Shown: positions 1 through 42,268 of the stretch, piece by piece
How positions within the stretch are numbered: the stretch's first letter is position 1
How the letters are laid out: every line of letters begins with the position of its first letter
NCBI GenBank assembly: GCA_016182015.1
Contig: JACOYC010000001.1
Span: forward strand, 1 to 42,268
DNA: 42,268 bases
From: Nanobdellati archaeon
GTDB taxonomy: Archaea > Nanobdellota > Nanobdellia > UBA10117
Direction of reading: 5' to 3'
Translations under genes and position numbers: made by a program
Notes under the pieces: model-generated
What the model was told of the DNA's origin: nothing
Seen by the model: only the letters and a program-made list of their open reading frames with translations
Databases searched by the model: none

Positions 1-91
1 GACCTCCTTTTTGAAGGAATCGGCCGGCACTTGCCGCTGAATTCTCCTTTTTTCTTATTTGTTTTGTCATTTCTTTTTCCATCGCTGTCAT
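1..91 (-). CDS. Start of the next ribosomal-operon gene (probably L22), partial
   Basis: An ATG at 91 (minus strand) follows the S19 stop codon after two bases and opens a frame that runs off the window edge without a stop. The first 30 residues are basic (MTAMEKEMTKQIRKKENS, then AASAGRFLQKGG) and could not be matched to a family by eye. The usual archaeal order L3-L4-L23-L2-S19-L22-S3 makes uL22 the expected product, but that rests on position only. The ATG at 82 is an alternative start. Confidence 0.5.
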   Translation of the reverse strand, partial: MTAMEKEMTKQIRKKENSAASAGRFLQKGG

Positions 92-93
92 TT

Positions 94-489
94 TTATTTC
101 ACTGACACCGCCTTACTGCCTCTAGTAGCACCAATACCTGGCGCTGCGTGTTTAACATCTCTAGTTGGAAGTATGAAATCACCCAGTGCATGCCCCACCA
201 TCTCGGGCGTTATGTCGAGCGGAATAAACTCCTTGCCATTATGAACTCCGATCTGCAGGCCAAACATCTCCGGAATTATCCACGCATCCCTGCAGTGCGT
301 CTTGATTTGTTTTTTGTACTTGCCGGCCTTTGCGGCTTTTATTTTTTTGAACAATGATTTTTGTGCGTCTGTCTGGCCACGTCTCAATGAGCGGCGCGTG
401 CGGGCTGGCAACAAAGGCAAAAGCTCGTTTAGAGACATTGCTTCCAGCTGCTCTTTTGTTTTTCCGCGATAAGTAAATATTTTTGCCAT
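94..489 (-). CDS. rps19: 30S ribosomal protein S19 (uS19)
   Basis: This 131-residue protein is uS19, a small-subunit head protein that contacts the A-site finger region. The family core is clear: RTRRSLRRG near residue 30, then DAWIIPEMFGLQIGVHNGKEF and ITPEMVGHALGDF near residues 68-106, ending in the basic tail typical of archaeal and eukaryotic S19/S15e. The length is normal for an archaeon. Its ATG lies two bases after the L2 stop, so it is a mid-operon gene translated with its neighbours. Nothing is missing. Confidence 0.97.
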   Translation of the reverse strand: MAKIFTYRGKTKEQLEAMSLNELLPLLPARTRRSLRRGQTDAQKSLFKKIKAAKAGKYKKQIKTHCRDAWIIPEMFGLQIGVHNGKEFIPLDITPEMVGHALGDFILPTRDVKHAAPGIGATRGSKAVSVK

Positions 490-491
490 GT

Positions 492-1202
492 TTATCTCTT
501 GCCTGTCCTCCTTGGCCAGAGCAGGCCAACTTTTCTTCCGGGTGGCGTGCCCCTTTTTGTAGATGTGTGAACTCCCAATGAACGCCTGTGGGAACCTCCG
601 AACTTATGGTCTATGGAGTTTTGCGCAACTCCCGAAACTAACGGGAAGCGTTTATTTCTGGCAGCCATGGCAATCGCTTTCTTGCCGCCCTTCACCCACG
701 GCTTTTCTGTCCTGCCGCCGCCAGCGATCACACCAACCATAACCCTGCACGCGGGGCTTATTTTTACTACGCGCTTTGACGGCATTTTGACTTCAACAAA
801 ATCATCGCCCTTTGACACAACAAGTGCAAACCCTCCAGATGTCCTAACAAACTCTGGGCCATTTTGCGGTATGCGCTCTATGCAGCAGATAGGCGTTCCT
901 GCCGGAACATTTTTCAGCTGCATTATCGCGCCAAGCTGCAGCGGTGCGTTCTCGCCGGAAAAAATAACCTGCCCGACTTTCGAGCCGAGCAGTGCCGGCA
1001 ACAGCGCTTCATCTCCATTCTCGTACCTGACAACCATCAATGGCTCTGTGTGCCCGACAGAGTCAACAATATCAATTATTTCACCGCGCATTATTTTATC
1101 ATTGGCTTTCGGGTAAGATATTCTGCCAAAGTATCTGTGCGATGGGGCGAGGTATCTGGGACCGCCTGCTCCCCTTGCCTGCTGTGCTAATCGCTTACCC
1201 AT
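492..1202 (-). CDS. rpl2: 50S ribosomal protein L2 (uL2)
   Basis: At 236 residues this is a standard archaeal uL2, part of the peptidyl-transferase neighbourhood. It starts MGKRLAQQARGAGGPRYLAPSHR, has the central SH3-like barrel with GGGRTEKPWVKGGKKA around residue 160, and the invariant C-terminal stretch with VAQNSIDHKFGGSHRRSLG, then a basic tail. The His in that stretch matches the conserved histidine near the catalytic centre (family knowledge). The ATG overlaps the L23 stop by one base (TAATG), which suggests translational coupling. Confidence 0.98.
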   Translation of the reverse strand: MGKRLAQQARGAGGPRYLAPSHRYFGRISYPKANDKIMRGEIIDIVDSVGHTEPLMVVRYENGDEALLPALLGSKVGQVIFSGENAPLQLGAIMQLKNVPAGTPICCIERIPQNGPEFVRTSGGFALVVSKGDDFVEVKMPSKRVVKISPACRVMVGVIAGGGRTEKPWVKGGKKAIAMAARNKRFPLVSGVAQNSIDHKFGGSHRRSLGVHTSTKRGTPPGRKVGLLWPRRTGKR

Positions 1203-1501
1203 TATACCAACCCCAGCTGCGTTGTTATCTCGCTGACCGGCGTCTCCTGACTCAGTTTAATGTATGCCTTCTTTTTGCCGTCGCGCATTATTACTGTATT
1301 AACTGCCTGAACTTTTGCGTTGAATGCCTTGCGGACCGCCCATGCGATTTGCTTTTTGTTCGCGTCGCGGTTCACGATGAATATGAGCTTGTTTTCTGCT
1401 TCCATCTGCCGCACTGCCTTTTCCGTGGACAGCGGATATTTTATTATGCTAAATGGTTCAACGCCGTTCATTGTCTTTGGTTTTTCGTCTTTCGTCACCA
1501 T
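1202..1501 (-). CDS. rpl23: 50S ribosomal protein L23 (uL23)
   Basis: This 99-residue protein is uL23, which lines the nascent-chain exit tunnel and is a docking point for SRP. It shows IIKYPLSTEKAVRQMEAENKLIF, VNRDANKKQIAWAVRKAFNAKV and VNTVIMRDGKKKAYIKL, the normal order for archaeal L23. A roughly 15-residue acidic/basic N-terminal lead precedes the core and is slightly longer than in many archaea. It sits two bases after the L4 stop and overlaps L2 by one base. Confidence 0.97.
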   Translation of the reverse strand: MVTKDEKPKTMNGVEPFSIIKYPLSTEKAVRQMEAENKLIFIVNRDANKKQIAWAVRKAFNAKVQAVNTVIMRDGKKKAYIKLSQETPVSEITTQLGLV

Positions 1502-1503
1502 TT

Positions 1504-2313
1504 TTACTCAAATAACCTCTCTTTGCCTAAAGTTTCAATTGCGGACTTTGTCCAGATTGTCAGCCTGCCGGCCTGCGCACCGGGGGCAAGCAAGTAGGCA
1601 TTTAATGATTTTACTGAAGCGACTTCAACACCTGGAAGGCTTGCTGCGGCGTTTTGCAGGTCGCATGATTTCGAAACCACAACAAGCGGGCCTGCTTTTG
1701 TAATATATCTCCTGCCGCGGTTCTTGCCCTTGCCGGCCCTGATTTTTTTTTCTGAACACCGCTCGATTTCTTTTGCCAGACCTAATTTATCAAAGGCGTG
1801 CAGAACATCCTTTGATTTTTTCAGATTTTCAAAATCATGTTCTATAATTATCGGAAAAATCTTGATTCCATTGACTGAATGTTTTTTTGAAACTAAATCA
1901 AAAACAGACGTTGCGGCGATTGCTGAACGGATTGCCTTCCTGTTTTCTGTTTTGTTTATTTTTTGCGCAAACTCCCTGTTCGCGGTTGGCGGGAAGGCAG
2001 CACGGCCTTTGACTGCCAGGGCAACAAAAGCGCCAACCCACTGGAACTGAGTTCCGCGGTGCATCATCGCCTTCCTGCGGATTCTTGACCAGCCCCTGCC
2101 GTATGTTGTTGTATACCTGTGCCTTCGCTTTGAAGTCGGCTTGCCCTGCCTCGTGCCTGCTTCTGGGTCTGTGCCATAGGGCTGCCGCATGCCAGACCTT
2201 ATCGCCAGCGCCGCACGTTTTATTAAATCCTCGCGAACCGGCTCTGAAAACTGGAAAGGCAGTTCTATTTCGGACGACTTCTCGCCGCTGGTTTTGTACA
2301 CTGTTGCTTTCAT
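1504..2313 (-). CDS. rpl4: 50S ribosomal protein L4 (uL4)
   Basis: This 269-residue protein has the archaeal/eukaryotic uL4 pattern: an N-terminal beta-strand with PFQFSEPVREDLIKRAALAIRS, the long basic tunnel loop (RQPYGTDPEAGTRQGKPTSKRRHRYTTTYGRGWSRIRRK, about residues 43-82) and the C-terminal globular part with GKNRGRRYITKAGPLVV and LLAPGAQAGRLTIWTKSAIETL. Its ATG directly abuts the stop of the small unknown ORF upstream, so the two are almost certainly cotranscribed. Confidence 0.97.
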   Translation of the reverse strand: MKATVYKTSGEKSSEIELPFQFSEPVREDLIKRAALAIRSGMRQPYGTDPEAGTRQGKPTSKRRHRYTTTYGRGWSRIRRKAMMHRGTQFQWVGAFVALAVKGRAAFPPTANREFAQKINKTENRKAIRSAIAATSVFDLVSKKHSVNGIKIFPIIIEHDFENLKKSKDVLHAFDKLGLAKEIERCSEKKIRAGKGKNRGRRYITKAGPLVVVSKSCDLQNAAASLPGVEVASVKSLNAYLLAPGAQAGRLTIWTKSAIETLGKERLFE

Positions 2314-2574
2314 TTACGCAGCCATTCCCTTTACAGTTTTATCTGAGTAATTTTTCTTTTCCAAATCGTTATTATAATCAACAAGATATAATGCAATATT
2401 TCCGGCCAGCCTGAAATCCAAGCCGAGCGTCTGCCAGGCCAGCTGGCCATTCGCAAACACGTGCTTTGCGATTTTTTCTGACAGGTCTTTACCAAGCTCA
2501 AATTTTTTGTCAAGTTTTGCTGCCAATGCCAGCCATTCCTGCCTCGGCTGCGAAATTATATGCTGATATATCAT
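2314..2574 (-). CDS. Unknown 86-aa protein embedded between L3 and L4
   Basis: I do not recognise this protein. It occupies exactly the space between the L3 stop (one base away) and the L4 start (no gap), so it must be read on the ribosomal mRNA. The sequence is mixed and soluble, with a WLALAAKLDKKFELGKDLSEKIAKHVF helix-like first half and LGLDFRLAGNIALYLVDYNNDLEKKNYSD in the second half. There is no signal peptide, membrane helix or cysteine motif. The tight fit makes it a real gene; a ribosome-associated role is only inferred from position. Confidence 0.85.
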   Translation of the reverse strand: MIYQHIISQPRQEWLALAAKLDKKFELGKDLSEKIAKHVFANGQLAWQTLGLDFRLAGNIALYLVDYNNDLEKKNYSDKTVKGMAA

Positions 2575-2575
2575 G

Positions 2576-3586
2576 TTAACCCTGCTGGCTCCTGCGACTT
2601 ATCGCGATGATTTCCGGGGCCTGCCAGTGCAGATTTTTTCTTGGGCGGGCTGGGTGCGTGAATGTCACTAACCGCTTTTTTGCCCCTGGCACCGAACCTG
2701 AAATTAAAACAAAATTGCCGCGGACCAAGCCATAATGAGAAATTCCTGAAACTGGGTTTGGATTATACGTTTTTGCGTCTGAAATTTTCAGAATCTGCCT
2801 GTTAAACTCTGTGCGCTGATGCATGCCCATCTGGCCGGACTGTGCAATCCACCACCCAACACGTGGCGGAGTGATTGGGCCCATTGTTGACCTGTGCCTC
2901 TGTCCTTTTTCGGCCTTGTGCCTTTCAAGTTTAATTCCAAAACGTTTAATCATGCCCTGAAAGCCCTTGCCTTTTGTTACGCCCCTCGCGTCCACAAAAT
3001 CGCCCTGCTTAAAAATATCAGAGAACTGAATATCCTTCCCCATCACAGAAACCGCATAACTAAACTGCTCTTCTATTGTACCGCCTGCAACAGGCAGCTC
3101 TAATATTTCGGGCGTCTTTTTTCCAAAGCCCGTGCTCTGCGGCTGCGTGTGGGCTAAGACTGTCACGCGGCAGGCCTGCGGGAGTTTTGCTCTCAAATCC
3201 TGCAGCGTTGATTTTCTTTTTTTTATTGTGTTAAGAACGCGGAGCAAATTTTTGTCAAGATTGTCAGCAACAGTTTCAGAAATCAGGTGAAGGCCGTATG
3301 GGGTTTGCGAATATAATCTAACAGAAAAAGGTTTCATTGGCGGCGTTTCGATAATCGATACGCTATAATTTACATCTTCGCCTTTTGTTGGTGCCTTGGG
3401 ACGATTATCTATAACATTCACAGATGTCATGCCAGCCTTGTATCCGCAGAAGCCGAGAATTTTTGGGCTCTTCAGGTCCTTTGGCGATGGCCAGCTTCCA
3501 ACATGCCCGCGCACATCGCGAGCACGCTTTCTGGGCCAGTATGCCAGACTTCCGCGTCGCGGCCGCTTTTTCTTAATATGTCCCAT
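2576..3586 (-). CDS. rpl3: 50S ribosomal protein L3 (uL3)
   Basis: First gene of the ribosomal operon. The 336-residue product begins with the archaeal L3 signature (RGSLAYWPRKRARDVRGHVGSWP) and contains GFCGYKAGMTSVN, then GVTKGKGFQGMIKRFGIK, and HRSTMGPITPPRVGWWIAQSGQMGMHQRTEFN in the extension that reaches the peptidyl-transferase centre. The length is normal. A TATA-like box about 40 bases upstream of the ATG implies a very short leader. Confidence 0.98.
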   Translation of the reverse strand: MGHIKKKRPRRGSLAYWPRKRARDVRGHVGSWPSPKDLKSPKILGFCGYKAGMTSVNVIDNRPKAPTKGEDVNYSVSIIETPPMKPFSVRLYSQTPYGLHLISETVADNLDKNLLRVLNTIKKRKSTLQDLRAKLPQACRVTVLAHTQPQSTGFGKKTPEILELPVAGGTIEEQFSYAVSVMGKDIQFSDIFKQGDFVDARGVTKGKGFQGMIKRFGIKLERHKAEKGQRHRSTMGPITPPRVGWWIAQSGQMGMHQRTEFNRQILKISDAKTYNPNPVSGISHYGLVRGNFVLISGSVPGAKKRLVTFTHPARPRKNLHWQAPEIIAISRRSQQG

Positions 3587-3616
3587 TTTACTTTGCTTGT
3601 TATTGCTGTTTGGAAT

Positions 3617-3632
3617 GGCTTTTTAAGCTTAT
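3617..3632 (-). promoter_or_regulatory. Core promoter of the ribosomal operon
   Basis: Read on the minus strand this is AAGCTTAAAAAGCC, an archaeal BRE/TATA-like box ending about 31 bases before the L3 ATG. A transcription start about 25 bases downstream would leave a leader of only a few bases. This is the only good box between L3 and the hairpin region upstream. Confidence 0.6.
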
Positions 3633-3927
3633 TTTCAGATTATTTTTGCATCTAAGACGACAGAATTAAGCTCTCTTCGCGCTAGCGAAGTCCGCGAAGC
3701 CCAAGGAAATCTTAGCTTTTCTGGGCCCAGCCAAATTGAGTTTGGCTTAGACTTTGCTTCGCGTTAGTTACTGTAGGGGAATTTAGTTTCAAAAATGGGG
3801 TTTTTAAAGATTGCGACGGCACAGGCCTTGTTGAAAGGCTGCTAGGTATTTGGCTTTAGGTATTTGGTTTTTGGTCTTTGGTTGTTGGCACTGGATTTTC
3901 AACAGAACCGACAGCACATAGCGTAGT
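3633..3927. other. Non-coding gap with two perfect hairpins
   Basis: No ORF is credible here. Two clean inverted repeats stand out: CTTCGC-gcta-GCGAAG at 3675-3690 and AGCCAAA-ttgag-TTTGGCT at 3729-3747. The second resembles hairpins at 16796 and 29281. From about 3842 to 3895 there is a T/G-rich degenerate repeat (units like TAGGTATTTGG and TTGGTCTTTGG). The region separates the ribosomal operon from the polymerase-like module, and its function is unknown. Confidence 0.6.
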
Positions 3928-4233
3928 CTAACGATTTACAATCAATCTTGCATCCAGCATTATGTAGTCAATGTAAAACTTCAGCCGGCCATTCCATCTT
4001 ACTACTTCATCATGCAGCATTTCCCTAACAGCCTCTTTTAGCTGGCCTTCCAAATCTGCTTTTCCTGTATCGCGGGTTATTTTCGCAGGATTAAAATAAA
4101 TTAAATTCTCACGCGGCTGGCCATCCTGATTTATGTAGCTGACAGCTACCGGAATCACGCAGCCTCTTGGCTGGCCTGCGAGTATGGAAATTTTTTCTTG
4201 CCAGTCGTCAGCCATGCACATACAAACTGCCAT
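3928..4233 (-). CDS. Unknown 101-aa protein downstream of the polymerase-like gene
   Basis: Not recognised. It has a soluble, mixed alpha/beta composition (GCVIPVAVSYINQDGQPRE, then LEGQLKEAVREMLHDEVVRW and a tyrosine-rich LKFYIDYIMLDARL end). The first ATG gives MAVCMCMADDWQ; the ATG at 4215 (MADDWQEK) is equally plausible. It begins 22 bases or more after the stop of the large polymerase-like gene on the same strand, so the two probably share a transcript. A partner or accessory role is only inferred from this arrangement. Confidence 0.65.
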   Translation of the reverse strand: MAVCMCMADDWQEKISILAGQPRGCVIPVAVSYINQDGQPRENLIYFNPAKITRDTGKADLEGQLKEAVREMLHDEVVRWNGRLKFYIDYIMLDARLIVNR

Positions 4234-4255
4234 GGCTTAAAATAAATTACCAAAC

Positions 4256-6565
4256 TCAAGTAAACAATCTGGCCTGCCCGTTCTGCAATGGCTGCGTCAC
4301 GCCAAGCGTGCGCCAGTCCTGCATGTCTGACCGGCCACATAAAATATGTTTCATGGCAGTTCTGCGTTCTTTGTTATTATCTGGATTGTAAAGCGCAGAC
4401 AGTATTCTGTAAAGTGCTGAATCGCCACCAAACAAATGTTTTCTGTAAAATTTATAATCGATTGGCGTTTCGGGCTTCAAAAAATCCTGTTCTGCTACTG
4501 GCAAGCTATTCGAATAACCCCAACAGATTGTTTTTCCTGCCGGCGCTTTCAGAACGCGCTGTGCCTTTACAGATTTTCTGTTGTGCGTTGTTATTGCCAT
4601 CTCGCTGACTTCCCGCTTGACCTTTTTCTCAAATAGCAAGAGTTTTCGGCCGATTGTACCGTCTGCAAGCGGCTTTGCAAGCTGTTCGTAAACATACTGC
4701 AATGGGGTTTCATAGTTGCCATGCATCACAATCTGTTTCAGTAAGTTGGGTATGGACTCACGCTCAAACCTCATCCTGTCGCCGCGCCTGCCAGAAACAG
4801 AAATGCCACTACTGACAAAAGCGCGATTGATTTGTGTTAGGAATTCCTCCGCGCCAAAATTAAACAATGCCTGCGATGTTCCAAGAAGTGCGAAGCTGCC
4901 GCTTGCCGCTATCGTTGACTCTAGGCCTGGTCTGCCCTCCAGCACAACAATATGTTTTGAGTAGTTAGCAATTCGAAGCTCATTTATATCTAAGAAATAT
5001 CTTGCTTCTTTTTGCATATCTGCCAAGCGCCGCTTTGTGTACTCTCTTGCCTGCCCGTATTTTGCATAAAAGACTTTATCAGGTATTCTTCCGTTAATAT
5101 CAAATAGCGGCTGTTCGCAGACTGCGTCAAGTGCGTGCAAATACAAGTACCGCTCTAAATCTGTTGAACTTGCTGCCGCATCTGCAAGCGGCTCCTGCTG
5201 CACAAAATCGAACACGGGCGAAAGCGTGTTTAAGTAAACAATGTAAAATGTCCCCTTGTGCAGGCCTGCTTTCGGCCTGCAAATCTCCCCTGGATTAAAA
5301 AGCCCAAGTTTCTCCTCGAGAAAATCAAATTCCCTGAATGTATTTGTCATGTACTCGCTGGCCAGCACGTTTGTCGCACAAAAATCCCGCCTTGCCCAAA
5401 GCCTGAACGCATTCTGTTTTTTGGATGTTGCACAAACTGCTTCGGGGCTTGTTTCAAGGCCCTGCGCGATTTTGGCAATGACGGGCTTGAAAATATCTCC
5501 GAGGGAAAATAAAACTTCTGTGTCTGCACGTGCATAATCTATAGCTGTGCGTGCCGCTTGCCTGTCGCCGTGCTGCGCCCTGAAAATAAGCCTGCCAAGC
5601 ACATCGTAACCCAAGGCTTTTGTAAACTCCAGACCGGTAAACTTGCACACCGCTTCCAAGTTTTTTTCCGGCAGAAACTGCAGGAACTGCCTTGCAAACG
5701 CATAGTAATCAAGAACGATGAAATCTTTTATCTCTACCCTCTTGGAAAAATCCCCGACGTGCGCGGTAATTTTTGGCTCATCCCCGTACTGCGCTGGCCC
5801 AAATTCACCATCTTCAAGCTCTCTAAGGCTGAGTAAGTCAAAACTCATGCCATTAAAAGTGTGCAGCCATAACGTGTTTGATTTTACGCGACCGATGCGC
5901 ATTATGCCGTCAAGCGTTTCTCCCACTTTGCCGGAACTAATAAGGTGCAATACCGCGCCGCCAATCTCGCCTTCGCCGGAATCCAAAGTTGTAACTATTT
6001 CCTTACGCAACGCGCCGGAAACATCCCTTCGGGCATAAACTGCAGTGTTTACTTCAGTATATAATATATCTGGATTGGCCAGCTCTTCTTCGCACGCAAC
6101 TTTTTTGTTCGTTTCTATGTCCAAGGCACAATCGCCGCAGGCGAGCAGCTCCTCCAGTGTTGCCTGCCCGCCGGTAAATTTTCCAACATCAACTTTTGCA
6201 AACGGGAAGTTTGTGTGCCACTTAAGCCATTCATTTACAGAAATCGTTCTAAATATTTCTCTGTTCCTGCGCATTACTTCTTTAATTTTATCGCGGTCGC
6301 CAAAAACGTGCAAAACTGCGTGATATTTGTCGCTGGCGTACGGCACCTGCATTGTTGTTAAATTAAGTTCGGAAAACGGGTAGGCGGAAAGCCGCTGCTT
6401 AATTGCTTCCGCTTCTGCGGGTGAGAGCTTGCCTGTTGTTATTATCTGCGGCGCGTCTATCTGCATTGTTGCCGGCCCCTGCTCTGTCTGCAAGACAATC
6501 TCGGCAAGCCTGCCTTTCTGCGTGTTAATCGGAAGAACACGGACCACAAATCCAGTCAGGGACAT
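4256..6565 (-). CDS. Divergent family B DNA polymerase relative, exonuclease motifs intact, polymerase motifs degenerate
   Basis: The order of domains is that of family B polymerases. Exo I is ALDIE (D149, E151), Exo II is NGMSFD (N238, D243) and Exo III is YARAD (Y344, D348), so the 3'-5' exonuclease should be functional. At the motif A position the usual VxxDFxSLYP is replaced by VYLNTLSP (residues 443-450), with tyrosine where the metal-binding aspartate should be, and I cannot find a YxDTDS motif C. The C-terminal thumb pattern survives (LLLFEKKVKRE around 642, KTICWGY around 678, PIDYKFYRKHLFGGDSALYRIL around 701). The length, 769 aa, is near normal. I infer a polymerase fold that acts as an exonuclease or DNA-binding factor. 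Inactive archaeal B-type polymerases are known, and this one keeps its nuclease. Confidence 0.8.
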   Translation of the reverse strand: MSLTGFVVRVLPINTQKGRLAEIVLQTEQGPATMQIDAPQIITTGKLSPAEAEAIKQRLSAYPFSELNLTTMQVPYASDKYHAVLHVFGDRDKIKEVMRRNREIFRTISVNEWLKWHTNFPFAKVDVGKFTGGQATLEELLACGDCALDIETNKKVACEEELANPDILYTEVNTAVYARRDVSGALRKEIVTTLDSGEGEIGGAVLHLISSGKVGETLDGIMRIGRVKSNTLWLHTFNGMSFDLLSLRELEDGEFGPAQYGDEPKITAHVGDFSKRVEIKDFIVLDYYAFARQFLQFLPEKNLEAVCKFTGLEFTKALGYDVLGRLIFRAQHGDRQAARTAIDYARADTEVLFSLGDIFKPVIAKIAQGLETSPEAVCATSKKQNAFRLWARRDFCATNVLASEYMTNTFREFDFLEEKLGLFNPGEICRPKAGLHKGTFYIVYLNTLSPVFDFVQQEPLADAAASSTDLERYLYLHALDAVCEQPLFDINGRIPDKVFYAKYGQAREYTKRRLADMQKEARYFLDINELRIANYSKHIVVLEGRPGLESTIAASGSFALLGTSQALFNFGAEEFLTQINRAFVSSGISVSGRRGDRMRFERESIPNLLKQIVMHGNYETPLQYVYEQLAKPLADGTIGRKLLLFEKKVKREVSEMAITTHNRKSVKAQRVLKAPAGKTICWGYSNSLPVAEQDFLKPETPIDYKFYRKHLFGGDSALYRILSALYNPDNNKERRTAMKHILCGRSDMQDWRTLGVTQPLQNGQARLFT

Positions 6566-6615
6566 AGAAACGCAAGCAGTGAAAAACTTTTAAGACTTCT
6601 GCTTTTCAAGTATGT
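6566..6615. promoter_or_regulatory. Divergent promoter of the polymerase-like module
   Basis: Only 50 bases separate the two opposing start codons. The central AAACTTTTAAGAC (about 6580-6592) reads as a TATA-like box in both directions (CTTAAAAG on the minus strand, about 20-25 bases from the polymerase-like ATG). Shared control of both arms is likely. Confidence 0.55.
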
Positions 6616-7653
6616 ATGCCAGTCCCGTCGACATATTCATTTTCAAACCCGCTGAAGACGTACAGGCTATGGCATGTGCAGGAACCGCTTGTAGGCGAGA
6701 TGCTCAATTTGAAAAAACCATACCAAGCAGTTTTTGACTGCGTACGACAGCTCTGCGCGCAGAAGCCTCCGAAGGCTCTGGATTTATACAGGGAGCTACA
6801 TGTGCGGCTTAAAGAGAGAGTGGACAATGCGTGTTTGAGTGAAAAAGATGTAGTTTTTGTTACTGGGATTTCAAAAAATATGACTGGTGTTGGTAACATT
6901 GCGGGCGAAAAACCAAAAAGTGTCGGCCTCGACTTTTTTTCAGATTTGATGGCATCTGCAATGGCGCTTGGAGATGCGTGCAGGCAGGCATACCAAACGT
7001 GCAAAAGCGAGGGATTTTTCCCGGATCTGGATTCAATTGTAATTGTCGCGGTTGCGCCGGTGCTCATTCCAATCAGTTTACAATTATGTGAAGAAAACTT
7101 GAACCTGCGCGGGGTTCGAGAAATGGAAAACGCTCGCGGTGTTTTTCATAACCTTAGGTTTATTCCAACATTCAAAGGCGATTTAGATTCAATTTCTGCA
7201 GCAAGAGCAGATGTAAACATGCTTGGGTTCGGCACGCTTGAGCGTAACATCAATGAAGAAGATGCACTCTCGCTGGAAGGCACGGTTGCAAATTATGCGT
7301 TCAGGGAGTCTGTTTACAGCCCGGCAATTGCGGAGAAAGTTTTTACAGAAGAAAACATTGTTTTACTGAGGAAACATGCATATGTGAACCGGAGAATTAC
7401 CGCCGCGTCCTGCGAAACAATCGCACGGCGTTGCAGGCGCGCATACCTGATAGCCGGCCTGTCAGATTATGCAGGTCCGACTTCCGGAATCTTCAGACAT
7501 GTCCCAACAGACCTTTACGATGTTGTGGGCGGAAGAGGCGGCGTTATGAGAAATACTATAATCAGCACAGAAGGTATTGCCAGCCCAAGTGCGGTTAGAA
7601 TTATCGCGGGCTTTTTTGCAGAGCTGTGGCGGGCGAGGGCAGGAATGATATAA
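6616..7653 (+). CDS. Unknown 345-aa protein, divergent from the polymerase-like gene
   Basis: I do not recognise this family. It is soluble, with a helical N-terminal third, a block DVVFVTGISKNMTGVGNI near residue 78 followed by KPKSVGLDFFSDLMASAMALGDACRQAY, and a hydrophobic strand SIVIVAVAPVLIPISLQL near residue 140. The C-terminal part has a glycine-rich YDVVGGRGGVMRNTIIST. It overlaps the next gene by one base (TAATG), so it is cotranscribed with a Cas4/RecB-like nuclease. That suggests work on DNA ends, but this is inference from context only. Confidence 0.75.
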   Translation: MPVPSTYSFSNPLKTYRLWHVQEPLVGEMLNLKKPYQAVFDCVRQLCAQKPPKALDLYRELHVRLKERVDNACLSEKDVVFVTGISKNMTGVGNIAGEKPKSVGLDFFSDLMASAMALGDACRQAYQTCKSEGFFPDLDSIVIVAVAPVLIPISLQLCEENLNLRGVREMENARGVFHNLRFIPTFKGDLDSISAARADVNMLGFGTLERNINEEDALSLEGTVANYAFRESVYSPAIAEKVFTEENIVLLRKHAYVNRRITAASCETIARRCRRAYLIAGLSDYAGPTSGIFRHVPTDLYDVVGGRGGVMRNTIISTEGIASPSAVRIIAGFFAELWRARAGMI

Positions 7654-8603
7654 TGGAATTGAAACCATGTATTCAAAGTGCAAACGGCGTACCGCTGGAG
7701 TTTTTGCTTTGCGAAAGAACTGACAGGTGTGTTTTACAACTTAACATACCTGCAAGTGAAAAATCCTGTGCGCAGCATGTTGCAGAAAAAATCGATGCGG
7801 AAACACTTGCCGCCTTACATGCTGCCACGTCTAAAAAAGGCTATAAAATAGCGCCGATAGAATTCCTAATCGCACGCCTGCAGAACTCAGACTGGCCCGT
7901 AACAATAGTTGGCGAAGGGTGTGGCAGGGATGTCCCTCTTACCAGAATAAATAAAACATACAGATTTGTGCCACTCGAACTTGATTATCATGCTGTTGCG
8001 CATTATGCTGCAAGAGCGAGCGCTCAAGATGCCTGCCTTATTTTTAACGTTCTGTCAAATGTTGCTGAAAAAGAACTTCCGTTCAAACCCAAACCCAGCC
8101 TGATCGGCCAGATTGGAACTTCAGAGCATGCGCTGCAGCTTACACAATTCGGAGACGACTGTGCACACAATGAAATCTGGCAGGAACTCGGGCAGCAACC
8201 AATGCCAAGAACTAAATACTGCGAAAAAGAGCTAGAAGCAAGGCTTGAAATTTCGGGAAAAGAAGTTGTTATTCGGGGCCACGCAGACGCCCTGCTAAAA
8301 ATTATTGACTCCGAAAATAATGTGCGCGGGATTATGGTTGTTGACTTAAAACACAGACAGTACAATTCACAAATGGAGCTGGAGTATTTTGTAAGACAAA
8401 CTTTGATTTACGGAATTGCGGCTTCGCAGATTACTGAAATTGTACCCGAATATTATCTGCTCGTTACCGCGCGCTCGCCATTCGGAGAGAGGCCAGGCTA
8501 CTCGAGAAAGCAGGTGCCTGTTATTACGCGAGAAGGGCCGGCAAGAGCGCATGAAATCTGCTGGCTGTTTCAGGCGCGGCGATGGGAACCAAATTTGCTT
8601 TAA
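7653..8603 (+). CDS. Cas4/RecB-like PD-(D/E)XK nuclease
   Basis: Catalytic pattern of the RecB/Cas4 nuclease clan, counted from the ATG at 7653: H159 (in TSEHAL), D212 (RGHADALL), D231-x-K233 (VVDLKHR) and Q249-x3-Y253 (RQTLIYGIAA). The family cuts or trims DNA ends. I chose the ATG at 7653 over the upstream in-frame start at 7626 because it overlaps the stop of the preceding gene as TAATG. No cysteine cluster like that of true Cas4 is visible and there is no CRISPR array here, so a stand-alone RecB-like nuclease is more likely. The frame stops at 8603, but a continuation is readable in the +1 frame. Confidence 0.8.
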   Translation: MELKPCIQSANGVPLEFLLCERTDRCVLQLNIPASEKSCAQHVAEKIDAETLAALHAATSKKGYKIAPIEFLIARLQNSDWPVTIVGEGCGRDVPLTRINKTYRFVPLELDYHAVAHYAARASAQDACLIFNVLSNVAEKELPFKPKPSLIGQIGTSEHALQLTQFGDDCAHNEIWQELGQQPMPRTKYCEKELEARLEISGKEVVIRGHADALLKIIDSENNVRGIMVVDLKHRQYNSQMELEYFVRQTLIYGIAASQITEIVPEYYLLVTARSPFGERPGYSRKQVPVITREGPARAHEICWLFQARRWEPNLL

Positions 8604-8703
8604 GAAAGAGGTTTGTGATTTTGTTGCGGAAAACGTTGGGGCGGGCAGAAAGGCGCCGAGAGATATTTTAACAAAATACGTGCCGGAGAAGTATGTTATG
8701 TGA
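8571..8703 (+). pseudogene. Frame-shifted C-terminal continuation of the nuclease gene
   Basis: Immediately after the nuclease reading frame degenerates (ARRWEPNLL-stop), the +1 frame reads CFKKEVCDFVAENVGAG then RKAPRDILTKYVPEKYVM and stops at 8703. It has good codon and amino-acid character and no other start of its own. The simplest reading is a one-base indel near 8571-8600 in the genome or assembly, giving a full-length protein of about 350 aa. Programmed frameshifting cannot be excluded. Confidence 0.6.
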
Positions 8704-9068
8704 ATATTCTCTAGATTTCTGATGTGCTTTGAGGCAATGCAAAACTTCGGTTTTGCAAGTCTCCAATCACTTTATGAGTTTGAAAATCTTGGTTTTACCA
8801 AGGCGTTCTGAGGTAGCGCCGAACTTTTGTTCTGCGAAACCTCCCAGTCGCAATAATTATTAGACGCTCCGGATTTCTCCGAAGCGTCTGGAGGCATCGT
8901 CGAAGCCTTACGGGCTTCTTCGGGGCCTCCAACCGCTAAAAATATAAGCGCCCGTGAAGCCCGAAGACTTAACGAGCGCTTGGAGGTAAGCAATGGCCAC
9001 GGTTTAGAAAAACTCGTGGTTACGTTCGGCCTTGGCCGAACGTCTCCGTTAGGAGCTTGATATACATT
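8704..9068. other. Non-coding island of tandem hairpins
   Basis: No credible ORF in about 365 bases, but the region is packed with inverted repeats: GCAAAAC-ttc-G(G)TTTTGC, a nested GAGGT...ACCTC arm, AGACGCT...AGCGTCT (8862-8889), GGAGGC...GCCTCC with an inner GAAGCC...GGCTTC, CCACG...CGTGG, and the perfect 10-bp palindrome ACGTTCGGCC-tt-GGCCGAACGT at 9022-9043. An AAAATATAAG box occurs near 8939-8948. I looked for tRNA, SRP RNA and RNase P landmarks and found none. It may be an unrecognised structured RNA or a mobile-hairpin island. Confidence 0.55.
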
Positions 9069-9317
9069 TCAAGCAAGCGCAATACGCGCACCAGATGCCT
9101 GCGCGAAGCTTTTTGCAAAGCTGTTCACATCATCATTTTGCATGAACATATCTATTGTATCGGCAAAGCGTTCATTGTACTCAACTATGCGCAAGTGGTC
9201 TCGATTTGTAATTGCAAACTTAATTTTGCTTTTCTGCAGGAAGTCCAATAGCGCGAAATACTGCGCAGCATCATCCCTGAACTTCAAATTAAATGTTAAC
9301 TTTTGGCTGTTTTGCAT
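9069..9317 (-). CDS. Unknown 82-aa protein divergent from an Lrp/AsnC regulator
   Basis: Not recognised. The protein reads MQNSQKLTFNLKFRDD, AAQYFALLDFLQKSKIKFAI and ends with EYNERFADTIDMFMQNDDVNSFAKSF, a small alpha/beta soluble domain. A strong Shine-Dalgarno (GGAGGGG on the minus strand) sits just before the ATG, unlike most genes here, which appear leaderless. Its upstream region carries two palindromes and a TATA box oriented towards it, so it looks individually regulated, plausibly by the Lrp-type protein encoded divergently. Confidence 0.7.
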   Translation of the reverse strand: MQNSQKLTFNLKFRDDAAQYFALLDFLQKSKIKFAITNRDHLRIVEYNERFADTIDMFMQNDDVNSFAKSFAQASGARIALA

Positions 9318-9330
9318 ATCTCCCCTCCTC

Positions 9331-9391
9331 TTACGAAACGTTACATTTTGTTTCGCAACACTTACATTTTGTAAGTTTCTTATTTATAAAC
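9331..9391 (-). promoter_or_regulatory. Operator-like palindromes and TATA box of the 82-aa gene
   Basis: Two palindromes are adjacent: CGAAAC...GTTTCG (9334-9355) and CTTACA-ttt-TGTAAG (9361-9375). Each contains the 11-mer TTACATTTTGT (9341 and 9362), 21 bases apart, close to two helical turns. GTTTATAAATAAG at 9380-9391 (minus strand) is a good TATA box, placing the start of transcription inside the palindromes. An Lrp-type dimer of dimers is the natural candidate binder. Confidence 0.6.
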
Positions 9392-9501
9392 ATTTCTATT
9401 CTAAAGTAAATAATTTCACTAAGTAAGTATTATTTGCTAAATTACTATGTCCAGATACATTTTTATACCTAGCGGTTCAAATTTGTTTGGTGTGGGCTTA
9501 T

Positions 9502-9978
9502 ATGCTGGATGCGATCGATCTTCAAATATTAGAGAAGCTGGCCGATAATGGCCGCATCTCGCTTACAGAACTTTCTGTCAATTCAGAACTGTCGAGAGTG
9601 GCTATCGCTAACAGAATAGAAAAACTGCTGCAGAACGACCTGCTTCGCGTGTCCGCGCTCTTGAATCTTGACAGGCTTAACTACCAAACGCTGATTGTTG
9701 AACTGCAGATTGACAACGGAAAAAAATCGGAATTCAAAAAACTTATTTCTGATTGCCCAAAAGTCGTACAGGCCTTTGAAATTACTGGCCAGTTTAACCA
9801 TCTTTTAGTTTGTTCGTCAAAAAGCAGCAATTCCCTGCGGCGCTTTGTTGATGATGTTCTGAAAAGATATGCTAAAGAATGTAAAGTAACGTTGTCCTCG
9901 AATCCAATTGCGTCAGGATTTGTGCACATAAAATCACACATTGAGTGCGAACAATGCAGGAGGCTGAAGATAGAATGA
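9502..9978 (+). CDS. Lrp/AsnC-family transcriptional regulator
   Basis: An N-terminal winged helix-turn-helix of Lrp type is plain: LDAIDLQILEKLADNGRISLTEL, then SVNSELSRVAIANRIEKLLQNDLL (about residues 2-50), followed by an alpha/beta RAM-like ligand and oligomerisation domain (LNYQTLIVELQIDN, VVQAFEITGQFNHLLVCSS). Such proteins act as DNA-binding dimers or octamers. I use the ATG at 9502, because a TATA box (TTTTTATACC, about 9461-9470) lies some 30 bases upstream and would give a nearly leaderless mRNA; TTG/GTG codons upstream are alternatives. The C-terminal end, with CEQCRRLK, overlaps the next gene by four bases. Confidence 0.88.
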   Translation: MLDAIDLQILEKLADNGRISLTELSVNSELSRVAIANRIEKLLQNDLLRVSALLNLDRLNYQTLIVELQIDNGKKSEFKKLISDCPKVVQAFEITGQFNHLLVCSSKSSNSLRRFVDDVLKRYAKECKVTLSSNPIASGFVHIKSHIECEQCRRLKIE

Positions 9979-10322
9979 TAATAACTGACTTAATTGCCAG
10001 GCACCCGTTTGCAACCGTTGACATAGCTGCGCTTATCTTGCTCGTAATTTCTTTTGTGTTCATACTAAAATTACATAATTTGATGGGTAAGGGCAAGGAC
10101 ACCGGGCCAGTCAAGCTTCTGCTCATCGTAATAGCTGTTAATCTAATTCTTGCGGTTACGCTGCTTGCTGCGTTATACCAGAAATACATCGGCGCATATT
10201 TCAACTACATACGCATTACAGATATCTCACTGTTCATAATCGGAGTCATCCTCGCATTCTCCGCGTACAAAATATACCGCGACTATGAAAAACTTGTAAA
10301 GAAGAACGAGCCAGGGGAATAA
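9975..10322 (+). CDS. Small membrane protein, three predicted helices
   Basis: Start chosen at the ATGA overlap with the Lrp-type gene (MIITDLIARHP). Three hydrophobic stretches are evident: VDIAALILLVISFVFIL, PVKLLLIVIAVNLILAVTLLAALY, and ITDISLFIIGVILAFSAYKIY, with a charged C-terminal tail (DYEKLVKKNEPGE). There is no catalytic motif and I cannot assign a family. Coupling to the regulator gene suggests a sensor or transporter-associated role, which is inference only. Confidence 0.75.
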   Translation: MIITDLIARHPFATVDIAALILLVISFVFILKLHNLMGKGKDTGPVKLLLIVIAVNLILAVTLLAALYQKYIGAYFNYIRITDISLFIIGVILAFSAYKIYRDYEKLVKKNEPGE

Positions 10323-11798
10323 TTATCCCTTAACGTTCCCCACTGGAACCAATCGGCAAACCTTCTTGGACACATCCGCAATCTCCATCGTGTCCACGAC
10401 CTGATTGATGTCTTTGTATGCGAGGCCGGCCTCTTCTGCCAGGCCTTCCCACGAGACTGACTTGACGTAGATGCCGCGCTTGAGCATATCATCGTAAAGT
10501 TTTTTGCCCTGAAATTGTTTTATCGCCGCTGTGCGCGACATTGTCCTGCCGGAGCCGTGCATCGTGCTGCCAAATGTTTCTAACTCTGCATGGTCTGTGC
10601 CGACGCAGAGGAACGAACCGGTTTCCATCGAACCGCCAACGATGACTGGCTGGCCTGTGTCCCTGTAAATCTTCGGCGTTTCCTTTCTGTTCGGGCCGAA
10701 CGCGCGTGTTGCGCCTTTTCGGTGCATCACAACTTCTTTGGTTTTACCGTCAATCGTATGCTTCTCCACTTTTGCGATGTTATGTGCGACATCGTAAATC
10801 AAATTCATCCCGAGTTTTTCTGCATCCTGATTGAAAATCTTTGAGAAGCCTTCGCGGATGCGGTGCATTATCAGCTGGCGGTTTGCAAACGCGTAATTTG
10901 CGGCGCACCTCATCGCGGCGAGATAGTCCTGTGCCTCGTTTGACTGGAACGGCGCGCAGGCCAGCTCGAAGTCCCGCGTCTTTAGGCCCCAGCCCTGCAT
11001 CTTCGGCTTGAAGTTGCTGACGTAGTCTGTGCAAATCTGGTGGCCGAAACCGCGCGAGCCGCAGTGGACCATTATGCACACTTGATTTGGGAATATGCCC
11101 AGGCTCTTCGCAAGTTTTTCGTCGTAAATATTTTCTTTTTTCACAACCTGAATCTCAAGATAGTGATTGCCGGAGCCAAGCGTTCCCAGGCCTGCTGCGC
11201 CGCGCTTGACCGCGCTTTCGGAAACTTTCGCGGGGTCTGCGCCCTCGATTGCACCCGAGTCCTCGATTCGCTCTATGTCTTCTTGCCAGCCATAATTATT
11301 TTTGACGCACCACTTTGCACCGTCAACCATTACTTCCTTATGCTGCTGTGGCGTGAGTTTAACAGTTCCATGCCCGCCAACGCCTGCCGGGACTAATTTA
11401 AACAAAGTGTCAACCAATGGTTTTAATTTGTCTTTGATATCGTCCCAAGTTAAATCTGTTCTGATAAGGCGCATGCCGCAATTAATATCATAACCGATTC
11501 CTCCGGGAGAAATGATTCCTGTTTTTGTATCGAATGCAGCAACACCGCCGACTGGAAAGCCATACCCCCAGTGTGCATCCGGCATCGCCATTGCAGCTTT
11601 TTGTATCCCTGGCAGGCAGGCCACGTTGCTTATCTGCTCGAATATGCCCATGTCCATCTGCTCCATCAGTTTTTTGGTTGCGTAAATCCTGGCAGGCACG
11701 AGCATCTTCGGCTCGTCCTTCTTGTAATCCGGGGAAATTTCCCAGACTACTTCAGAAATCTGTTTCACTGGCGGGCGTTCTTTTGGAAGTTGTATCAT
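10323..11798 (-). CDS. rtcB: tRNA-splicing ligase RtcB
   Basis: The 491-residue protein carries the full RtcB active site: D104-I-N-C107 (GGIGYDINCG), H212 (GSGNHYLE), H245 (MVHCGSRG), H339 (YDVAHN) and H414 (STMHGSGR), the histidine that is guanylated in characterised homologues. RtcB joins the 2',3'-cyclic phosphate and 5'-OH ends left by archaeal splicing endonuclease, using GTP and manganese. No intein is present. Archease lies 32 bases upstream on the same strand, and every tRNA gene in this window has introns, so the substrate is at hand. Confidence 0.97.
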   Translation of the reverse strand: MIQLPKERPPVKQISEVVWEISPDYKKDEPKMLVPARIYATKKLMEQMDMGIFEQISNVACLPGIQKAAMAMPDAHWGYGFPVGGVAAFDTKTGIISPGGIGYDINCGMRLIRTDLTWDDIKDKLKPLVDTLFKLVPAGVGGHGTVKLTPQQHKEVMVDGAKWCVKNNYGWQEDIERIEDSGAIEGADPAKVSESAVKRGAAGLGTLGSGNHYLEIQVVKKENIYDEKLAKSLGIFPNQVCIMVHCGSRGFGHQICTDYVSNFKPKMQGWGLKTRDFELACAPFQSNEAQDYLAAMRCAANYAFANRQLIMHRIREGFSKIFNQDAEKLGMNLIYDVAHNIAKVEKHTIDGKTKEVVMHRKGATRAFGPNRKETPKIYRDTGQPVIVGGSMETGSFLCVGTDHAELETFGSTMHGSGRTMSRTAAIKQFQGKKLYDDMLKRGIYVKSVSWEGLAEEAGLAYKDINQVVDTMEIADVSKKVCRLVPVGNVKG

Positions 11799-11830
11799 GG
11801 GTTTAGCTAACTAGCTGGACTTTTAAATAT

Positions 11831-12277
11831 TTAGATGTCAAGCACAACCCGTGCAGTCCAGCCCTTCTTGCTCTCCTTCAGCTCAAACATGTGCCACGTT
11901 ACCGCTTTGATGTCCGCGCGTAGCTCGTGCTTCTTTGGATTAATCTTCTCACCGGCCAACTCGGCCTGCAGAATCCACGTTCCGCCCGCATCGGTTATTT
12001 TCGTTTTGAATTTGGAAAAAAATAATTTATCTGTGTCAGTCATGCGCACGATCTCGTTCAGAAAATCAACCAGCAGCGCGTTCAAGTCGGAGTTCACGAG
12101 CCTGATTGATTTTTTTATTTTTGGTTTTACTTTCGCGGAGTCGGTCATCGTCTCCGCGATCGCGAGCGCAGAGTTTGCAAACACCTCGTCCAGTGTCTTG
12201 CCATAGGACTCGAAGGCTGCCTCTGCTGTTACTATGTCCAACGGTTTGAACTTGCCTGCAAACTTTGATTTGGCCAT
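11831..12277 (-). CDS. Archease, RtcB activator
   Basis: Archease pattern throughout: TAEAAFESYGKTLDEVFANSALAIAETMTD, DLNALLVDFLNEIVRMTDTDKLFFSKF, LAGEKINPKKHELRADIKAVTWHMFEL and a C-terminal VVLDI. The acidic residues of the metal site are in place (E and D in the first motif, the terminal D). Archease accelerates RtcB guanylation and turnover. I start at ATG 12277 (MAKSKFAGKF) because a GCTTTTAAGTTT box at about 12297-12306 predicts a leaderless transcript; a TTG at 12286 adds three residues. It forms an operon with rtcB. Confidence 0.93.
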   Translation of the reverse strand: MAKSKFAGKFKPLDIVTAEAAFESYGKTLDEVFANSALAIAETMTDSAKVKPKIKKSIRLVNSDLNALLVDFLNEIVRMTDTDKLFFSKFKTKITDAGGTWILQAELAGEKINPKKHELRADIKAVTWHMFELKESKKGWTARVVLDI

Positions 12278-12426
12278 AGCTGACAAGCAGGTTGGAAACT
12301 TAAAAGCTTTTACTTAACCAATATCTTTGCACTTTACTATCCTTCAAACTTAAATCCTCTGAACGTAGAGAGCAGCTTGGCCTAGGCCAGACTATATATT
12401 ATATATGTAAAACGCCGGCGCTCGGA

Positions 12427-12479
12427 TTTCCAAAGCCTCGAAGAGGCGTGGCACAGCCGAATCGCAATTCGGTTGTGTC
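12427..12479 (-). other. T-loop intron of tRNA-Ser (53 nt)
   Basis: BHB: outer helix is the T-stem, the central helix TTCA/TGGA has four pairs including one G-U, and the bulges are AAG (cut AA^G) and AAT (cut AA^T). The inner part holds a long hairpin (CCGAAT-tgcg-ATTCGG within CACA...TGTG) and GCCTC-ttc-GAGGC. It falls between positions 59 and 60, the same site as in the Gly and Thr genes. Confidence 0.82.
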
Positions 12480-12511
12480 TTTGAACCGAGAAACCCTTGC
12501 GGGAACCCGCT

Positions 12512-12615
12512 GCCTTGCTACAGGCAAATAAAGTTAGTGGGATCGTAGATCCCACATTTTCTTTCTTTAGATGCCAGGGAGCGTTTCTTTCTTTTTTAAA
12601 AGAAAGAAAAGCTGC
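12512..12615 (-). other. Anticodon-loop intron of tRNA-Ser (104 nt)
   Basis: BHB at canonical position 37/38: outer helix CCCGC/GCGGG, perfect central helix CTTG/CAAG, bulges AGG and GCA. The intron carries two strong hairpins: a TTTCTTTC/GAAAGAAA arm and GTGGGATC-tac-GATCCCAC. Both types recur in the Gly and Thr T-loop introns. Confidence 0.85.
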
Positions 12616-12691
12616 CTCAAGGCGGGCGGAGTACCAGATTGTCCCACGCCGGCACACGAAGATTTAAAAACCCAACTTTAAAAACCCATCT

Positions 12692-12976
12692 ATGGCTCAT
12701 ACCAAAAAAGTCGGCTCGACAGGAAGGTTCGGCGCCCACTACGGATTAAAAATAAGAAAAAAGGTTTTAGAGATAGAGCGCATTCAAAAAGCAAAACATA
12801 AATGCCCGTACTGCGGAAAGTTCACGGTCAAGCGATTGTCTGCAGGCATCTGGGTCTGCAGGCACTGCAATGCAAAATTCGCGGGAAAGGCTTATGAACC
12901 TGGCGTTACAAAAGAAATTCTTGAGGCCCCGCTGGCTGCCAGCGTGCCTGCCGAGAAGGTGAGCGAAAGTGTATAA
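12692..12976 (+). CDS. rpl37ae: 50S ribosomal protein L37Ae (eL43)
   Basis: A 94-residue zinc-ribbon ribosomal protein. It starts MAHTKKVGSTGRFGAHYGLKIRKK, the archaeal/eukaryotic eL43 signature, and has the zinc ligands in CPYCGK (near residue 39) and CRHC (near residue 57). Family members bind 23S rRNA near the E site. A TTTAAAAACC box about 25 bases upstream suggests a leaderless mRNA. Its 3' end overlaps the start of rpoP by eight bases. Confidence 0.96.
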   Translation: MAHTKKVGSTGRFGAHYGLKIRKKVLEIERIQKAKHKCPYCGKFTVKRLSAGIWVCRHCNAKFAGKAYEPGVTKEILEAPLAASVPAEKVSESV

Positions 12977-13103
12977 GTGCTTCAGCTGCGGACATGAACT
13001 TACAAAGAAAGACATAGAACGAAGAACAATCTGCCCGTACTGCGGTTTCAGGATAATTTCAAAGAGCCGGCCTGAAGTTTCTAAACTTATTAAAGCGCGC
13101 TAG
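12969..13103 (+). CDS. rpoP: DNA-directed RNA polymerase subunit P (Rpo12)
   Basis: This is a 44-residue protein starting at GTG 12969, inside the end of the L37Ae gene: V/M-YKCFSCGHELTKKD, then IERRTICPYCGFRIISKSR and a basic tail ending KLIKAR. The CxxC...CxxC zinc ribbon (CFSCG, CPYCG) and the length are those of archaeal RpoP, which helps assemble the polymerase core. Pairing of L37Ae and RpoP is a common archaeal arrangement. The stop at 13103 overlaps the tail of the opposite-strand gene by 14 bases. Confidence 0.93.
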   Translation: MYKCFSCGHELTKKDIERRTICPYCGFRIISKSRPEVSKLIKAR

Positions 13104-13776
13104 GTTTTTTCTTTCTTCTTATGTGCGGTCCGAACCTGTTACCGCGATTGGCAACAAATCCACCAAATGTTTTATACGCTCCATGACCACACCTGACTGC
13201 AATAACGGTAGATTTTTTAATTCTCAGAGATTTGGCAATAAACTCATCGCGCTGGCCTGGCGCCATTTCAGCAAAAGAACTATGCGTCTTCAAATAAAAT
13301 GAATATGCTGAGTAAATGCGCCTAAATGTTTTTTCTGCGCCCGGATGAAACGCATAGATATTTGTTTTGTCAACTAAAGACCTAAATCTCTTAAAATGTG
13401 CTGTGCCAGTTCTCGCCTGCGTTATTGTTATTTTTGAATAGCCCAACGCCTTGGCAATTATTTCGTCTAGCTTTGCCATAGTTTTGTTTTTATATTTTTC
13501 ATCTCCCATTAGCGTTTTGCAAAAGCACTGCACTGCCCGAAATAACATTTCGCTGGGCATATAATCGCCATGTGATATGTATAAGTCAACGTCATCCTTA
13601 AAATCACAGAATGTAAAATTTCCTTGCCTCGCTTGTCTTGCATGTTTTATTTTAACGCTAACAGTGTTTGCGATTATATTGTCGCGCTCTGAAAATGGAA
13701 GCTTACTGCAGTCTGGATTGTGGCACAGATACAAGTTCAGCTCCTGTATGTTGGCAAATGTTTCTTCTAAACCCAT
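13090..13776 (-). CDS. Unknown 228-aa protein with three internal repeats
   Basis: Not a family I recognise, but three copies of one unit are visible: SERDNIIANTVSVKIKHARQAR (near 28), AKLDEIIAKALGYSKITITQ then ARTGTAHFKRF (near 100), and GQRDEFIAKSLRIKKSTVIA then VRCGHGAYKTFGGF (near 175). Each reads as [RD]-x-[IF]IA-x4-[IK]-x3-hydrophobic-x3-R-x-G, compatible with small helix-turn-helix-like modules that probe DNA or RNA. The tail is very basic (HIRRKKKP). It converges on rpoP with a 14-base overlap. Confidence 0.75.
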   Translation of the reverse strand: MGLEETFANIQELNLYLCHNPDCSKLPFSERDNIIANTVSVKIKHARQARQGNFTFCDFKDDVDLYISHGDYMPSEMLFRAVQCFCKTLMGDEKYKNKTMAKLDEIIAKALGYSKITITQARTGTAHFKRFRSLVDKTNIYAFHPGAEKTFRRIYSAYSFYLKTHSSFAEMAPGQRDEFIAKSLRIKKSTVIAVRCGHGAYKTFGGFVANRGNRFGPHIRRKKKPSAL

Positions 13777-13826
13777 AGCATTTTTACATAAGTTAAATTT
13801 AAAAAACTAAGCTGGCAAGCAAAATT

Positions 13827-14159
13827 ATGTTTTCCTCGACAATTGAAATTAAGGGAGAAAAAGAAGTTCTTGATACCTATTTTTCTGCCCTTGAACCAGA
13901 GCAGGCCTTCGAAACGGAGCGGGCAAATTACCGGCTGAAGAAGGCGAAAGGAAAATTAGTTATTGATATTTCCGCAAATGATGCGACTGCTTTCCGTGCG
14001 GTTTCGTCTAGCATCTCCGGGCTATTGGCGATTGTTGACAGAACTATAAACATAGCAAGTAAAGTGCCATCGAGCAAAGCGAGTGTGGCACCAAAGCGTC
14101 GACCGATTTTGCGGTCGGTGGACAGGACTATGAAAATCGCATCCAGTAAAACCTTATAA
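13827..14159 (+). CDS. pcc1: KEOPS complex subunit Pcc1, with unusual C-terminal extension
   Basis: Residues 1-80 match Pcc1, the dimerisation subunit of KEOPS, which installs t6A on tRNA: STIEIKGEKEVLDTYFSALEPEQ, RANYRLKKAKGKLVIDISANDATAFRAV and SSISGLLAIVDRTINIAS. After residue 78 the gene carries about 30 extra codons that end in a second copy of the last motif (VDRTMKIASS). The DNA between the copies forms hairpins (GTGCCA...TGGCAC and GACCG-attttg-CGGTC), so a hairpin element seems to have entered the 3' end in frame. Confidence 0.85.
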   Translation: MFSSTIEIKGEKEVLDTYFSALEPEQAFETERANYRLKKAKGKLVIDISANDATAFRAVSSSISGLLAIVDRTINIASKVPSSKASVAPKRRPILRSVDRTMKIASSKTL

Positions 14160-14181
14160 AGACAATATTTGGGATTTTATC

Positions 14182-14517
14182 ATGGCAAAAGAGATGAGTT
14201 CGAAGGCGCAAGAGAAGCTTGGCGAGCTGCAGTTATTGCAGCAGAGGCTGACTTTATTCGGAGCCCAGAGGCAGCAGTTTCAAGTCCAGCTGGCAGAAGT
14301 CGAGAATGCTGTGAACGAGTTAGGCAAAACAAAATCAACTGCTTACAAAATGGTCGGCGAGATCCTGCTTGAGAGGCCGGCTGACGAGCTGAAAAAAGAA
14401 CTGGATGACAAAAAAGTTGAGCTGGACATCCGGGTTAAAACCCTTGAAAAACAGGAAGACAGAACAAAAGAGCGGGCACTTGAACTGCAAAAAGAAGTTC
14501 AGGCAGCGCTAAAATAA
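14182..14517 (+). CDS. pfdB: Prefoldin subunit beta
   Basis: A 111-residue, almost wholly coiled-coil protein with a central hairpin turn, as in prefoldin beta: KAQEKLGELQLLQQRLTLFGAQRQQF, VENAVNELGKTKSTAYKMVGEILLERP, then ELKKELDDKKVELDIRVKTLEKQEDR. Prefoldin hexamers (two alpha, four beta) hand unfolded proteins to the thermosome. The ATG at 14182 gives MAKEMSSKAQ; the family's conserved VG.IL...P turn is present. It lies 22 bases after pcc1 and is followed at once by the VanZ-like gene. Confidence 0.92.
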   Translation: MAKEMSSKAQEKLGELQLLQQRLTLFGAQRQQFQVQLAEVENAVNELGKTKSTAYKMVGEILLERPADELKKELDDKKVELDIRVKTLEKQEDRTKERALELQKEVQAALK

Positions 14518-14518
14518 T

Positions 14519-14899
14519 ATGGATTTTAGAAAATTTTATTTGCCGGCCACGCTAGTCTGGGTTGCTGGCCTGTTTGCTGGCTCTGTCCTGCCTGGCCGCT
14601 CCCTGCTGGCGACAGAAATTGAGAGGTTTAACCTGTTTGGGTTTGGCCTGCATTTTCTTGGCTATTTGATTTTTGGCCTGCTTTTAGTTCTTACTCTGAA
14701 AAATTACGGAATCAAAAATAGTTTTGCTTACTCCGTACTGATTGCCGCGGCATTTGGGCTTGCCATGGAGGGCCTGCAGATGTTTGTGCCAAACCGAGAC
14801 CCGTCTGTTATTGATGCGCTTGCAAACACAGTGGGAGCATTTATAAGCGCCGGAATTTACGAATTTTATCATGGACATAAAGGAACTTCTCAAGCATGA
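14519..14899 (+). CDS. VanZ-like membrane protein
   Basis: A 126-residue membrane protein with about four hydrophobic segments (LPATLVWVAGLFAGSVLP, FGLHFLGYLIFGLLLVLTL, SFAYSVLIAAAFGLAMEGLQ, DALANTVGAFISAGIYEFY). The VanZ signature is present: E-x2-Q-x-F-x-P-x-R (EGLQMFVPNRDPS) followed by D-x-x-AN-x-x-GA. The family function is unclear outside teicoplanin resistance in bacteria. It starts one base after the prefoldin gene and overlaps the DHH gene by 29 bases, so all three are cotranscribed. Confidence 0.8.
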   Translation: MDFRKFYLPATLVWVAGLFAGSVLPGRSLLATEIERFNLFGFGLHFLGYLIFGLLLVLTLKNYGIKNSFAYSVLIAAAFGLAMEGLQMFVPNRDPSVIDALANTVGAFISAGIYEFYHGHKGTSQA

Positions 14900-15797
14900 A
14901 TTAGTTGTTGCTGCACACGTGGGCGACATGGATGCATGCGCGGCTATGGTTGCATTCAGAGAGCTGGCAAGGAAGCTCGCAGCGCAGCCGAAGAGGCTTG
15001 AGTTTACATTCTCCGGCGCGGCGAACAAGGAAGGGGAAAAAATTCTGAAGATGTTTGACCTAAAAACAAAACTTATGGATGATGTTCCGCTCGAGGATTT
15101 TGAATATGTTGTCCTGCTTGACACGCAGACTAACGTGATTCCGGATTTCCTGCGAAAAAAGAAGATATTCCTGATTGACCACCACGTTAAGATTGAGAGC
15201 AAGCTGGCCGGCGGAGTTATAGATGAACTGGCCGTATCTACAACAGAAGTTATTTACAGTTTATTTAAAGAAAACAAAATCAAGCCAAGTGCGAATGCTG
15301 CTAAGGCGATAATATATGGAATGATTTCCGACACAGCTGGCATGCGGTTCGCAAAAACAAAAACATTCGGCTTGATGCACGAGCTTCTTTCGGAAAACAA
15401 ATTCGAGTACCAGAATTTGCTGACAGAAATTTACGAAGAGCGTGACATTTCGGAGAGAATCGCATGGCTTAAAGCCGCAAGGCGCGCTGAAGTAAAACAA
15501 ATTAACAACAGGCTTGTTGTTATTTCTGAAATTGGGGCTTTTGAAAGTTCGTCGGCCACAAAACTGCTCGCCCTTGGCGCTGATGTTGCTCTTGTTTTTT
15601 CCAGCAAGCCAGGTGAGGATAGAATAATCGGCCGGGCAAAATCCGGAATAAATCTTGCGGAAATTTTTACTAAAATCGCAGCTGAGTTTAAGGGCAGTGG
15701 CGGCGGCCACATGGGTGCGTGCGCGATGAACGTGCCAAACGAGAAGGGCAGGCCAGCAATAGCCCTTGTGATTAAGGCGCTGAAGAGCGTTTTATAA
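14871..15797 (+). CDS. DHH/DHHA1-family phosphoesterase
   Basis: A 308-residue protein with the DHH motifs in order: HVGDMDA (metal site I, near residue 16), LLDTQT, IDHH (near residue 102), then a C-terminal DHHA1 domain ending in GSGGGHMGACAM. This two-domain layout is that of RecJ-like or NrnA/oligoribonuclease-like enzymes that degrade short nucleic acids or cyclic dinucleotide products. Which substrate applies cannot be told from sequence. The first metal motif keeps H and both D residues, so it should be active. Confidence 0.87.
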   Translation: MDIKELLKHELVVAAHVGDMDACAAMVAFRELARKLAAQPKRLEFTFSGAANKEGEKILKMFDLKTKLMDDVPLEDFEYVVLLDTQTNVIPDFLRKKKIFLIDHHVKIESKLAGGVIDELAVSTTEVIYSLFKENKIKPSANAAKAIIYGMISDTAGMRFAKTKTFGLMHELLSENKFEYQNLLTEIYEERDISERIAWLKAARRAEVKQINNRLVVISEIGAFESSSATKLLALGADVALVFSSKPGEDRIIGRAKSGINLAEIFTKIAAEFKGSGGGHMGACAMNVPNEKGRPAIALVIKALKSVL

Positions 15798-15828
15798 ATA
15801 ACTGGCCCGCGGCAGGTTAAATTTACAG

Positions 15829-15885
15829 CCCAAACTTCGCTTTGCTCGTTTGCGGGATAAACGTTCTGCGGAACGTTTATAAACC
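15829..15885 (+). promoter_or_regulatory. Double-hairpin/TATA promoter element, copy 1
   Basis: An upstream arm CAAAC...GTTTG is followed by a perfect palindrome, AAACGTTC and GAACGTTT around TGCG (15859-15878), whose right arm runs straight into the TATA box (GTTTATAAACC, 15875-15885). The UPF0147 ATG is 38 bases downstream. The same layout recurs at 17592 and 20927. Confidence 0.65.
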
Positions 15886-15922
15886 TCGTGCCGGCTGGTT
15901 TTGTAAAATCAGGTAAACGAAC

Positions 15923-16174
15923 ATGGACATAAGCGAAATCACAGAACTGCTGGCGGTTCTATGCGAAGACAAGACAGTTTCAAAAAGCGTTCGCGAGGCA
16001 CTTGCAGAAATAAAGCAGGATTTTGATTCTGAGGCTGGCGATGTCGGCGTTAAAGTTGACTCTGCGCTTGCACGGCTGGAGGACCTTTCTATCGACCCAA
16101 ACCTATCTGCTGATGTGCGAACTAAGATTTGGGATTTAACAAGCAAGCTGGAAGGCGCTGCGAACGGGAAATAA
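15923..16174 (+). CDS. UPF0147 family protein
   Basis: An 83-residue archaeal protein with the family pattern: AVLCEDKTVSKSVREALAE, KVDSALARLEDLSIDPNLSADVRTKIWDLTSKLE. It is all-helical and soluble. Function is unknown in the literature I can recall. It is driven by a hairpin/TATA promoter and lies upstream of sepF, though the 90-base gap leaves room for a separate promoter. Confidence 0.85.
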   Translation: MDISEITELLAVLCEDKTVSKSVREALAEIKQDFDSEAGDVGVKVDSALARLEDLSIDPNLSADVRTKIWDLTSKLEGAANGK

Positions 16175-16263
16175 GTCAAACAAATACATATATTCAACAT
16201 CCGAAATCTTTATATTGGAGTAGTAAATCGATTTACTGTTGGGGTGCGAGGGAAGGAGTCAAA

Positions 16264-16665
16264 ATGTCTGTCTGGGACAAAATAAAAGGAGTTTTTTCTG
16301 AAGAAACGACGGCTGCAGAGCTGGGGGAAGAGTATGTTGAGCTTGAAACAGAGACAAAAGATAAAACTTCTAAGGTCGTGATTAAGCCATTTACGCTCAA
16401 CAAATTTGACGACATACGCGGCGTGCTTAACGCAATCCGCGAAGGCTACACAATCTCGATACTTAACATAGCGCCCCTGAAAGAGAAAGATATAACGGAG
16501 CTTAAACGTGCGGTAGACAAAATAAAAAAGACTGTTGAGGCAAACGAAGGAGATATCGCAGGCTTCGGGGAAAACTTCCTTGTTGTCACGCCAAGCTTCG
16601 CAAAGGTAGACCGGGCAAAGGAATCGCCTGAAGCTGCCGAGCCAGCAGCTGAGGAAGAGATTTAA
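16264..16665 (+). CDS. sepF: SepF-like cell division protein
   Basis: The 133-residue product starts with a short amphipathic membrane-targeting helix (MSVWDKIKGVF), an acidic linker, and the SepF/DUF552 core: VVIKPFTLNKFDDIRGVLNAIREGYTISILNIAPL, ELKRAVDKIKKTVEANEGDIAGFGENFLVVTP. In archaea SepF anchors FtsZ to the membrane. The acidic tail (EAAEPAAEEEI) is unstructured. A Shine-Dalgarno-like GGAAGGAG eight bases upstream fixes the ATG at 16264. Confidence 0.88.
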   Translation: MSVWDKIKGVFSEETTAAELGEEYVELETETKDKTSKVVIKPFTLNKFDDIRGVLNAIREGYTISILNIAPLKEKDITELKRAVDKIKKTVEANEGDIAGFGENFLVVTPSFAKVDRAKESPEAAEPAAEEEI

Positions 16666-16689
16666 TTTTTGCAGGCAAATAACAAAAAC

Positions 16690-16900
16690 TCGCCGCTCGC
16701 ATCTATCCACGGACTAAAGTTCGTGGTTTTGCGATGCTCGCCTAAATGGCGAGTTTTTGAATCAATAGAAAAATCGAAAGATTTTTCTATGCGCAGCCAA
16801 ATTGCAATTTGGCTCGCGTGTGAAGCGCACTGAAGTGCGGGGTATCGATGAAAACTCATAGAGTTTTCAGCGTGCTAGAAAATTCCGAAGGAATTTTTTA
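16690..16900. other. Hairpin island between sepF and a small membrane gene
   Basis: Seven short hairpins in a row and no ORF: CCACGGACT-aa-AGTTCGTGG (16707-16726), CTCGCC-taaat-GGCGAG (16737-16753), an 11-bp perfect arm ATAGAAAAATC/GATTTTTCTAT (16765-16790), AGCCAAAT...ATTTGGCT (16796-16815), GCAC-tgaa-GTGC, GAAAACTC-ata-GAGTTTTC (16850-16868) and AAAATTCC-gaa-GGAATTTT (16879-16897). The second and fourth recur near 29.2 kb. None has a terminator U-tract long enough to explain the whole. Confidence 0.7.
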
Positions 16901-16983
16901 CATAAACCCTGCGCGTCACAATAATACTTGCAAAATTAGATACCTAACAATAAATTTATATACTTGTAATTTTTCTTTAATCT

Positions 16984-17139
16984 ATGACTATAACATTAGA
17001 CAAACCATTAGTGTTTGGAGTAGCAGGTGGACTGCTGGTCGGCATCGGGTTCTATCTGGCGCATAAGGAATTCAAGGGCTCGCACGAGATCGGCGCGCTT
17101 GTGCTGGCAATCGGTGTGATACTGCTAGCGTTGAGGTAA
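16984..17139 (+). CDS. Small membrane protein, 51 aa
   Basis: A short ORF beginning ATG at 16984: MTITLDKPLVFGVAGGLLVG, IGFYLAHKEFKG, then SHEIGALVLAIGVILLALR. Two hydrophobic segments flank a charged HKEFKGSHE hinge, so it is probably a two-helix hairpin in the membrane. AT-rich promoter-like sequence (AATTTATATAC, about 16951-16962) lies about 25 bases upstream. No family is recognised. The next ORF begins two bases after its stop. Confidence 0.75.
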   Translation: MTITLDKPLVFGVAGGLLVGIGFYLAHKEFKGSHEIGALVLAIGVILLALR

Positions 17140-17140
17140 A

Positions 17141-17563
17141 ATGCCAATATTTTTAGATGGGCCTGCAGGCAAGCAAAAGCCAAGACCGATAACCCTGAAA
17201 ACTCAAGAAGAACTTGAAGATTTAGTTAGACGCATAGGGCGCGCCGCAGCAAAAAGACACCCAAGTGTTGATGGCACTTGGATAGTGCGCCTTGACGAGC
17301 TGGACAACGGCGAAGCAAGGCTTTTTGTAATAGCTGCTGCGGACGAAATTTACTTTGATGCTAAACATCAAGCCAAGCTATTAGAAAGAAAGCTCAGACC
17401 ATATCACGAAAGTGGTGGCACATTCCCAGTCTACGCCCTGCACCTCGATGTGTGCGGCAGACTTTCTGAGAGAGGCAAGCCCTATGTCCAGGAAATCCGA
17501 ACTTGGCCTTCAATCAGGTCACGCCAAACACCAGTGCTCCCGTTGCACGATCACCTTGACTAA
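17141..17563 (+). CDS. Unknown 140-aa protein
   Basis: Not recognised. The N-terminal half is basic and helical (RPITLKTQEELEDLVRRIGRAAAKRH), the middle forms strands (GTWIVRLDELDNGEARLFVIAAADEIYF), and the end is proline/histidine-rich (WPSIRSRQTPVLPLHDHLD). There are no metal-binding clusters or signal peptide. It follows the 51-aa membrane gene by one base and is likely cotranscribed. The small proteins at 17847, 19278, 22172 and 31951 have a similar feel (short, soluble, no homologue recalled) but no shared motif that I can defend. Confidence 0.65.
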   Translation: MPIFLDGPAGKQKPRPITLKTQEELEDLVRRIGRAAAKRHPSVDGTWIVRLDELDNGEARLFVIAAADEIYFDAKHQAKLLERKLRPYHESGGTFPVYALHLDVCGRLSERGKPYVQEIRTWPSIRSRQTPVLPLHDHLD

Positions 17564-17591
17564 ATCAGTTAACCTTTCATTACAAATACAT

Positions 17592-17636
17592 CTGCATTTG
17601 CAGGGTAATCGTTTGCTTTGCAAACGCTTATAAACC
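17592..17636 (+). promoter_or_regulatory. Double-hairpin/TATA promoter element, copy 2
   Basis: Two palindromes, CTGCA-tt-TGCAG (17592-17603) and CGTTTGC-ttt-GCAAACG (17610-17626), are followed after one base by the TATA box TTATAAACC (17628-17636). A strong GGAGGT ribosome site and ATG follow 25 and 38 bases later. Same design as the elements at 15829 and 20927. Confidence 0.65.
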
Positions 17637-17673
17637 AGCAACACCAAGCAGAAATAGTTAGGAGGTAATGAGG

Positions 17674-17836
17674 ATGGCACTTGAACCTGGAGAAATAATT
17701 TTATGGGCAGCCATATTTGGCGTTTTAGTTGGTGTAGTCTGGAGCCTGAAATACATAGTTATTCTTGACCGCCAGGATAGAGCGGATTGAAGAGCACATC
17801 GAAAACATACTTGAGCACGTGAAGAAGAAGCGTTAG
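17674..17836 (+). pseudogene. Small single-helix membrane protein with apparent +1 frameshift
   Basis: A GGAGGT site seven bases upstream supports the ATG at 17674. Frame 0 gives MALEPGEIILWAAIFGVLVG, VVWSLKYIVILDRQDRAD and stops at 17790. The +1 frame, entered near 17773, continues as RIERIEEHIENILEHVKKKR and stops at 17836. That tail is an obvious amphipathic helix of the kind that follows a single membrane anchor, so the true product is probably about 53 aa. An indel in the genome or assembly, or a frameshift site at CGCCAGG, would explain it. Confidence 0.6.
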
Positions 17837-17846
17837 TGTTTAAACT

Positions 17847-18149
17847 ATGATTAGTGCAAACGATATCGCTGATTTTATAGAAGCAAACGCCGTAGATGAA
17901 AGTCTGGCAAAAAAACTTGTTTTCGTTGAATCTGATAATTCGCGCCCACACATTTATCAAACACTGCCAGCAACCGCCTCGCAAGAGAATGTTGCGGGTG
18001 TCTTGAAGAGATGGCATCGAGAAGGTGATATGATTGTACGAACTTACATCGTACGTGTCAGCGCCAGAAATAAAGTACTTAGTGTTAGGGAAGTAAGAGT
18101 TTCTGGTTGGATGGAAAAGCAATACCAAAAACGGTATGAAAACAAATAG
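17847..18149 (+). CDS. Unknown 100-aa protein
   Basis: Not recognised. A helical start (SANDIADFIEANAVDESLAKKLVFVE) is followed by VAGVLKRWHREGDMIVRTYIVRVSARNKVLSVREVRV, an alternating pattern that suggests a small alpha/beta fold, and a charged tail (EKQYQKRYENK). It overlaps the start of the tRNA methyltransferase gene by 14 bases, so the two are translated from the same message. No motif assigns a function. Confidence 0.65.
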   Translation: MISANDIADFIEANAVDESLAKKLVFVESDNSRPHIYQTLPATASQENVAGVLKRWHREGDMIVRTYIVRVSARNKVLSVREVRVSGWMEKQYQKRYENK

Positions 18150-19281
18150 ATTCCTGTTTCTGCTGTCCGGCGAAGCAGTTGAAACTGCTGTTCAGGAAGT
18201 TAAGGCTTTATTTGAAATTTTTGGCGCGGACTGCGGGGAAATTTTGCGGGAAAAACAGATACTTATTGTTGAATCGAACGCTGGCCCGCAGGCTGTCAAG
18301 GCGATGTGCGCCAGAAGCGCGGAAATCCGGCTGGCCTGCCTGCTAAAAGCAACGATCGAGTCCAGCTCGTTAAAATATATCTCACAAGTTAACTTTGGTT
18401 TTGTACAATCACCGTTTTGTGTGCGCGTGAAAAATTTTTCTGGTGAAAAACGCGCAATTGAGCGTGATGAAGAGCGGCTGGCCTCTGTAATCTGGATGGC
18501 CCTGCAGGATTTAGGAAAAAAACCTGCAGTAGACTTGACACGGCCAAGGACTACGGTTTACTTTGTTCTGGCTGGCGAGCATACTTCTGTTTGTGAGTTT
18601 ATCTGGAAGCGCGAGAAAGGCGAGTTTGCCGGCCGCGGCCCTTCTGAAAAACCGCGGTTCCACCCAACTTCACTGCAGCCCAGGCTGGCTAGAATGATTG
18701 TTAATCTTGCGCGTGCCAAGGAAAATGAGATGCTGCTCGACCCATTCTGCGGTGTCGGCTCTGTTTTGATCGAAGGTTTAATTGTTGGCGCAAAGGCCTG
18801 TGGCGTCGATTTGGATAAAAGAAAACTCAAAGACTCTGACGTTAACATAAACGCGTACAGGCGGCTCTATAAAAGTAAAAACTATAACTTGAACTTGCCC
18901 GTGGTGGTAAGTTCAAGGAATGGAAAAATGCGAGCTGAAATCCACGGTTTTAAACCCGCATTTTTTCATAAACTCAAAGCCGGCGACGCGACAAAATTAG
19001 AGAAGATTTTTAAAAATAATTCCGTCGATGCAATTGCCACAGATCCGCCGTATGGCCGGTCATCAATTGTTGGCGCAAAAAACATTGACGAGCTGTACTC
19101 AAAATTTCTTAAATCTGCGCACAAGGTTTTGAAAAAGGGCAAGTATTTAGTTATGCTCTACCCAAACAGCATAGACGCGCTGAAATTAATCAATAAAAAA
19201 CAATGGCAAGTACAGAAGATTGGTGATATTTATGTGCACGGAAGCCTGACGAGGAAGCTTGTGGTTTTGAAGAAAGTCTAG
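18136..19281 (+). CDS. tRNA (guanine-10-N2) methyltransferase, THUMP/Trm11 type
   Basis: A 381-residue protein with an N-terminal ferredoxin-like/THUMP part (FLFLLSGEAVETAVQEVKALFE; FCVRVKNFSGEKRAIERDEERLASVIWMAL) and a C-terminal Rossmann methyltransferase. The AdoMet motif is LLDPFCGVGSVLIEGLIVGAKACGVDLD, and the catalytic amino-methyltransferase motif is TDPPYGRSS. This is the archaeal TrmG10/Trm11 layout, which makes m2G or m2,2G at position 10 of tRNA. All four tRNAs in the window have G10. It overlaps the opposite-strand gene by four bases. Confidence 0.9.
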   Translation: MKTNRFLFLLSGEAVETAVQEVKALFEIFGADCGEILREKQILIVESNAGPQAVKAMCARSAEIRLACLLKATIESSSLKYISQVNFGFVQSPFCVRVKNFSGEKRAIERDEERLASVIWMALQDLGKKPAVDLTRPRTTVYFVLAGEHTSVCEFIWKREKGEFAGRGPSEKPRFHPTSLQPRLARMIVNLARAKENEMLLDPFCGVGSVLIEGLIVGAKACGVDLDKRKLKDSDVNINAYRRLYKSKNYNLNLPVVVSSRNGKMRAEIHGFKPAFFHKLKAGDATKLEKIFKNNSVDAIATDPPYGRSSIVGAKNIDELYSKFLKSAHKVLKKGKYLVMLYPNSIDALKLINKKQWQVQKIGDIYVHGSLTRKLVVLKKV

Positions 19282-19760
19282 CCTGTTGCTAACGCGGCTG
19301 CCGCCGCTGTTGGAACAGCGGTTGCACCAGCATCTAGTTTGTATCTGCCGTTATACCACCTATCTACCGCTTCGCGCACTGTGTTGAGTACGTGCTGCTG
19401 CACTACACGCACATCGTCCGGTTGAGCACCGATCTCAACTACCTGCCTTCGAACAACATATGACGGCGGATTACGTGTGCCAGTAAACAAGCTATACGTA
19501 TCTGCCAGTGGAACCACGCCAACAAACTCTCTATCGATCAAGTCATCGGCGCTACCAGACGGCTTATCAGTATAAACTATTATCTGCCGAACTGGGCCGT
19601 GTTCCCTCCCTGACGGTCCAGGCATAATTCGCGTAGTTGGATCAAGACCCATGTTCACTAATTCCCTAGCTATAACTTGTACCAACTCTACTTCTAAGCT
19701 CATAACTTTGAACAGTGCATCTGCATTTCCCAATGGTCTGACCACGAAACCTTCTGCCAT
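19278..19760 (-). CDS. Unknown 160-aa protein
   Basis: Start taken at ATG 19760 (MAEGFVVRPLGNADALF); a GTG at 19769 adds three residues. It is soluble, with MSLEVELVQVIARELVNMGLD, a proline/glycine-rich MPGPSGREHGP, a strand-rich centre (VRQIIVYTDK, REFVGVVPLADTYSLF) and a C-terminal helix ending in an alanine-rich tail (AVPTAAAAALATG). No family is recognised. It is divergent from the wyosine gene with a short shared promoter region. Confidence 0.6.
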   Translation of the reverse strand: MAEGFVVRPLGNADALFKVMSLEVELVQVIARELVNMGLDPTTRIMPGPSGREHGPVRQIIVYTDKPSGSADDLIDREFVGVVPLADTYSLFTGTRNPPSYVVRRQVVEIGAQPDDVRVVQQHVLNTVREAVDRWYNGRYKLDAGATAVPTAAAAALATG

Positions 19761-19859
19761 ATTTTTCACAATAAAAATAACGGCAGGAAACTTTAAATAA
19801 CTTTCTCTCCCAAAACAAACAATAGGAACTTTTATAATAATGACTCATTGTTTTATGTT

Positions 19860-20897
19860 ATGGGCGATACCGCAGGCCAGCAATTCATAAAGTTCGATGC
19901 AATCAGGCTAGCAAAATACCAAAAGGCCGGCTACCGCATTGTCGGCCAGAAAAAGCACACCGGCGTCGAAATCTGCAGGTGGACAAAGTCGCGGATGGTT
20001 GGCGAGAGGAATTGTTACAAAGCAACCTATGGAATCAAAAGCCATCGCTGTGTGCAGATGACGCCGACGCTGGACTTCTGCAATTTCTCTTGCTCCTGGT
20101 GCTGGCGCTCATTTGGAAAGGACCGGTTCAAATCAGAAAACAAATGGGATTCACCGCAGGAGATTGTTGACGCTTCGATCGAGGCCCAGCGAAAACTCCT
20201 GAACGGTTTTGGCGGCAATAAAAAAACTTCAAAACAGGTTTTACAGGAAGCGATGGAGCCGTCCCACTTTGCGATCTCGCTGGATGGCGAGCCCACATTA
20301 TATCCAAATATTGTTGAGCTGATAAAAGAGATCAAAGACAGGGGGATGACTGCATTTTTAGTTACCAACGGAACATCACCCCACAGATTAAAGGAAATGT
20401 TGGATAAAAATATCGTGCCGACAAATTTGTATGTTTCGGTTTACGGGCCGGACGAGGAAACTTTTGCAAAAGGAACAAATGCATTTGTGAACGGACTCTG
20501 GCCGAAGGTTATGGAATCACTATGTTTATTTCCGAAGTTCAACAAGCTTGGCTGCAGAACTGTTTTCAGAATCACTTGCGTGAAAGGCCTGACGATGCAG
20601 AAGCCTGAGCTTTATGCGGAGATGATAAAAAAATCAAAACCAACATTTTTTGAGCTGAAGGGTTACGCGTGGCTCGGCGAATCCCGCGATAGGCTGAAGA
20701 TAGACGCTGTCCCACAGATGCGCGAGCTTGAGGAGTTCGGCCAGGAGATTGCCAGCCGGACAGGCTACATAATAAAAGCAAGGGACCACGTCAGCCGCGT
20801 CGTAGTAGCAGTCCGCGATGAAACGACATGGAAATGGAACATCAACAAGATTAAAGAGCAGGATAGAACTTTTGCAGAAGTATCTGCGAAAGCATAA
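19860..20897 (+). CDS. taw1: tRNA 4-demethylwyosine synthase Taw1 (TYW1)
   Basis: A radical-SAM enzyme converting m1G37 of tRNA-Phe to 4-demethylwyosine using pyruvate. From the ATG at 19860 the radical-SAM cysteines are C74-x3-C78-x2-C81 (CNFSCSWCWR), and the three extra cysteines of the second Fe-S cluster, typical of TYW1, are C39, C52 and C64. Further marks are FAISLDGEPTLYP, VTNGTSPHRL and the TYW1-specific FFELKGYAW. TTTTATAATA about 25 bases upstream predicts a leaderless start here rather than at the upstream TTG (19848). Confidence 0.93.
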   Translation: MGDTAGQQFIKFDAIRLAKYQKAGYRIVGQKKHTGVEICRWTKSRMVGERNCYKATYGIKSHRCVQMTPTLDFCNFSCSWCWRSFGKDRFKSENKWDSPQEIVDASIEAQRKLLNGFGGNKKTSKQVLQEAMEPSHFAISLDGEPTLYPNIVELIKEIKDRGMTAFLVTNGTSPHRLKEMLDKNIVPTNLYVSVYGPDEETFAKGTNAFVNGLWPKVMESLCLFPKFNKLGCRTVFRITCVKGLTMQKPELYAEMIKKSKPTFFELKGYAWLGESRDRLKIDAVPQMRELEEFGQEIASRTGYIIKARDHVSRVVVAVRDETTWKWNINKIKEQDRTFAEVSAKA

Positions 20898-20926
20898 CAT
20901 ATTTTCTTAGCAAACACTTTTAACCC

Positions 20927-20979
20927 AAACTTCGCTCCGCTTGTTTGTGAATAAGTGTCCTGCGGAACACTTATAAATC
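20927..20979 (+). promoter_or_regulatory. Double-hairpin/TATA promoter element, copy 3
   Basis: Very close to copy 1: CCCAAACTTCGCT, then a CAAAC...GTTTG arm, then AAGTGT...ACACTT around CCTGCGGA, running into the TATA box CTTATAAATC. The stem differs from copy 1 (AGTGT/ACACT versus ACGTT/AACGT) but pairing is kept, while the TGCG centre and flanks are conserved. The zinc-ribbon gene starts 20 bases later. Confidence 0.65.
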
Positions 20980-20998
20980 ATATTTAAAGCCTTTTACC

Positions 20999-21241
20999 AT
21001 GACAATCATAAAAAAGAAGATACAGCTATGCCCAATCTGCAAGTCTGAGGATTTGGTAATGTGGGCTGGCAATGTGACTGGCGAATACCTGTGCAAGAAC
21101 TGCGGCTACAAAGGTGCATTTATAATAGAAAAAGAAGTAAGCCTGCCAGTAATCGGCGAGGCAAGAACTGAAGATGAAAAAACTAAATCCGATAAAGGAC
21201 ATAAACCCGCAGGCAAGCCAAAGCGCAAGAAAGCTCGTTGA
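20999..21241 (+). CDS. Small zinc-ribbon protein
   Basis: An 80-residue protein with one zinc ribbon, CPICKSEDLVMWAG...YLCKNCGYKG (C11, C14, C32, C35), followed by a lysine-rich tail (KSDKGHKPAGKPKRKKAR). The layout resembles small archaeal ribbon proteins that bind nucleic acid or transcription components, but I cannot name it. Its 3' end overlaps the deoxyhypusine synthase start by 68 bases in another frame, so it leads that operon. Confidence 0.75.
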   Translation: MTIIKKKIQLCPICKSEDLVMWAGNVTGEYLCKNCGYKGAFIIEKEVSLPVIGEARTEDEKTKSDKGHKPAGKPKRKKAR

Positions 21242-22148
21242 AGCCCTTGGCGAGGCCGGCGGTTTCACAGCAAAGAAGGTTGCTGTTGGCCTGGAAATTT
21301 TTGAGGCCATGATAAAGCATACAGGCTGTGTAAAATTTCTATCTTTTACTGCCGACATCTGCGCCACTGGCACAAGGGGCGCGATTATACATTTGGTAAA
21401 AAATAAGTTAGTAGATGTAATAATCACAACCTGCGGAACTCTGGACCACGATATCTCCAGAAGCGCAGGCCCATATTTCCATGGCGATTTCAGGCTGGAT
21501 GATGCGGAGCTGCATAAGACTGGCTTTCATCGCTTGGGAAATATTTTGATTAATCAGGAGAAGCACGGGCCGGCAATCGAGGATTTTGTCAGGCCGATTT
21601 TGGATGAATTGTTTAGGTCTGGTGTGAAAAACATTTCAACCAGAGATTTGTGCTGGAAACTCGGCGAGAAATTAAAAGATGATACAATTTTATATTGGGC
21701 TTGGAAAAACAAAATTCCTGTTTTCGTCCCGGGCATTACAGATGGCGCGGTCGGCTCGCAGTTGTGGCAGTTCTCGCAAAATCCTCCAAGGGATTTTGCG
21801 GGTCCGACTGCATCGTTCTCACAGAACCACGATTTCAAAGTTGATGTTCTGGCTGATGAAAAAGAAATCGCAAAGATAATTTTTGAGGCAAAAACTGCAG
21901 GGGCGCTCATGCTGGGCGGCGGCATTTCAAAGCACCACGTCATCTGGTGGAACCAGTTCCGCGATGGGCTGGATTATGCAGTCCAGATATCCACCGCGCC
22001 AGAGTGGGACGGCTCGCTATCGGGCGCGCAGACTCGCGAGGCGATATCATGGGGAAAATTAAAGGCTAAGGCGAAGCACGTGACGATTGAGGGCGACGTA
22101 ACCATTATACTACCACTAATTGTTGCCGCACTTAGCGAAAGGCTTTAA
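21174..22148 (+). CDS. dys: Deoxyhypusine synthase
   Basis: The 324-residue enzyme transfers an aminobutyl group from spermidine to a lysine of initiation factor aIF5A, using NAD. Family motifs run in order: FTADICATGTRGAIIHLVK, TTCGTLDHDISR, PYFHGDF, STRDLCWKLG, VPGITDGAVGSQ and LGGGISKHHVIWWN, where K253 is the catalytic lysine, ending with DYAVQISTAPEWDGSLSGA. All key residues are present. The long overlap with the zinc-ribbon gene makes the start at 21174 the only reasonable ATG. Confidence 0.96.
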   Translation: MKKLNPIKDINPQASQSARKLVEALGEAGGFTAKKVAVGLEIFEAMIKHTGCVKFLSFTADICATGTRGAIIHLVKNKLVDVIITTCGTLDHDISRSAGPYFHGDFRLDDAELHKTGFHRLGNILINQEKHGPAIEDFVRPILDELFRSGVKNISTRDLCWKLGEKLKDDTILYWAWKNKIPVFVPGITDGAVGSQLWQFSQNPPRDFAGPTASFSQNHDFKVDVLADEKEIAKIIFEAKTAGALMLGGGISKHHVIWWNQFRDGLDYAVQISTAPEWDGSLSGAQTREAISWGKLKAKAKHVTIEGDVTIILPLIVAALSERL

Positions 22149-22171
22149 AGGTTTTTGATTTATGATTTTTT

Positions 22172-22477
22172 ATGGTAAGTCCAATTACATTTGCAACAAG
22201 TAGTTCACCAGATTATGCTACAATTACGGCACTTGTCTTAAACATGCGCGGCATTGGGGCAAATGCTCAAAAACCTGTTGACGATGTCATCGCAACAGTT
22301 CGCATTGGCGGAGAATATGTTGACCTTCAGGTCCCAGATAGTATCTATTCAAGATATGATGGCGCTGGTGAAAAACGCGAACGGCATTGGAGAACACCCC
22401 TCGACGCAAGCATAAGAGAACAAGCCTGGCGCGCAAGTCTCAAGAAACAAGTCGCTGATTTAGCAGAAAGATTATAA
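22172..22477 (+). CDS. Unknown 101-aa protein
   Basis: Not recognised. N-terminal MVSPITFATSSSPDYATITALVLN could be a weak helix, followed by VDDVIATVRIGGEYVDLQVPDSIYSRY (strands) and a basic amphipathic end (REQAWRASLKKQVADLAERL). A TATA-like TTTATGATTTTTTATGG just upstream suggests its own promoter. It lies between deoxyhypusine synthase and a small zinc-ribbon gene on the same strand. Confidence 0.6.
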   Translation: MVSPITFATSSSPDYATITALVLNMRGIGANAQKPVDDVIATVRIGGEYVDLQVPDSIYSRYDGAGEKRERHWRTPLDASIREQAWRASLKKQVADLAERL

Positions 22478-22499
22478 ATCCTAAATACTTCTCTAATTC

Positions 22500-22685
22500 A
22501 TGGCCGCCGAGTCCGTATTAGTCTTGCACCACAAAGAAGCTTCAGAATTAATCAGAAAAGTATACGATTCTTTAAATAGACACACAATATGTCCGAGATG
22601 CAAGCGAAAGAAGGAGTATGTGCGGATTGATTTCGCGGGCAACCGGATTACAGCAAAAAACATCTGCAGGACTTGCAGGAGATAG
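22500..22685 (+). CDS. Small four-cysteine (zinc-ribbon-like) protein, 61 aa
   Basis: A short protein MAAESVLVLHHKEASELIRK... with C-P-R-C-K-R-K-K-E-Y near residue 31 and ICRTC at the end, giving two CxxC pairs about 22 residues apart, which fits a minimal zinc ribbon. The C-terminus ends right after the second pair. It is followed after one base by another zinc-ribbon gene, so these two and pth2 form a tight operon. Confidence 0.7.
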   Translation: MAAESVLVLHHKEASELIRKVYDSLNRHTICPRCKRKKEYVRIDFAGNRITAKNICRTCRR

Positions 22686-22686
22686 A

Positions 22687-22857
22687 ATGGCTGAAATAAA
22701 AGAGAGAAAGACAAGGTTAAACTGCCCGAAATGCGATTCGGCAGCGCTTGGCGCCACACGGACAAAAGTCCCAAGCTCGCAGGAATACAAAATTTATACC
22801 CGTGCGAAATGCCTGAACTGCGGAGCAGAGTTTGACCTGGTGGAGCCAAAAGTATAA
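22687..22857 (+). CDS. Small zinc-ribbon protein, 56 aa
   Basis: Starting at ATG 22687, the product is MAEIKERKTRLNCPKCDSAA, LGATRTKVPSSQEYKIYTRA then KCLNCGAEFDLVEPKV. The ribbon CPKC...CLNC is complete. Longer upstream starts would overlap the previous gene in full and are unlikely. The stop overlaps the pth2 ATG (TAATG). The role is unknown; the context is translation. Confidence 0.72.
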   Translation: MAEIKERKTRLNCPKCDSAALGATRTKVPSSQEYKIYTRAKCLNCGAEFDLVEPKV

Positions 22858-23222
22858 TGGAATACAAACAAGCGATTATACTCAGAGTGGATGTTGGAAT
22901 GAGCAAGGGCAAGCTGGCCGCACAGGCAGCACACGCCTCGCTGGACTCTGCCCTGAAGGCGATGCAGCGAGACAAAGTTTTCAAAGAGGGAATTTTTGAG
23001 GCTTGGCGCAAGGAAGGCGCAAAGAAAGTCGTGCTGAAAGTTGAGTCCGAAGAAGCGCTGAGAAAAATAAGAGATAAAGCCACACAAGCAAATTTAGTCA
23101 ACGCGCTAATCAAGGATGCCGGCCTTACTGAAGTGCCGGCTGGCACCGTGACCGCGCTGGCAATCGGGCCGGATGAGGAAAAGAAGATTGATAAGATTAC
23201 AAAGGATTTGAATGCACTTTGA
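22857..23222 (+). CDS. pth2: Peptidyl-tRNA hydrolase Pth2
   Basis: A 121-residue Pth2: QAIILRVDVGMSKGKLAAQAAHASLDSAL (catalytic region with the conserved K, Q and H), EGAKKVVLKVESEEAL, ATQANLVNALIKDAGLTEVPAGTVTALAIGPDEEKKIDKIT. Pth2 recycles peptidyl-tRNA released from stalled ribosomes. It is last in a small operon and ends directly against the opposite-strand dph6-like gene. Confidence 0.95.
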   Translation: MEYKQAIILRVDVGMSKGKLAAQAAHASLDSALKAMQRDKVFKEGIFEAWRKEGAKKVVLKVESEEALRKIRDKATQANLVNALIKDAGLTEVPAGTVTALAIGPDEEKKIDKITKDLNAL

Positions 23223-23909
23223 TTATTTCTTGGTCACAAGCTTCGCCTTCTTCACAATATAAACCCCTGAATCCCCTCGCCACACGTTTTCTGCTTCTTC
23301 AATAACTAATTTCTTTTTGAAAATCGGCCCATCTATCACAAGGGTTTCATACTCGCCGCCCTCGCCGGACAGATGGATTTTGAATTTCTGATGCAGCTCC
23401 TTTAGTTCCCGCAGCGCCGCGGAATCGAATGGCCTGCCCAACCACTTCTCAGTCAATCCATGTGCCGCAACCCCCGCAAATATGGCCTCAAAGCCATCTT
23501 TCAGGAATTCAGAAATGTATCTCTCTGGTTCAAGATGCCAGAGCGGGCAGACTGACTCCAAGCCAAGCTCTTCGCAGATTTTTGCAATTCTCTGCCTTTG
23601 GTATTCAGAAGCAACCGCACCAGAAACCACACCCTCAATTTTGTATTTTTCTTTTGCCTCTGAAATTGCTGCCCTCAAATCTGCAAGCTCCTCCTCTTTT
23701 ACACCTTCAGTTTTGCGGAAAATCAGCGGAATGCCAAGAGCCTTTGCCTGAAGTTTCACTAAATCTATGTTTGGAATGTGAAACATGTAAGATGCCTGAT
23801 TTTTTGATTTAAGCGAAATCAAAACTGTAATCTCGTGCCCGCGCTGCATCGCCAAATACAACGAGTAAGTGCTGTCCTTGCCGCCGGAATAAAGTGATGC
23901 GAGTTTCAT
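23223..23909 (-). CDS. dph6: Dph6-like diphthine-ammonia ligase (PP-loop ATPase), copy A
   Basis: The N-terminal PP-loop YSGGKDSTYSLYLA is complete, and the family motifs VVSGAVASEYQRQRI, LGLESVCPLWHLEPE and GEGGEYETLVIDGPIFKKKL are present. The last, with the EGGE(F/Y)ET core, is diagnostic for Dph6/MJ0570-type enzymes. They amidate diphthine on elongation factor 2. At 228 residues it is a standard archaeal single-domain version. It overlaps the upstream paralogue by four bases. Confidence 0.85.
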   Translation of the reverse strand: MKLASLYSGGKDSTYSLYLAMQRGHEITVLISLKSKNQASYMFHIPNIDLVKLQAKALGIPLIFRKTEGVKEEELADLRAAISEAKEKYKIEGVVSGAVASEYQRQRIAKICEELGLESVCPLWHLEPERYISEFLKDGFEAIFAGVAAHGLTEKWLGRPFDSAALRELKELHQKFKIHLSGEGGEYETLVIDGPIFKKKLVIEEAENVWRGDSGVYIVKKAKLVTKK

Positions 23910-24586
23910 GTGGAATTATTTTTATTTACTAACTTTGCCTTTTCCACAACCAAATTGTTGCCCTCTATTTTAAATTTAGTAATACCCAACTTCTTGCTGA
24001 AATTTGGCCCGTCAAGAACAAGCGTTCTGTATTCCGATTCTTCGCCGGAAATGCTTATGCCGAATTTTGCGTGCAGCTTTTTCAAATCTTCAATTGCCAG
24101 GCTGTCAAGCCGCCTGCCCAACCAGCCCTTGTCGAAACCAGAGCCAGCTACTTCTGAAAATATTATTTCGAAGCCTTGGCGTATCTGCTCGCGCATGTAT
24201 TTTTCAGGGGCAAGCCTCCAGAGCGGAAATATTGTTTTAAGGCCGAGGTCTGCGCATATAGCTTCGATATGATAGCGCTGTTGTTCTGATGCAGCCACGC
24301 CACTTACTATGCCCTCTATTTTATATTTTTCCTTGGCTTTTGCCAGCGCCGATTTTATACCCTTGAGCTCTGATTCTTTTGTGCCGCTGGCTTCTGCTAA
24401 GATTATTGGTTTGTTTAGTGCGCGGGCCTGCAATTTTGCTATTTCCGCACTTGTTTTATGCAATACTGCCGAGCCGAGGAAAGGTGTAATGGAAAGCAAA
24501 ACTACTACCTCCCGCCCCTGCTGTTCTGCCAGGTAAAGCGAGTAAGTGCTGTCCTTCCCACCGCTAAAAAGCACCGCAACTTTCAT
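23906..24586 (-). CDS. Dph6-like PP-loop protein, copy B with altered signature
   Basis: A 226-residue paralogue of the gene downstream of it, similar over its whole length: FSGGKDSTYSLYLAEQQGREV, IVSGVAASEQQRYHIEAI, LGLKTIFPLWRLAPEKY. The diagnostic GEGGEYET of copy A is here GEESEYRT, and KAKEKYKIEGIVSG is shared with copy A. The PP-loop is intact. A tandem duplication followed by divergence is the simplest history; copy B may have another substrate or form a heterodimer. Confidence 0.8.
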   Translation of the reverse strand: MKVAVLFSGGKDSTYSLYLAEQQGREVVVLLSITPFLGSAVLHKTSAEIAKLQARALNKPIILAEASGTKESELKGIKSALAKAKEKYKIEGIVSGVAASEQQRYHIEAICADLGLKTIFPLWRLAPEKYMREQIRQGFEIIFSEVAGSGFDKGWLGRRLDSLAIEDLKKLHAKFGISISGEESEYRTLVLDGPNFSKKLGITKFKIEGNNLVVEKAKLVNKNNST

Positions 24587-24629
24587 AGTAAAGCTTAAAA
24601 TACATTTTATTTAAAGCTTGCTGTTTAAC

Positions 24630-25436
24630 ATGGTGAAGCTTTCGGTTATAATACCAACCCTCAACGAAGGTCGGAAGATTGGCCAGCTGCTGCAATCCCT
24701 GACGAAACAGACATTTAGAGATTTCGAAGTTATAGTTGTAGATGGCAATTCTAACGACGATACAAAAAAAACCATTGCTGCCTTTTCCGAAAAATTGAAC
24801 ATAAAATTTATTGTTGAACCAAAACTTGGCATCGGCAGGGCAAGGAATATTGGGGCTGCAAACGCCGCCGGCGAATATTTTCTTTTCTTGGACGCTGATG
24901 TTCTTGTAGCTAAAACTTTTATGGAAAATGCAGTACGCGAGTTTGATGACCGATATTTGGACATTGCAACATGTTATGTAATTCCAATGTCTGACAAGCT
25001 TCTTGACGTTGTTCTGCATGAGGCTGCGAATGCCACGATAAACGCCAGCCAGTACCTTTCGCCTGCCGCTCCAGGTTATTGCGTAATTATTACAAAACGA
25101 CTGCACAACAGAATCGGCGGCTTCAAAGAAGAGCTTAAGCTTGGCGAGGACCACGACTACGGCGAGCGGGCAAGCCAGCTCGGCAAGTTCCGCGTGCTAA
25201 GAAATTCCAAAATAAAAATTTCTGTCAGGCGCCTCGATAAAGACGGCCGGGCCAAACTTGTCGCAAAATATATTTACGGCGAACTTTATAGGCGCTTTGT
25301 TGGCGATGTAACAAAACCGCTGTTCGCATATGAGTTTGGCCAGCACGAGACTGAAAATACAGATGTGAATGGAAAAAATGTTCTGCGTTTTGGCTTCGAG
25401 AAATTTAAAAACACTATCCGCAAGTTTAAGCTATAA
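24630..25436 (+). CDS. Family 2 glycosyltransferase
   Basis: A GT-A fold transferase: LSVIIPTLNEGRKIGQLLQSL at the start, FEVIVVDGNSNDDT, GIGRARNIGAANAAGEYFLFLDADV with the metal-binding DAD, and GGFKEELKLGEDHDYGERA with the acidic ED motif. It transfers a sugar from a nucleotide sugar to a lipid or protein acceptor. There is no membrane anchor. I start at ATG 24630 since TTATTTAAAG lies about 25 bases upstream; a TTG at 24618 is an alternative. Its stop is two bases from the tRNA-Gly 3' end. Confidence 0.9.
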   Translation: MVKLSVIIPTLNEGRKIGQLLQSLTKQTFRDFEVIVVDGNSNDDTKKTIAAFSEKLNIKFIVEPKLGIGRARNIGAANAAGEYFLFLDADVLVAKTFMENAVREFDDRYLDIATCYVIPMSDKLLDVVLHEAANATINASQYLSPAAPGYCVIITKRLHNRIGGFKEELKLGEDHDYGERASQLGKFRVLRNSKIKISVRRLDKDGRAKLVAKYIYGELYRRFVGDVTKPLFAYEFGQHETENTDVNGKNVLRFGFEKFKNTIRKFKL

Positions 25437-25451
25437 ATGCGCCGGCTGGGA

Positions 25452-25549
25452 TTTTCTTACTCCTTCGTTTGTGGGTTCATAGAACCCACCGCCCTCTTTC
25501 TTTAGGGGGCACGGGTCCTTTCTTTCTGGCAGAGAAAAAAAGGGAGTGA
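25452..25549 (-). other. T-loop intron of tRNA-Gly (98 nt)
   Basis: BHB: outer helix CTGGG/CCCAG, central TTCA/AGAA (three pairs and an A-A mismatch), bulges ATT (cut AT^T) and AAT (cut AA^T), inner helix ACTCC/GGAGT. The intron holds GTGGGTTC-tat-GAACCCAC and a TTTCTTT-rich arm, as in the Ser and Thr introns. Confidence 0.82.
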
Positions 25550-25591
25550 ATTGAACCCAGATCATTCGCTTGGAAGGCGAAAGTCCTACCA

Positions 25592-25664
25592 GTGTCCAAC
25601 CGCGCGTCGTCCTTTGTGGGTTCGCGAAGCGAATCCCACCGCATGTGGACTGGGCGAGCAGTCC
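25592..25664 (-). other. D-loop intron of tRNA-Gly (73 nt)
   Basis: Central helix GTCT/GGAC, bulges AAG (cut AA^G) and ACT (cut AC^T), inner helix GACTGC/GCGGTT with two G-U pairs. The outer helix is weak, so this is a relaxed BHB. A hairpin GTGGG...TTCGC/GCGAA...CCCAC resembles that of the T-loop intron in the same gene. Confidence 0.75.
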
Positions 25665-25728
25665 TTAGACTACCGGCGCATACAAGCAAAACGGTTAGAC
25701 TTTTAAAGGCTTTTTATAACTTAATTTA

Positions 25729-26367
25729 ATGACAATTTTAATCTTCGCCGCACATCCGGATGACATTGCAATCGGCCTCGGCGGCACTGTGGCGAAGTAC
25801 GCGCGGCAGGGCAAGCACATAGTTTCAGTAATATTTTCATACGGTGAGGGTGCAGACCCGATAAAAGATTCAACAACTTTAATTAAACAGCATACCGCAG
25901 AAGCAAAAAAAGCCTCCAAAATCCTCGGCATAAAGGAAACAATTTTCCTCGGGCTCAGCGACCTGGCCTTTGAAAGAGATTCAAAAGAACCCTCGACCGA
26001 GAAAAAAATAACAGACATATTTGAAAGATACAAGCCCGAGCTCACTTTTATTCATAAAAACGACGATATGCACTCCGCACACAAGGTTGTTGCAGAAAAA
26101 ATAAACATTATTTCCAGCAAAATAAATTTCAAAACAACATTTTATGCGTATTACATATTTCCGCCAATCAAACCTGGTCGCAGAAACCAGCCAAAGCTGT
26201 ACATTGACATATCCGATACATTTCAGCTTAAAAAATCTGCGATGAGCTTATTCAAAACTCAGAAATTATTCTTTTCCTTTTACCAGATTCCAACTACACT
26301 TTTACAGAACTGGCTGTCCGGCTTCAAGGCGCGATGCAAGTACGCTGAAATTTTTTACAAGATTTAA
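25729..26367 (+). CDS. PIG-L/LmbE-family deacetylase
   Basis: A 212-residue zinc hydrolase: MTILIFAAHPDDIAIGLGGT contains the AHPDD metal and catalytic motif, and HKNDDMHSAHKVV the second metal motif (HxxH). Family members remove N-acetyl groups from sugars or sugar lipids. Next to a glycosyltransferase, a role in glycan or glycolipid synthesis is likely (inference). The 3' end overlaps the opposite-strand endonuclease III-like gene by 44 bases. Confidence 0.9.
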   Translation: MTILIFAAHPDDIAIGLGGTVAKYARQGKHIVSVIFSYGEGADPIKDSTTLIKQHTAEAKKASKILGIKETIFLGLSDLAFERDSKEPSTEKKITDIFERYKPELTFIHKNDDMHSAHKVVAEKINIISSKINFKTTFYAYYIFPPIKPGRRNQPKLYIDISDTFQLKKSAMSLFKTQKLFFSFYQIPTTLLQNWLSGFKARCKYAEIFYKI

Positions 26368-26965
26368 AAATTGCCATAAATATTTTGTTTGTTTTTAACT
26401 CTTTGCCAGCCCTAACAATTAGGGCATGATACTCGTTGAATAATTTTACATCCTTCGGCAGGTTTGATTCAAAAAAAATTTTAATTTCCGAATATTTTGC
26501 ATCCGGCTTGATTAACTTTAACTGAGCGAAAATTCTTTTTGTGTATGTGTCCACCACGAACTCTGGCTGGTCGTATGCATAAAGCAAAATTGAGTCTGCT
26601 GTTTCAGGGCCGATGCCCCAGATATTCAAGAGCCGTTCTCTAGTAGGTATTTGGTCTTTAGTTGTTGGTTTTTTGTTTAGTTCTAGAAAAAATTTTGCTG
26701 CAGCTTTCAGCTTTTTTGCTTTTTGGTTGTTGTAGCCAGCGGGTTTTATAATTTGTGCAAGTTTTTCGTCTTTGGTTTTTAGTATTTTGTTGAAATTAAT
26801 TAGATTGTTTTTCTTCAGATTTACAATTGCCTTCTCCACGTTCTTCCAGCTCGTGCTTTGCGTTAAAATCGCGCCGATAATAATTTCTTCCCGCGAGTCG
26901 CCAGGCCACCAGTACTGCGGGCCATACCTTTCGTACAACTGGCGGTAGATTTGCATTAGGTCCAT
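26324..26965 (-). CDS. Endonuclease III-like HhH-GPD DNA glycosylase
   Basis: The HhH-GPD core is present: EEIIIGAILTQSTSWKNVEKAI, then LNIWGIGPETADSILLYAYDQPEFVVDTYTKRI with the helix-hairpin-helix and the catalytic aspartate (VVD). The lysine expected after the hairpin in bifunctional enzymes is a glutamate here (GPETAD), which suggests a monofunctional glycosylase. The C-terminal Fe-S loop is reduced to two cysteines (KSCKKFQRTC). It repairs damaged bases, with specificity unknown. Length 213. Confidence 0.85.
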   Translation of the reverse strand: MDLMQIYRQLYERYGPQYWWPGDSREEIIIGAILTQSTSWKNVEKAIVNLKKNNLINFNKILKTKDEKLAQIIKPAGYNNQKAKKLKAAAKFFLELNKKPTTKDQIPTRERLLNIWGIGPETADSILLYAYDQPEFVVDTYTKRIFAQLKLIKPDAKYSEIKIFFESNLPKDVKLFNEYHALIVRAGKELKTNKIFMAIFKSCKKFQRTCIAP

Positions 26966-27028
26966 GCCATAAACACTTTTAAAGATAATTTAACCCTTTC
27001 TATTATGCGCCCGTAGCTCAGCTTGGAT

Positions 27029-27067
27029 AACGCATACAAAGTCTGCGGATTTGGTCTGCGACCAAAT
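27029..27067 (+). other. D-loop intron of tRNA-Arg (39 nt)
   Basis: Textbook BHB core: central helix TTGG/CCAA, both bulges ATA cut as AT^A, inner helix CGCA/TGCG. Removal restores the D-arm exactly. Confidence 0.85.
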
Positions 27068-27084
27068 AGAGCGGCGCACTCCTA

Positions 27085-27108
27085 CGGCAGCCCAAATTTG
27101 CCAGAGAG
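27085..27108 (+). other. Anticodon-loop intron of tRNA-Arg (24 nt)
   Basis: Position 37/38. Outer helix GCGCA/TGCGC, central CTCC/AGAG (three pairs and one mismatch), bulges TAC (cut TA^C) and AGA (cut AG^A), inner helix GGCA/TGCC. Confidence 0.85.
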
Positions 27109-27145
27109 ATGCGCAGGTCAGGTGTTCAAATCATCTCGGGCGCGC

Positions 27146-28792
27146 TTATTCTAAAATAAAACTTAGCTCTCCGCCATCAGCGGCCCCTAGAATCATCTTG
27201 CCCAATTTAGATTTCTTATGAATCCTCAGCTCGCCAGTGCGCGGGACTTGCAGCGTGGCGACTTCCCGGCCGGCAATCAGCATCTTCACGCTTCTTGCGG
27301 AAGCCGGCAGGTAAATAGAAACGAACTTGCTTGCCTCGCGGAATTTGTAGCTAACGGATTCGCCGGCAGATGTTCTCTCATGGCTGCGCCCTTTCTTTTT
27401 GATTGGCACGACAACAGTCTGCTCGCCGTACGTATAAATCTCATACTCAAGATCCTGCGTTTCAAAGTCGCGGACTTCCACGACTGGCCTTGACAAATCA
27501 GCTTCTACCATTCCAGTTGGCACTTTTACTTTCATGGCCATTTCAAAAACTTTTTCCACTGCGCCGTCGCGGATGAAAACCACGGTGTCAATTATTTGTG
27601 GTATCATTCCCAGCTCGACACGGCCGATAAATCTCTGCACCGAATCGATTGGGTTTGTTGCATGAATTACTCCTGCCAATCCAATTCCCGCTAATCTTAA
27701 GTCAGAATACAATCTGAAATCCTCTGTGATGCGCATCTCGTCGAAGATTGTGTAATCCGGACGAGTGAGCAACATTACGTTGTGAATGTCATCGCGATTG
27801 CCAAGATTTTTTGAGTACTGCACAACTTCCGGCGGAACTTGTAAGTCCCGGGGCGACTCAATTGTCTTTACAATCTTATTCAGTTTTACATAAACCTTTG
27901 CCAATGCCGAGGCGAATGTAGTCTTGCCAGAGCCAGGCGCGCCCGATATTAAAATTCCTGTCGCGGAGTTTTTTAGCCTCTGTAAAAGTTTTGCATTTAA
28001 TTTGTAGTCCTCAATCTCAAGAGTTGCAACTGGCCTGACCGCGGTTATCTCCCAGCCATCAGAAAATGGCGGCCTTGCAATCACGACTCGAAAATTCTTG
28101 AATTGTAAAATTGTCATTCCTGGATTTGTGTATTCGATGAAAGAGCCTGCCGCGAGTTTTGTTTTTTCTGTTACGTCCGCGGCAAATGTTTTTACGTCAT
28201 GCTGTGTCAGCGGGTTTTCTGATAGCTGGACAAATTGCCAGCTTCCTGGTTTTCCGCGTTTTGCAGTTGGAGCAGTGTCCTCTTTCAAATGTATGGACAT
28301 TGTTTCAGCGTCAAAAAACTTTTCGATTGCCAGCGCGCCGACTTCACGTGCGGCAACAGGGAGGATTAGAATTGTTTTTACACCAAGTGCCTCGGCCACA
28401 GTTGCTTGGACGCGGTCGCCAGTTATTAATGTTGCCTTTAGTTTTACTGCTGTCTCGCGGATTAAATCGTCCATCTCGCCGACACGTGCGCCCTTGATTC
28501 TCTCAACAGTCGGCCTCGCGCCATGGAACTCAAATTTTATTTTTCCTTCTGCAGCCAAACTTTGGAGGGTTTTAATTTCCTCAAGCCCCAAAAATCCTTC
28601 TGCCTGGTTAAAATTTGCTTGGTGTTCTAATTCAGCAATAACTGCGATTGGTATCACGAGCCTGCCGGCTATCTCACCTTTTTGTATAAGCTCTGAAACC
28701 TTCTTTTCTATTATTATAGAAGTATCAGCCACGTATACGTTATCGGTATTCGGTTTCTGGTTTTCGGTTTCTGGTTCTTCTGTTTTGTTCAT
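27146..28792 (-). CDS. PIN-domain and PilT-like ATPase fusion protein
   Basis: A 548-residue archaeal fusion. The N-terminal PIN nuclease domain has D in YVADTSIII, E in AVIAELEHQAN and D in TGDRVQATVAEALG (about residues 20-145). The centre is a secretion-type/PilT ATPase with Walker A GAPGSGKTTF (near 287), and the C-terminal segment has VEVRDFETQDLEYEIYTYGEQTVVVP and a KH-like end. Such proteins are common in archaea; the role is thought to involve RNA but is not settled. It ends one base from tRNA-Arg on the other strand. Confidence 0.88.
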   Translation of the reverse strand: MNKTEEPETENQKPNTDNVYVADTSIIIEKKVSELIQKGEIAGRLVIPIAVIAELEHQANFNQAEGFLGLEEIKTLQSLAAEGKIKFEFHGARPTVERIKGARVGEMDDLIRETAVKLKATLITGDRVQATVAEALGVKTILILPVAAREVGALAIEKFFDAETMSIHLKEDTAPTAKRGKPGSWQFVQLSENPLTQHDVKTFAADVTEKTKLAAGSFIEYTNPGMTILQFKNFRVVIARPPFSDGWEITAVRPVATLEIEDYKLNAKLLQRLKNSATGILISGAPGSGKTTFASALAKVYVKLNKIVKTIESPRDLQVPPEVVQYSKNLGNRDDIHNVMLLTRPDYTIFDEMRITEDFRLYSDLRLAGIGLAGVIHATNPIDSVQRFIGRVELGMIPQIIDTVVFIRDGAVEKVFEMAMKVKVPTGMVEADLSRPVVEVRDFETQDLEYEIYTYGEQTVVVPIKKKGRSHERTSAGESVSYKFREASKFVSIYLPASARSVKMLIAGREVATLQVPRTGELRIHKKSKLGKMILGAADGGELSFILE

Positions 28793-28847
28793 GTATGTAT
28801 GACGTAGGCTGGTTTTACTGTGATTTTAAGGTTTTTAAAGCTTATGA

Positions 28848-29201
28848 TTATACTAAGCTCTGGGCCCCGAAAGATCTTCGTGCCTTCACATATTCCACAA
28901 ACGTCTTTACCCGTGCCAAAGATTTTGCTACATCACTCTTGGCCGGGCTCGGGTTTGTGGCAAGCTTCCACAGAGAAAGATAAGTTCCTGAGAACTCGCG
29001 TTCTTCTTTCGAGCCTTCCGACAGCTTGCGGTTGATAATCTGGTGCGCTATGTTGGTGTCATCCAAACCAAAGTTTACTGCCACGGCAACATTCGAGGCC
29101 TCAAGCACATGCCTCATTGCCGCGCCAAGAAATTCCAATTCTGAGCGGTGTAATAAATAATCCGCGAACTTCAATTTTTCTTCCGCCTTTGAAATATCCA
29201 T
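28848..29201 (-). CDS. Helical (HEPN-like) protein, copy 1
   Basis: Start taken at ATG 29201 (MDISKAEEKLKFADYLL); longer starts run into the hairpin island. The all-helical sequence AEEKLKFADYLLHRSELEFL, GAAMRHVLEASNVAVAVNFG resembles the opening of the next upstream gene (ARKEIELADHLLYVTYP, AISEHVIKAANQALHALLEF). The pattern recalls HEPN four-helix proteins, but the usual RxxxxxH motif is not clear. The two look like paralogues in an archaeal family of unknown function. Confidence 0.7.
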   Translation of the reverse strand: MDISKAEEKLKFADYLLHRSELEFLGAAMRHVLEASNVAVAVNFGLDDTNIAHQIINRKLSEGSKEEREFSGTYLSLWKLATNPSPAKSDVAKSLARVKTFVEYVKARRSFGAQSLV

Positions 29202-29214
29202 GCTACTTACCAAA

Positions 29215-29345
29215 ACCAAAATAACTTGAACTCGCCATTTAGGCGAGTTCAAGGAACAGTTCGAACAAAGTTCGACTGGTCAGCCAAAACGAATTTTGGC
29301 TGAATGAAAAAGCGCAGTAACTGCCTGTTTTTAAACCCTGCGCTT
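29215..29345. other. Hairpin island between two paralogous genes
   Basis: A perfect 11-bp hairpin TTGAACTCGCC/GGCGAGTTCAA (29226-29252), CAGT(t)CGAAC/GTTCGACTG (about 29256-29279) and CAGCCAAAA/TTTTGGCTG (29281-29302), followed by GCGCAG...CTGCGC. The CTCGCC hairpin is the exact reverse complement of that at 16737-16753, and the AGCCAAA type also occurs at 16796 and 3729. Confidence 0.7.
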
Positions 29346-29365
29346 TTCCATAATTTAAACCTTTC

Positions 29366-29842
29366 TCAAGCGCCTGCCTTTATTATTGCATCAATTTTGC
29401 CAACAAAGCCCTTTGTAAGATTGGAGTAACGCTTTACTGACTCATAGTCTATCGTAGTTAGCCTGTAATCATGGCCGGCCAGCACGTATCTCTCGCCATG
29501 CCGGAACCGGATTGCGGATTCTATACCCATGCGCTGAATTTCCTGCATCTTATTCAGCAGGCGGTAAAATTTCTGGTCAAAGTTGTAAAACGGCTCAATC
29601 TTATTTCTATAAACTGAAATCATAACCGCAAAATTTGTTGAGAACATTTCTACTCGCTTGTATGTGTGCTCGAATTCTAGCAGGGCATGCAGGGCCTGAT
29701 TTGCGGCTTTGATTACGTGCTCTGAAATTGCAAGAAGAAACTTTGTCTCTTTTATCATTGGGTAGGTGACGTAAAGCAGATGGTCAGCCAGCTCTATCTC
29801 CTTTCTTGCTGCATCTATAAGCTCATAGTACAGTTCGGACAT
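29366..29842 (-). CDS. Helical (HEPN-like) protein, copy 2
   Basis: A 158-residue, all-helical protein: YYELIDAARKEIELADHLLYVTYPMIKE, AISEHVIKAANQALHALLEFEH, then FYRLLNKMQEIQRMGIESAIRF and RFRHGERYVLAGHDYRLTTIDYESVKRYS. It shares its first two helices with the smaller gene downstream. The RFRHGE stretch is the best candidate for a nucleic-acid-binding or catalytic loop, without proof. It has its own upstream AT-rich box (TATATATTT). Confidence 0.75.
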   Translation of the reverse strand: MSELYYELIDAARKEIELADHLLYVTYPMIKETKFLLAISEHVIKAANQALHALLEFEHTYKRVEMFSTNFAVMISVYRNKIEPFYNFDQKFYRLLNKMQEIQRMGIESAIRFRHGERYVLAGHDYRLTTIDYESVKRYSNLTKGFVGKIDAIIKAGA

Positions 29843-29888
29843 ATATATTTACAATTTCTCAAGAATAAAATGTTTTCTACTGTTGTGG

Positions 29889-30062
29889 CTATGCTTTTTT
29901 TATTCGTTTCACAATTACTGGGCCGGCAATGACTAATGTCAAAACAATAGCTAACACAAATGCCAGCACTGATGACACTTCCAACGAGAACACCGCATAT
30001 AGTATCAGAGCAGTTATTATTGCTAGAACAAAATAAATCATTATAACCGTTTTCTTTTCCAT
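29889..30062 (-). CDS. Small membrane protein, 57 aa
   Basis: The minus strand reads MEKKTVIMIYFVLAIITALI, LYAVFSLEVSSVLAFVLAIV, LTLVIAGPVIVKRIKKA, two clear transmembrane helices with positively charged ends. A longer ORF in another frame covers the same bases but has poor composition. The gene ends 47 bases before the HEPN-like gene and starts five bases after the MGMT-like stop, consistent with one operon. Confidence 0.75.
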   Translation of the reverse strand: MEKKTVIMIYFVLAIITALILYAVFSLEVSSVLAFVLAIVLTLVIAGPVIVKRIKKA

Positions 30063-30067
30063 TAGTT

Positions 30068-30367
30068 TTAATCAATACTATTTATTATAAACCTTTCTGC
30101 AACTTTTCCGTTTTTTATTTCCACGCCCTCTTTCCGCAAAAGTTCAATTTTCTTTGTAGTGCCTAAAACGTAGCCGCCGACTTTTCCGTCAGAGCGGACA
30201 ACGCGATGGCATGGAACTTTAATTACGTTTGGGTTTTTGCTGAGAATGTTTCCGACAGCCCGCGCGGCTTTCGGGTTTCCGCAGGCCGCGGCGAGTGCTT
30301 TGTAAGTTATTACTTTTCCTTTTGTTATTTTTCCAAGAAACTCATAAATTATTTTGGAATCTATCAT
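30068..30367 (-). CDS. ogt: MGMT-like O6-alkylguanine-DNA alkyltransferase domain protein
   Basis: At 99 residues it contains only the DNA-binding/active-site domain: FLGKITKGKVITYKALAAACGNPKAARAVGNILSKNP, then IKVPCHRVVRSDGKVGGY, with the acceptor cysteine C53 in PCHRV. The N-terminal domain of classical Ogt is absent, as in many short archaeal and alkyltransferase-like forms; since the cysteine is kept it should still accept alkyl groups. It overlaps the hydrolase gene upstream by four bases. Confidence 0.87.
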   Translation of the reverse strand: MIDSKIIYEFLGKITKGKVITYKALAAACGNPKAARAVGNILSKNPNVIKVPCHRVVRSDGKVGGYVLGTTKKIELLRKEGVEIKNGKVAERFIINSID

Positions 30368-31446
30368 ATATACCCCTGGTTTTTATAAACATCTAACTCA
30401 ATGCGCTTGCTGGCAGTATATTCGTATATCGCGCGCACAAAATCTCCGGCCGCACTTATTTCGCTCGGGCCGTCCAAACCGCGCACAGTTATACAATAAA
30501 GTATTCTGCTTTGTTTAACATACATTATGCCGCAGTCGCTGAATAACTGCACGTCGCCTGTGTTGTATATGCCGAACTTATGTGCAACTATTACGTCGTC
30601 TGGCAGGCGAGCGACTTTTCGCATATCAACTGTTGTATTAGTCATGAGAGACATAATATATTCTGAATCTTCTGGCTCAAGTGTAGTCGAATAATACAGG
30701 CTCGAGAAGATATTTGCCAGTGACTTTGGGCTAAGCAGGCGGCTGTTCTGGCTGCTTGCCCCATAATTAAAGCTCCCTGCCGGGTCTATGTCAACATAAT
30801 TTAAAAATTTCCACAGAGCATCTTGGCCGACTTGATTTGCAAGTATTTGAAACGCGCTGTTGTCAGATTTTAGAATCATATTTTCAAGCAACGTGCGGAG
30901 CGGCAGATATTTATTATTTGTATAAATATCGAGCTGTGGTTTTACCAACGCGATGCCGTTCGCGTCAGCGTGATATTCAAAAGAATCCGGAACTATGAGT
31001 GCGCGGTTGATTGGTATTTCTGAATCCAAGCTTAATTTGCCTTGCTCAACTTCTTGCATTATAAGTATGGCAACCGGCAGTTTGTTGAGGCTTGCCGGGA
31101 AGGAACCCTCTCGCTGATTTATGCCAAAATTTGCACCATTGCGCAGGTTTTCAACGTAAATGGAAACATTAAGATTATTTTTTGTTATGTATTCCTGCAT
31201 TGAGCTTCTGAGCGGTTCAAAGTCAAAAATAGTAAAACTTTTTGGACCAACACCAAAATAAGCCTTAGATGACAGAAGCCCATTATTCGCTTTTAGTTCT
31301 CTTTCTTTGTAGTCTGCATATTTTGGGTAGACATATGCAAATGCTATTATTAAAATTATTATTGCCACGGACTGCGCGATTGTTATTATTTGGGTTTTGC
31401 TTATGCCCTGCTTACCTTGCTCGCCGGCCTGTTCCAACTCGCTCAT
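30364..31446 (-). CDS. Membrane-anchored beta-lactamase-like serine hydrolase
   Basis: A 360-residue protein with one N-terminal membrane helix (about 19-40) and an extracellular class A beta-lactamase/penicillin-binding fold: S119-x-x-K122 (FPASLNKLPV), S194-D195-N196 (LKSDNSAFQ) and K290-F-G (AHKFGIYNTGDVQLF), matching SxxK, SDN and KTG. The catalytic set is complete. Archaea lack murein, so the substrate is unlikely to be peptidoglycan of the same cell; a peptidase or a host-directed role is possible (inference). It has no acidic general base that I can place with certainty. Confidence 0.85.
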   Translation of the reverse strand: MSELEQAGEQGKQGISKTQIITIAQSVAIIILIIAFAYVYPKYADYKERELKANNGLLSSKAYFGVGPKSFTIFDFEPLRSSMQEYITKNNLNVSIYVENLRNGANFGINQREGSFPASLNKLPVAILIMQEVEQGKLSLDSEIPINRALIVPDSFEYHADANGIALVKPQLDIYTNNKYLPLRTLLENMILKSDNSAFQILANQVGQDALWKFLNYVDIDPAGSFNYGASSQNSRLLSPKSLANIFSSLYYSTTLEPEDSEYIMSLMTNTTVDMRKVARLPDDVIVAHKFGIYNTGDVQLFSDCGIMYVKQSRILYCITVRGLDGPSEISAAGDFVRAIYEYTASKRIELDVYKNQGYI

Positions 31447-31497
31447 AAAAATCCTTTTGACATACAGAATTTAAGCTTTTCTTTGCGCAAGTAATTA

Positions 31498-31640
31498 GGT
31501 GCCTCCAGCTCGGAACCGCGGAGGGCTCTGCCCCAACCGCAAAATCGGTTGACGCTTTTGTCGTATTCGGCTTTGCCGAATACAACTATTTGACGCTTCC
31601 GGATTTCCCCCGGTCGCATCTAAAGATGCGACTAAAATTA
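31498..31640. repeat. Hairpin segment bounded by a copy of the tRNA-Thr 3' end
   Basis: The 12-mer GGTGCCTCCAGC at 31498-31509 repeats at 31642-31653, where it is the 3' end of tRNA-Thr. Between the copies are AACCGC-aaaa(t)C-GGTT, GTATTCGGC-ttt-GCCGAATAC and GTCGCATC-taaa-GATGCGAC hairpins and no ORF. It could be a remnant of integration at the tRNA 3' end. The GAACCGC...GGGCTCTGCCCC string (31513-31534) also occurs at 38851-38873. Confidence 0.55.
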
Positions 31641-31657
31641 TGGTGCCTCCAGCAGGA

Positions 31658-31814
31658 TTTTCTGTACAACAAAACTCGTTTGTGGGATTGATCGCGCGAA
31701 ACGAAGTTTCGCGGGACAGCTGAAAATGCTTTGCATTTTCATCTGAAATCCCACTAGTTTTCTTTACGGGTTTCGTAGAGCCGCTTTCTTTTCTCAAAAG
31801 AAAGGGGCTGTACT
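31658..31814 (-). other. T-loop intron of tRNA-Thr (157 nt)
   Basis: BHB: outer helix GCAGG/CCTGC, central TTCA/AGAA (three pairs plus mismatch), bulges ATA (cut AT^A) and AAT (cut AA^T), inner helix GTACA/TGTAC. The body has TTTCTTTT-ctc-AAAAGAAA, GAAAATGC...GCATTTTC and GCGCGAAAC/GTTTCGCG hairpins within a GTGGGATT...AATCCCAC arm. Confidence 0.85.
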
Positions 31815-31836
31815 ATTGAACCTGCGACCTTCCGTT

Positions 31837-31848
31837 CTTTCGGTGTCG
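31837..31848 (-). other. Minimal 12-nt anticodon-loop intron of tRNA-Thr
   Basis: Position 37/38: TCCGT-TTCG-TA^C...CGAA-AG^A-ACGGA. The central helix TTCG/CGAA is perfect, and removal of CGACACCGAAAG gives a seven-base loop. This is near the lower size limit for an archaeal tRNA intron. Confidence 0.85.
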
Positions 31849-31950
31849 TACGAAACGGACGCTCTACCTAGCTGAGCTATAGAGGCGTGATTAACGCTAG
31901 CTATTTGATTTTAAAAAGCCTACTCTGAAAAAAGTTTTTTGTAATTTGTG

Positions 31951-32316
31951 CTAGTTGCTAGGAAAATCTACGGGCAAATCCCGCCAAAATGTATAAATAT
32001 CTACGCTGGGTTTAGTAGTACCATCACAAAGCACTATCATTCGCTGACGATCCTCTGGCGTGCCTACGCCCGTGTATGACTGCGCGGGATCATATGCTAG
32101 CGCGCGGATTTCTATATGTGCGTGATGCCGCCAGCCTGCTTCGCGCAACTTCTGTATCAATGCAATGTTATCTTTTACGAGCGGTTTGAATAAAACTGCA
32201 GAAAGGTCTGGCCGCATAAGTTGCACTTCTCTTGGCAGTTTTTTTGCTAGCTCTAACAATCCCTGCAGTCCGCCATCCAGTGGAGCTAATGTTGGTTCAA
32301 CAAGATGTCCTACCAT
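31951..32316 (-). CDS. Unknown 121-aa protein
   Basis: Not recognised. Features: LDGGLQGLLELAKKLPREVQLMRPDLSAVLFKPLVKDN, LIQKLREAGWRHHAHIEIRALAYDP with clustered histidines, then DRQRMIVLCDGTTKPSVDIYTFW. It is a soluble alpha/beta protein. The AHIEIRALAYD strand with HH before it could bind metal, but this is speculative. It stands alone between tRNA-Thr and a hairpin segment, and an AT-rich TATTTATAAAGC lies just upstream (about 32336-32348). Confidence 0.6.
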   Translation of the reverse strand: MVGHLVEPTLAPLDGGLQGLLELAKKLPREVQLMRPDLSAVLFKPLVKDNIALIQKLREAGWRHHAHIEIRALAYDPAQSYTGVGTPEDRQRMIVLCDGTTKPSVDIYTFWRDLPVDFPSN

Positions 32317-32394
32317 GTTTGTTAAGGTTCAATATAGTATTTATAAAGCTTTTGGATACTACGAGAGAATGTATATTATTTATTAGGAGGTTAC

Positions 32395-32530
32395 GCCACC
32401 TCATCATCTCTGATGGCGTGCTGTCTTGGCCACGTTTAAAAACAAAGAAAAATCAAAGAGTCCTCAAAAATAACGCCGAAACCGTGGTTTCGGCGAATTC
32501 TTACGCCAGCTACACGAGCTGCCGTAAGAA
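32395..32530. other. Hairpin segment overlapping the end of a small gene
   Basis: Contains GAGGT/ACCTC, CGCCA...TGGCG, GCCGAAACC-g-TGGTTTCGGC (about 32472-32492) and a nested ATTCTTACG/CGTAAGAAT arm with AGCT/AGCT inside (about 32497-32531). It follows the design of the other islands. The last hairpin extends into the 3' end of the 75-aa minus-strand gene. Confidence 0.55.
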
Positions 32531-32737
32531 TCTTGAAAACATCTCTTCCACAAAGCCCAACTCAAACGAATTTTGGTTTGGCACTATGTGGCTGGCCTGC
32601 CGAAACCAGTCCGCCGCTATTGGCGGCTGGGCAGGCGCGGCGGGCTTTGGCACATTTTTTTCCTTTGGCAGTTTTAGCAGCAGGTACTTGCCTGCTGTCT
32701 CATTCAACCGAATCAATTTTTCGTACGACATTTTCAT
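32510..32737 (-). CDS. Unknown 75-aa protein
   Basis: ATG 32737 (MKMSYEKLIRLNETAGKYLLL) is favoured by GGAGGTG seven bases upstream. A short helical start is followed by a proline-rich linker (KNVPKPAAPAQPPIAADWF) and a second helix (NSFELGFVEEMFSRFLRQLV). It looks like a small adaptor-type protein. The last codons lie in the hairpin segment, so the original C-terminus may have been replaced. Confidence 0.55.
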   Translation of the reverse strand: MKMSYEKLIRLNETAGKYLLLKLPKEKNVPKPAAPAQPPIAADWFRQASHIVPNQNSFELGFVEEMFSRFLRQLV

Positions 32738-32755
32738 TTTGCACCTCCAATGCAA

Positions 32756-32867
32756 TAGGAATAGCCGGAGTAGCCGGCTTCTAATAATACTAAAAATTGA
32801 TTTATAATAGGGTTACGGCTGGTTGGCAAGTGACGGGTTAATATATATTTTTATATGCTTTTATATA
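32756..32867. other. AT-rich gap downstream of cdc6
   Basis: About 110 bases rich in A and T (TTAATATATATTTTTATATG) next to cdc6. Archaeal origins often lie beside cdc6 genes, but I see no clear origin-recognition-box repeat, so this is only a candidate unwinding region. GCCGGA-gta-GCCGGC-like bases at its edge form a small repeat. Confidence 0.25.
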
Positions 32868-33944
32868 TCAGTTAATTTTCTTTTCAAATCCGATATAAAT
32901 AATCTTCGAGCTGCGGCCTTGCAGGCCCTCAGTCACCGCCTCTTGCTTGATTAGCTTGCGGTTTTCCAGCTTGTCCAGCAATCGCTTTACTGTCCTATCG
33001 GATTTCTTGCCGCCGGAACGCTGGTACTCTTCATAAAACTCCCCGAAAATCTTGCCTGCGTGAATCTTGCACAAATCCAGCACCAACCGCTCCTCGTCTG
33101 TCAGGTCGGTTGAAGCTTTTATCTTAATCGCGTCCGTTTTTGCTATCGCTTTTTCTGCGTGCTCTGCTTTAATCTTCTTGCTGGCCGCGTTTTCTGCCAG
33201 CTCGCCGGCCACTTTCAGCAGGACGATGCCGATGCGGATGTCCTTGAACTTGAAGGACTGCTCAGCTATCTTCTTGACTGCCGCGTCCTCCCAGACATTT
33301 TGGTAAAAAGCATATTTGATTCGCTCGCGCAAAATGTCTTCGGTTTCCTGCAGTGAGTATTCCGGAAATTCTACAAGCTCGGGTAATAGCCGCGACTTAA
33401 CTCTTGGATCCAGATCCTCGCCAAAAGAAAAATCGTTTGTGATTAGCAAAATTGTTTTCTTGGAAATCTCCTCGGACAGCAAATATAAGAAATCATAGTC
33501 GTCTGCCTTGTCAACCTCGTCGAATGTAAGGACCGCGCCTTTTCTCTTCTTTAGGATTTCTTTTACCTTCTCCAGAATTTCAGAGGTGTTCATGTTGTGC
33601 GTGAATTTAAATCCCAAAGAGTGCGCGATGTTTGATAGGATTTTGAAGGTGGTGTTCTGTGTCCAGCAGTTCACGAACACTACTGGCACATTTTCTGACT
33701 CCTCAACTTCTTCTAAATCATAAAGCACGCGTTTTGTTGCGGCTGTCTTGCCGATGCCGGATGCGCCGCGGATTAGCAGGTTCTTGCCATTCCTGTCCTG
33801 AAAAAGCGGCTTGATTGCAAGAGCGATGTACTGCTGCTGGCCTTCCCTGTGGGGCAGCAGCTTTGGCACGAAGTCTGGATCCAGCGCGTCCGGGTTTGAG
33901 AATAATGTCTCGCTTGATTTCAGGATGTCTGAGGCGATTGACAT
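32868..33944 (-). CDS. cdc6: Orc1/Cdc6-type replication initiator
   Basis: A 358-residue AAA+ protein: LPHREGQQQYIALAIKPL (N-terminal box), Walker A RGASGIGKTAATKRVL, Walker B AVLTFDEVDKADD, sensor LLITNDFSFGEDLDPRVKSRL, lid domain, and a C-terminal winged helix (LDLCKIHAGKIFGEFYEEYQR, KKSDRTVKRLLDKLENRKLI). It binds origins and loads MCM. ATATTTAATC at about 33965-33974 predicts a leaderless start. Length and motifs are normal. Confidence 0.94.
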   Translation of the reverse strand: MSIASDILKSSETLFSNPDALDPDFVPKLLPHREGQQQYIALAIKPLFQDRNGKNLLIRGASGIGKTAATKRVLYDLEEVEESENVPVVFVNCWTQNTTFKILSNIAHSLGFKFTHNMNTSEILEKVKEILKKRKGAVLTFDEVDKADDYDFLYLLSEEISKKTILLITNDFSFGEDLDPRVKSRLLPELVEFPEYSLQETEDILRERIKYAFYQNVWEDAAVKKIAEQSFKFKDIRIGIVLLKVAGELAENAASKKIKAEHAEKAIAKTDAIKIKASTDLTDEERLVLDLCKIHAGKIFGEFYEEYQRSGGKKSDRTVKRLLDKLENRKLIKQEAVTEGLQGRSSKIIYIGFEKKIN

Positions 33945-34005
33945 AACTTTTTAATAACAGGTAGGATTAAATATCTTGTGATGAAAACCTTACCGCGGCC
34001 GAAAC

Positions 34006-34048
34006 CTTTAAATACTAACACATAATAAACATATTACACATAATAAAC
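34006..34048 (+). promoter_or_regulatory. Promoter and operator of the VapBC operon
   Basis: TATA box CCTTTAAATAC (34005-34015) is followed by two identical 13-mers, ACACATAATAAAC, at 34018-34030 and 34036-34048, 18 bases apart and directly before the antitoxin ATG. Position over the transcription start suits an autorepressor binding site. Confidence 0.7.
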
Positions 34049-34051
34049 AAA

Positions 34052-34285
34052 ATGGTTAGTATAACCTTAGCTGTGCCGGAAAAACTGAAGAGGGAGATGG
34101 AAAAATTCCCGGAGATGAATTGGAGCGCAATTGCCCGCGAGGCGATCAAACACAGGCTGGAAATGCTGCGGAAATTCAGGGCATTTGCACGGGAGAGTGC
34201 GTTTACGGAAGAAGATGCTATTTTATTGGGTAGAAAAGTAAATAAAGCCCTTGCAAAGAGATATCCGAATGAAACTCGTGGTTGA
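34052..34285 (+). CDS. VapB-type antitoxin
   Basis: A 77-residue protein with a ribbon-helix-helix-like start (MVSITLAVPEKLKREMEKFP, EMNWSAIAREAIKHRLEML) and a C-terminal helical tail with FTEEDAILLGRKVNKALAKRY that would wrap a PIN toxin. Antitoxins of this type bind the operator and neutralise the toxin. It overlaps the toxin gene by 17 bases. Two direct repeats in front of it are the probable binding sites. Confidence 0.87.
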   Translation: MVSITLAVPEKLKREMEKFPEMNWSAIAREAIKHRLEMLRKFRAFARESAFTEEDAILLGRKVNKALAKRYPNETRG

Positions 34286-34670
34286 TGCTAATATTATATT
34301 TTCCCTTTTAATCGTAGAAGGTAAAACTGCCGAGTTGTTTGTTAATCCATTCTTACAACTTTACGCGCCAGAATTTTTATTAGAAGAGTTTAGGGAGCAC
34401 AAAGAAGAAATTTTAGTAAAAACAAAAAGAAACGAAAAAGAGTTTAGCGAAGAGCTGGAGAATATCAAACAACTTATAAATTTCATATCAGAAAAAGACA
34501 TTCAAGAATTTATTGCTGACGCTAAAGAGATCTCTCCGGATGTTGATGACGTTGCATATTTTGCACTGGCGCTTAAATTAGATTGCTCAATCTGGAGCAA
34601 TGACAAAAAATTAAAAGGCCAGACAAGAATTAAAATTTATTCAACTGAAGATTTAGTACAATTAAAATGA
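34269..34670 (+). CDS. VapC-type PIN-domain toxin
   Basis: From ATG 34269: MKLVVDANIIFSLLIVEGKT with the first acidic residue D6, YAPEFLLEEFREHKEEIL with the E residues, SPDVDDVAYFALALKLDCSIWSNDKKLK with the last acidic cluster. This is a complete PIN ribonuclease (about 133 aa) of toxin type, with the usual metal-binding D/E/D set. RNA cleavage is expected. The last four bases overlap the TatD gene. Confidence 0.87.
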   Translation: MKLVVDANIIFSLLIVEGKTAELFVNPFLQLYAPEFLLEEFREHKEEILVKTKRNEKEFSEELENIKQLINFISEKDIQEFIADAKEISPDVDDVAYFALALKLDCSIWSNDKKLKGQTRIKIYSTEDLVQLK

Positions 34671-35458
34671 AACCCTTTGACTGCCACACGCACATTTACG
34701 ACGATGCGTTTAGCGCGGACTTCGAGCAGATGATTTCTCAAGCGAAGAAAGTTCTTTCTGGCATAATTGTTGTGGGCGAAGGGCCGGAGAGTAACAGAAA
34801 AATTACCAAGCTTGTAAACGATAATCCGGAATTTTTGTTTGCCGGCTACGGCATCCACCCGGAATTTGCACATGAATTCACAGAAAAAGAAATTGGAGAA
34901 GAAATTAAATGGATTAAAAAACAAAAGCCGGTTTGCATTGGCGAAGTTGGCCTTGATATGATGTGGATTAAGCGAGTTTTGCCAAAACAGATTGGAATAA
35001 AAAAAGCAGATGAAGCCTGGCCAAAGCAGCAAAAAGTATTCGAACGGTTTATAGAACTGGCGGATGAGTTAAAAATCCCATTGAATATACACTCGCGCTG
35101 GGCAACCAAACACGTGATTGAAACCTTGGAAAAGTTAAAACCGAAAAAGGCGATACTGCACGCATTTTCCGGCTCGGCAGCAGAGGCGCGGCGCGCGGTG
35201 GCGCTCGGATATAAAATATCACTCGGTACTTCAATTATGTATGCTGAGCAAAAGCAGAATTTGGCAAAACGCCTGCCGTTAGATACACTCTTGCTCGAAA
35301 CAGATTCCCCGGTTCTTGCTCCAGTCAGAGGGCAGCGCAACGAGCCGGCCAACGTTGCTCTGGTTGTAAAGGAAATCGCAAGGTTAAAGTGTGTTAGTGA
35401 AGCAGAAGTTATTGAAGCCACAAATAAGAGCGTGAAAGAAATATTTAATATTATTTAA
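34667..35458 (+). CDS. TatD-family metal-dependent nuclease
   Basis: A 263-residue TIM-barrel hydrolase: FDCHTHIYDDAF (HxH metal site), FAGYGIHPEFAHEF, CIGEVGLDMMW (E metal ligand), IPLNIHSRWATKHVIE and ILHAFSGSAAEA (His ligands), LLLETDSPVLAP (final Asp). All six ligands are present. Such enzymes are DNases or related hydrolases. The ATGA overlap with the VapC toxin makes a coupled three-gene operon. Confidence 0.9.
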   Translation: MKPFDCHTHIYDDAFSADFEQMISQAKKVLSGIIVVGEGPESNRKITKLVNDNPEFLFAGYGIHPEFAHEFTEKEIGEEIKWIKKQKPVCIGEVGLDMMWIKRVLPKQIGIKKADEAWPKQQKVFERFIELADELKIPLNIHSRWATKHVIETLEKLKPKKAILHAFSGSAAEARRAVALGYKISLGTSIMYAEQKQNLAKRLPLDTLLLETDSPVLAPVRGQRNEPANVALVVKEIARLKCVSEAEVIEATNKSVKEIFNII

Positions 35459-35474
35459 TACTATTTTACATTAT

Positions 35475-36587
35475 TTATTTGCTGCTTTTTATTCTGCGCC
35501 AGTATTTTTCATACTCGTCTAAAAACTTTTTAATTACGCGATCGCGTTTTATGTGCGACCAGAGTGAGACCGCCGCTATGCCTGCGGCAAATGTGGCAAA
35601 CAGAAAAACTAATAGCGTGGCCGGCCTCGCGGAGAAATAGCGGGCAATTGGTTCACCAATCTCCGATGTTACCTGAAAAGATGCGCTTCCGACTGCACTT
35701 GTGCCGTCGGCTTCTGCCCTGACACGCACCAAATATCTGCCGGCTGGCAGCGTGTCAGATACTGCTATCTTGCGCACGATGCTTGCTGTTGTTTCAACAG
35801 CGATAGCTTCGCGGCCTGCTGGCAGCTCATTGCCCCCTTCATCTATTATAAAATATTTGACATCGGCATCTTTCCTGCCTGGCCCGCCGAAGTTTGTCAG
35901 CTGAACTGTGATTAAAATGTATTTTCCCGGCTTTATTATTTTATAACCATTTACTACTTCAACTAAGACATCCAACAACGGCGCTTCCGTAACTACTATC
36001 GCAGAACTTTTTGTATGGCCTCCGCCCGCAAATCCTGCCGAAACAGCTGTCCCGGACTGCCCGCCGAACACGCCAAAGGTTGAGAAGTGTGTTGTCAGCC
36101 CGGTAACTTCGTTTATTGACGTATTAACTGCGCCAGGCAGAATGTCCCAGTTTCCGCTTACATTGTTAACGCCATAAACACGCAGGCTGCTTTCATCTAA
36201 GCCTGACACATCTGAGTCATCATAACCAATTATAATTGTAGAGTTCGCAAAACTCAGGTTGCTCTGAATCTCAAGAAAATTTCCTATCGCTTCTTTTTGC
36301 AGCGGCTGGCTTTGAGTTGGATTTGCGGCCTGTTTTGTTACATTCAAAAAGCCGCCTGACGAAGTGTTGGTGCGAAAAACAAAAGTGACATTAAAATCTG
36401 TCCTGACTGTCGTATTTTCAGTCTGGTTGCTTATCTGCACGTCCTCGCGGAAGAAATTATTTGAACTTACAACAAAAAATTTAACGCTGCCAGATGCCGC
36501 GCTGCTTATTATTTCATTTGTCAGGCCCTGGCTTACTATAACTGCACCGATGGCCAGCAGAAGCAAGACAAACAGGTGCGGCTTCAT
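35475..36587 (-). CDS. Secreted, membrane-anchored CARDB-like surface protein
   Basis: A 370-residue protein with an N-terminal signal helix (PHLFVLLLLAIGAVIVSQG), many NxS/T glycosylation sites in the first half (SNQTENTT, NVT, NLSF, NST), a beta-sandwich domain near residues 205-310 with IIKPGKYILITVQLTNFGG and TLPAGRYLVRVRAEADG (CARDB-like), a C-terminal membrane helix (TLLVFLFATFAAGIAAVSLW) and a basic cytoplasmic tail (KFLDEYEKYWRRIKSSK). It overlaps the next upstream gene by four bases. A role in the cell envelope or appendage assembly is inferred. Confidence 0.75.
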   Translation of the reverse strand: MKPHLFVLLLLAIGAVIVSQGLTNEIISSAASGSVKFFVVSSNNFFREDVQISNQTENTTVRTDFNVTFVFRTNTSSGGFLNVTKQAANPTQSQPLQKEAIGNFLEIQSNLSFANSTIIIGYDDSDVSGLDESSLRVYGVNNVSGNWDILPGAVNTSINEVTGLTTHFSTFGVFGGQSGTAVSAGFAGGGHTKSSAIVVTEAPLLDVLVEVVNGYKIIKPGKYILITVQLTNFGGPGRKDADVKYFIIDEGGNELPAGREAIAVETTASIVRKIAVSDTLPAGRYLVRVRAEADGTSAVGSASFQVTSEIGEPIARYFSARPATLLVFLFATFAAGIAAVSLWSHIKRDRVIKKFLDEYEKYWRRIKSSK

Positions 36588-37708
36588 CGCTTTCCTCTTC
36601 TTTTTATTATTCTCATACTTATTATGATTATTGCTATGAGCAAGACCGCGAGCAGCCAGCCAGTCTCAAAACTTACTATGCGTATCTTTCCACTTCCAGT
36701 TGATGTCCTGTTTTCGTAGCTCAAAACTGCCTGAATGTCATACTCGCCCGCATTTAGGCCGCGCGTGTCCCAGAACACTGCTGCTGTGCCTGCTGTGAAT
36801 GGCTCAACCGAGAACTGCTGGCCCTGCGTCTCTGCAATTTTATTGCTGCCCAGATAAATCTTTAGTTCTGGCCTGACATCTTTTATTGTTTCGCTCCACT
36901 GGCTTTCATAATCTACAAAAATTTTTCCTATCGTGTCTTTTTTTATGCTATCGCCGTAAACTTTTATTATATTTATTACTAAATCACCAACCCGAAAATT
37001 TGTTTCTGTTGATTTTTTAATTCCGTCGTAGGTTACTTCCGCGTTTGCATGGTACTTGCCGGCAACAAAACCGGCGGTTTTTATTTCTGTCTCCATAGTT
37101 TTTGATTCTGTTAGCTTGAGATTTGACTCAGACAAAATTGCTGCGGCTGTTCTTTTGTTTTTTGAGTCAAGTATCTCAAATACCGCCGTGATTTTTTCTA
37201 TTGTTTCCCTGCCGCGGTTTGTAACCTTCAGGCTGAGCTGCGTTGGCTGGCCTGCGTTCGCATTTTGTATGTAAAACTGATCAATCGTAAGATATTTTCC
37301 GGGGACTGGCACTTCAACCAGAACAAACAATTCCACTCCAACCCGTGCTCCAAATTGCCCGCCGCCTGCTGCACTCTCTACCGCCCCGATTCTTACCTTG
37401 TGCTGGCCAGGGCTCAAATCATCCGGAAACTTGGCGGTGAATGAAAAGCCGCGGGTTTCTTTCGGCTTCAGGACTGCTTTTATTTGGGACAGCTTAAAAT
37501 ATTTTGCAGCCTCTTCATCGCCAGTAACATAAAGTTCTATTGGTTTTTCTGCGTCTGCTTCATTTACAACAATAAACTCCTGCTTATACTCTTTATCTCC
37601 CTGTTCGAAGTCTATCTGGATTTTTGCAGGCCCTATGCCCAAACTATGCGCGATAGGCACTAATAGAGTAACAAGTAAAAACAATAAAATTATTTTTGGT
37701 GCTGCCAT
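36584..37708 (-). CDS. Secreted, membrane-anchored surface protein
   Basis: A 374-residue product with a signal peptide (KIILLFLLVTLLVPIAHSLG), tandem Ig-like beta domains (IDFEQGDKEYKQEFIVVNEAD, LSLKVTNRGRETIEKITAVFE, ETQGQQFSVEPFTAGTAAVFWDTRGLNAGEYDIQAVL) and a C-terminal membrane helix (GWLLAVLLIAIIIISMRI) with basic end. It has the same architecture as the 298-residue protein at 38975, and the first domain pattern (IGPAKIQIDFEQGDKEY...) matches AIAPGNINAEFAPNQISEY there. Envelope or pilus-assembly function inferred. Confidence 0.75.
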   Translation of the reverse strand: MAAPKIILLFLLVTLLVPIAHSLGIGPAKIQIDFEQGDKEYKQEFIVVNEADAEKPIELYVTGDEEAAKYFKLSQIKAVLKPKETRGFSFTAKFPDDLSPGQHKVRIGAVESAAGGGQFGARVGVELFVLVEVPVPGKYLTIDQFYIQNANAGQPTQLSLKVTNRGRETIEKITAVFEILDSKNKRTAAAILSESNLKLTESKTMETEIKTAGFVAGKYHANAEVTYDGIKKSTETNFRVGDLVINIIKVYGDSIKKDTIGKIFVDYESQWSETIKDVRPELKIYLGSNKIAETQGQQFSVEPFTAGTAAVFWDTRGLNAGEYDIQAVLSYENRTSTGSGKIRIVSFETGWLLAVLLIAIIIISMRIIKRRGKR

Positions 37709-37709
37709 T

Positions 37710-38309
37710 TTATATCGCTGCGGAAGCAGTGAAAGTTACTGTTGAAGTTTTGTTGCCTATTGGTTCGCCGGGCGGTATTGTTACATTTATGTGAAAAAAT
37801 ATCTGGTTTATTGTCTGAAAGCTTAGGTTGCGGTAATTTGGTATAATCGGCGCAGATATGTTTAAATTAAACCAGCCAGTAGAATTTATTGTAGAATTAA
37901 CAGTGCCTGAATTTCTAACATCAGTGCAATTCGCCCCCCACGGTGTTGTCGCGCCAGATGCGTTTCCGCACCTTATCTGATAGTTTGTTGTGTTTTCCAT
38001 CGTCAAGAACAACGCGGTGGCTGAAATTGATATGTTTACGTCTATGTTTCCGGAATTATTTATCACGAATGGCCCAGGCCTGCCTGCAACCTGAATAAAT
38101 GAATTATTAAACTGCCCCGGCTGCAGCACTCCGAGGTCAACTGTGTCATTTACAAGAGTTATTTGAACCAGGCTCTTGACTGTAACATTTGTGACTCCGG
38201 TCGGCGCACCTGTAATCTGCGCCTGATGAAAATTAACAAGGGTAAGCGAAGCAGCTATGAATAATAAAAATATAACTAGTCTAGCAATGCTCTTATGTGT
38301 TACTGCCAT
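37710..38309 (-). CDS. Secreted beta protein sharing a C-terminal domain with the large FG-GAP protein
   Basis: A signal peptide (IARLVIFLLFIAASLTLVNF) is followed by a 165-residue glycosylation-rich domain: VDLGVLQPGQFN, PFVINNSGNIDVNISISATALF, then HINVTIPPGEPIGNKTSTVTFTASAAI. The same order occurs at the C-terminus of the protein at 39991 (APLQPGGFN, PFVINNTGNFATNITIESTSIF, HINVTIPAQEPPSNLTSTVTFTAAAAY). The conserved tail may be a sorting or assembly signal. It overlaps the 80-aa gene by ten bases. Confidence 0.75.
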   Translation of the reverse strand: MAVTHKSIARLVIFLLFIAASLTLVNFHQAQITGAPTGVTNVTVKSLVQITLVNDTVDLGVLQPGQFNNSFIQVAGRPGPFVINNSGNIDVNISISATALFLTMENTTNYQIRCGNASGATTPWGANCTDVRNSGTVNSTINSTGWFNLNISAPIIPNYRNLSFQTINQIFFHINVTIPPGEPIGNKTSTVTFTASAAI

Positions 38310-38542
38310 CTCGGCCCCCTTGTGCCAGCTATCAAGCCACTAACTGGAATTGCCGCTTCTGTGTTTTCCTGCGTTTGATTTTCAGGTGCAACAACCTGCA
38401 CCACAACTTTACCGGTGGCCATCGACCTGCCTGGCTGATCATGCTGGCTGGCATAGGCAAAGGCGACTGCTGTGAATAAGATGAGGGCTAACATTAGCAA
38501 TGCTTCCCCCCGCCCTCCGTGCTTTTTAATTTTACGCGCCAT
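38300..38542 (-). CDS. Small single-helix secreted or membrane protein, 80 aa
   Basis: A basic start (MARKIKKHGGRGE), one hydrophobic helix (ALLMLALILFTAVAFAYA) and a short extracytoplasmic tail (VVVQVVAPENQTQENTEAAI) with one glycosylation site. It resembles a class III-type pilin or a small signal-anchored protein, but no cleavage motif is certain. It lies in the surface-protein operon between the RHH gene and the 199-residue protein. Confidence 0.65.
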   Translation of the reverse strand: MARKIKKHGGRGEALLMLALILFTAVAFAYASQHDQPGRSMATGKVVVQVVAPENQTQENTEAAIPVSGLIAGTRGPRWQ

Positions 38543-38749
38543 TTACTTTTTCCCAAGCAGCTCCTTTAGCTTGTGCTTTATGATTTCTTCTATGTCATCT
38601 TTCTTGCCTGCTGTTGAAAGCTGTGACTGCATATAAAACTCAAAGCCCTTTGACATCTTCAGGCCGCGCTCTGAACAGAATTTTTTATATTTGTTATAGA
38701 GATTTTTATCTACGAACAGTGTGATTGCTTTTTTATTATCTGTGGCCAT
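38543..38749 (-). CDS. Ribbon-helix-helix-like regulator, 68 aa
   Basis: Start taken at ATG 38749 (MATDNKKAITLFVDKNLYNK); a TTG at 38764 is the alternative. The first strand (KKAITLFVDKNLYNKYKKF) and the following helices (CSERGLKMSKGFEFYMQSQL) fit a small Arc/MetJ-type ribbon-helix-helix, and a basic helix ends the protein (EIIKHKLKELLGKK). TTTAATACTATTTAAT upstream resembles the repeats before the 298-residue gene, so it may control the surface-protein operon. Confidence 0.65.
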   Translation of the reverse strand: MATDNKKAITLFVDKNLYNKYKKFCSERGLKMSKGFEFYMQSQLSTAGKKDDIEEIIKHKLKELLGKK

Positions 38750-38774
38750 TGTTTTGCAGCGCAAAGCGTTGTTG

Positions 38775-38812
38775 TTTAATACTATTTAATAAAATTTAAC
38801 AGTATTTAAAGC
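38775..38812 (-). promoter_or_regulatory. AT-rich promoter with TTAATACTATTTAA motif
   Basis: TTTAATACTATTTAAT (38775-38790) and AGTATTTAAAG (38801-38811) precede the RHH-like gene. The ACTATTTAAT core is repeated three times before the 298-residue gene at 39870-39899. Candidate shared operator plus TATA. Confidence 0.5.
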
Positions 38813-38974
38813 TTTCTTAGCCTGCGCCAGACAAAAACTGCCGCATCTCCGAACCGCAGGGGGCTCTGCCCCCTTCAGTTTGAGGGTCTTCCAGATACCC
38901 CCGATGCCATCTCCGATGGCATAAACTCTAACTTTTCCGAATCGCATCAGCTTTTTCAATATACTCCAATACAA
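38806..38974 (-). pseudogene. Remnant duplicate of a surface-protein C-terminus plus hairpins
   Basis: The minus strand from 38847 reads DAAVFVWRRLRKL and a stop (38806-38808). The intact gene just upstream ends DAAVFVWRKLQKSRYR, and the DNA matches in 24 of 26 bases (38823-38848 against 39001-39026). The sequence before it is a hairpin segment (AGGGGGC-tct-GCCCCCT and ATGCCATC-tcc-GATGGCAT) and no long frame joins it. It looks like a truncated duplication. Confidence 0.6.
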
Positions 38975-39862
38975 CTAGCGATAGCGACTCTTCTGAAGCT
39001 TGCGCCAGACAAAAACTGCTGCGTCTATTATTATGATAAATACTATCGCAGCAATAAGCAGGAAATCCAGCTTTGGGCTGCTGGCTGGCACGTCAGTCAC
39101 AGAGCTGCCTGTAACGCCGGATGAAACGCGGACTGACTTTTTTACCGAGCTTTTGCCGAAATAAACAACTACGTCTATTTTATAGTCGCTTGCCTTTGCC
39201 AGAACACTATTCAGCTCTGCTGTTAGTGTTTCTTCTTCTCCGGCTGGCACTGGCTTGCTGGCCGTTTTAACATCTCCCGCGCCGGTATCGGCTTCTATTT
39301 TGGCCTCGGCATAAGCGTCCGCGCCGGCATTGCCGGAATTTCTTACATTTACTTCTAGTTTAGCGCCGCCATCGCTTTTTGATATTGAAACGCCCAGCAG
39401 CGCTATCTCTGCAGACTGCTGGCCTGCCGTATTCTGGCCGATTTCTCTGGTAGGATTTCCAGCAGAGCCAATGCGAAAAATTGTCTCAACGGCAGCAACC
39501 GCGGATATCTGCCCGCCGCCCGTTTTTACTGCTGCGCCGATGCGGGCTTCGTCACCCTTTGGAAGCGCTGCCGGCCAGTGCACTTTTATTTTAATTCTTT
39601 CCTCTTTATTTGCGCCCAACGCCAAGGAATCTGACGGCAGTTCCAGATAGCCGGCCAGCGGGCCTTTTTTATATAACTTTATTTCATTTGCCTGCGGCGC
39701 ATTATTTATAATTATTATTTCGTATTCTGAAATTTGATTTGGCGCGAACTCTGCATTAATATTACCTGGCGCGATTGCTATCGCTTCCGCAGCCTGCGGC
39801 AGCAGGAGCAGGCCTGCCAGCAATATAATGCCTGCCATTGTTATTCTTGTTTTTCCTTCCAT
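38975..39862 (-). CDS. Secreted, membrane-anchored surface protein
   Basis: Start taken at ATG 39862 (MEGKTRITMAGIILLAG); GTG 39871 is the alternative. After a signal peptide (ILLAGLLLLPQAAEA) comes an Ig-like domain IAPGNINAEFAPNQISEYEI, a second beta domain (IALLGVSISKSDGGAKLEVNVRNSGNAGADAYAEAKI), and a C-terminal membrane helix (FLLIAAIVFIIIIDAAVFVW) with basic tail. It has the same plan as the 374-residue protein at 36584. Duplication and divergence within this cluster is likely. Confidence 0.75.
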   Translation of the reverse strand: MEGKTRITMAGIILLAGLLLLPQAAEAIAIAPGNINAEFAPNQISEYEIIIINNAPQANEIKLYKKGPLAGYLELPSDSLALGANKEERIKIKVHWPAALPKGDEARIGAAVKTGGGQISAVAAVETIFRIGSAGNPTREIGQNTAGQQSAEIALLGVSISKSDGGAKLEVNVRNSGNAGADAYAEAKIEADTGAGDVKTASKPVPAGEEETLTAELNSVLAKASDYKIDVVVYFGKSSVKKSVRVSSGVTGSSVTDVPASSPKLDFLLIAAIVFIIIIDAAVFVWRKLQKSRYR

Positions 39863-39869
39863 ATTTAAC

Positions 39870-39990
39870 ACTACTTAATACTATTTAATACTATTTAAAT
39901 GCCTTTTAGGTATTTAAATTCGTGAAGCTGGGCTTCACGTTATTTAAATGCCTTTTGGCATTTAAGCCCGCAAACCTATGTTTGCGTTGT
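39870..39990. promoter_or_regulatory. Three 10-bp direct repeats and hairpins upstream of the surface-protein gene
   Basis: Three consecutive decamers, ACTACTTAAT, ACTATTTAAT, ACTATTTAAA (39870-39899), overlap the likely TATA box of the gene at 38975. Beyond it lie hairpins CGTGAAGC-tgg-GCTTCACG, AAATGCC-tttt-GGCATTT and CGCAAAC-ctat-GTTTGCG up to the stop of the upstream gene. Confidence 0.6.
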
Positions 39991-42268
39991 TTAATACGCC
40001 GCTGCCGCGGTGAACGTTACTGTGGAAGTAAGATTGCTTGGCGGCTCCTGCGCAGGTATTGTTACGTTGATGTGTGCGCGAATCTCATCGTTCCCATCTG
40101 TAAAGTTAGTCATGTTTGCTATCATTACTGGCGAGCCGGCCAGCGGGATGTTAAGGAATGATGCGATAAGTTCTCTTACTGCATCCCGAACTGAACCTGT
40201 TTCATTTACTTCTGACTTGAATTGAAAATATATATTGGGATTTAGTATGCTGGTAAATATGCTTGTTGATTCAATTGTTATGTTTGTTGCAAAATTTCCG
40301 GTGTTGTTTATTACGAACGGCAGTGGATTGTAGCCTGCGTCCGTTCCTGTGCTGTTAAAACCGCCTGGCTGTAGCGGCGCAAATGAAACATCATATGGGT
40401 TTATACTTATGCTTATAGTTTTTAGCAGTGAGAAATTCTGTATGAATGTTACATTTGTATTGTTGCTGCTGTCGTTCAGCATTATGTACCAGCCGATGTT
40501 CTGGCCTCCTTCCAAACTAAAGTTAGTCCATGTAAAATTTACGAGCTGTTTTGTGGTGTTTCCGCCAAGCTGCTGCGGCGAGCCGTACTTGCCTGTCCAG
40601 TTTATCCATGTGCCTGTTTCATTTGTAACAAGATAAGCCCATGTTAAGTTTGTTTCATCCTGCGCCTGCGCGGACAGGTAAAGTTCCCCGAACTGCGAGA
40701 GTGAGTTTGCGCTCTGGGCCTGCGTGTCCCAGGTTGGCGGGGTTGTATCTGTGCCTGGGCCTGGACCTTGGCCTGTCGGATTATATGTCTGCTCAGTAGA
40801 CCACGCGCTTCTTGCAAATCCAGTGTCTATTGTTTGAACAGACCAATAGTATGTTGTATCATTCGGAATCGCCAGCGAAACCCTCTGGCGCTTTTGCATG
40901 TTGCCGAACAACCCGCCAGCTGATGGGCCACCACCGCCATACGCGCCGGAAGTTATATTCTGACAGCCGGTGCATGTTCCAATGCGCAGATTGTAGTAAA
41001 GTCCGCCAGTTGGTGTTTCTGTATCTGAGCCTGCATTCCACGTGAAGTTTATGCTGTTCAAACCATTTGAAGCGGTGCTGAACGCCGTTGGCGGGCTTGG
41101 CTGTGTGTTTGTATTGTTCAGGTGTATGTCATTTGTATAAATTTGCGTTACGTTCTTCCCGCCGGCAGGTGTTGTCTGGCCAGTAACCAACAAATCCAGA
41201 TCAGAATCGTTTGTAAAATCAGCAAGCACTATGTCGCCGTGATTCGCTGGAGTAATTTCAGACTCAAACGGAACATTATTCTGAAAATTTGTGTTATTAT
41301 TAAGATAAACCTGAACATCTGCCGCAGGTGTTGTTGCATTATTAAAACCCTGCGCAACCAAATCAAGCCAGCCATCATTATTAATATCGCCAAACGCGGC
41401 GTTGCCATTGATGAGCGGCGTAATATTGGCCTGCCATGTCGCATTTTCCATAAGCGCGGTTTTGTTATTAATATAAACCCTTGCTGTCTGTGGTTGCCGA
41501 CCAGCTATCAACTGTATTAAATCCATCAGACCATCGTTGTTTATATCTGCAGCATGCAATGTAGAAGTTGACGAGTTAGTAAGATTAACACTAAAAGTAA
41601 CATTATAGTTGAAGTTTGTTCCGTTGTTTGTATAAATCCCTGTTTGATTGGTCAGCGCCTTTTTGCCCGCTATCAGCAAGTCCAGCCTTGTATCATTATC
41701 AAAGTCCGCAAGCACAATAGATGAGTAATTCAGTCCCATAAGCTCGCGGCTGAATGCTGCGCTGTAATTCAAGTATGTGTGGTTGTTAAGATAGACGCCA
41801 GTCCATGAGAAATGCCTTGTCAAAGGCGCTACTGTGAAAAAGAATTCTGCGGTGCCAGATACTACTGCATCTGGCCAGCCATCGTTATTAATATCGCCAA
41901 CCGCTATTGAGCCGTTATATATTGGCGTGAGGTTCGCGCCCCACGTGCTGTTTGCAACAAATTTTGTTCCATTATTCGTGTAAACGAAAATCTTGCGGTT
42001 TGGCAATAATATTGTATCGTTCTGCCCGGAAATTATCAAATCAAGCCTGCCATCATTATCAAAATCTGCCAATGCCAGCGCCCCACCGCCAACCGGCGTT
42101 ATATTCGCCTCCCAAGTCATGTTATGTATCATGCCGTACAGATTATCACTTGTTTTTCCGTAAGTATATACGCGCGTGACTGGGCTCGGAATTGTTGTAC
42201 TTAAATTCAATCCCATTATTACAAAATCCATAAAACCATCATTGTCAATATCGCCGGTAGCTATCGCA
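39991..42268 (-). CDS. Large FG-GAP/VCBS-repeat surface protein, 5' end outside the window
   Basis: The frame is open to the window edge (AIATGDIDNDGFMDF is still readable before the first internal Met), so the N-terminus is missing. At least seven FG-GAP/VCBS units with calcium-binding loops follow: DFDNDGRLDL, DINNDGWPDA, DFDNDTRLDL, DINNDGLMDL, DINNDGWLDL, DFTNDSDLDL. Then comes a fibronectin III-like domain (PSPPTAFSTASNGLNSINFTW), a beta domain with DTTPPTWDTQAQSANS, and a C-terminal domain shared with the 199-residue protein. It is rich in NxS/T. It is likely an extracellular beta-propeller adhesin or S-layer-like protein. Confidence 0.85.
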   Translation of the reverse strand, partial: AIATGDIDNDGFMDFVIMGLNLSTTIPSPVTRVYTYGKTSDNLYGMIHNMTWEANITPVGGGALALADFDNDGRLDLIISGQNDTILLPNRKIFVYTNNGTKFVANSTWGANLTPIYNGSIAVGDINNDGWPDAVVSGTAEFFFTVAPLTRHFSWTGVYLNNHTYLNYSAAFSRELMGLNYSSIVLADFDNDTRLDLLIAGKKALTNQTGIYTNNGTNFNYNVTFSVNLTNSSTSTLHAADINNDGLMDLIQLIAGRQPQTARVYINNKTALMENATWQANITPLINGNAAFGDINNDGWLDLVAQGFNNATTPAADVQVYLNNNTNFQNNVPFESEITPANHGDIVLADFTNDSDLDLLVTGQTTPAGGKNVTQIYTNDIHLNNTNTQPSPPTAFSTASNGLNSINFTWNAGSDTETPTGGLYYNLRIGTCTGCQNITSGAYGGGGPSAGGLFGNMQKRQRVSLAIPNDTTYYWSVQTIDTGFARSAWSTEQTYNPTGQGPGPGTDTTPPTWDTQAQSANSLSQFGELYLSAQAQDETNLTWAYLVTNETGTWINWTGKYGSPQQLGGNTTKQLVNFTWTNFSLEGGQNIGWYIMLNDSSNNTNVTFIQNFSLLKTISISINPYDVSFAPLQPGGFNSTGTDAGYNPLPFVINNTGNFATNITIESTSIFTSILNPNIYFQFKSEVNETGSVRDAVRELIASFLNIPLAGSPVMIANMTNFTDGNDEIRAHINVTIPAQEPPSNLTSTVTFTAAAAY

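Follow-up and report, generated by a model that had tools for sequence, protein, structure and literature searches.

A family-B DNA polymerase relative in DPANN archaea that retains its exonuclease motifs, has lost its polymerase motifs and is often encoded beside a candidate Cas4/AddB-type nuclease

In archaea of one DPANN (Woesearchaeota-like) class, a large and fast-evolving family of proteins descended from family-B DNA polymerases (PolB) has kept all DEDDy exonuclease residues, which are the most conserved positions in an otherwise drifting protein, and has lost the catalytic aspartates of polymerase motifs A and C. The family member analysed here, termed exo-only PolB, is encoded in a 42,268-nucleotide stretch of contig JACOYC010000001.1 from a Nanobdellati archaeon (hereafter the window), and 40 homologues show this pattern even where identity falls to approximately 15–20 %. 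The homology to PolB, the conservation and loss of motifs, the pairing with a divergent nuclease gene and the co-occurrence of the two genes are direct observations. The reading that we consider best supported, with a probability of roughly 0.6, is that the dismantled polymerase may function as a PCNA-linked 3′–5′ exonuclease in repair or end processing, accompanied in roughly half of the family by a Cas4/AddB-like partner.

The gene is read on the minus strand (6565 to 4256), starts with ATG and contains no internal stop. Its features are as follows.

4256–6565, minus strand: exo-only PolB-like protein, 769 aa; open frame, 40 family members, profile matches to archaeal PolB.
6113–6121, minus strand: Exo I, D149-I-E151 (reads LDIE); D and E in 40/40 members.
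5837–5854, minus strand: Exo II, N238...D243 (reads NGMSFD); D in 27/27 of the first alignment and 38/40 of the joint alignment, N in 34/40.
5522–5536, minus strand: Exo III, Y344...D348 (reads YARAD); Y and D in 40/40 members.
5219–5242, minus strand: motif A remnant VYLNTLSP, with Tyr444 at the catalytic Asp position; Asp in 1/40 (L048), Tyr in 24.
4952–4966, minus strand: motif C remnant, with NYSKH at the site of YGDTD; Asp pair in no member.
4598–4828, minus strand: thumb region (SSGISVSGRRGD...KKVKREVSEM); profile match to the archaeal PolB thumb and to same-class canonical PolBs.
4262–4276, minus strand: C-terminal QARLF, PIP-box-like (QxxLF); QxxLF/QxxLxxF tails are enriched among members.

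The original prediction, which described complete Exo motifs (D149/E151, N238/D243 and Y344/D348), a Tyr in place of the motif A Asp, no YxDTDS and a retained thumb, was borne out at each of these sites. Motif A of the window protein reads IVYLNTLSP, as opposed to VFDFRSLYP, with its Asp, in active PolBs, while the motif C segment ANYSKHIVVLEG (ANYSKHIVVL) aligns with VIYGDTDSIF, and profile positions 605–696 match archaeal PolB thumbs.

As a single sequence, the window protein has neither a Pfam nor a PDB match, so profiles were needed to test the motif-based identification. Relatives in the same genus, from public MAGs that bear the labels 'DPANN group archaeon' and 'Candidatus Woesearchaeota archaeon', share 63 % and 49 % identity with it, and further relatives occur in the same family and class. 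A profile of family members (A3, 24 rows) matched 19 canonical PolBs of the same class with an hhalign probability of 99.6 % (E=5e-25) and, in the PDB, archaeal PolBs, 8s84 and 2jgu among them, at E~1e-36, over two stretches corresponding to the exonuclease domain and the thumb. The profile alignment, which had been proposed as a check alongside the original prediction, thus shows that the gene genuinely descends from PolB, with significant similarity to family B and with ordinary archaeal PolB as its nearest type. With PolB2 proteins from the same class the probability was only 4.7 %, and membership of PolB2 was rejected on this value together with the intact Exo I and III and the lost motif A and C acids. 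In a tree built from exonuclease domains, the family falls cleanly apart from canonical PolBs, although the support of the split is only 0.15 and a single origin is therefore not established. The AlphaFold2 model of the window protein, built from a three-row alignment (window, L076 and L077), reached a pLDDT of 39; at this value the palm is unreadable in three dimensions, and the register of motifs A and C is that of the sequence alignment.

Forty members from one phylum were read (25 in a first set and 15 held out), most of them from metagenome assemblies, and the size of the family depends on profile thresholds. In the full-length alignment of the first 25, mean column identity is approximately 17 %; besides Met1, only D149, E151, D243, D286, K316, Y344 and D348 are invariant. 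All seven lie inside the exonuclease domain, and the DEDDy catalytic set accounts for five. The held-out members, which were found later by profile and played no part in defining the pattern, carry D149, E151, D243, Y344 and D348 in 15/15 cases and a motif A Asp in 0/15. Across the family, the DxE, Nx3–4D and Yx3D signatures are thus kept, with D149, E151, Y344 and D348 in 40/40 and D243 in 38/40; in L041 the corresponding NIQKYD is intact and is shifted by an insertion in the joint alignment. Because the motif pattern recurs in 40 homologues, in which no residues are better conserved than the exonuclease acids, it is not attributable to chance. By the hallmarks of an active PolB, the motif A Asp persists in one of the 40 members and the YxDTDS Asp pair in none, the palm segment contains no column with a conserved acid at either position, and a recognisable motif B is gone as well in comparison with canonical PolB. 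The single exception at motif A (LVDFFP) is L048 (5902–8598), from genome G149, which is 97 % complete, yields no canonical PolB match and carries a PCNA gene directly downstream of exo-only PolB.

The original prediction was silent on a second gene, encoded divergently from exo-only PolB. This head-to-head partner lies beside it in about 18 genomes, approximately 50 bp away, and has the following features in the window.

6566–6615, no strand: intergenic region of 50 bp between the divergent genes, with a TATA-like TTTTAA at 6588–6593; spacing and element recur in other loci.
6616–7653, plus strand: N-terminal domain of the partner, 345 aa; about 18 genomes have a homologous divergent neighbour.
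7626–8603, plus strand: partner four-Cys PD-(D/E)XK nuclease ORF, with GHADA at 8277–8291 and D-L-K at 8343–8351; frame-shifted near 8526.
8567–8623, plus strand: remnant of the C-terminal Cys cluster, out of frame; compared with L076, 110 bp are deleted at 8526.

The TTTTAA of the window lies about 22–23 nt from both start codons. The start codons are 33–62 bp apart in 12 of 18 loci, and a TATA-like element is present in most, usually in the middle of the gap; shared leaderless bidirectional transcription of the pair would be the natural reading. In the window the partner consists of two overlapping ORFs (6616–7653 and 7626–8603), which elsewhere form one fused protein of 660–860 aa. Nine fused partners share invariant C446, G468, H472, D522, D535, K537, Q549, Y553, C650, C653 and C659, which follow the four-Cys nuclease layout of C, GxxxH, D, DxK, QxxxY and CxxC...C. 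In the window copy, the three C-terminal Cys have fallen out of frame, and the nuclease half of the module may have been broken there by the 110-bp deletion, or the assembly may be wrong at this point. Downstream, at 8840–9060, the window contains an intergenic G+C-rich hairpin sequence (GAAGCCTTACGGGCTTC at 8902); a similar G+C-rich sequence lies 3′ of the nuclease gene in L076 and may represent a dispersed element of the genus.

No curated nuclease model matches the partner above its cut-off (PF12705, TIGR00372). Below it, PF12705 matches four of the nine fused partners (best E=0.0014, 19 bits against a cut-off of 22) and the Cas4 model TIGR00372 matches two (best E=0.0094), while one partner member has a PHROG exonuclease match at E=1.1e-6. 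These matches are weak but consistent with a nuclease of the Cas4/AddB type. The N-terminal part of approximately 300 aa has no database match, and its AlphaFold2 model, from a three-row alignment of the window, L076 and L077, has a pLDDT of 46. Conserved K/RxGxDxFS and PVxPVxxP-like motifs are present in this part (window 6616–7653 and the fused homologues in alignment A4), which is possibly a new domain.

The partner was detected in 14 of 371 genomes sampled from one phylum, and exo-only PolB is present in 14/14 of them; with approximately 42 exo-only genomes, counted as profile matches minus canonical PolB matches, the hypergeometric chance of this co-occurrence is about 6e-15. About half of the exo-only family is without the partner, including a group named 'LDIEIP' and the f37 subfamily (L046, L049, L051, L052 and L121). 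The f37 gene in L051 lies upstream of genes for RIO1 kinase and a KH-domain protein, an order that suggests vertical inheritance at a fixed site. The neighbours of this subfamily, namely RIO1, the KH protein and S3Ae, are plain housekeeping genes.

A second, possible link is with the sliding clamp. C-terminal QxxLF or QxxLxxF tails occur in 7/28 members of the exploratory set, and this pattern, picked after inspection, was then fixed for the held-out members, in which it occurs in 4/13 against 0.12 expected from shuffles and a frequency of about 3 % in other ORFs. Such tails are present in about a quarter of members, most being without them, and the strict PIP box Qxxhxx[FYWL] was found in 1/25 members, with no enrichment. 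In G149 and G404, exo-only PolB has a PCNA gene as its neighbour, and in G145 and G328, two genomes of the same genus, the partner does; together these amount to 4/40 genomes and three independent lineages. The tails and the gene adjacency together suggest putative clamp binding.

These observations may be accommodated by the following scheme. The gene of an archaeal family-B DNA polymerase would have been duplicated, and the duplicate would have lost catalysis along with the aspartates of motifs A and C and the canonical motif region that separates these motifs. The parts that persist are the exonuclease site and the thumb and, judging from the sequence pattern, the N-terminal region, while the palm has drifted; this remaining scaffold may bind DNA and serve the DEDDy 3′–5′ exonuclease. 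The protein would then be a stand-alone 3′–5′ DNA exonuclease that serves DNA-end processing or repair linked to replication; in part of the family at least, its short C-terminal motif would anchor it to PCNA. Roughly half of the members would act jointly with the divergently encoded, co-regulated PD-(D/E)XK nuclease, which is of Cas4/AddB type and whose four Cys probably coordinate an Fe–S cluster. Exo-only PolB may digest 3′ ends while the partner cuts or resects with the opposite polarity at the end or flap; the Cas4 protein Sso0001 and AddB both have 5′–3′ nuclease activity (PMC3466216). The exonuclease activity, PCNA binding, Fe–S cluster, complex formation and substrate are all predictions from sequence. 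A tentative extension is that PCNA-loaded exo-only PolB and the Cas4/AddB-like nuclease form a DPANN end-processing complex, which possibly carries out the resection or flap trimming done elsewhere by RecBCD, AddAB or Dna2, but has no helicase subunit dedicated to it. Several findings count against the exonuclease–partner model, namely the restriction of the tail to about one-quarter of members, PCNA adjacency in only 4/40, the many partner-less members, the frame-shifted nuclease of the window, the Asp of L048 and the pLDDT of 39.

The retained exonuclease might instead proofread in trans, removing mismatched 3′ ends left by the host PolB or PolD and having no role in end resection. The exonucleases of PolB enzymes are proofreaders, and DP1 provides the exonuclease of PolD. 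Such a role would suit the PIP-like tails and the PCNA linkage, as well as the presence of active PolB and PolD in most genomes: an intact canonical PolB was found in 25 of the 29 member genomes tested (in the host of the window it lies on contig C23 and keeps both DFRSLYP and YGDTD), and PolD and PCNA are present in 8/8 genomes tested for both. However, the host polymerases have proofreading sites of their own, the Exo motifs of the canonical PolBs being intact, and two genomes that are 95–97 % complete (G149 and G251) keep the exo-only protein although a canonical PolB match is absent. The tight pairing with a PD-(D/E)XK nuclease would also be left unexplained, and we regard proofreading in trans as unlikely.

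A defence or DNA-degradation system, in which exo-only PolB and the Cas4-like nuclease would destroy foreign or scavenged DNA, is rather improbable. Patchy distribution and fast evolution are in keeping with it, as are the weak matches of the partner to Cas4 and DruK and the over-representation of solo Cas4 in DPANN, for which a defence role is suspected (PMC5704561). The PolB-like protein, however, has no match to any PADLOC model, and the neighbours checked are mostly housekeeping genes, encoding ribosomal proteins, RIO1 kinase, a KH protein, PCNA, a Toprim (archaeal DnaG-like) protein near exo-only PolB in L044, peptidase M3 and a tRNA synthetase. Phage and plasmid collections and three viral-contig scans, which reach close relatives only, yielded no homologue; within that reach, a viral or plasmid origin is unsupported. 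Proofreading and defence are both possible roles, and they explain less than the end-processing exonuclease does.

Other features of the surroundings were recorded separately. A HerA-type helicase gene lies 3′ of the PolB-like gene in G007, and HerA adjacency as a general feature was rejected because it occurs in one genome only. In the window, a small ORF of 101 aa (3928–4233) lies between the PolB-like gene and the uL3–uL4 ribosomal operon; its counterpart in L038 (8501–9001, 166 aa) differs in length, and neither has a Pfam match. The window also encodes a T2SSE-like ATPase joined to a PIN domain (27146–28792) and an FG-GAP repeat protein of 746 aa (39991–42231).

The protein could also be purely structural and enzymatically dead, with its exonuclease residues retained for folding only. 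Inactivated PolBs serving as structural subunits, such as the C-terminal half of Pol epsilon, provide a precedent (PMC2669801, PMC4304020), but Exo motifs decay in the known structural derivatives, whereas here the DEDDy residues show top conservation despite drift to 15–20 % identity, making this explanation quite improbable. That the protein continues to polymerise DNA through an active site that has been rearranged, as in PolB2, is very improbable. PolB2 was once called inactive and was later shown to be active in translesion synthesis (PMC7544198, PMC8764526); it retains, however, the Asp of motif A and one of the pair in motif C, while the 40 members contain no acidic column at either motif. 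Separate PolB2-type proteins (L114–L117), with motif A reading DFSS[ML]FP or DFCSMFP and no YxDTD, coexist with exo-only PolB in G103, G236, G229 and G255. A pseudogene or assembly artefact, suggested by the 110-bp frame-shifting deletion in the adjoining nuclease ORF, is already contradicted by full-length open frames with invariant catalytic residues in 40 genomes and by the independent public assemblies L076 and L077, leaving it a negligible probability.

Among known systems, the reference is the canonical archaeal PolB (PolB3 type, Pfu/KOD), with which exo-only PolB shares the exonuclease domain with Exo I–III, the N-terminal region and the thumb; the canonical enzyme has the motif A Asp, the motif C pair and motif B, which the exo-only family is without. 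PolB2 (Dpo2) is likewise a B-family paralogue with substituted polymerase motifs found beside an active PolB, and is the archaeal group described as inactivated with its exonuclease lost as well (PMC2527604, PMC4104785), Exo I being lost and one motif C Asp kept (PMC2527604, PMC7544198). With Exo I and III lost and motif A and one motif C Asp kept, it presents the reverse of the exo-only pattern, and the suggestion that a nuclease-only PolB would differ from the known inactive archaeal PolBs is now backed by family-level sequence evidence. The two have no profile similarity, and their gene partners may differ: PolB2 is associated with a RadA-like gene and arCOG07300 (PMC4104785), and no RadA-like gene was seen among the subset of exo-only neighbours examined. 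The C-terminal half of Pol epsilon and poxvirus F12 also have dead polymerase sites, but their exonuclease is inactivated or decayed too and they have no nuclease gene partner; a residual exonuclease of F12 has not been excluded (PMC2669801, PMC4304020). Noncanonical prokaryotic X-family proteins are similar in that, according to work cited in PMC12926913, they have lost polymerase activity and kept a 3′–5′ exonuclease, although they have another fold and a PHP-domain nuclease and are unrelated to the exo-only family.

The partner shares with Cas4, AddB and Dna2 the four-Cys arrangement around a PD-(D/E)XK core with GxxxH, DxK and QxxxY; in Cas4 and AddB one Cys precedes and three follow the RecB-type nuclease core (PMC3466216). 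It differs from them in its N-terminal domain of approximately 300 aa, fused or operonic, in having no helicase and in its pairing with exo-only PolB. The open-access literature yielded no account of a B-family lineage of the exo-only kind, nor of this gene pair. The nuclease pairing and the PCNA links suggest that reduced archaea have a DNA-repair module that has so far gone unrecognised, and exo-only PolB may serve as a natural separation-of-function enzyme that reveals the contribution of the PolB scaffold to exonuclease action. Among polymerases, proofreading has been lost repeatedly, either with synthesis retained or together with it; the loss of synthesis with the proofreading chemistry kept would be the missing fourth combination in the B family.
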